Shown here: positions 1 to 32,299 of the stretch, one piece after another
Position numbering within the stretch: the stretch's first letter is position 1
Layout: each line of letters begins with the position of its first letter
Source of the DNA: Acidobacteriaceae bacterium
GTDB lineage: Bacteria > Acidobacteriota > Terriglobia > Terriglobales > Acidobacteriaceae
Direction: 5' to 3'
Assembly (NCBI GenBank): GCA_030040935.1
Contig: JASHSG010000028.1
Location: 1 to 32,299, forward strand
Length of the DNA: 32,299 bases
Notes under the pieces: generated by a model
Database searches by the model: none
Told to the model about the DNA's origin: nothing
What the model saw: the letters and a program-made list of their open reading frames with translations, nothing else
Translations under genes and position numbers: made by a program

Positions 1-1584
1 GGTATACCAATAGCCGACTACAAACAGAATGAGGAATGGCGCTGTAAAGAAGTTGTCGTTGGTGAACGTGTAGTAGATCGCCACGGCAAAGTAACAGCCC
101 AGCAGAAGCTCGATCCAGGGAGCGAGCTTCAGGCGCTTGCGGTACTTGGCGGCCTGGGATCTCTCTCCCTTGCGCGCGACGCGGTACTTGGGTGTGCGAA
201 CAAACGCACTTTTGATGCCGAATAGCGCTTCCATAACGGCCTTCGTGTTGGTGACGGTGAGGCCGATGCCCAAGGCCATGAGAAAGGGAAGATAGTAAAA
301 CGTCCTCTTCCATGTGTTCGGGTAGATCTCGCGCTCGCTCATCACGTAAAAGACCGCGATCGAAAAGCTGGATGCGGTGAAGAGCGGAACGTCAATGAGG
401 AGCATCTGAAACCAGCCCTGGTAAAAGCGGCAAATCATGGCCGGAATCAGCAGCGCCGACATGACCACCATGAGCGGATAGCTGAGATTGGCGGTTAGGT
501 GGTAAACAGCCTCGATCTTATTGCGGCGCGGGGCGTTGGAGCGGAAGACCCTGGGCAGGATCTTGATGCTCGTTTGAATCAATCCCTTGGCCCACCGCGC
601 TTGCTGCGTCTTGAAGGCGGTCATTTCAATCGGCAGCTCGGATGGGCACTCGACGTCGGGCAAGTATTTGAACTTCCAGCCGGCCATCTGCGAGCGGTAG
701 CTGAGGTCGGTGTCCTCGGTGAGCGTGTCGTGCTGCCATCCGCCGCCGTCGTAGATTGCCTCGCGCCTCCACATGCCTGCCGTGCCGTTGAAGTTGAAGA
801 ACTCACCGGAGCGGGCTCGGGCGCCATGCTCGAGAATGAAGTGGCCGTCGAGAAGGATCGCCTCGATCTGGGTCAGGATGCTGTACTCGCGGTTAAGATA
901 CGTCCAGCGGGTCTGAACCATGCCGATCTCGGGCTCAGCAAAATGGTGAATTACCTTCATGAGCCAGTCGGAAGGCGGAACAAAGTCGGCATCGAAAATG
1001 GCGACGAATTCGCCCTTCGCTACCTTCAAACCGGCATCGAGGGCCCCGGCCTTGAACCCATGCCGATTGGTGCGATGGATGTAAACAATGTTGTGCCCGA
1101 GCGCGGCGCAGCGCTCAACGATACCTGCTGCCACTGCGCAGGTTTCGTCAGTGGAGTCGTCGAGGACCTGTATCTCGAGCTTTTCCGGCGGATAGTCCAT
1201 CGCGCAAACGGCCTCAATCAACCGGTCGATCACAAACTGTTCGTTGAAGATCGGCAGCTGGACCGTCACCGCGGGCAATTCGCCGAAATGTTTGGGGGGA
1301 TTCGGCTTGTAATTCTTGCGGTACTTGAAGTAGTAGTACGCCATGGTGTAGCGGTGCACACCATAAATGGCGAGCACGATCATCACCGCGAAGTAAGGCA
1401 AAAGCACTTCGGCATCGAAGAAATTCCAATGATAGAGCCCCTTGAAGGTCTGGTCGGCGTACTGCATTCTGAGGTAGCGGTGGAAAGCGCTTTCCTCGAC
1501 GAGAGCAAATATCGCGGCCACTGAACGCGAAAGTCTCCAAAGCGGGCTGGCAAAAGCAAGCAATGGGGTTAGAGTTGCGTTCAA
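1..1584 (-). CDS. Membrane-bound family 2 glycosyltransferase, cellulose-synthase-like (partial, C-terminus beyond window)
   Basis: The open frame enters from the left edge without a stop, so 528 N-terminal residues are seen. Processive GT2 motifs are all present in order: DDS at 142-144, DAD at 198-200, TED at 289-291 and QQARW at 327-331. A hydrophobic segment lies near residues 60-75 before the catalytic domain, and several more follow it (about 369-385, 394-412, 425-445, 490-507). This layout is that of CslA/glucomannan- or beta-glucan-synthase-like enzymes, which polymerise sugar from a nucleotide sugar at the inner membrane and extrude the chain; the actual sugar cannot be read from the sequence. 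I chose a TTG start at 1584 because GGGAGG lies 9 nt before it; a GTG at 1629 and the first ATG at 1467 are alternatives, but the ATG would drop nearly 40 residues. No PilZ domain is visible in the part present. Confidence 0.9.
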   Translation of the reverse strand, partial: MNATLTPLLAFASPLWRLSRSVAAIFALVEESAFHRYLRMQYADQTFKGLYHWNFFDAEVLLPYFAVMIVLAIYGVHRYTMAYYYFKYRKNYKPNPPKHFGELPAVTVQLPIFNEQFVIDRLIEAVCAMDYPPEKLEIQVLDDSTDETCAVAAGIVERCAALGHNIVYIHRTNRHGFKAGALDAGLKVAKGEFVAIFDADFVPPSDWLMKVIHHFAEPEIGMVQTRWTYLNREYSILTQIEAILLDGHFILEHGARARSGEFFNFNGTAGMWRREAIYDGGGWQHDTLTEDTDLSYRSQMAGWKFKYLPDVECPSELPIEMTAFKTQQARWAKGLIQTSIKILPRVFRSNAPRRNKIEAVYHLTANLSYPLMVVMSALLIPAMICRFYQGWFQMLLIDVPLFTASSFSIAVFYVMSEREIYPNTWKRTFYYLPFLMALGIGLTVTNTKAVMEALFGIKSAFVRTPKYRVARKGERSQAAKYRKRLKLAPWIELLLGCYFAVAIYYTFTNDNFFTAPFLILFVVGYWYT

Positions 1585-1721
1585 GGACTTCAGCCTCCCG
1601 GGCTGGATATGTCTAATTGTACGCGACACGCGAAAACTGCCGGACGCGATCAGCTTCTATCTCTTCTTGAAGGCGCGAGGAGCTAGCCACGACCCCTCGG
1701 TTGCCAAATTGGCAGCAAGGA

Positions 1722-1792
1722 CCGCCCCCAAAGCGGAATTGGACGCCAACCAATTGGCTGCCGGCGTGGCCGATTCCACTGAGCTACGCTCA
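1722..1792 (-). other. Degenerate tRNA-like element, possibly a decayed tRNA-Gly
   Basis: Read on the minus strand, this stretch has the D-arm start GTAGCTCAGTGG, identical over most of its length to the neighbouring tRNA-Phe. It then has a GCC triplet in a loop flanked by mainly G-T pairs, and a distorted T-arm at nearly the same spacing as in the true tRNA. The D stem does not close, U33 is replaced and no matching acceptor 3' strand or CCA follows. Part of it (1735-1777) can instead fold as one imperfect hairpin, GGAATTGGACGCC against GGCGTGGCCGATTCC. It is probably a pseudo-tRNA or chance tRNA-like hairpin; I would not call it functional. Confidence 0.25.
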
Positions 1793-1833
1793 AAAACGAA
1801 GCGCGGCCCCGGATTCGCAGCATTGAAAGGTGA

Positions 1834-1908
1834 TGGTGGCCAGGGACGGGATTGAACCGCCGACGCCGGCCTTTTCAGGGCCGCGCTCTACCACTGAGCT
1901 ACCTGGCC
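1834..1908 (-). tRNA. tRNA-Phe (anticodon GAA)
   Basis: On the minus strand the 75-nt sequence folds as a canonical cloverleaf. The acceptor stem is GGCCAGG paired with CCTGGCC, the discriminator is A and the CCA is encoded. The D arm is GCTCAGTGGTAGAGC, the anticodon stem is CGGCC/GGCCG around loop CTGAAAA (anticodon GAA), and the T arm contains GGTTCAATCC. It delivers phenylalanine to UUC and UUU codons. It stands as a single gene upstream, on its strand, of the degenerate tRNA-like element. Confidence 0.96.
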
Positions 1909-2008
1909 TCAGTCGAGACGTGCTGTTGCATTTCCTGCGCGGATTCCCGGCGACGCCGGCGAAGGTGGGCGTAGTCCACGAACAGTTTGCTGCAACGACG
2001 ACCTGACC

Positions 2009-2036
2009 AGTATACCAAGCCGCAAGTGGCGGGCAA
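2009..2036 (-). promoter_or_regulatory. Candidate sigma-70 promoter for tRNA-Phe
   Basis: On the minus strand TTGCCC is followed after 16 bp by TATACT. It would start transcription about 100 nt before the mature tRNA 5' end, implying a processed leader. The -35 is a partial match and the distance is long, so this is a suggestion only. It overlaps the start region of the divergent lipoprotein gene. Confidence 0.35.
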
Positions 2037-2069
2037 AGGCGCGGCTTTCGACTACACTGGAGAGCAATC

Positions 2070-3671
2070 ATGCGAAGCCAGACTGCTTTTTCACTCTTGC
2101 GCGGTGCTGCAAGCGTAGCGCTGGCGGCGTTGGCCGGCTGCGGCCAAAAACCCAATCCGTATGGAGTGCCAACCAGGGCCGAGGCGCGTGCCGCGCTCAT
2201 TTACGAGGCCAACCTGCACCAAGGCCCCGAAACGCTGCGCGCTTTCCTCAACGATTTTCCCAAGGGCGCGGATTTGCACGTCCACCTCTCGGGCGCGGTC
2301 TATGCCGAAACCTTCATCCGCGATGCGGCCCAGGACGGATTATGCGTGGACACGACCAGCCTGAGCTTTGCCGAACCGCCCTGCCACGGCAAACTGATCC
2401 CGGCAACGCGGTTCACCGGCAACATCGACCGGCAGACGCAATTACTCTACGACAAGCTGATCGACGCGCTCTCTGTGCGCAGCTTTGTGGCAACGCCGGC
2501 CTGGAGCGAACACGATCAGTTCTTCTCTGTTTTCGACCGTTTGAATGCTCTCAGGAACCACGACGGCGAGTGGGTGGACGAGGTGGCAGAGCGCGCCGCG
2601 GCGCAGAACCAGCAGTACCTTGAACTGATGGTGACGCCGCCCTTCAGTCACGCAATGGAGATCGCGAGCCAGATTGGCTGGAATCCGGAGTCGGCGCAGA
2701 CGGGCCCGCAGGCATTTGCGCGTTTCCGCCAGCAACTGCTGGATCGCGGATTGCGCGACGAGGTGGCGGCGGACCGTGAGACGGCGCGCGCGGCGGAGGC
2801 GCAGAGAAGGCAAATGGAGCACTGCGGAACTGCGCAGGCCGCACCAGCCTGCCAAGTCGAGGTCCGGTATATCTGGATGGTTCTGCGGGACTTAACGCCG
2901 GAGCAGGTCTTCGCGCAAACACTGCTCGGCTTTGAGACGGTCGCGGCAAGCATGGACGCAAAGGACGACACCTGGGTGGGAATCAACCTCGTGCGCCCCG
3001 AAGACGATTTCGTTGCCATGCGCGATTACACGCTGCAAATGAAGATAGTCGGCTACCTTCATTCCATCTATCCCGGCGTTCACATCTCTCTGCACGCCGG
3101 CGAGCTCACGCCGGGTCTCGTGCCGCCGGAAGGGCTGCGCTTTCACATTCGCCAGGCGATTGAGCTGGCTGACGCGGAGCGCATCGGGCACGGCGTCGAC
3201 GTGATGTACGAGGATCGCGCGCGGGATTTGCTGAAGGAGATGGCGTCCCGCCACATTATGGTGGAGATCAACCTGAGCTCGAACGAAGGCATTCTGGGCG
3301 TCGCGGGCGACCGACATCCGTTTCCCGTCTATCGCGCCGCGCACGTTCCTGTCGCGCTCTCTACTGACGACGAAGGCGTGAGCCGTATCGATCTGACCCA
3401 CGAGTTTGTGCGTGCGGCTATGGATTACGGCCTGAGCTACCGCGACCTGAAGCAATTGGTGCGCACGGGAATGGAACACGCTTTCCTGCCCGGGAAGGGC
3501 CTGTGGGCGCGGCCCGATGGTTTTGACGAGGCGGTCAGTGCGTGCAAAGGTGAAATACTGGGGGGCGACAACCCATCCGCCGGCTGTAGTGAGTTTCTGC
3601 GCGGAAGCGAGAAGGCCTCGGCCCAGTGGGAGCTGGAACGGCGGTTTAGAGCCTTTGAGGGCAGATTTTGA
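2070..3671 (+). CDS. Lipoprotein adenosine deaminase (ADGF/CECR1-like branch)
   Basis: The 533-residue product begins with a lipoprotein signal ending in LAGC (Cys24), so it should be anchored outside the cytoplasm, probably in the periplasm or outer membrane. The zinc hydrolase core of adenosine deaminases is complete: HVH ligands at 70-72 (DLHVHLSG), HAGE at 342-345, GHG at 373-375 and STDD at 431-434. The family converts adenosine (or deoxyadenosine) to inosine with release of ammonia. The length, well above that of cytosolic Add (about 330 residues), and a long segment between the HxH and HAGE motifs match the secreted ADGF/CECR1-type branch. The start ATG follows GGAGAG at a good distance. 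A purine-salvage role outside the membrane is inference; no nucleoside transporter lies beside it. The MmcQ gene follows after 38 nt. Confidence 0.88.
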   Translation: MRSQTAFSLLRGAASVALAALAGCGQKPNPYGVPTRAEARAALIYEANLHQGPETLRAFLNDFPKGADLHVHLSGAVYAETFIRDAAQDGLCVDTTSLSFAEPPCHGKLIPATRFTGNIDRQTQLLYDKLIDALSVRSFVATPAWSEHDQFFSVFDRLNALRNHDGEWVDEVAERAAAQNQQYLELMVTPPFSHAMEIASQIGWNPESAQTGPQAFARFRQQLLDRGLRDEVAADRETARAAEAQRRQMEHCGTAQAAPACQVEVRYIWMVLRDLTPEQVFAQTLLGFETVAASMDAKDDTWVGINLVRPEDDFVAMRDYTLQMKIVGYLHSIYPGVHISLHAGELTPGLVPPEGLRFHIRQAIELADAERIGHGVDVMYEDRARDLLKEMASRHIMVEINLSSNEGILGVAGDRHPFPVYRAAHVPVALSTDDEGVSRIDLTHEFVRAAMDYGLSYRDLKQLVRTGMEHAFLPGKGLWARPDGFDEAVSACKGEILGGDNPSAGCSEFLRGSEKASAQWELERRFRAFEGRF

Positions 3672-3709
3672 GGGGAAGGGCCTAGAGCTCCGTGACCTGA
3701 ACTGTTGCG

Positions 3710-4207
3710 ATGGACAATGAACGCATTCGCGAGATTTGCCTGGCGTTGCCGCATGTGCGCGAGACTGTGAATTGGGGTCATCACCTCGTCTATTGGGTAG
3801 GCGACCGCGAAATCGGCGGAAAAATGTTCGCCATGACGGACCTCGACGGGAGAGGCATCGGCGTTCTCTGGTTTCATTGCGGGGCCGAGCGCTTTCCTGA
3901 GTTGGTGGAGCGCGAGGGAATCGTCGCCTCCCCTTACCTTGCCAAGGCGCACTGGGTAACCATTGAGCGCTGGGATGCGCTGCGGCCGCGCGAAACTGAA
4001 GAAGAGCTCAGGCGTGCGCATGCGCTAATCTACGAAAAGCTGCCGTCGAAAACTAAAGCACTTCTGGCCTTGCCAGAGAAGGACCGCGCGAAGGTGATCG
4101 GCGAGCGAAGGAAGGTTCTCGCTGCCAGAGCCAATGCCACATCGAGACGTCCAAATTCGTCAGTGGCCTCGCCAGTCGCCCGCAAGAGTCGAAACACGGC
4201 GCGCTGA
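3710..4207 (+). CDS. MmcQ/YjbR family protein
   Basis: The 165-residue protein carries the YjbR/MmcQ fold: an N-terminal helix with ALPHVRE, a NWGHHLVYWVGDREIGGKMF strand region near residues 22-41, and the AHWVTIERWDAL segment near residue 80. These small cytoplasmic proteins have a CyaY-like, DNA-binding-like fold. Their biochemical role is not established. After about residue 140 the protein continues into a basic Ser/Arg/Lys-rich tail that is not part of the family core. No convincing ribosome-binding site precedes the ATG. It lies 38 nt behind the adenosine deaminase gene and may share its transcript. Confidence 0.8.
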   Translation: MDNERIREICLALPHVRETVNWGHHLVYWVGDREIGGKMFAMTDLDGRGIGVLWFHCGAERFPELVEREGIVASPYLAKAHWVTIERWDALRPRETEEELRRAHALIYEKLPSKTKALLALPEKDRAKVIGERRKVLAARANATSRRPNSSVASPVARKSRNTAR

Positions 4208-4342
4208 TAAGCGTCCTATCAAGCTTTGAAAGGTTCCGGCTTCAGCCTCTGAGCGTGGATTCAGCATCTTTTTCTCGGCTTTCAGGCGCCGACCGCGCAC
4301 CGTCTGCGTCATTCTAATTAGAGTCTCGGATTCGGAGGATTC

Positions 4343-5140
4343 ATGCGGAAGTTCTTGCCGGTCGCTGCTGCCATATGCCTCTTGATTGCTTCGCGCGCAA
4401 CGCCAACGCCAGCACAAGCCGGCGACCAGGATGCCGCCAGGAATGCCGCCCAGGCGCGCGCGGCGCTGGACGCAATGGTGCAGGCGCTGGGCGGCGAGCT
4501 TTGGCTGAATATCAACAACATGGAACGCGATGGCCACGTCGCCGCTTTTTATCAGGGCAATCCGGACCCGGGCACGGAGCAGACCTTCGAGATTCACCAA
4601 TGGCCCGATCACGACCGCATCGACGTGAGCAAGCATCGTGACTGGGTGAATTTCATTATCGGCCGGCAGGGCTGGGAGGTGACGTACCGTGGCAAAAAAG
4701 CGCTGGATAAGGAAGCCGTTGATGATTTCCTGCGGCGCCGCGACCACTCCATTGAGACGGCCGTGAAGGTGTGGATGAAGAATCCAAACACCATCCTCCT
4801 CTACGAGGGTCAGCGCATGGTAGAGCGGCACCTGGGAGAGCAGGTAACCCTCATCTCGCCGGAGAACGAGTCCATCACCATCATCCTCGACGCGCAAACC
4901 CATCTTCCGCTCGCCCGCATCTTCCAATGGCGCGACGCCAACTACCACGACAAGAACACCGACACTGAAGAGTACGACGACTATCACGCGATCAACGGCT
5001 TCCCCACTCCTTTCACCATCACACGCCTCAAGAACGGCGATACCGTTCGCCAATATTTCGTTGACCACGTCAGTTTCAACCAGAACCTGCCCGCCGATTT
5101 CTGGGATCCCGATGCCGTGGCGCGGAGAATCAGAAAGTAA
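4343..5140 (+). CDS. Exported LolA/LolB-like protein of unknown function
   Basis: The 265-residue product has a Sec signal peptide (residues 1 to about 26, ending near PAQA) and no lipobox. The rest is rich in alternating beta strands and has the look of the LolA/LolB-like half-barrel used by outer-membrane lipoprotein-sorting-like proteins. Examples are the VTLISPENESITIILDAQ and THLPLARIFQW stretches and the terminal DHVSFNQNLPADFWDP, a typical closing motif of this group (predicted F/W-containing 'nv.l....F.p'). A strong site, GGAGG, lies just before the ATG. It stands alone between MmcQ and the TIR remnant. The fold call is from general pattern only; the ligand is unknown and true LolA function is not claimed. 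Confidence 0.65.
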   Translation: MRKFLPVAAAICLLIASRATPTPAQAGDQDAARNAAQARAALDAMVQALGGELWLNINNMERDGHVAAFYQGNPDPGTEQTFEIHQWPDHDRIDVSKHRDWVNFIIGRQGWEVTYRGKKALDKEAVDDFLRRRDHSIETAVKVWMKNPNTILLYEGQRMVERHLGEQVTLISPENESITIILDAQTHLPLARIFQWRDANYHDKNTDTEEYDDYHAINGFPTPFTITRLKNGDTVRQYFVDHVSFNQNLPADFWDPDAVARRIRK

Positions 5141-5245
5141 CCCGCCAGGCGATCGGTTCGCGACACGACCGCCGCAGACCGTGACAGGCTGCCTAAAATC
5201 TCGGGTGAAACGATCTGCCGATTCGGCATCCGTGAATACGAAAAA

Positions 5246-5499
5246 TGTAGCCTGGTTCGAAAATACGACGCAAACTACCGTCAATAGTGGACTCGCTGAA
5301 GTCACAATGAAGAGATCGGGCGAATTGCTGGTCCGAAACTGTTCAATTGCGTCGATGATAGGCTCGCCCGATTCCATGCTGGGCAGCACGTCGCGCGGTG
5401 CGATCCAGCACGGCAAGCCCTCGCCTTCCAGCATGGCGCAGACCGCATCGCGGTCACCTTGTCTTTCGCAGAATGGCCGATGAAGACGTCGTTGGCCAT
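5246..5499 (-). pseudogene. Frameshifted remnant of a TIR-domain gene
   Basis: From an ATG at 5499 the minus strand reads NDVFIGHSAKDKVTA, the classic start of a bacterial TIR domain. Around 5447-5453 the frame is lost; after a shift of one base the next frame continues with DAVCAMLEGEGLPCWIAPRD and then GEPIIDAIEQ, the following TIR helix, CWIAPRD loop and helix. Joined, these give about 55 residues of clean TIR sequence. Beyond this only a vague VVCVVFSNQA echo remains near 5246-5278, and the part that would carry the catalytic glutamate cannot be found. No partner gene of a TIR defence system is nearby. TIR domains act as NAD-consuming or signalling modules; this copy should be dead unless the frameshift is a sequencing error, which would still leave a truncated domain. 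Confidence 0.72.
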
Positions 5500-5628
5500 T
5501 GAAGTGTTCAGTTGCTTCGAGGGGAAGCAGCTAGCGCTAATACGACCCGGCTCACCCAACCGTCCGGTGGATAGACTCGCGGGGCGCGTGAGTCCGGCAC
5601 TCCCAAGAAACGCCTGCGCAGGCCTGTT

Positions 5629-5634
5629 TATAAT
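5629..5634 (+). promoter_or_regulatory. Candidate -10 box for the fabZ-lpxA-lpxI operon
   Basis: A perfect TATAAT lies 50 nt before the fabZ ATG, with GAGGAG (5671-5676) as ribosome-binding site 7 nt before the start. No good TTGACA-like element is seen 16-18 bp upstream, so the promoter is only half supported. Confidence 0.35.
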
Positions 5635-5683
5635 CCCAACGAGAGTTAATCCCACAACCCCGCTGCTCTAGAGGAGCCTTCGA

Positions 5684-6163
5684 ATGACCTTGACCATCCA
5701 GGAAATCATGGATTTCCTGCCCCATCGTTACCCCTTCCTCCTGATCGACCGCGTGCTCGAGTTCGAACCGCAAAAGAGTGTCGTGGCGATGAAGAACGTA
5801 ACGATGAACGAACCTTTCTTCCAGGGACACTTTCCCGGTGCGCCCATCATGCCCGGCGTGCTCGTGATTGAGGCGATGGCGCAGGCGGGTGCGGTGCTCC
5901 TTCTTTCGGAGCTCGAGGACCGGCACTCGAAGCTGGCGGTCTTTACCGGCATTGACGGCGCCAAGTTCCGCCGCTCCATCACGCCGGGCGATCAAATCCG
6001 CATTGAGGTGACCGTCGTGAGCTTTCGCCCGCGCGCCGGCAAAATGGAGGGCAAGGCGTTCGTCGACGGCAAGCTGGCGTGCGAAGCGACGCTGACCTGC
6101 ATGATCGTCCCGCGCCGGCAGGAATCGAAGGAAGGAGCCGGTTCGTCCGAGGCGGCCCAGTGA
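5684..6163 (+). CDS. fabZ: 3-hydroxyacyl-ACP dehydratase FabZ
   Basis: This 159-residue hot-dog-fold enzyme dehydrates 3-hydroxyacyl-ACP to trans-2-enoyl-ACP in fatty acid elongation. The catalytic histidine (H49, in GHFPGAPIMPG) and glutamate (E63, in VIEAMAQAG) are both present at the usual numbering, and the opening IMDFLPHRYPFLLIDRV is typical. It sits first in an operon with lpxA and lpxI, a common arrangement that couples use of the 3-hydroxyacyl-ACP pool between phospholipid and lipid A synthesis. Its TGA overlaps the lpxA GTG start by four bases, which suggests translational coupling. The last 10-15 residues (KEGAGSSEAAQ) are a low-complexity tail. Confidence 0.97.
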   Translation: MTLTIQEIMDFLPHRYPFLLIDRVLEFEPQKSVVAMKNVTMNEPFFQGHFPGAPIMPGVLVIEAMAQAGAVLLLSELEDRHSKLAVFTGIDGAKFRRSITPGDQIRIEVTVVSFRPRAGKMEGKAFVDGKLACEATLTCMIVPRRQESKEGAGSSEAAQ

Positions 6164-6930
6164 GCATCCATCCCACCGCGGTAATCGCCGAAGGCGCACG
6201 CATTCCCAGTTCGTGCATCATTGGCCCATATTGCACCATCGGGCCTGAGGTCGAGCTCGGCGAAGACTGCAAACTCATCTCGCATGTGGTCATCGACGGC
6301 CGCACCCGCATCGGCGCCCGGAATACTTTCTATCCCTTCGGCTCCATCGGCATGGCCCCGCAGGACCTTAAGTACGCGGGCGAGCCGACCATCACCGAAA
6401 TCGGCAATGAGAATACGATTCGCGAATGCGTCACCATCAGCCGCGGTACCACCGGCGGCGGAGGGGTGACGCGCGTTGGCTCGGGTAACCTGCTCATGGC
6501 TTACGTCCACATCGGCCACGACAGCCAGGTGGGCTCGCACTCCATCCTCGCCAATAACGCCACGCTTGCCGGCCACGTCGTCATTGAGGACCACGTGACG
6601 CTGGGCGCGTTTTGTCCCGTCCACCAGCACTGCGTGGTGGGAGCCTACTCATTTATCGGAGGGGGCACCATCGTAACGCAGGATGTGTTGCCGTTTTCGC
6701 TTACTTCATCGAAGCGCGAAAACCGCGCTTTCGGGATCAACAAAATCGGTCTGGAACGGCGGGGGTTTTCCGCACAGCGCCTGCGGGAACTGCAAAAGGC
6801 ATACAGGCTGTTGCTTACGGCCAAATTAAACACAACGCAGGCGCTCGAAAAAATGCGCGCGCTCTCGGGCGACGACGTAGCGCTGCTAGTGAAGTTCATC
6901 GAGGGCAGCAAGCGCGGGGTGATCAAGTAG
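6160..6930 (+). CDS. lpxA: UDP-N-acetylglucosamine acyltransferase LpxA
   Basis: LpxA transfers a 3-hydroxyacyl chain from ACP to the 3-OH of UDP-GlcNAc, the first step of lipid A synthesis. The 256-residue product is the usual length (E. coli 262). Hexapeptide repeats of the left-handed beta helix run from residue 1 to about 190, beginning IHPTAVIAEGARI. The region HIGHD holds H117 and H120, corresponding to E. coli H122 and catalytic H125. The C-terminal helical part (RRGFSAQRLRELQKAYRLL) is typical. I use the GTG at 6160, overlapping the fabZ stop as GTGA; a longer in-frame extension to 6079 would lie wholly within fabZ and has no LpxA-like sequence. Confidence 0.96.
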   Translation: MSIHPTAVIAEGARIPSSCIIGPYCTIGPEVELGEDCKLISHVVIDGRTRIGARNTFYPFGSIGMAPQDLKYAGEPTITEIGNENTIRECVTISRGTTGGGGVTRVGSGNLLMAYVHIGHDSQVGSHSILANNATLAGHVVIEDHVTLGAFCPVHQHCVVGAYSFIGGGTIVTQDVLPFSLTSSKRENRAFGINKIGLERRGFSAQRLRELQKAYRLLLTAKLNTTQALEKMRALSGDDVALLVKFIEGSKRGVIK

Positions 6931-6979
6931 GAAGCCAACCGGAATCTCTCGCCACGAGTGCAAAAGAACGGAGCTGAGC

Positions 6980-7852
6980 ATGAAACTCGGCCTCATCGCC
7001 GGCAACGGCCGCTTCCCTTTCCTGCTGCTCGACGCGGCGCGGGCGCAGGACACTGAAGTCGTGGTCGCGGCCATCAAAGAAGAGACCGACCCCGAGATTG
7101 ACAGGCGCGCCGAAACCGACGCCGGCATTACCGTCCACTGGCTCTCTCTCGGCGAGCTTTCGCGCCTCATCGACACCTTCCAGAAAGCCGGCGTTACAAA
7201 GGCCGTGATGGCCGGCCAGGTCAAGCATAAGCAGATTTTCTCGTCGATCCGTCCCGACTGGCGCCTGGCCAAGCTGCTCTTGAACCTGCGCACACGCTCC
7301 ACCGATGCGCTGCTCGGCGCGATCGCCAAGGTGCTCAACGATGAGGGCATCGAATTGATGAGCTCAACTTCCTACCTGGAGCCGCTGCTTGCCGCCGAAG
7401 GCGTGCTGACGGTCCGCAAGCCTGACAACGAGGAACGCCTCAACATCGAATACGGACTCAGTGTGGCGCGATCCCTGGCCGGGTTCGACATCGGGCAAAC
7501 CGTCGTCGTCGCTGCGCAGGCCTGCGTGGCCGTTGAAGCCATGGAGGGCACCGATGCAACCATCGAGCGCGCCGGAAACCTGATGCGTTCGCTCGACGAT
7601 TCGGTCCACGGCGACGCCGCAGCGGAGCCGTCAACTCTGGCCCGCCGCCTCACCGTCGTCAAGGTGGCCAAGCCCAACCAGGACCTCCGCTTCGACGTGC
7701 CGGTCATTGGCATTGCGACAGTCGATACCATGATTCGCGCCGGCGCAACCTGCCTCTCCATCGAGGCCGGCCGGACCCTGCTCTTCGACCGCGAATCCCT
7801 GCTCAAGCGCGCTAGTGACGCCGGAATTACAATTGTGGCTGTGCCCCGGTGA
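6980..7852 (+). CDS. lpxI: UDP-2,3-diacylglucosamine pyrophosphatase LpxI (DUF1009)
   Basis: The 290-residue protein has the LpxI/DUF1009 signatures: KLGLIAGNGRFPFLLLDAAR at the N-terminus, MAGQVKHKQIF near residue 76, VAVEAMEGTDATIERAG near 180, KVAKPNQDLRFDVPVIG near 225 and a C-terminal AGATCLSIEAGRTLLFDR. LpxI hydrolyses UDP-2,3-diacylglucosamine to lipid X and UMP and is the unrelated replacement for LpxH in alphaproteobacteria, acidobacteria and others. It lies 49 nt after lpxA with GGAG before the ATG, so it is very likely the third gene of the same operon. Neither lpxD, lpxC nor lpxB is in this window. Confidence 0.94.
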   Translation: MKLGLIAGNGRFPFLLLDAARAQDTEVVVAAIKEETDPEIDRRAETDAGITVHWLSLGELSRLIDTFQKAGVTKAVMAGQVKHKQIFSSIRPDWRLAKLLLNLRTRSTDALLGAIAKVLNDEGIELMSSTSYLEPLLAAEGVLTVRKPDNEERLNIEYGLSVARSLAGFDIGQTVVVAAQACVAVEAMEGTDATIERAGNLMRSLDDSVHGDAAAEPSTLARRLTVVKVAKPNQDLRFDVPVIGIATVDTMIRAGATCLSIEAGRTLLFDRESLLKRASDAGITIVAVPR

Positions 7853-7970
7853 TACAGTGAAACGGTGGGCAGTGAACGGTGGCCGAAGTTTCATGCCGCT
7901 TTGACCATTCGCCCCGATCTCCTGTTCGCTGGTCCCCAGTCCCCGTTCCCAACCACCCGGAGGTTTCAAG

Positions 7971-8507
7971 ATGAACAAGCTTCTTCTTATTGGAATTCTG
8001 GCGGCCGTAGTGCTGTTGATTGCTGCTGTGCCGTTTGCGACCGCCCACGCTGATGATCAGACGATGCCCGCTGTGGGGCAGGTCGCGCCTGCCTTCACTC
8101 TGCCTTCGCAAACCGGCGAGCCGATCTCGCTCGACAGCTATCGTGGCAAGTGGGTGGTTCTCTACTTCTATCCGAAGGACATGACCACGGGCTGCACCAT
8201 CGAGGCCCACAAGTTTCAGGACGCGCTGCCGCAGTTCGACGCCAAAAACGCAGTAATCCTGGGCGTCAGTGTAGATACGGTCGACAGCCACAAGCAGTTC
8301 TGCACCAAGGATTCTCTGACGTTCCACTTGCTTGCAGATCCCGACCACAAAGTCGTCAGCGCATACGGCTCGCTCGGCGGATTTGCTGGAATCATCCTTG
8401 CCAACCGGAACACCTTCCTGATCGATCCCCACGGCAAAATCGCTCAGGTTTGGGTCAAGGTGAATCCCAGTACCGCAGCTTCAGACGTGCTCGCGGCAAT
8501 ACCGTAG
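7971..8507 (+). CDS. Exported peroxiredoxin of the BCP/PrxQ type
   Basis: The 178-residue product has an N-terminal hydrophobic segment (about 4-26, ending ATAHA), either a cleaved signal peptide or an anchor. A thioredoxin-fold AhpC/TSA domain follows from about residue 33. The peroxidatic motif is PKDMTTGC with Cys75, matching the PxxxTxxC pattern. The resolving cysteine five residues later in classical BCP is replaced (His80), while Cys111 in HKQFCTKDS could serve instead. The family reduces hydrogen peroxide and organic hydroperoxides with electrons from thioredoxin-like partners; an extracytoplasmic site is inferred from the leader. GGAGG stands shortly before the ATG. It follows lpxI after a 118-nt gap with no visible terminator. 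Confidence 0.88.
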   Translation: MNKLLLIGILAAVVLLIAAVPFATAHADDQTMPAVGQVAPAFTLPSQTGEPISLDSYRGKWVVLYFYPKDMTTGCTIEAHKFQDALPQFDAKNAVILGVSVDTVDSHKQFCTKDSLTFHLLADPDHKVVSAYGSLGGFAGIILANRNTFLIDPHGKIAQVWVKVNPSTAASDVLAAIP

Positions 8508-8555
8508 GCGCTTGACCGTCTGCTTCCGGATGCTGGCTCGAAAAAGGACTGGACG

Positions 8556-9002
8556 ATGCCGACGCAACTGGCGCGCGACTTCCGCGCAGAGCTCGATAGG
8601 CTGCGTGTGGAGCTGCTGGCGCTTCCGTCATCGCATGCCGATGTGCCCTGGCGGCCGGGCGGATGGACGCGCAAGCAGATCGTGGGACATCTGCTCGATT
8701 CGGCAACCAACAACCGCCAAAGGTTTGTGCGGGCGGGGATTGACGGGCATTATGCTGGCCCCGGATACGCGCAGGACGAGTGGATGACCGCGCACAGATA
8801 CAGCAGCCAGGAATGGAACACTCTTCTGCGCTGGTGGCAGGTGGAGCACGAGATTCTTATGTCTGCCGTGGACCAGATCCCGGAAGAGCGGCTGACCGCA
8901 AGCTGTGTCGTGGGCAAGGATGCGCCGGTCACGCTGCGCTTCCTGATCGAGGACTACCTGCGCCATCATCGGTGGCACTTCAATCAACTGCGAGCGTCTT
9001 GA
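8556..9002 (+). CDS. DinB-fold (YfiT/DUF664-like) metal-binding protein
   Basis: This 148-residue cytoplasmic protein fits the DinB four-helix bundle. It opens with a helix containing LRVELLALP, then has WRPGGWTRKQIVGHLLDSA with His45 and ends with DYLRHHRWHFNQL carrying His137 and His141. These are the three positions that bind a divalent metal in the family. Members include thiol-dependent S-transferases as well as proteins of unknown role, so no substrate is assigned. It lies 48 nt after the peroxiredoxin gene and just before a strong hairpin, so the two may form a short stress-related unit. No clear ribosome-binding site is seen before the ATG. Confidence 0.8.
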   Translation: MPTQLARDFRAELDRLRVELLALPSSHADVPWRPGGWTRKQIVGHLLDSATNNRQRFVRAGIDGHYAGPGYAQDEWMTAHRYSSQEWNTLLRWWQVEHEILMSAVDQIPEERLTASCVVGKDAPVTLRFLIEDYLRHHRWHFNQLRAS

Positions 9003-9030
9003 TTCAGCGCGGAGACTGCTGGCAAATGCA

Positions 9031-9063
9031 AGACGGCCCGGATCGCTCCGGGCCGTCTGTTTG
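9031..9063. terminator. Strong hairpin terminator between convergent genes
   Basis: AGACGGCCCGGA pairs perfectly with TCCGGGCCGTCT around the tetraloop TCGC, a 12-bp GC-rich stem, followed on the plus strand by GTTTG. It ends the peroxiredoxin/DinB unit and, because the histone-like gene converges on it, could stop both transcripts. The T-tract is short on either side. Confidence 0.75.
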
Positions 9064-9142
9064 CGACCGAAAAAAATGGGCCTGAGAACACCGCAAGCGG
9101 CTCCTCTCTGCTTGAGGCAACCGGCGCCGTTCGTGTTGCTGG

Positions 9143-9568
9143 CTACTTCTTCTTGCCCTTTTTCTTGGCGGACTTCTTTGCCTTCTTGGACGGCGCTTTC
9201 TTCTTGGCTGCTTTCTTCGCCGCCTTCTTCTTGGTCACCTTCTTTGCGGCTTTCTTCGCCGGAGCCTTCTTCTTGGCGGCTTTCTTTGCAGCTTTCTTAG
9301 CCGGTGCTTTCTTCTTTGCTGCCTTCTTGACAGGAGCCTTCTTTGCGGCAGGCTTCTTCGGCTTTGGCGGTGCGGCGGGTTTCGCGACAACCGCGATCAC
9401 CGTCTCTTCGGCAATCACTTCGTCGTCATCTGAGGAAGTGAGGATGCCGACGGTTTCCAACTCATCTTCCTCGTCAGCAAAGGCTTCGACCTGACCGGAA
9501 TCCAGGTCACCCGGCTTCCCGAGCGGGTCGCCGTCACTCATCGCGTACATCCTGAGCACATCATCCAT
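9143..9568 (-). CDS. Lysine/alanine-rich histone H1-like protein
   Basis: The 141-residue product has two contrasting halves. Residues 1-57 are acidic (EAFADEEDELETV, SSDDDEVIAEE). From about residue 63 to the end it consists of repeated AAKK, KKAPAKK and KKKAAKKA units, like the C-terminal tail of eukaryotic histone H1 and the bacterial Hc1/AlgP-type proteins, which bind and condense DNA without a folded domain. The acidic front half may hold the basic tail in check; that is inference. The ATG at 9568 has GGAGG 8 nt upstream. It is a single gene with its own candidate promoter. The repetitive coding sequence (9146-9350) may vary in repeat number between strains. Confidence 0.8.
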   Translation of the reverse strand: MDDVLRMYAMSDGDPLGKPGDLDSGQVEAFADEEDELETVGILTSSDDDEVIAEETVIAVVAKPAAPPKPKKPAAKKAPVKKAAKKKAPAKKAAKKAAKKKAPAKKAAKKVTKKKAAKKAAKKKAPSKKAKKSAKKKGKKK

Positions 9569-9651
9569 CCGATTGCCTCCAGCGGACTGCCGCTGATCAA
9601 CTTATCTTTGCGATTCGTCGAGCACGCAATACAGTTTTGCTCGCGCAAGCG

Positions 9652-9681
9652 ATTGTAGCCTTAGCCTGCCCACAAACACAA
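9652..9681 (-). promoter_or_regulatory. Candidate sigma-70 promoter of the histone-like gene
   Basis: On the minus strand TTGTGT is followed after 18 bp by TACAAT, about 85 nt before the ATG. Four of six bases match at -35 and five of six at -10. It lies in the 152-nt gap between the end of the lytic transglycosylase gene and the histone-like gene, which suggests that the latter is transcribed on its own. Confidence 0.42.
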
Positions 9682-9720
9682 GCAAAACGCAACTATGGAA
9701 TGGGGGGAGGGCGAATTTTT

Positions 9721-11646
9721 TCACTGCGCGGTCTTAGCCAGGCCAGCTGACTTGTGCGCAGTCCCTGCCCTGGTCGCTGCGCCAGCCTTCGCCGCACGGG
9801 ATGGGGCCTTCCTGGGCGCCGGGCTGGCCGGTCGACCTGAAGCCTGGCCGGGTGATCGACGGGTCGAAGCGTCCCTCCGCGGTTTTGACTCGGAGGCCCC
9901 TTTTCGCGAGGCAGAACCGGTCCCAAGTTTCGGTCTTGACCCTGCGGTGTACGTCGCGCGCCGATGCCGAATGGCCGTGCGGATGGGCAGAGGTTCCACC
10001 ACGTGCAGGCGCCGGCCCGGTATCACCCGAATGCCAGACGGAATATTGTTCCAGCTCCGCAATTCTCTCAGCGAGACGCCAAAACGATCCGCTATGGTCA
10101 CCAGAGTATCGCCTCGGCGAACGGTGTACAGCCTGGAGTGGGCCGAGGGCTCAGCGGCGGGTGGGACTGGGACAATGAGAGCCTCAACGCTTGCGATGCT
10201 GTCGCCCGTCGTAAGCTGGTTGACCTTGGCAAGATCGGCGGTCGATACACGGTATTCCTCTGCAACTGAGGCCAAAGTGTCCCCAGCGACAACCGGATGG
10301 TAGCGCCACGAATTGCGCCGGGGTTCCGGGACGAGGGCCACACGTTGATCAAAAAGTGCTGCCGTGCCAGCGGGCAAGTGCAGATCGAATGGACTATCGG
10401 GCGGGGTCACCATGCGCAACAGGCTGGGATTAAGCGCCTCGATTTCATCCACGGGGGTTCCAACCAGATCGGAGACGAGGCGTACGTCGATGGAATAGTT
10501 GATCGTGACCGTATCGGTCAGGATCGGTGGGTCGAGAGTCATATCGCTAAAGCCGTACTGGTCGGGGTGATTGGCAACGATGATTGCAGCCAGAATTTCT
10601 GGAACATAGTTGCTGGTTTCGCGGGGTAATTCGTTGCGCTTGTAGAGCTCCCAGAAATCGGCGTAGCCAGTCTTGGCCACTTCATGCTGGATGTTGCCGG
10701 CGCCATGGTCATAGGCCGCCATTGCAAGATACCAGTCGCCGAGCTGGTCGTAGAGGAACTTCATGTAGCGGGCATAGGCACGAGTGGACTTTTCCGGATC
10801 GAACCGCTCATCGACATATGAGTCGCGCTTTAGGCCATAGTACGGACCGGGCATGAACTGCCACATTCCACCGGCGCGGGAGCGGCGATTGACCGCTTGC
10901 GGCTGAAATCCCGACTCGGCAACTGCCAGATAGATCAGGTCCTGCGGCACGCCCTCGTCGGCCAAAATGCGCTGAATCATTGCCTTGTAGTGGCCGCTGC
11001 GCTGGAAAGAATGGAGCAAAGTATTATGGCCCTTCTGCGTATTAGCAAAGAAGTTGATATACGAGGCAACGTAGTCGTTCACCACCAGCGGTAAGTCCGA
11101 CTTGGTGGTAGCCAGATCGGCCGTGGCCTTGGCAACGAGGTTTGGATCGGACGCGAACGTGATGTCGCTGGCGGCCTCTGACGGCGTGATTTCTTCATTG
11201 GGCACGAAGCCGTTGCCCTGCTTGAGCGCCTCCATCTCGAGGCCATTTACCAAATCGACGATCTTGTCGAACTCATCCTGCAACTCCGCATTGGCCCTAA
11301 TGTCGATGCCGCAGGAGAGCATCAGATCGACAGCGCGGTCGAACTCAACCTTGGCATCCGCAAGCGCTCCTTTCTGGTAGTCGGCACTGCCGCGTGCATA
11401 GGCTGCCTCAACCTGCGTAACCAGAACCCGTATGTGCTGCTCCTCCGGGGTGAGAGGGGGTGGATGGTCAGCGGCAGGAGCCTGGGATGGAGCAGGCAAC
11501 GGCAACGCAGGCGCGGAGGCCTGCCTGGGCGGCGCCGCGGAGGCTCCCGCGGGCGCTGTCGGTGTGCAGCCGGTCAGAGCCAGTGCAAAGGCGCTGGTTC
11601 CCGCCATGAACCGCCAAGCCGCCAATCGACTCCGATCGATACGCAT
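9721..11646 (-). CDS. MltD-like lipoprotein lytic transglycosylase with LysM domains
   Basis: The 641-residue product has a basic start (MRIDRSR), a hydrophobic stretch and a lipobox ALTGC with Cys27. The SLT catalytic domain contains LAVAESGF with catalytic Glu244, followed by GGMWQFMPGPYYGL and AMAAYDHGAGN, the normal MltD order. Two LysM peptidoglycan-binding domains follow near 449-494 (VVAGDTLASVAEEY) and 506-551 (TVRRGDTLVTIADRF). Such enzymes cleave the MurNAc-GlcNAc bond with formation of 1,6-anhydroMurNAc in the periplasm. After the last LysM comes an unusual tail of about 80 residues rich in Arg, Ala, Ser and Pro. I prefer the ATG at 11646; a GTG at 11691 would add 15 residues, and neither has a good ribosome-binding site. 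It diverges from lepA. Confidence 0.9.
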   Translation of the reverse strand: MRIDRSRLAAWRFMAGTSAFALALTGCTPTAPAGASAAPPRQASAPALPLPAPSQAPAADHPPPLTPEEQHIRVLVTQVEAAYARGSADYQKGALADAKVEFDRAVDLMLSCGIDIRANAELQDEFDKIVDLVNGLEMEALKQGNGFVPNEEITPSEAASDITFASDPNLVAKATADLATTKSDLPLVVNDYVASYINFFANTQKGHNTLLHSFQRSGHYKAMIQRILADEGVPQDLIYLAVAESGFQPQAVNRRSRAGGMWQFMPGPYYGLKRDSYVDERFDPEKSTRAYARYMKFLYDQLGDWYLAMAAYDHGAGNIQHEVAKTGYADFWELYKRNELPRETSNYVPEILAAIIVANHPDQYGFSDMTLDPPILTDTVTINYSIDVRLVSDLVGTPVDEIEALNPSLLRMVTPPDSPFDLHLPAGTAALFDQRVALVPEPRRNSWRYHPVVAGDTLASVAEEYRVSTADLAKVNQLTTGDSIASVEALIVPVPPAAEPSAHSRLYTVRRGDTLVTIADRFGVSLRELRSWNNIPSGIRVIPGRRLHVVEPLPIRTAIRHRRATYTAGSRPKLGTGSASRKGASESKPRRDASTRRSPGQASGRPASPAPRKAPSRAAKAGAATRAGTAHKSAGLAKTAQ

Positions 11647-11789
11647 GAAAAGCCGCAGCAGAGCGCGCAACTGCAAGACCGCAGGGTGCACTATGCCGAT
11701 GATAAGCTATGCCATGGAGGCCGAAAGGCGGCGCGCACACCGCAAATGAAGCCTGGAACACGCTCTACAAACCCTCCGAAAGCCCTTCC

Positions 11790-13601
<1,812 letters not shown>

Positions 13602-13919
13602 TGCCAAACTTATGCCAGTCTGTGATTTTTGTCACTGGAAATTCATCGCCGACTGTGGAAAGCGGCCGAAATGCGCAAGAATGCGACGGTTGCCGCCATC
13701 GCCAGCATTACTCGAGGGAATTCAGGGAAGTCCCATTCAAAAACAAAGGGTTAGACCTTCTAACAGAATGAGACGCTCGCTGACAAGTGGGAAATTTCTG
13801 CTTCTCCCCAGGGCTTTCCGGGAGAAATCCACAAAAATTTCCACAAGCAACGAGTTGCGGAAGGATAACGCAGAGGCCCCGTTACCCAGGGGCCTCTCCG
13901 CGGAGTTAATTCACTCCGC
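13602..13919. other. Gene-free gap between lepA and skp with several small hairpins
   Basis: No credible gene is present. The gap contains inverted repeats, including GTTAGA/TCTAAC around a 3-nt loop (near 13750-13765) and TTCTCCC/GGGAGAA around an 11-nt loop (near 13802-13826). It ends in the two hairpins annotated separately at the skp stop. It separates two convergent transcripts. Confidence 0.5.
13872..13919 (-). terminator. Paired hairpins at the 3' end of the skp gene
   Basis: AGAGGCCCC (13872-13880) pairs with GGGGCCTCT (13889-13897), and directly beside it GCGGAGT (13900-13906) pairs with ACTCCGC (13913-13919), ending at the stop codon. Neither has a clear T-tract, so this may be a transcription end, an mRNA-stabilising structure, or both, for the convergent lepA and skp transcripts. 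Confidence 0.4.
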
Positions 13920-14888
13920 TTAGTGGGAGGATGAGGGCGCTGAGGACGGCGCGTGCGTTGGAGGCGTCGCAGCTTTCGGCCGAGGTGCGTCGGCCGCCGG
14001 CTGAGCCGGCGGAGGCGGTACACCGGACTTGACGTTGTACGCGTCGATCACCTCTTTGGTGATGTTGGTGCCGCCGCTGGCGTAAAGCACAGGCGATTGC
14101 TGCTGCGAAATGTCAAGGACCAGGGTAAATCCCTGGCCTTCGGCGTAGGTCTGCATCACGTCGTACACCTTCGAAGCCAGCGATGTGTATAGATCCTGCA
14201 TATCCTGCTGGCCGTCGTTGCGCAGGTCCTCAGTTTCGCGATCCAACTGTTTCTTCTTATCGTCAACGGCCTTGCTCTTGTTGGCGCGCTCAACGTCGCT
14301 CATAGTGGCCGACGGGTCCTGCAGCTGCTTGTTCAATCCGTCGATCTCGTCGCTGAGAGCTTTAAGGGCCTCCTCTTTGGGAGCGTACTTTTTCTGGAGG
14401 TCGGCAAAATCGCGCTGGCCTTCGTTGGTTTGAGCCACGGCAAGCTGGAATGCGATGACGGCGATCCTGGCCGATCCGGCGGATGAGGCGGCGCCGGCCG
14501 CTACGGGCGGCGCTCCGACGAAGGCCCTGAGGGCCGGAAGCATGTCGGCTCGAATGTCGATCTCCACGTTCGCGGTTGTCGCATCGTGCACAATCACCTG
14601 GAGGTTCCCGAATGAGACCGTTTGGACCCCTCCGTCTTTGATTTCTGTCGAAGCTAATGGAATCTCCTTGCGGGTCCCCGAGTAGGCACAGGTGACCGAC
14701 TTAACTGATCCGCCAGGCAAGTACTTGATGTTGCCCTGCGCGTCGGAAACCATGTTGACGGACATGCCTTCAATCGAGCACTGAATATCCGGAGAGATCT
14801 GAACGTAGCCGGCAGGTGGTGTTTGGGCAGCGGCGCTCAGGGCGAGGCCTGAGGCCAGCAATAAAACAGATGCTAGCGGTCGTATCAT
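13920..14888 (-). CDS. OmpH/Skp-family periplasmic protein with an extra N-terminal domain
   Basis: The 322-residue product has a signal peptide (cut near AAAQ, residue 22). Residues 22 to about 125 form a domain I do not recognise, rich in beta strands and with two cysteines (C37, C67) that could form a disulfide. The Skp/OmpH module follows at about 140-288. It starts with RIAVIAFQLAVAQTNEGQRD, has a long charged coiled-coil (residues 160-230) and closes with LVLDISQQQSPVLYASGGTNIT. A Pro/Ala-rich tail ends the protein. Skp is a trimeric chaperone for unfolded outer-membrane proteins on their way to BamA. The gene lies downstream of a shorter paralogue and of bamA. AAGGAG lies 12 nt before the ATG, as it does for the paralogue. 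Confidence 0.88.
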   Translation of the reverse strand: MIRPLASVLLLASGLALSAAAQTPPAGYVQISPDIQCSIEGMSVNMVSDAQGNIKYLPGGSVKSVTCAYSGTRKEIPLASTEIKDGGVQTVSFGNLQVIVHDATTANVEIDIRADMLPALRAFVGAPPVAAGAASSAGSARIAVIAFQLAVAQTNEGQRDFADLQKKYAPKEEALKALSDEIDGLNKQLQDPSATMSDVERANKSKAVDDKKKQLDRETEDLRNDGQQDMQDLYTSLASKVYDVMQTYAEGQGFTLVLDISQQQSPVLYASGGTNITKEVIDAYNVKSGVPPPPAQPAADAPRPKAATPPTHAPSSAPSSSH

Positions 14889-15051
14889 TTGGATCGAAAA
14901 CTCCTTCGGGAATCCCGTTCGGCTGCGCTATTAGACGCAACAACGTGCTTGACTCATCTCACAAAGCTCACGGCTTTTCTCAGGGAACTCCGCGCCGGCC
15001 GGCACAAGGGTGAAAAGAACGCGATTGGAGACGTCAGCAGGGACCAAGTTG

Positions 15052-15057
15052 ATTATA
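15052..15057 (-). promoter_or_regulatory. Possible -10 box upstream of the longer skp paralogue
   Basis: A perfect TATAAT on the minus strand lies about 165 nt before the ATG at 14888, just after a GGGCCGG/CCGGCCC inverted repeat (15061-15084). No -35 match is found at 16-18 bp, so the support is weak. Confidence 0.25.
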
Positions 15058-15121
15058 CAGGGGCCGGTGCGCGGTCCCCGGCCCGAGATTTCCCAGTGTG
15101 CTTCAGTCCCGATCCCTGCCT

Positions 15122-15784
15122 TTAGTGGGCGGCGGGCTGCGGCTGGGGCGCATCCACGCCTGGTTGGTTCGCTCCACCCGGCTGGCCGGCTCCGGGACTC
15201 TCGGGCGGAGGCGCCGATACGCCCGACTTCAAGTTGTAGGCATCGATGATGGTCTTGGTGATATCGGTGGATGGCACGGCATAGAGCACCGTGGCGTTCT
15301 GCTGGTCGCCGGCGTCGAGGACAAGGGTGTAGCCCTGCTTCTGCGCGTAGTCGGTCATCAGCGCGCCCACCTTGGCGGCTACGCCATTGATCAACTGTTG
15401 CAAGTCGCCCTGGAAATCGCTTTGCGCGTCCTGGGTATCGCGGTCCAGCTGCTTTTTCTTGTCGTCGAGCGCGCGGGTGCGGCTCATGCGCTCTTCTTCG
15501 CCTAATTGCTGGCCCTGATCCTGCAACTGCTTGGTCAGGGTGTCAATCTGGTCGGAGAGGGCCTTGAGCTGCTGTCGCCTGGGATCGTACTTCTTCTGCA
15601 AGTCGGCGAAGTCGCGCTGGAATTCGTTGGTCTGGCTGACCGCGGCCTGAAAGGCGATCACGGCGACCTTGGCCGGGCCGGCGGAAGCGGCTGCACTGGG
15701 TCTTTGCGGGGCAGATGTCTGGCCGGCGGCTGGAACAAGAGACGCCAGTGTCACTAAAAGGGCGAACAGGGGCAAACGCTTCAT
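15122..15784 (-). CDS. OmpH/Skp-family periplasmic chaperone
   Basis: The 220-residue product has a clean signal peptide (MKRLPLFALLVTLASLVPAAGQ). The Skp/OmpH module begins near residue 39 with KVAVIAFQAAVSQTNEFQRD, passes through a charged coiled coil with DDKKKQLDRDT and ends with YTLVLDAGDQQNATVLYA; a Pro/Gly/Ala-rich tail follows. It matches the C-terminal two thirds of the neighbouring longer gene in motif order, so the two are tandem paralogues. The role is to hold outer-membrane proteins soluble in the periplasm for BamA. I use the ATG at 15784, with AAAGGAG 12 nt upstream; an in-frame TTG at 15793 is only 3 nt from that site. bamA lies 478 nt upstream on the same strand. Confidence 0.92.
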   Translation of the reverse strand: MKRLPLFALLVTLASLVPAAGQTSAPQRPSAAASAGPAKVAVIAFQAAVSQTNEFQRDFADLQKKYDPRRQQLKALSDQIDTLTKQLQDQGQQLGEEERMSRTRALDDKKKQLDRDTQDAQSDFQGDLQQLINGVAAKVGALMTDYAQKQGYTLVLDAGDQQNATVLYAVPSTDITKTIIDAYNLKSGVSAPPPESPGAGQPGGANQPGVDAPQPQPAAH

Positions 15785-16262
15785 GCGATTCAACGACTCC
15801 TTTGGAGTTCCCGCGCGCCAGTCCGGTCAGCGCGGCAGCCTCCAATCAAAGCTTGCCGACAGCCTCTGTTCGGCTGCACTGGAGGACCGTCCGGCTTGAA
15901 TCCTGCTAATTAAGCATCCGCGCCGGGAACTAGAGGGGATTATAGGAGCCTGAATTGGGAGCGTCAAACCAGCCGCGAACCGGGGCCAAAGCTCGTCCGC
16001 GACGGACGCGGGCCGCTTTTTTGACGCTTTCCTGCATTGTGCTCCAACCGGAGAAATGATCAGCAAACTTCGCGGAAAAAATATCCGGCGCGGAATGAGG
16101 GAATTGGAGGGGGTTGGAGCGGCCGAGGGGATTGACATCGCAACCGCCCGGGTGCTTCAGCCAACAGGCTCATCCTTCGCGAAAGCAAAAGCCGGATGGA
16201 TTTCCCCGGCCCTGGACGCACGGAAGCGAGAGCATCCAAAGGCGGATTGATGGAGCGGGGAT
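15785..16262. other. Gap between bamA and skp: leader and promoter, no gene
   Basis: No coding region is supported. The part nearest skp holds a good promoter and a leader of about 140 nt. At 15994-16008 a small perfect hairpin, CGTCCG-CGA-CGGACG, lies just upstream of the -35, followed on the plus strand by six T residues (16017-16022). I see no convincing terminator directly after bamA. Confidence 0.55.
15939..15967 (-). promoter_or_regulatory. Sigma-70 promoter of the skp/ompH genes
   Basis: On the minus strand TTGACG is followed after exactly 17 bp by TATAAT, the best promoter in the window. Transcription would begin near 15932 and leave a leader of about 140 nt before the ATG at 15784. 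It implies that skp can be made independently of bamA. Confidence 0.68.
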
Positions 16263-19115
16263 CTAGAAGGTGGTGGAGATGGTGAGCCGGAAGGTCTTGC
16301 GCGGCTCGCGGAAGATGTCCTGCGCGCCGTAAGACTGGATGGCTTCCTGATAGGTGTAATCGCCGGCGCCGCCGGGCGGGAACATGTCGCGGGTAATGAG
16401 CTCCGCCGAGCAGCTCAACTGCTTCTGGCCGAGGTTCACGTCGTTGCAATAGGGCGTTTCATAGAGGCGGAGGGGGTTATAGGCATAGTAGAGGCGGAAG
16501 GGCGCATTAATGACCGGCATAATGACCGAGAGCTCGGTTCCCAGGGACATGCGGGGAACAAAGTTGGTGCCGGCCACGGGATGAATATCTTTGCGGAAAC
16601 CGACCTCTGAGCCGGGAATGCCGCCCTGGCACGATCCGTTGTTGTAGACCGGGCAGCCATAGAGAGGTTGCGTGAGGCTGGCAAAGCCCTCGGGGCTCTG
16701 CTTCAACTGGCCGTGATTGGTCGCGACGTCGATGCCGAAGTCATCGAAGAAGGAGAACATGAAGGGCCCCACCACGGGAATGCGGTACTCGGCGTTGGCA
16801 GTCAAGTCGGTATCGCCGCCAATAGAGGCGACGCCGTAAACGGGGAGCGGGACCTGGATGCACTGGTTGTCCTGGGGATTGGTGGGGTCGCGGGGCACGC
16901 AACTGCCGTCGGGGTTGTCGAGTTGGAAGTTAACGCGAGTAGGCACATAGCCATAGGGAGTGGCGCCGCGGACGTCAAAGCCGCGCAACTCCATTTCGCC
17001 GCCCGCATAGAAGCGGTTGTTGGGAGGAGCCACATCGCCGCCGTAGCCCTGAATGTATCCGAGCTGGGCACGGAGGCCGAGCACGTTGCGCCCGTCCTTG
17101 GCGAACTTCAGGTAGTGCATGGGGATGAATTGCTTGTACGCGACCACCGGGTTGACATAGCGGACGCTGCCCCAGATACCCGATGTCTGCACAAATGCGG
17201 TGTATTGCTTGCCATCGCGGGGACGGATGGGATTGCTGACGGTGTCGTAGGTGTAGGTGAGCGAGATATTGCTGTTGATAATGCCCGCCAGCGGGTTCGA
17301 CCCCTGTACCCCGGAACGGAAGGCGATGGTCTGGAAAAAGGTCGAAGAGGCGGTGCTGAAGGCCGTAATGGTGGACTTGGTGAGCGAGTAGGTCATGCCC
17401 ACGCGCTGGAACGCATGCCTCTTGAGGGGATAGCTGAGTGAGAAATTGAGGCCGTCGGATCCGACGTTGTAGTTCTGCGTCAGCGATTTCTCGGCCGCGG
17501 ATAAATTAAGCGAGGCGCCGGTGGTGGCCTGGTAGTTTTTGGCGGCGTTGTAGTCCTGCTTGTTGTTGAAAACCTGGAATCCCATGTTGACGGGGCGGTT
17601 GCGAAAATACGGCTGCGTGAAGCCGAAGAGGAAGGTGCGGCTGATGCTGCCGAGGTTGGCCTGCAGACTGAGAGTCTCGCCCAGCCCGAGAAAGTTGTTG
17701 GTGGAGTAATTTACGCCCAGGAAGGCGCCGGAGAGCCCACTGACGCCGCCATTGAGCCCAATGGAATTCTTGCCCTTCTCCTTGACCTTCAAGAGCAGCT
17801 CGACGGTGCCGTTATCGGGATCCTGGTGGGCCTCAGAGTCCTGATCGACCTTGAGGGGCTCGAAGTATTCGAGCTGATTGAGGCGCAGCAGGCTGTACTC
17901 CCACAGCTGCGAGTTGTAGACCGAACCCTCATCCAGCAGCAGCTCGCGGCGGATCACGCGATCGCGGGTGATGGTGTTGCCTTGGAACTCGATACGCGAG
18001 ACGAAGAACTGCTTACCCTCGTCGATGTCGATCTTCAGCGAGACGGTTCTCTTCTCGTCGTCGTAGACTTCGGCGGGGATGGCGCCGAAGTTGATGTAGC
18101 CGAGGCCCCCGTAGGCCTTTTTGAGGTTGTCGAGGCCCTTGCTGATCTCGGTGGCGTTGAACCAATCGCCATCCTTGATGGGGAAGGTGGAGCGCAGGGC
18201 TTTCATGTTGGTGATCTGCTTGTTGCCAGTGAAGGTAATGGTGCCCAGGCGATAGCGTCCGCCTTCTTCAATGGTCATGGAAATGTCGATGCGCTTGCCG
18301 GTGCGCGGCCTGAACGTGAACCAGTTGAGGCCACCCTCGTCGCGAATCTGGGTTTTGGGCTGTTCCACCGCGGCGCTGGCATATCCCTTGTCGCGGTAGG
18401 CCTGGCGAACGCGCTCCGTGTCTTCCTCGAGCTTGGAGGAGTCGTAGGTCTGGGGAAAGAGGTCTTCGAAGACGATGGAATAGGGGATGCCGATGGGCTT
18501 GAGGTTCTTCATGGAGCGGCGCAGGTAGAGGGCGCTCAGATGCTGATTGCCCACAAAGGTGATTTTGCCCACCTTCACGACGGGGCCTTCCTTGATGTTG
18601 AAGGTAACCTGGACCGAAGCCGGAGGAACGGTCTTGACGTCGGTTCTGACGGTCGCGAACTGGTGGCCATGCTCAGCCAGCAGCTCCTTGATGACGGTTA
18701 CGGCGTGCGTGATCCGGGTGGGGTCGTACTGGCTCTCCACCGACAGGCCCACCTTGTCTTTCTTGAAGGCATCGAGGATGTCGGAGTTGGTGACGGAGTT
18801 GTTGCCCTTATAGATGATGTCGCGGATGGTGGGCTTCTCGCGGACAAACACGTCGAGGATAACGCCTTTCTCGGAGTCCTCGCGCTCGATGCGCAGATCC
18901 TCGAAGTAGCCGGTATTCCAAAGGGAATTGAAGTCGCGCTCGATAGAGACCGGGTCGTAGGTGTCACCCGGATGCGTAAACATGCGGGCAAGGATGGTTT
19001 CCTTGGGAATGCGCCGGTTTCCGATCACGCGAATCTGGTCGATGGTGTCGGAAGTCTGCGCAAACGCCGCACCCGCGCACGACACCAGAGCGGCCAGGAT
19101 GAGGACACGCGCCAT
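16263..19115 (-). CDS. bamA: Outer-membrane protein assembly factor BamA
   Basis: BamA inserts beta-barrel proteins into the outer membrane. The 950-residue product begins with a signal peptide (MARVLILAALVSCAGAAFAQ) followed by POTRA repeats, the first starting IDQIRVIGNRRIPKETILAR. A C-terminal surface-antigen barrel spans roughly the last half. The barrel has the conserved loop-6 motif as ELRGFDVRG, and the protein ends FRLTISTTF, the aromatic C-terminal signature of outer-membrane barrels. It is somewhat longer than E. coli BamA (810), mainly in the barrel loops. The start is uncertain: a GTG at 19166 would give a longer, more basic leader (VKNRRTSLS...). Two Skp-family chaperones lie downstream, the usual genomic partnership. 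Confidence 0.95.
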   Translation of the reverse strand: MARVLILAALVSCAGAAFAQTSDTIDQIRVIGNRRIPKETILARMFTHPGDTYDPVSIERDFNSLWNTGYFEDLRIEREDSEKGVILDVFVREKPTIRDIIYKGNNSVTNSDILDAFKKDKVGLSVESQYDPTRITHAVTVIKELLAEHGHQFATVRTDVKTVPPASVQVTFNIKEGPVVKVGKITFVGNQHLSALYLRRSMKNLKPIGIPYSIVFEDLFPQTYDSSKLEEDTERVRQAYRDKGYASAAVEQPKTQIRDEGGLNWFTFRPRTGKRIDISMTIEEGGRYRLGTITFTGNKQITNMKALRSTFPIKDGDWFNATEISKGLDNLKKAYGGLGYINFGAIPAEVYDDEKRTVSLKIDIDEGKQFFVSRIEFQGNTITRDRVIRRELLLDEGSVYNSQLWEYSLLRLNQLEYFEPLKVDQDSEAHQDPDNGTVELLLKVKEKGKNSIGLNGGVSGLSGAFLGVNYSTNNFLGLGETLSLQANLGSISRTFLFGFTQPYFRNRPVNMGFQVFNNKQDYNAAKNYQATTGASLNLSAAEKSLTQNYNVGSDGLNFSLSYPLKRHAFQRVGMTYSLTKSTITAFSTASSTFFQTIAFRSGVQGSNPLAGIINSNISLTYTYDTVSNPIRPRDGKQYTAFVQTSGIWGSVRYVNPVVAYKQFIPMHYLKFAKDGRNVLGLRAQLGYIQGYGGDVAPPNNRFYAGGEMELRGFDVRGATPYGYVPTRVNFQLDNPDGSCVPRDPTNPQDNQCIQVPLPVYGVASIGGDTDLTANAEYRIPVVGPFMFSFFDDFGIDVATNHGQLKQSPEGFASLTQPLYGCPVYNNGSCQGGIPGSEVGFRKDIHPVAGTNFVPRMSLGTELSVIMPVINAPFRLYYAYNPLRLYETPYCNDVNLGQKQLSCSAELITRDMFPPGGAGDYTYQEAIQSYGAQDIFREPRKTFRLTISTTF

Positions 19116-19302
19116 GCTGCCCAGCGCTGAAGCGGCCGCGGAGAGGGAAGTGCGCCTGTTCTTCACCGGGTATGAGGCCTTCGGCGAACACAAAAACCTT
19201 TTCGTGCCATGTTTCGGGTTCACGGGAAGAATTTGCACACCCTCATTCGCTCGAAATCCGGTCTTTCCACGAAGATTTTGATCGTTCCTAACGGAAAGAT
19301 CG

Positions 19303-19332
19303 ATTCTACAGGACCGCGCCCACCCTGCCCAA
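19303..19332 (-). promoter_or_regulatory. Candidate sigma-70 promoter of bamA
   Basis: On the minus strand TTGGGC is followed after 18 bp by TAGAAT, 188 nt before the ATG at 19115 (137 nt before the alternative GTG). The match is moderate. Confidence 0.4.
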
Positions 19333-19445
19333 ACTCTGCGGACCCAAAAACGGCGGATCGCCGTTGGGGAGCGACGCGGGCGTTGACGACAGGCCCGCGA
19401 CCGAATCCACAACACAGATTCCCAGCCCTGCCCGGCGCCACGGGC

Positions 19446-19477
19446 CGGGATGAATTCTTTTTCGAGAATTCATCCCG
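19446..19477. repeat. Perfect 13-bp inverted repeat with 6-nt loop
   Basis: CGGGATGAATTCT (19446-19458) is exactly complementary to AGAATTCATCCCG (19465-19477), with the loop TTTTCG between. It lies about 114 bp upstream of the candidate bamA promoter and 394 nt before the RND permease. It is not followed by a T-tract on either strand, so a plain terminator is unlikely; an operator, a structured RNA element or a dispersed palindromic repeat are possible. Confidence 0.8.
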
Positions 19478-19871
19478 CAGTCGACCGGAGCCAGGCGCGC
19501 CGCAATGCCGGGTAAGCTGTTCCGCACCCGGCGATATGCTCCTTAGACGCGCGCAGCGCGATGAGGACAGCCTGACTCAAGCCGCCGGTCTCGATGGCCA
19601 AACCGTTTCCGTCGAGCGGGCATCTTATGTGCATGGGGCCAGTTGGAGCGATGGGATTCGTTCTCATCTTCTTTCTCGATCAGCTACCATAGTATGTTCA
19701 ATGAAATGCCTGGCCGGAGTTACACTTCGGTGCAGTCCGGCGGGGTACCCGAGGAGCGGGCGGGCGCAAAACAGAGCTTAAACCGGCCCCGTACGCGGCT
19801 GCGGTCGATGGCGGGTTCGCAGGTCGCCCAAGCGCCGTTAAGACGCCAGCCCAGGAGCGAATACCAGTCCT

Positions 19872-22800
19872 ATGATGTGGATTGTCCGGCTTGCGCTGCG
19901 GCGGCCTTATACCTTTGTCGTCTTTGCAGTGCTGATCCTGATCCTGGGCGTCTACAGCATTGCGTCGATGCCGACGGACATCTTTCCCAACATCGATATT
20001 CCGGTCATAACGGTGGTGTGGAACTTCGCGGGCCTTTCGGCGGACCAGATTGCCAACCGCATAGTGACCAACGCCGAGCGCGGCATGACGACCACGGTCA
20101 ACGACATCGACCACATCGAGTCGCAATCGCTGGTGGGCGTTGGGATCATCAAGATTTTCTTCCATCCCCACGTCAATATCGGGGAAGCCGTGGCCGAGGT
20201 GACGGCAATCAGCCAGGTGCAACTGCGCTCGCTGCCTCCGGGGACAACGCCGCCATTCATCATCCAATACAACGCCTCCAGCGTTCCGATTTTGCAACTT
20301 GGCCTGTCGGGTCCCGGCCTGGACGAAGCGCAATTGAACGACATTGCCACGCAGACCATCCGCATTCAGATGGCCACCGTGGAAGGAGCGCAGACGCCGT
20401 TCCCCTACGGAGGCAAGCAACGCGAGATTATGGTGGATCTGAACCTGCAGGCGCTGGAGGCCAAGGGGCTCTCTCCGACCGATGTGGTCAACGCCATTAC
20501 GTCGCAAAATGTGATCGCGCCCTCGGGAACCATCAAGCTCGACCGCTTCGAGTACCAGGTGGAGAGCAATTCCGCTCCGTCGCTTCTCGAAGCATTGAAC
20601 AACATGCCCGTCAAGACGGTGAATGGCGCGGTAGTTTATATCCGCGATGTGGCGCACGTGCGCGACGGCAGCCCGCCGCAAACCAACATCGTCCGGGTGG
20701 ACGGCCGGCGCGCCATTGTGATGAACGTCATGAAAACCGGGTCGGCCTCAACCCTGGACATCATCGAAAACGTGCGCAGGATCATCTCCAGCCCGAGCCT
20801 GAAGGGCCAGCTGCCTGCCCAGCTCAGAATCGCGCCGCTGGCCGATCAGTCGATCTTCGTGCGGAGCGCCATAAGCGGCGTGGTGCGCGAAGGCATCATT
20901 GCAGCCTGCCTGACCGCCATCATGATCCTGGTCTTTCTGGGCAGCTTCCGCTCCACGCTGATCATCGCGGTTTCAATACCTCTTTCGATTCTTTGCTCGC
21001 TCATCTCGCTCTACGCGCTTCACGAGACCATCAACATCATGACCCTGGGCGGTCTGGCTCTGGCGGTGGGAATCCTGGTGGACGACGCTACGGTGGAGAT
21101 CGAAAACATCAACCGCAATCTGGAAGCGGGCAAGGAGATCGAGCAGGCGATTTTGGACGGCGCCGCCCAGATTGCGACACCGGCATTGGTATCGACGCTG
21201 TCGATCTGCATCGTCTTCGTCCCCATGTTCCTGCTCAGCGGCGTGGCGCGCTACCTGTTTGTGCCGCTGGCCGAGGCGGTGGTCTTCGCCATGCTGGCCA
21301 GCTATCTGCTTTCTCGCACCGTGGTGCCAACCATGGCCAGGTACATGCTCAGGGAGCACGATGACGCCGAGATTTACAAGAAGCGATTGAGCCGCAATCC
21401 CCTGGTCCGGTTTCAGTTGGGTTTCGAGGCGCGCTTTGAGGCTTTCCGCCAGGGATATCTGCGCATGCTTACCCTGTGCGTCGATCACGCGGGAGCGTTT
21501 TTGATTGCCTTCCCGGCGCTTGCTTTGATTTCGCTGGGATTGACGCCGTTCCTGGGGCAGGACTTTTTCCCTTCGGTTGACTCGGGCCAGTTCATGATTC
21601 ATGTGCGCGCGCACACCGGCACGCGCATCGAGGAAACCGCGGCGCTCTGCGACCACATCGAGGGAACGATCCGGCAGGAGATTCCGGCGGGTGAGCTGGC
21701 AACGATCCTCGACAATATCGGCTTGCCCTACTCTTCGCTGAACCTCTCTTACTCAACCTCAGCGCCGGTGGGTCCGTCGGATGCGGATATTCAGGTGCAG
21801 CTGAGCAGGAAACATCATCCGAGCGCGGCGTATATCGAGCGATTGCGCGAAGTTCTGGCGCGAGACTATCCGGGCGTGACGTTTTACGTGGTGCCCGTGG
21901 ATATTGTGACCCAGATTCTCAATTTCGGGCTGTCGTCGCCCATCGACATTCAAATCATCGGCCCCGATCTTTACGCCAACCGCGCGCTGGCCGAGCGCAT
22001 GCTCAACGAGGTCCGCTATGTTCCGGGAGCAGCCGATGCGCGCATTCAGCAGCCGTTCAACTATCCCAACTTCACGGTGAACGTTGATCGCACGCGGGCC
22101 GCGAGCACCGGTCTCACGGAGCAAAACGTCGCCCAGAGCATGCTGGTGGCGCTGAGCGGCAGCTTTCAAACCAGCCCGAACTTCTATCTCGATCCGCGAA
22201 ATGGAGTTTCGTACAACATTGCTATCCAGGCGCCGCAATACCGGCTCGATACGATGGCGGCGTTTGAAAGCCTGCCCATCACGAGTTCAGCGACCGACGC
22301 GGCCATGACGGAACCCTCTACGAGCACTTCGACGGGAGCGCCGGGAGCGGCCCCGCTGGGCAGCGTCGCTCCGGCGGAAGCGTCCGGCGCTACGACCGCG
22401 GCGCCCGGGGCGCCAAAACCGGTGCAGGTGCTGAGCAACGTTGCCGACATTGTCCCGGGCGCCGAGCAGGGCACCATCAGCCACTACGATGTGCAGCCGG
22501 TGATCGACATTTACACCAACGTGGAAGGCACCGACCTAGGCACAGTGACCCGGGCCATGGAAAGGATAGTGGCCAGGCACGAGAAGGATCTGCCCCGCGG
22601 CTCGCAGTTCATTCTGCGCGGGCAGAGCGAGACGATGTACCGGTCGTATTTCGGCCTGTTGAGCGGGCTGGCCTTCTCGATCCTGCTCGTCTATCTGCTC
22701 ATCGTGGTCAATTTCCAGTCGTGGCTCGATCCGTTTCTGATCATCGCGGCGCTGCCTGCCGCGCTGGCAGGAATCGTCTGGTTTCTGTTTCTCACCGGGA

Positions 22801-23216
22801 CGCGGCTTAGCGTGCCGGCGCTGACGGGAGCGATCATGTGCATGGGCGTGGCCACCGCCAATTCGATCCTGGTGGTAAGTTTTGCGCGGGAGCAATTGGA
22901 AATCCTTGTGGGCGATGCGCGCCGCGCGGCGTTGAACGCGGGCTTCGTCCGGCTGCGTCCGGTGCTGATGACGGCACTGGCCATGATCATCGGCATGGTG
23001 CCCATGGCGCTGGGGCTGGGCGACGGCGGCGAACAGAATGCGCCGCTGGGACGCGCCGTCATCGGGGGGCTGCTGGTGGCCACTGTGGCAACGCTATTCT
23101 TTGTGCCAACTTTCTTCTCTTTCATTCACGGCCGGCTCGAGCGCCGACACGAGCGCGAGCTCGATGATCAATCCGATGCCGCTCAATTCGACGAATTCGA
23201 CGCCAGACCGGAGTAG
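19872..23216 (+). CDS. RND efflux permease, HAE1/AcrB superfamily
   Basis: The 1114-residue inner-membrane protein has the RND plan: TM1 near residues 13-31, a large periplasmic loop, TM2-6 near 338-490, a second periplasmic loop, and TM8-12 at the end. The TM4 aspartate pair of the proton relay is present (ILVDDATVEIEN, D404-D405). At the place of AcrB Lys940 in TM10 the sequence is GVATANSILVVSFARE, with Ala996 instead of Lys. The second periplasmic loop carries a low-complexity Ala/Thr/Ser/Pro insert at about 804-850. It is the first gene of a permease-adaptor-outer-membrane-factor operon and should drive drug or lipid-like substrate export by proton motive force; the substrate is unknown. 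The start MMWIVRLALRRPYTF is typical, though AGGAG is 14 nt away. Confidence 0.94.
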   Translation: MMWIVRLALRRPYTFVVFAVLILILGVYSIASMPTDIFPNIDIPVITVVWNFAGLSADQIANRIVTNAERGMTTTVNDIDHIESQSLVGVGIIKIFFHPHVNIGEAVAEVTAISQVQLRSLPPGTTPPFIIQYNASSVPILQLGLSGPGLDEAQLNDIATQTIRIQMATVEGAQTPFPYGGKQREIMVDLNLQALEAKGLSPTDVVNAITSQNVIAPSGTIKLDRFEYQVESNSAPSLLEALNNMPVKTVNGAVVYIRDVAHVRDGSPPQTNIVRVDGRRAIVMNVMKTGSASTLDIIENVRRIISSPSLKGQLPAQLRIAPLADQSIFVRSAISGVVREGIIAACLTAIMILVFLGSFRSTLIIAVSIPLSILCSLISLYALHETINIMTLGGLALAVGILVDDATVEIENINRNLEAGKEIEQAILDGAAQIATPALVSTLSICIVFVPMFLLSGVARYLFVPLAEAVVFAMLASYLLSRTVVPTMARYMLREHDDAEIYKKRLSRNPLVRFQLGFEARFEAFRQGYLRMLTLCVDHAGAFLIAFPALALISLGLTPFLGQDFFPSVDSGQFMIHVRAHTGTRIEETAALCDHIEGTIRQEIPAGELATILDNIGLPYSSLNLSYSTSAPVGPSDADIQVQLSRKHHPSAAYIERLREVLARDYPGVTFYVVPVDIVTQILNFGLSSPIDIQIIGPDLYANRALAERMLNEVRYVPGAADARIQQPFNYPNFTVNVDRTRAASTGLTEQNVAQSMLVALSGSFQTSPNFYLDPRNGVSYNIAIQAPQYRLDTMAAFESLPITSSATDAAMTEPSTSTSTGAPGAAPLGSVAPAEASGATTAAPGAPKPVQVLSNVADIVPGAEQGTISHYDVQPVIDIYTNVEGTDLGTVTRAMERIVARHEKDLPRGSQFILRGQSETMYRSYFGLLSGLAFSILLVYLLIVVNFQSWLDPFLIIAALPAALAGIVWFLFLTGTRLSVPALTGAIMCMGVATANSILVVSFAREQLEILVGDARRAALNAGFVRLRPVLMTALAMIIGMVPMALGLGDGGEQNAPLGRAVIGGLLVATVATLFFVPTFFSFIHGRLERRHERELDDQSDAAQFDEFDARPE

Positions 23217-23222
23217 GCGATT

Positions 23223-24464
23223 ATGACTCAGGAACCGAATCAAAATTCTCAACCCGCTCGAGCGCACCTCGATCACGCTCCGGAGGCCGCTCCTCTTTCG
23301 CCGCGCAATGCACTGGTGGGAGTGGCCGCAGTTTTGTTCATCCTGGCGGTGCTCGCAGCAGCGGGAATCATTCGCCGCTGGCATTCGAGCACCGTTCTTG
23401 CCCAGCGGACCGATGCTCTGGCCCCGCCCACGGTGACGCTGGCGCCGGCAAAGGCCGGAGCTCCGATTGAGACGCTTGTGTTGCCCGGCAACGTGACCGC
23501 GTTTACCGATTCGCCGATCTACGCCCGCACCGACGGGTACCTCGACCACTGGTACGCGGACATCGGCGCGAGAGTGAAGAAGGGCGAGCTGCTCGCGGTG
23601 ATCTCCACGCCGGAGCTGGACAAACAAGTAACGCAAGCTCAATCCGACCTGGCTACTGCAGAAGCGAACGCCAACAACGCGCGCATTCAGGCGGAGCGGT
23701 ACTCGGACCTGGTGAAATCGAACGCCGTCTCGCAGCAGGACACCGACACCTTCGTGAACCAGGCTGCCGCCACAGCATCAGCGGTCAAGTCGGCCCAGGC
23801 CAACCTCGACCGCCTGATTGAAATGCAATCGTTCGAGAAGGTTTATGCGCCGTTCGACGGCGTGGTGACGGCGCGCGAGGTGGATACGGGCCAGTTGATC
23901 AGTTCAGGTTCCGGACAGAGCGCCGGCACGGAGCTGTTCCACATGCAGGCGCTCCAGATGTTGCGCGTGTACACCGACGTGCCGCAGCTTTACTCGGAAA
24001 CCATGAAGCGTGGAATGAAAGTCGAGCTCACCTTCCCCGAGTACCCTGGGAAGACTTTTACGGGTATCCTCGTGCGTACATCTGACGCCATCGATCCCGT
24101 GAGCCGCACGCTGCTGGTAGAGGTGGACCTGGACAATCGTAACGGCCAGCTGATGCCCGGAGCGCTGGCGCAGGTTCACTTCAAAGCGCAATCCGCTCGG
24201 CCGGCCTGCATCGTACCCGCTTCAGCTCTGATCTTTCGACGGTCCGGGATGCAGGTGGCGACTGTCATCCGGGGCGGCGGCGGGACCTTCGCGCACCTGG
24301 TTTCTGTCGTGATCGGCGAAGACGACGGGGCTACGGTCGAGATCGTCAGCGGCCTCAATCCCGGCGATGAAGTCATCCAGGACCCACCCGACTCGCTCAT
24401 CGACGGAGAAAAGGTGACGGTGGAATCGTCTGAACGCGCATCGTTCGGCGGAGGGGGAATTTGA
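23223..24464 (+). CDS. RND periplasmic adaptor (membrane fusion protein, HlyD/AcrA type)
   Basis: The 413-residue product has a single membrane segment near residues 30-48 and no lipobox. A lipoyl-like half motif follows (ARTDGYLDHWYADIGARVKKGELL), then an alpha-helical hairpin of about 100 residues (KQVTQAQSDLATAEANANN onward), the second lipoyl half (YAPFDGVVTAREVDTGQLI) and beta-barrel and membrane-proximal domains. It would link the permease to the outer-membrane channel. It begins 7 nt after the permease stop, and its stop lies just before the ATG of the channel gene, so the three are one operon. A Gly-rich GGGGI end is unremarkable. Confidence 0.93.
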   Translation: MTQEPNQNSQPARAHLDHAPEAAPLSPRNALVGVAAVLFILAVLAAAGIIRRWHSSTVLAQRTDALAPPTVTLAPAKAGAPIETLVLPGNVTAFTDSPIYARTDGYLDHWYADIGARVKKGELLAVISTPELDKQVTQAQSDLATAEANANNARIQAERYSDLVKSNAVSQQDTDTFVNQAAATASAVKSAQANLDRLIEMQSFEKVYAPFDGVVTAREVDTGQLISSGSGQSAGTELFHMQALQMLRVYTDVPQLYSETMKRGMKVELTFPEYPGKTFTGILVRTSDAIDPVSRTLLVEVDLDNRNGQLMPGALAQVHFKAQSARPACIVPASALIFRRSGMQVATVIRGGGGTFAHLVSVVIGEDDGATVEIVSGLNPGDEVIQDPPDSLIDGEKVTVESSERASFGGGGI

Positions 24465-24466
24465 CC

Positions 24467-26017
24467 ATGGCGGAGCGGCCGCCAAATAATCGTGCACCGT
24501 TGCCGCGCGCAGTTGGCCGGCTTGTATCGTTGTTGGCTGGCGGGGTCTCCAGGGACGTCCTCACCAGGGCGGCTTGTTCCGCAGTTTTCTGCCTTTTTAT
24601 TGCCGGCTGCAAGCCTGTGGGCCCGAGCTACAACCGCCCCGGCTACGACGCGCCGGCTATTTACAAGGAAGCCGGCGCGACGAGCGTTGCTGTCCCACCC
24701 CCGAATCCGCAAGGCGGAGCATGGCAGCCGGCGAATCCCTCCGACGGAATGTTGAAGGGCAAGTGGTGGGAGATTTACCAGGACCCGCAGCTCAACCAGC
24801 TTGAAGAGCGCATCGACTCGAATAATGCGCAGCTTCGCCAGCAAATGGAGCTCTACCTGGCCGCCGAAGACGAGGTGCGAGCCGTGCGCGCCAATCTGTA
24901 TCCCACGCTCACGGCCGGTCCTTCGATCAGTCGCGACCGCGTTTCCGCGAACCGGCCGCTGGCTACCCCGGGCAGCACCACCACTTACGGCGACTTCGTC
25001 ATCGCGGGCCAGGCCAGCTGGGAGCCGGACTTCTGGGGCCGCGTTCGCCGCACGGTGGAACAGGCTCGCGCCAACGCCCAGGCCGACGCCGCCGACGAGG
25101 CCAACGCGGCTCTCACGCTCCATGCGGAGATGGCCACCGACTATTTCGCTTTGCGCGGGCTCGATTCCCAGGTCAAGCTTCTGAACGACACGGTGACGGA
25201 CCTGGAGCACCAGCTGGACCTGACCGAGCGGCGTTTTCACGGCGGGGTGGCTACCGAAGTGGATGTGGCACAGGCACAAACGCAGCTTGAAACCGTCCGC
25301 GCCGAGCTCGTCGACCTGGGCGTGGCGCGCGCGCAGTACGAGCACGCCATCGGGACTCTGGCCAACTTGAATCTTGCCGGGTTCAACATTCCGCCGTCGC
25401 CGCTCGACCTCAAGCTGCCGCAGGTTCCGCTGGGCGTCCCGTCGCAACTTCTTGAGCGGCGGCCCGACATCGCGCAGGCCGAGCGTCTGGCCGCCGCTGC
25501 CAACGCGCAGATCGGCATCAACATCGCCGCGTTCTATCCGGCGATCACGCTGGGCGGTACCGGCGGCTTTGAGAGCACCAACCCCGGGAACTGGATTGAA
25601 GGCTCGAGCTCGCTGTGGAGCCTGGGCGCACAAGCCACGGAGCTGCTGTTCGACGCGGGCCAGCGCCACGCGCTGACCGACGCTGCGCGGCATGACTACG
25701 AGGCTCAGGCCGACGGGTATCGCAATGCCGTCTTTCAGGCTTTCGACGACGTGGAGGACCAGCTTGCGGCGCAGCGCATCCTGGAGCAGGAAGCGACCGC
25801 CGAGCAGCGCGCGGTCGACGCCGCGCGGCATTCCTTCGACCTGTCAAATACGCGCTACAAAGGCGGCGCCACAAGTTACCTGGAGGTGCTGACTGCCGAG
25901 CAGACGCTGTTGCAGGACCAGGTGACAGCGATTAATATCGTGAGCCGCCAATTTGCCTCGAGCGTGAGCCTGGTGCGCGCGCTGGGCGGCGGCTGGGACC
26001 GGACGCAGCTGCCCTAA
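24467..26017 (+). CDS. Outer-membrane efflux lipoprotein (NodT/OprM family)
   Basis: The 516-residue product has a lipoprotein signal with lipobox FIAGC (Cys48), preceded by an unusually long N-terminal region of about 30 residues. The mature start CKPVGPSYNRP is the classic OprM/NodT sequence. Two outer-membrane-efflux repeats follow, with long helices and the conserved LDLKLPQVPLGVPSQLLERR and PDIAQAERLAAANAQIG-like segments (near residues 310-350; the latter reads LAAAANAQIG). It forms the trimeric channel of the tripartite pump. I use the ATG at 24467, with GGAGGGGG 8 nt upstream; a TTG at 24461 would be too close to that site. Confidence 0.94.
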   Translation: MAERPPNNRAPLPRAVGRLVSLLAGGVSRDVLTRAACSAVFCLFIAGCKPVGPSYNRPGYDAPAIYKEAGATSVAVPPPNPQGGAWQPANPSDGMLKGKWWEIYQDPQLNQLEERIDSNNAQLRQQMELYLAAEDEVRAVRANLYPTLTAGPSISRDRVSANRPLATPGSTTTYGDFVIAGQASWEPDFWGRVRRTVEQARANAQADAADEANAALTLHAEMATDYFALRGLDSQVKLLNDTVTDLEHQLDLTERRFHGGVATEVDVAQAQTQLETVRAELVDLGVARAQYEHAIGTLANLNLAGFNIPPSPLDLKLPQVPLGVPSQLLERRPDIAQAERLAAAANAQIGINIAAFYPAITLGGTGGFESTNPGNWIEGSSSLWSLGAQATELLFDAGQRHALTDAARHDYEAQADGYRNAVFQAFDDVEDQLAAQRILEQEATAEQRAVDAARHSFDLSNTRYKGGATSYLEVLTAEQTLLQDQVTAINIVSRQFASSVSLVRALGGGWDRTQLP

Positions 26018-26109
26018 GGATGGGGCAATTCGGGATTTGCAGGGTATTCACAGGGAAACGAGCAACATTCTCCGATTTCTCAGGCATCTTACGAGCGGAG
26101 GATTCCCTA

Positions 26110-26433
26110 ATGAAGCTGCAACACGCCGTTTTAGCACTCGCATTCCTTTCCCCGGGTCTTATGGGAGGTCTTGCTTCCATGAGTCTTTCGGGAGGCGTCG
26201 CCCTGGCCCAGGGCCAGGATCATCACGACAATCACGAGTACGTGGAGCACAAAGATTGGAAGAAGGGCGCACACATCAGTCACGACGACTGGGGCCGCGG
26301 CGATCAGGTCGACTACCGCCAGGTTCATTTGGCCGCGCCGCCAAGCGGCTACGAATGGCGCATGATTGATGGTTACTACATCCTCGCCAACATCTCCACG
26401 TTCCAGATTCGCGCTGTCGTCCGCGTGCAATAA
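26110..26433 (+). CDS. RcnB-like periplasmic protein
   Basis: The 107-residue product has a signal peptide (residues 1 to about 34, ending VALAQ) and a His/Asp-rich segment (DHHDNHEYVEHKDW). The RcnB/DUF3315 core follows: WGRGDQVDYRQVHLAAPPSGYEWRMIDGYYILANISTFQIRAVV. RcnB in E. coli is a periplasmic protein that tunes nickel and cobalt retention together with the RcnA exporter. Many soil bacteria have copies of unknown role. GGAGG lies 8 nt before the ATG. It follows the RND operon after 92 nt and is closed by a likely terminator, so it may be the last gene of that operon or have its own promoter, which I cannot see. Confidence 0.85.
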   Translation: MKLQHAVLALAFLSPGLMGGLASMSLSGGVALAQGQDHHDNHEYVEHKDWKKGAHISHDDWGRGDQVDYRQVHLAAPPSGYEWRMIDGYYILANISTFQIRAVVRVQ

Positions 26434-26449
26434 ATCGTCCTGTGCCGGA

Positions 26450-26490
26450 GCCGCCTTACAGGGCCACAGCGGCGGTGCTTCCATTTTTTA
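26450..26490 (+). terminator. Probable intrinsic terminator after the rcnB-like gene
   Basis: GCCGCC (26450-26455) can pair with GGCGGT (26471-26476), followed shortly by six T residues (26484-26489). The loop is about 15 nt and the T-run starts 7 nt after the stem, so it is not ideal. It overlaps the point where the beta-helix gene on the other strand ends. Confidence 0.45.
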
Positions 26491-26495
26491 TTCGA

Positions 26496-28658
26496 CTACG
26501 GAGACAGGTGCGAAAACGCCGCCGCAGGCACTTCGACCAGGGGTGTCGATGGCCCGTCCCACAGCAGGCGCGGCGCGCCGTCGCTCGAGGTGTTGAGGGC
26601 TTCGATATGGATCGCATGCAATCCGGCGCGCAGGCCCAGCGAGCCACGGCCGTAGCGGAGTGCGTTGCCCGGCGAGCCGCAGACGAGCCCGAAGGGCGGC
26701 CCGGTCTTCGCCACCTCCATTCCGTCGATCACAAGTCGCGCGCCGTCGCGGTCGATGAGGTGAAAGGTATAGCCTCCGTCGGCAGGAATGTCGATGAAGC
26801 CGTCCCAGGAGGTGGCGAATTGCTTCAGCCCCGGCGAACCTGCGATGAGATTCGGTGACTGGCCGGCAAAAGCCGGCTGGAGGGTGGAGAAGTCGGGCAG
26901 GGTGGTCCATGTACCGGGAAAAATATTCCAACTCAGGCCCGGCGCAGGCGGCGACGCAGACCTGACCGCATCGTGGAATTGCCCGACGGCCACCAGTCCC
27001 TGCGCCGCCCAATCCTCGTGTCCGGCGCTGCCGGTGACGTGCAACAAAACGCGGAACCGTCCGGCGCCATTTTTTCCGTCGAGCTCGGTCCCCAGCGCAT
27101 CGGGAAAGCGATGACGCACGCGGCGGCCTTTGGCCGAGCTTCCATCGCCAAAAAGCCAAGTGTATTCGGCGCCGGGCATGTCCTCGGCCGTGAGCGTGAC
27201 TTTCCGGCCCGGCGAAAAGACCAGCGGATCGACGGTGAACGCGGCGACGAGAGCAGGCGCGGGAGCGAACCCGGGCTGCTGCGCGCCGCCCGAGACGGAG
27301 AGCGGCAACCCGGCGTCTGAGGTCACGCGCGCCTGACCGTATTTCACGTTGTCGAACGTCACGCCGCTCACATCGCCGATGATCGTCGATTCGGCAAGCG
27401 GGGGCTGATCGAGCGCCCAGATGTTGCGGAATTGAAATCCGTGCAGGCTGGGTTTCTCCTGCTCCATTTGCTCAAGGGAATACCAGTTGTCGAGGAAAAT
27501 GTTCTCGAAGCTAACCGCAGAGCGGTCGCCGCTGGCCCCGTTTGCGCTCCATAGGCCGAGCAGGCCAAATGTTTGTCCGCAGGATCCGATGCCGGCGTGC
27601 AAAATGTCGGAGTCGCGGAAGGTGAAGTTGTGGAGGTTGTAGATCTTTTGCGGCCAGCCCAATCTGACGACATTGGAGATGCTGGTGGAGAATTCGCTGT
27701 TCTCGACCAGAATGTTGTTGACGTCGGCGCCGGGCGTGGTCATGGCGGCCTGAGTGTACCCGTCCCAATTGCCGAGCGCCGCCAGGTCGTCGTCGGAGGC
27801 GCGGAAGAAGGAGTGATTCACGACGGTGTCGCCGCCGCCCAGCCAGTCCATGCCATCCTGATTGGCATTGCCCGGGTCGCCGGCGATCACGCGGAGGTCG
27901 TCGAATGTGAGCCCGGTGGAATCCTTCATCTGGATGGACCAGGTACGCGACCGGATGATGCAGGTCAAGCCGTCGATCTCAATGTTGCGGGCCTGGTCGG
28001 TTACGATGCAGTGCCAATCGGGCTGGTGCAACCAGCCAGTGTCGGCGTTCGGGTCCTGCGGGCCGTCGTAGAGAATCGTTCCCCGCCCCAGCACTCTTAC
28101 GTTTTCCACTTGCCACAGGTTCAGGCTGCCGAAGACGAAAGCTCCCGGCTCGAGGTAGATGGTGTCGCCGGTTTTGGGGTTCAGGCTTTCGCGATGCACG
28201 CCGACAGGCACGATGGTGACGCCGGGTCCGGCGGGCGGCGGAGGCGGAGGCGGCGAGTCGGCAAATACGAACAGCATGCGCGCCTGGTTGAGGAAGTCGC
28301 CGGGCCGCGAGATGGAGAGCTTGACGGGACCGGGAATCCTGAAGCGGATGGTTTGGGGCTCGCCGTCCGGGTGCGTCGCGCGCAGACCCAGCCGCCAGGG
28401 CTGAATGTCGACGCCGCTATCCCAGAAATGTGGATCGGCCGCGGTAACCGAAATATCCGCAGGCCCGGTGGTATCGAAGCTCAAGAATTCATAGTTCGAA
28501 GCGGCGTGAGCGACGTCGACGCGCTGGTTGTTCACAGTGACGGCGAAGAAACTGTTGCGCATTTCCCCGGGGACGGGCGCGGCCTGAATCTGCGCGGCGG
28601 CGCGGACAGCGCTCGACAACGCGAGCAGGACGAGGAATGACGCGCGAAAATCCCGCAA
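26496..28658 (-). CDS. Secreted right-handed beta-helix enzyme with PKD and PA14 modules (GH49/GH28-like)
   Basis: The 720-residue product has a signal peptide (residues 1 to about 22) and a beta-sandwich-like N-terminal domain (about 28-135), followed by a proline linker of seven residues (136-142). A parallel beta-helix (about 150-450) with acid clusters NQDGMD (266-271) and ASDDD (287-291) follows; such Asp pairs are where GH28 and GH49 enzymes keep their catalytic residues. A PKD-type domain (about 470-555, with WLFGDGSSAKG) and a C-terminal PA14-like domain (about 590-720, with GGYTFHLIDRDGARLVIDG and LRAGLHAIHIEA) complete it. It is probably an extracellular or periplasmic polysaccharide-cleaving enzyme; the substrate (dextran-like, pectin-like or other) is not decided by the sequence. 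The start is TTG; no ATG is near. Confidence 0.82.
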   Translation of the reverse strand: MRDFRASFLVLLALSSAVRAAAQIQAAPVPGEMRNSFFAVTVNNQRVDVAHAASNYEFLSFDTTGPADISVTAADPHFWDSGVDIQPWRLGLRATHPDGEPQTIRFRIPGPVKLSISRPGDFLNQARMLFVFADSPPPPPPPAGPGVTIVPVGVHRESLNPKTGDTIYLEPGAFVFGSLNLWQVENVRVLGRGTILYDGPQDPNADTGWLHQPDWHCIVTDQARNIEIDGLTCIIRSRTWSIQMKDSTGLTFDDLRVIAGDPGNANQDGMDWLGGGDTVVNHSFFRASDDDLAALGNWDGYTQAAMTTPGADVNNILVENSEFSTSISNVVRLGWPQKIYNLHNFTFRDSDILHAGIGSCGQTFGLLGLWSANGASGDRSAVSFENIFLDNWYSLEQMEQEKPSLHGFQFRNIWALDQPPLAESTIIGDVSGVTFDNVKYGQARVTSDAGLPLSVSGGAQQPGFAPAPALVAAFTVDPLVFSPGRKVTLTAEDMPGAEYTWLFGDGSSAKGRRVRHRFPDALGTELDGKNGAGRFRVLLHVTGSAGHEDWAAQGLVAVGQFHDAVRSASPPAPGLSWNIFPGTWTTLPDFSTLQPAFAGQSPNLIAGSPGLKQFATSWDGFIDIPADGGYTFHLIDRDGARLVIDGMEVAKTGPPFGLVCGSPGNALRYGRGSLGLRAGLHAIHIEALNTSSDGAPRLLWDGPSTPLVEVPAAAFSHLSP

Positions 28659-28758
28659 GAGGCGAAACCCTCAGAAAGGATTCAGGAAACGAGACCACTG
28701 TAGCACTGGGGACCGCAGAGCGAGCGCGGAGGGCCAAGGCGGCGAACCTAACCCGAAA

Positions 28759-28788
28759 CTGACGCGGCGAGCAGTTTGCAAATATAAT
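28759..28788 (+). promoter_or_regulatory. Candidate sigma-70 promoter of the reductase-ligase pair
   Basis: CTGACG is followed after 18 bp by a perfect TATAAT, about 85 nt before the reductase ATG. The region is the divergent gap to the beta-helix gene. The -35 matches four of six bases. Confidence 0.48.
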
Positions 28789-28872
28789 CATCCCAGGTTC
28801 TCCATTCAGCGCGGCGCGTTGATCGTTTCGCGCCGGTCTCGATGTGGGCCGCGCGCTGGTACTGTCTTCAAG

Positions 28873-29979
28873 ATGAGCCAAGACGAACTAATGCTGGTGA
28901 CTGGCGCGACAGGCTTTCTCGGCGCACAAGTGGTCCGTGAACTTCTGCAGCGGCAGCCGAGCGCGAGGCTTGCGCTGCTCATCCGCCCACGGGCGGGGCA
29001 AGCGCCGGCGCAGCGCGCCGAATCGATCGTTGGGGCAGCAAACGCAGAACGGGTGCGGATTCTCGCCGGCGATGTGAGCGAGCCCGGCTGCGGACTGGAC
29101 GCGGCCACACGGCAGCGCATCGGCGCGGAAGCCACACGCGTGATTCACTGCGCAGCCACGGTGCGCTTCGACCACTCGCTGGAGCAGGCCAGACAGATGA
29201 ACGTGGACGGCACGCGAAAGGTGCTGGACCTGGCGGCGTCCATGCGCTCGCTGAGAAGCCTTGCGTATGTCGGCACCGCATATGTGGCGGGAGAGCGTGA
29301 AGGATTGATCCGTGAAGATGAGCTCGACGCGGGCCAGCATTTCCGCAACACATACGAGCAGACTAAGGCAGAGGCAGAGGCGCTGGTACGTTCGCGTACG
29401 GGCTCACTTCCCTGCGTTATCCTGCGTCCAAGCATCATTGTTGGGGATTCGCGGACCGGTGTCACATCGAGCTTCAAAATGCTGTACTGGCCCCTGAAGA
29501 TCTATTCAAGAAGGCTTTGGCGCACGGTGCCGGGATTCCCCGACGCGGTGCTCGATATTGTGCCCGTCGATTATGTGGCCAAAGCCGTGGCGCAGCTGGC
29601 GTTCGACGAAGGCGCGCTGGGCAGCACCGTTCACTTGTGCGCCGGGCCGAGGGGCAGCGCAACCATCGAGCGCGTGGCAAAGCGAGCGGCGGAATATTTC
29701 AAGGTTCGGGAGCCGCGCTACGTCGATCCTAAAATCTTCTTTGCTGCGATCAGGCCCCTGCTGTCTCTGGCGCTGTGGGGGCGGAAGCGGCGCGTGCTCA
29801 TCGACGGGCGCGCCTATCGCGATTACTTCACCATGCGGATGCAGTTCGACACCACCAACGCCGAGCGGCTGCTGGGACCGGTCGGAATCGTTCCGCCGCC
29901 GGTGATGGACTATCTCGATCGCCTGCTCCACTATTGCGTGGCCAGCGATTGGGGCCGCAAGGAAGTCCCGGCACAATGA
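28873..29979 (+). CDS. NAD(P)-dependent reductase of the thioester/fatty acyl reductase type (extended SDR)
   Basis: The 368-residue product has the Rossmann motif GATGFLG (11-17), an IHCAATVRFD segment near 91-100 and the SDR active-site pair Tyr161-Lys165 (YEQTKAEAE). The RPSIIVGDSRTG region near 190 is that of the NAD_binding_4 'male sterility' branch, which includes fatty acyl-CoA reductases and the reductase domains of carboxylic acid reductases and NRPS. Epimerase-like or OleD-like relatives are alternatives. It should reduce an acyl thioester or a related keto compound with NAD(P)H in the cytoplasm. Its stop overlaps the ligase ATG as ATGA, so the two proteins are probably made together. 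The ATG at 28873 is preferred; the upstream extension to 28819 has no SDR-like sequence. Confidence 0.83.
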   Translation: MSQDELMLVTGATGFLGAQVVRELLQRQPSARLALLIRPRAGQAPAQRAESIVGAANAERVRILAGDVSEPGCGLDAATRQRIGAEATRVIHCAATVRFDHSLEQARQMNVDGTRKVLDLAASMRSLRSLAYVGTAYVAGEREGLIREDELDAGQHFRNTYEQTKAEAEALVRSRTGSLPCVILRPSIIVGDSRTGVTSSFKMLYWPLKIYSRRLWRTVPGFPDAVLDIVPVDYVAKAVAQLAFDEGALGSTVHLCAGPRGSATIERVAKRAAEYFKVREPRYVDPKIFFAAIRPLLSLALWGRKRRVLIDGRAYRDYFTMRMQFDTTNAERLLGPVGIVPPPVMDYLDRLLHYCVASDWGRKEVPAQ

Positions 29980-31577
29980 GACTCATTCGCCAAATCCGGC
30001 TGGCCCGCGACCGCGGCATCACCGTCGCGAATCTTTTGGACGAACTGCTGCGGCAGAAGGGTGATTACGAAGTCTCGGTCAGCGAAGACGGGCCATTCCA
30101 TCTCTCCGGCCTGCATGCGGCGGTCTGCCGGATCGATTCCTTTCTCCGCCATACGGTCGGGCTGCGGCCCGCCGAGCCGGTTGCCATTTACTGCACGAAC
30201 AATCGCAACTGCTTCCACTGGTTCCTGGCCATCATCCGCGCCGGCGGCATCGCAGTTCCGCTCAACCCGCAACTCTCGCTAAGCGAAGTGCAGCGCATTC
30301 TTTCCGATAGCGGGACCCGGGTTCTGGTCGTCGACAAGGCGGTCTTCGATCGCAGCATTGTCGACCGCGGCGTGCTCGACGTCCGCGCCTGGATCCAGCC
30401 AGACGATGGGGCGGAAACCATGGATGGTTTTTTGCGAGTGGCCGATTGCGGCGCGCCGCTTCCGCCGGCGGCCATCGATTCCGGTGCGACGGTGGCTGTT
30501 TTCCATACTTCGGGCACCACCGGATTTCCCAAGGGAGCGGCGCTATCAAGCCGCGCTCTGCTGGGAGCGCGGGCCTCGACGATATTTGCCGGAACTTTCC
30601 TCGGCTCCAAAGATCTTGCCCTGGTGGCGTTGCCCTGGTCGCACATCATGGCGGTCAGCATTGCGCTCTATGGCTTGATGGCCGGAATCCGGGGATGCTT
30701 TCTGGAGCGATTCGACGTTGAAAACGCGGTCGATCTGGTGGAGCGATTCCGCGTGACGACTTTTGTTGGGGTTCCCGCGATGCTTGCCCGGGTGGTGAAC
30801 AACGATCCCGACCCGGGCCGGCTGGCAAGCCTGCGTGTGTGGCTTTCAGCGAGCGACTATCTGCCCTCCGAGGTCCGCCAGCGCCTGCGTGACTTCGGCG
30901 CATTGATGTACCTGCCGGGCGGCAAGCGCGTTCCTCCGATCATCCTGAACGGGTACGGCATGGTCGAGCTGGGAGGATTGGCGATGATGGGAATCGAATG
31001 GTCGTTCCTGCCCGGCAGCGGCCAGCTATGCTTTCCCGTTCCGCCGTTTCGAGTTCGCATATCCGACGAAAATGGCCGGCGGGTGCGAGCGGGCGCGCCC
31101 GGAGAATGCCAGATTCGGCGGCGCGGCCTGAACCCGCACTACTGGAAAGATAAGGACTGCAGCAACGGCCTGTTGACGAGCGACGGATGGCTGCGCACGG
31201 GCGACCTAGCGACGCGCAACCGGCTTGGGCTGGTGCGGATCGTAGGGCGGGCCAAGGACGTCATCAAATCGGGCGGGTATTCGGTCTATGTGCGCGAGCT
31301 GGAAGAGACGATCCTGGCTCATCCCGCAGTGGCACGCGCCATTGCCTTCGGACTTCCGCATAAAGAGAAGGGCGAGATACCGGCGGCCGCAGTGGAGCTT
31401 CAGCCGGGCGCGCCTGAAGGTGAAACCGACCTGCTGGAGTGGTGCCGTGGTCATCTGGCAGCCTACAAGACGCCGCGGCGCATCTGGATCCTCGATCCGG
31501 GCGGCCTGCCGCAGAATTACAACGGCAAGTTTCTAAGGCGAGTGTTGCGCGAGCGGTTCTCAGAAAAAATCGCCTAG
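29976..31577 (+). CDS. AMP-forming acyl ligase (ANL superfamily)
   Basis: The 533-residue product has the adenylate-forming signatures: the P-loop-like A3 motif HTSGTTGFPKG (177-187), an NGYGMVELGG motif near 325, a GDLATR-VGRAKDVIKSGGY region near 410-440 and the C-terminal catalytic lysine in NYNGKFLRR (Lys518). It activates a carboxylic acid with ATP to an acyl-AMP and then passes it to CoA, an ACP or another acceptor. The residues usually YGxTE are YGMVE here. Its partner is the reductase directly upstream, with a 4-nt overlap; together they could act as a split carboxylic acid reductase or in an olefin- or wax-type lipid pathway. No carrier protein gene is seen in the window. Its stop overlaps the stop of the permease gene on the other strand. 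Confidence 0.86.
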   Translation: MRLIRQIRLARDRGITVANLLDELLRQKGDYEVSVSEDGPFHLSGLHAAVCRIDSFLRHTVGLRPAEPVAIYCTNNRNCFHWFLAIIRAGGIAVPLNPQLSLSEVQRILSDSGTRVLVVDKAVFDRSIVDRGVLDVRAWIQPDDGAETMDGFLRVADCGAPLPPAAIDSGATVAVFHTSGTTGFPKGAALSSRALLGARASTIFAGTFLGSKDLALVALPWSHIMAVSIALYGLMAGIRGCFLERFDVENAVDLVERFRVTTFVGVPAMLARVVNNDPDPGRLASLRVWLSASDYLPSEVRQRLRDFGALMYLPGGKRVPPIILNGYGMVELGGLAMMGIEWSFLPGSGQLCFPVPPFRVRISDENGRRVRAGAPGECQIRRRGLNPHYWKDKDCSNGLLTSDGWLRTGDLATRNRLGLVRIVGRAKDVIKSGGYSVYVRELEETILAHPAVARAIAFGLPHKEKGEIPAAAVELQPGAPEGETDLLEWCRGHLAAYKTPRRIWILDPGGLPQNYNGKFLRRVLRERFSEKIA

Positions 31578-32299
31578 TCGTGGCGAAGCGCGTCGACCGG
31601 GGAAAGGTTGCCCGCCCGCCAGGCCGGAGCAGCGCCGGCAATCAGTCCAGCGATGAGAGCGATCACCATAGCTTCGGCAAGCAGCGGCCACTCAATGGAA
31701 GCGGAGACGAAGGTCGCAGTCTGCGGCAGGCTGGCCAGCACACGCAAGGCACCCCATCCCAGCAGGAGACCGAATACTCCGCCGCCCAGGCCCAGTATGG
31801 CTGACTCAAGTTCGATCAGTAACAGCACTTGCCAGCGCTTCCACCCCATGGAGCGCAGGGTGCCGATCTCCTGCGTGCGCTCGAAGACGCTCATCACCAT
31901 GGTGTTGGCGATGCCCAGAATTCCGATCAGGAGGGCGAGCGTTGAAGTGCCCCAGGCGGAGGCCTGCGCAAGCCTGACGAACTGATTGTCGCTGGCGCGC
32001 TCGGCCGCGGGAATGGCCTTCAGGCCCGGGAGAGCGGACTCGATCTCAGCCTGCGCGCGCCTGAGGTAGTGATCCCATGGTTCGCCACGCGGAGCAGGGC
32101 GCAGGCGCACGTCAATCGTCGACACTTTGCCTTCCACGCTGCTCAACCGCTGGAGCTCGCCGAGCGGCATGATCACGGCGTCGGCCTGGAGCGCAGAACT
32201 GGCGTGGTAGACGCCTGTGACCGTAAACGGCGACCCCTCGATCTCCAGAGTGTCTCCGGGCGCTTTCTTCAAGCCTTGAGCCAGTACATCGCCCAGCAT
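31574..32299 (-). CDS. MacB/FtsX-type ABC transporter permease (partial, C-terminal part)
   Basis: The frame enters from the right edge, so only the last 241 residues are seen. They contain the end of a MacB-like periplasmic core domain (EIEGSPFTVTGVYHASSALQ and VSTIDVRL). The FtsX domain follows with TM segments near 120-140, 165-185 and 205-225. The inter-TM loop MSVFERTQEIGTLRSMGWKR and the end GAAPAWRAGNLSPVDALRHD are hallmarks of the family. These permeases do not pump across the inner membrane but transmit force to the periplasm for lipoprotein, lipid or drug-related export. The ATPase partner is expected beyond the right edge. The stop codon shares the palindrome CTAG with the stop of the convergent ligase gene. 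Confidence 0.9.
   Translation of the reverse strand: MLGDVLAQGLKKAPGDTLEIEGSPFTVTGVYHASSALQADAVIMPLGELQRLSSVEGKVSTIDVRLRPAPRGEPWDHYLRRAQAEIESALPGLKAIPAAERASDNQFVRLAQASAWGTSTLALLIGILGIANTMVMSVFERTQEIGTLRSMGWKRWQVLLLIELESAILGLGGGVFGLLLGWGALRVLASLPQTATFVSASIEWPLLAEAMVIALIAGLIAGAAPAWRAGNLSPVDALRHD

Follow-up and report, generated by a model that had tools for sequence, protein, structure and literature searches.

Skp is chiefly known as a chaperone of small size (17 kDa), and the locus described here raises the question of what an additional N-terminal domain of ~104 residues is doing on one member of a pair of Skp proteins. The pair is encoded in a 32,299-nucleotide stretch of contig JASHSG010000028.1 of an Acidobacteriaceae bacterium (the whole of which is referred to as the window), from a genome (G000) of 363 contigs, 80% complete and with 0.5% contamination. 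The genes skpA and skpB are situated between bamA and the convergent lepA (Table 1) and are the only Skp matches in that 80% complete genome. The skpA frame also opens at a TTG three codons upstream of its ATG, and the true start of bamA is probably inside the listed ORF. Elsewhere in the window, an open frame of 720 residues (26499-28658, minus strand) had PKD and PA14 matches above the cut-off.

Table 1. Features of the skpA-skpB locus, in window positions
Feature	Position	Strand	Size or description	Basis
skpB (long form)	13920..14888	-	322 aa; signal peptide, N-terminal domain, Skp/OmpH core, Pro/Ala-rich tail	
SkpB signal peptide	14826..14888	-	residues 1-21; ends AAA, followed by Q	inspection of alignment
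SkpB N-terminal domain	14514..14825	-	residues 22-125; C37 and C67; unnamed family	homologues; no family match
SkpB Ala/Pro linker	14469..14513	-	residues 126-140	alignments
SkpB Skp/OmpH core	14040..14468	-	residues 141-283	PF03938; Foldseek to Skp structures
SkpB Pro/Ala-rich C-terminal tail	13923..14021	-	residues 290-322	sequence
AAGGAG before skpB	14901..14906	-	12 nt before ATG	
skpA (short form)	15122..15784	-	220 aa from ATG; ordinary Skp	
AAGGAG before skpA	15797..15802	-	12 nt before ATG	
bamA	16263..19415	-	upstream neighbour; five POTRA stretches and Omp85	profile matches; synteny
lepA	11709..13601	+	convergent; other side of the skp pair	profile match; synteny

The initial annotation of this DNA described the two proteins as tandem Skp paralogues, and this was borne out, as both exceeded the Pfam cut-off of 32.4 bits for PF03938 (OmpH), with scores of 75.4 bits for SkpB and 82 bits for SkpA. 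The two proteins were 55% identical over 180 aligned positions (E 2e-57), based on which their resemblance is not a matter of chance. The Skp motifs that the annotation had listed as common to both, the proline-rich tails (which are Pro/Ala-rich) and the AAGGAG exactly 12 nt before each start were all present in the sequence; so too were the roughly 104 extra residues between the signal peptide and core of the longer protein, whose only cysteines are C37 and C67. By eye, the SkpB signal peptide has a charged start, a hydrophobic run and the AAA/Q junction, features that are alike in relatives, and inspection of the alignment indicated that it is of the same type as that of the short-form SkpB proteins of those relatives. 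In the AlphaFold2 model of the long protein (mean pLDDT 68.1 and pTM 0.49 over the whole chain), block means of pLDDT were 84-98 at residues 151-250, and pLDDT was 44-77 at residues 141-150 and 251-280. The top eight rows of a Foldseek search with this model were all Skp/OmpH-type chains, including 1sg2_A (TM normalised by target 0.86, E 4.2e-5), and the core is predicted to be Skp-like, with an association domain and a long helical hairpin. It is a distant Skp, since a search of PDB sequences with the single SkpB sequence found no Skp structure and a profile search found only that of C. crescentus, 4kqt, weakly (E 0.0089). The tentacle stretch is acidic in both proteins (pI 4.61 in the long form and 4.87 in the short), values that describe its whole length.

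The tandem arrangement itself is of long standing and widespread in the genus, and only the extra domain is unusual. Skp matches were identified in 76 of the 80 genus genomes and at least two matches in 64 of the 80, a count that includes the window's genome, some pairs on different contigs, and three genomes (G034, G072 and G098) in which a third match fell below the cut-off. All 14 loci related to skpB, every one from a MAG (Acidobacteriaceae, Acidobacteriales or Acidobacteria), had two or more Skp frames, with bamA on the fetched stretch in eight and lepA in 12. In the class sample, Skp was present in 120 of 121 genomes, mostly in one or two copies. The duplication is considered old because the A and B copies fell mostly into separate groups in a tree of 143 cores, in which the A/B labels followed from the best score alone, several of the deep forks were poorly supported and the bootstrap had not converged. 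The shared AAGGAG had been taken as pointing to tandem duplication. However, it was located within 30 nt of 137 of the 142 genus Skp starts examined (at exactly 12 nt in 98 of them) and does not indicate that the genes duplicated recently. On the meaning of the shared ribosome site and of the tandem arrangement, the earlier reading was therefore too strong.

Turning to the domain, nine aligned copies were compared with Pfam, NCBIfam, PHROGs and PDB sequences and no significant match was obtained: the best E values were 0.26, 0.05 and 0.057 for the first three, each from a single member, and no PDB sequence was matched at E 10. The description of the domain as undescribed thus held, and its family is absent from Pfam, NCBIfam and PHROGs, the libraries searched. 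Among the nine copies, which exclude a half copy from G099, ten columns were invariant, both cysteines included, and the domain ended in a largely conserved IR.D....LRAF stretch. Between the window's genome and G098, the domain was 77-78% identical versus 69% for the core, with dN of 0.12 versus 0.24. The corresponding dN/dS ratios (~0.13 versus ~0.21) indicate that the domain is under purifying selection stronger than that on the core. The annotation had allowed that the segment might prove to be a known domain, or to be disordered and not conserved; the segment found here is conserved rather than drifting and has no significant match in those libraries, though its fold comes from a low-confidence model. 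That model, made from the single sequence of the isolated domain, consists of seven strands plus a helix at the C-terminus (mean pLDDT 61.5, pTM 0.51), hairpins and helix follow one another in a similar way in the full-length model, and the domain is probably beta-rich. It is also probable that C37 and C67 form one disulfide that staples it. Fold searches with the low-confidence domain model gave a best Foldseek E of 0.32 and a best VIA Z of 3.2; the rows returned (viral envelope, mucin, Whirly and kelch chains) were at chance level and no fold is claimed from them, nor was use made of a weak row for the lysozyme inhibitor PliC (E 0.36) from a Foldseek search with the full-length model.

How often the domain accompanies Skp was assessed from the distance that separates signal peptide and core, in 145 Skp rows from 76 genus genomes, with the start set by a simple rule (no start was found in three rows). 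A single interrupted gene of G009 accounts for two of the rows, and G103 is represented without its second Skp. Only three rows exceeded 60 residues: SkpB of the window (138), SkpB of G098 (139) and the middle Skp of G061 (156), which has a different insert. Consistent with this, a profile search of 80 genus genomes located the domain on Skp only in G098 and the window's genome, which share the locus of the fusion. The pairing of the domain with Skp that was anticipated in relatives does exist, but at two of 80 genomes it is thin. None of the 24 Skp genes at 20 loci of the class survey carried the domain, their lengths being 23-57; these loci were picked mainly for long frames among those listed and are not a full survey. 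Two other enlarged Skp proteins were observed. The third Skp of G061, a 474-aa frame between the usual two (L009:2158-3579, plus strand; also in L064), has ~130 extra residues before the core and >100 after it, and a long branch in the core tree; its pre-core segment, which we take to resemble a carboxypeptidase-regulatory-like domain, had no Pfam match of that type at E 1. In G050, a protein of 797 aa (L153:1501-3894, minus strand) has a Skp core followed by ~560 residues that we read as TPR repeats.

The domain was also identified on proteins other than Skp. A search with the window's sequence found it in four of 60 relatives, and profile searches found it in seven of 80 genus genomes (G000, G009, G018, G028, G095, G098 and G099), two of 299 genomes of the class (the window's and G243, which is from another family, 85% complete with 5% contamination), at least three of 398 of the family (the window's, G098 and G028) and at least one of 396 of the phylum (the window's). 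These samples overlap and each count includes the window's genome; in the family and phylum searches up to 12 first-look candidates per genome were scored, such that weak copies may be missed. Most copies were in fragmented MAGs, and among the 42 good-quality genus genomes only G098 had the domain. A tblastn search of plasmids gave no match. As judged by eye, a signal peptide precedes the domain in all cases except the second of two copies on an ankyrin-repeat protein of G009, which follows the first. The other carriers include the following: an FKBP-type isomerase of G095 with the domain at its N-terminus (L077:467-1675, plus strand; FKBP_C E 7.9e-18); long proteins of G028 and G243 that we read as propeller-like, for which Pfam gave only PD40 (E 0.13) and nothing, respectively; two small neighbouring ORFs of G018 (L006:123-999, minus strand), each a signal peptide plus one copy; and a truncated ORF of 85 aa in G099 (L078:786-1043, plus strand) that matches only the first half of the profile.

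The fusion recurs at the corresponding locus of G098, which is 99% complete and aligns continuously over window positions 14007-14939, and this rules out an assembly chimera. In the core tree, SkpB of G098 grouped with that of G096 (support 99/95) and the window's SkpB with those of G012 and G061 (support 95/82), all three of these relatives having short forms; a sister relationship of the two long-form cores was ruled out (AU p 0.0001). The G096 gene aligns with that of G098 on both sides of a segment of ~324 nt, comprising nearly all of the domain and linker, for which it has no counterpart. The fusion is nonetheless most simply of one origin, because the domains of the two genomes are so similar to each other whereas none of the other seven aligned copies exceeds 40% identity. 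The dS between the two genomes was 0.90 for the domain (95% interval 0.58-1.42), 0.92 for bamA, 1.0 for lepA and 1.18 for skpA, and a recent transfer of the domain is accordingly not supported. Silent sites in the genus are near saturation, with sister pairs also at dS ~0.9-1.2, so only a recent transfer is excluded by these values. The data fit equally an old fusion that was repeatedly lost (by our reading of the core tree, with at least six losses after a single gain), two old gains, or an old transfer of the 5' part between lineages. As the domain is on Skp in only two genomes and absent from the nearest relatives of each, the fusion is dispensable.

We tentatively propose, with somewhat less than even confidence, that the N-terminal domain is a portable, probably disulfide-stapled envelope binding module that was grafted onto SkpB, most likely for docking. 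SkpA and SkpB would both be periplasmic Skp-type holdases for outer-membrane proteins, and in this lineage SkpB carries the domain directly behind its signal peptide. The N termini of Skp form the body of the trimer, from which the tentacles hang, as described in excerpts of PMC10994853, and three copies of the domain would therefore be expected to crown that body. There the module may bind a fixed envelope partner (the outer membrane, the wall or a protein), holding the chaperone near its place of work while the client cavity stays free. A precedent for Skp paralogues that differ in their duties is the Bacteroidota pair, one member of which is a constant component of an envelope complex, according to the same excerpts. 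A binding module is likelier than a part of the Skp mechanism because the partners of the domain are so different and it also stands alone, and the occurrence of the fusion at one locus in two genomes argues against a fault of assembly. A further reading, which we consider rather unlikely, is that an undescribed, disulfide-type module of Acidobacteriota is being shuffled among envelope folding factors (Skp and the FKBP isomerase) and further exported proteins, on all of which it would serve as an address tag for one envelope site.

Three other explanations were weighed. The domain could be a client-binding extension that recognizes folded portions of particular outer-membrane proteins while the unfolded barrel stays in the Skp cavity, and SkpB would then have a client set of its own. 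The divergence of the paralogues and the presence of the domain on an isomerase, another folding factor, are in its favor, as is the statement in the review PMC9820271 that the cavity of Skp most probably does not enclose the periplasmic domains of clients, which would stick out of it. Docking is favored over this possibility, which we regard as unlikely, because the N termini are in the trimer body and the domain occurs on unrelated exported proteins, the stand-alone, ankyrin and propeller-like carriers not being known chaperones. The annotation had suggested a specialized client or localization, and docking would fit better given where the N termini of Skp lie. The domain might instead be the functional part, with Skp reduced to a trimeric stalk that displays three ligand-binding domains and chaperoning left to SkpA. 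The core does change faster than the domain, and excerpts of PMC10994853 describe the Bacteroidota paralogue as reused as a structural element; yet the core retains the conserved positions common to short-form SkpB orthologues and is still under purifying selection, making a mere stalk quite improbable.

The possibility that the domain is a near-neutral decoration, acquired through illegitimate recombination within the flexible linker that follows the signal peptide, then tolerated and frequently lost, would explain its rare and patchy occurrence (at least two changes on the core tree, and absence in G096), and the third Skp copy of G061 is also decorated, with different extra segments. Against this, selection on the domain is stronger than on the core and its dS resembles those of bamA and lepA, which argues that it is old and not a passing insertion; we judge decoration distinctly unlikely. 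If the address-tag reading is correct, outer-membrane protein biogenesis would be specialized by a novel route, the grafting of an address onto a general chaperone. With two diverged paralogues beside bamA, one of them bearing the grafted domain, and a sister species without the segment as a natural control, the role of Skp paralogues and accessory domains becomes testable.

Among the papers listed by the literature searches, which for the most part did not cover subscription papers, no title or opening of an abstract named a tandem or domain-extended Skp in Acidobacteriota. The skp gene of E. coli is likewise beside bamA. SkpB shares the profile, predicted core fold and signal peptide of E. 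coli Skp (PDB 1sg2/1u2m; PF03938), and differs from it in the N-terminal domain, the Pro/Ala tail and the tandem paralogue. In addition, its core is acidic (pI 4.6), whereas the tips of the Skp tentacles are rich in positive residues, as given in part of PMC9820271. Flavobacterium johnsoniae and Porphyromonas gingivalis also have two Skp homologues, SkpA and SkpB, in one operon and with different roles, and F. johnsoniae SkpA is, like SkpB here, extended relative to E. coli Skp; that extension, however, is C-terminal, a helix touching PorV of the type 9 translocon (excerpts of PMC10994853). Closest to the window's SkpB are the short-form SkpB proteins (for example, of L009, L010 and L011), which have the same locus and signal peptide type and 73-75% identity to it, with a short Ala/Pro linker in place of the domain. 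The isomerase of G095 offers the complementary comparison, as it is an envelope folding factor with the same domain family behind its signal peptide, but its catalytic part is FKBP_C rather than Skp and its domain is 27% identical to that of the window.
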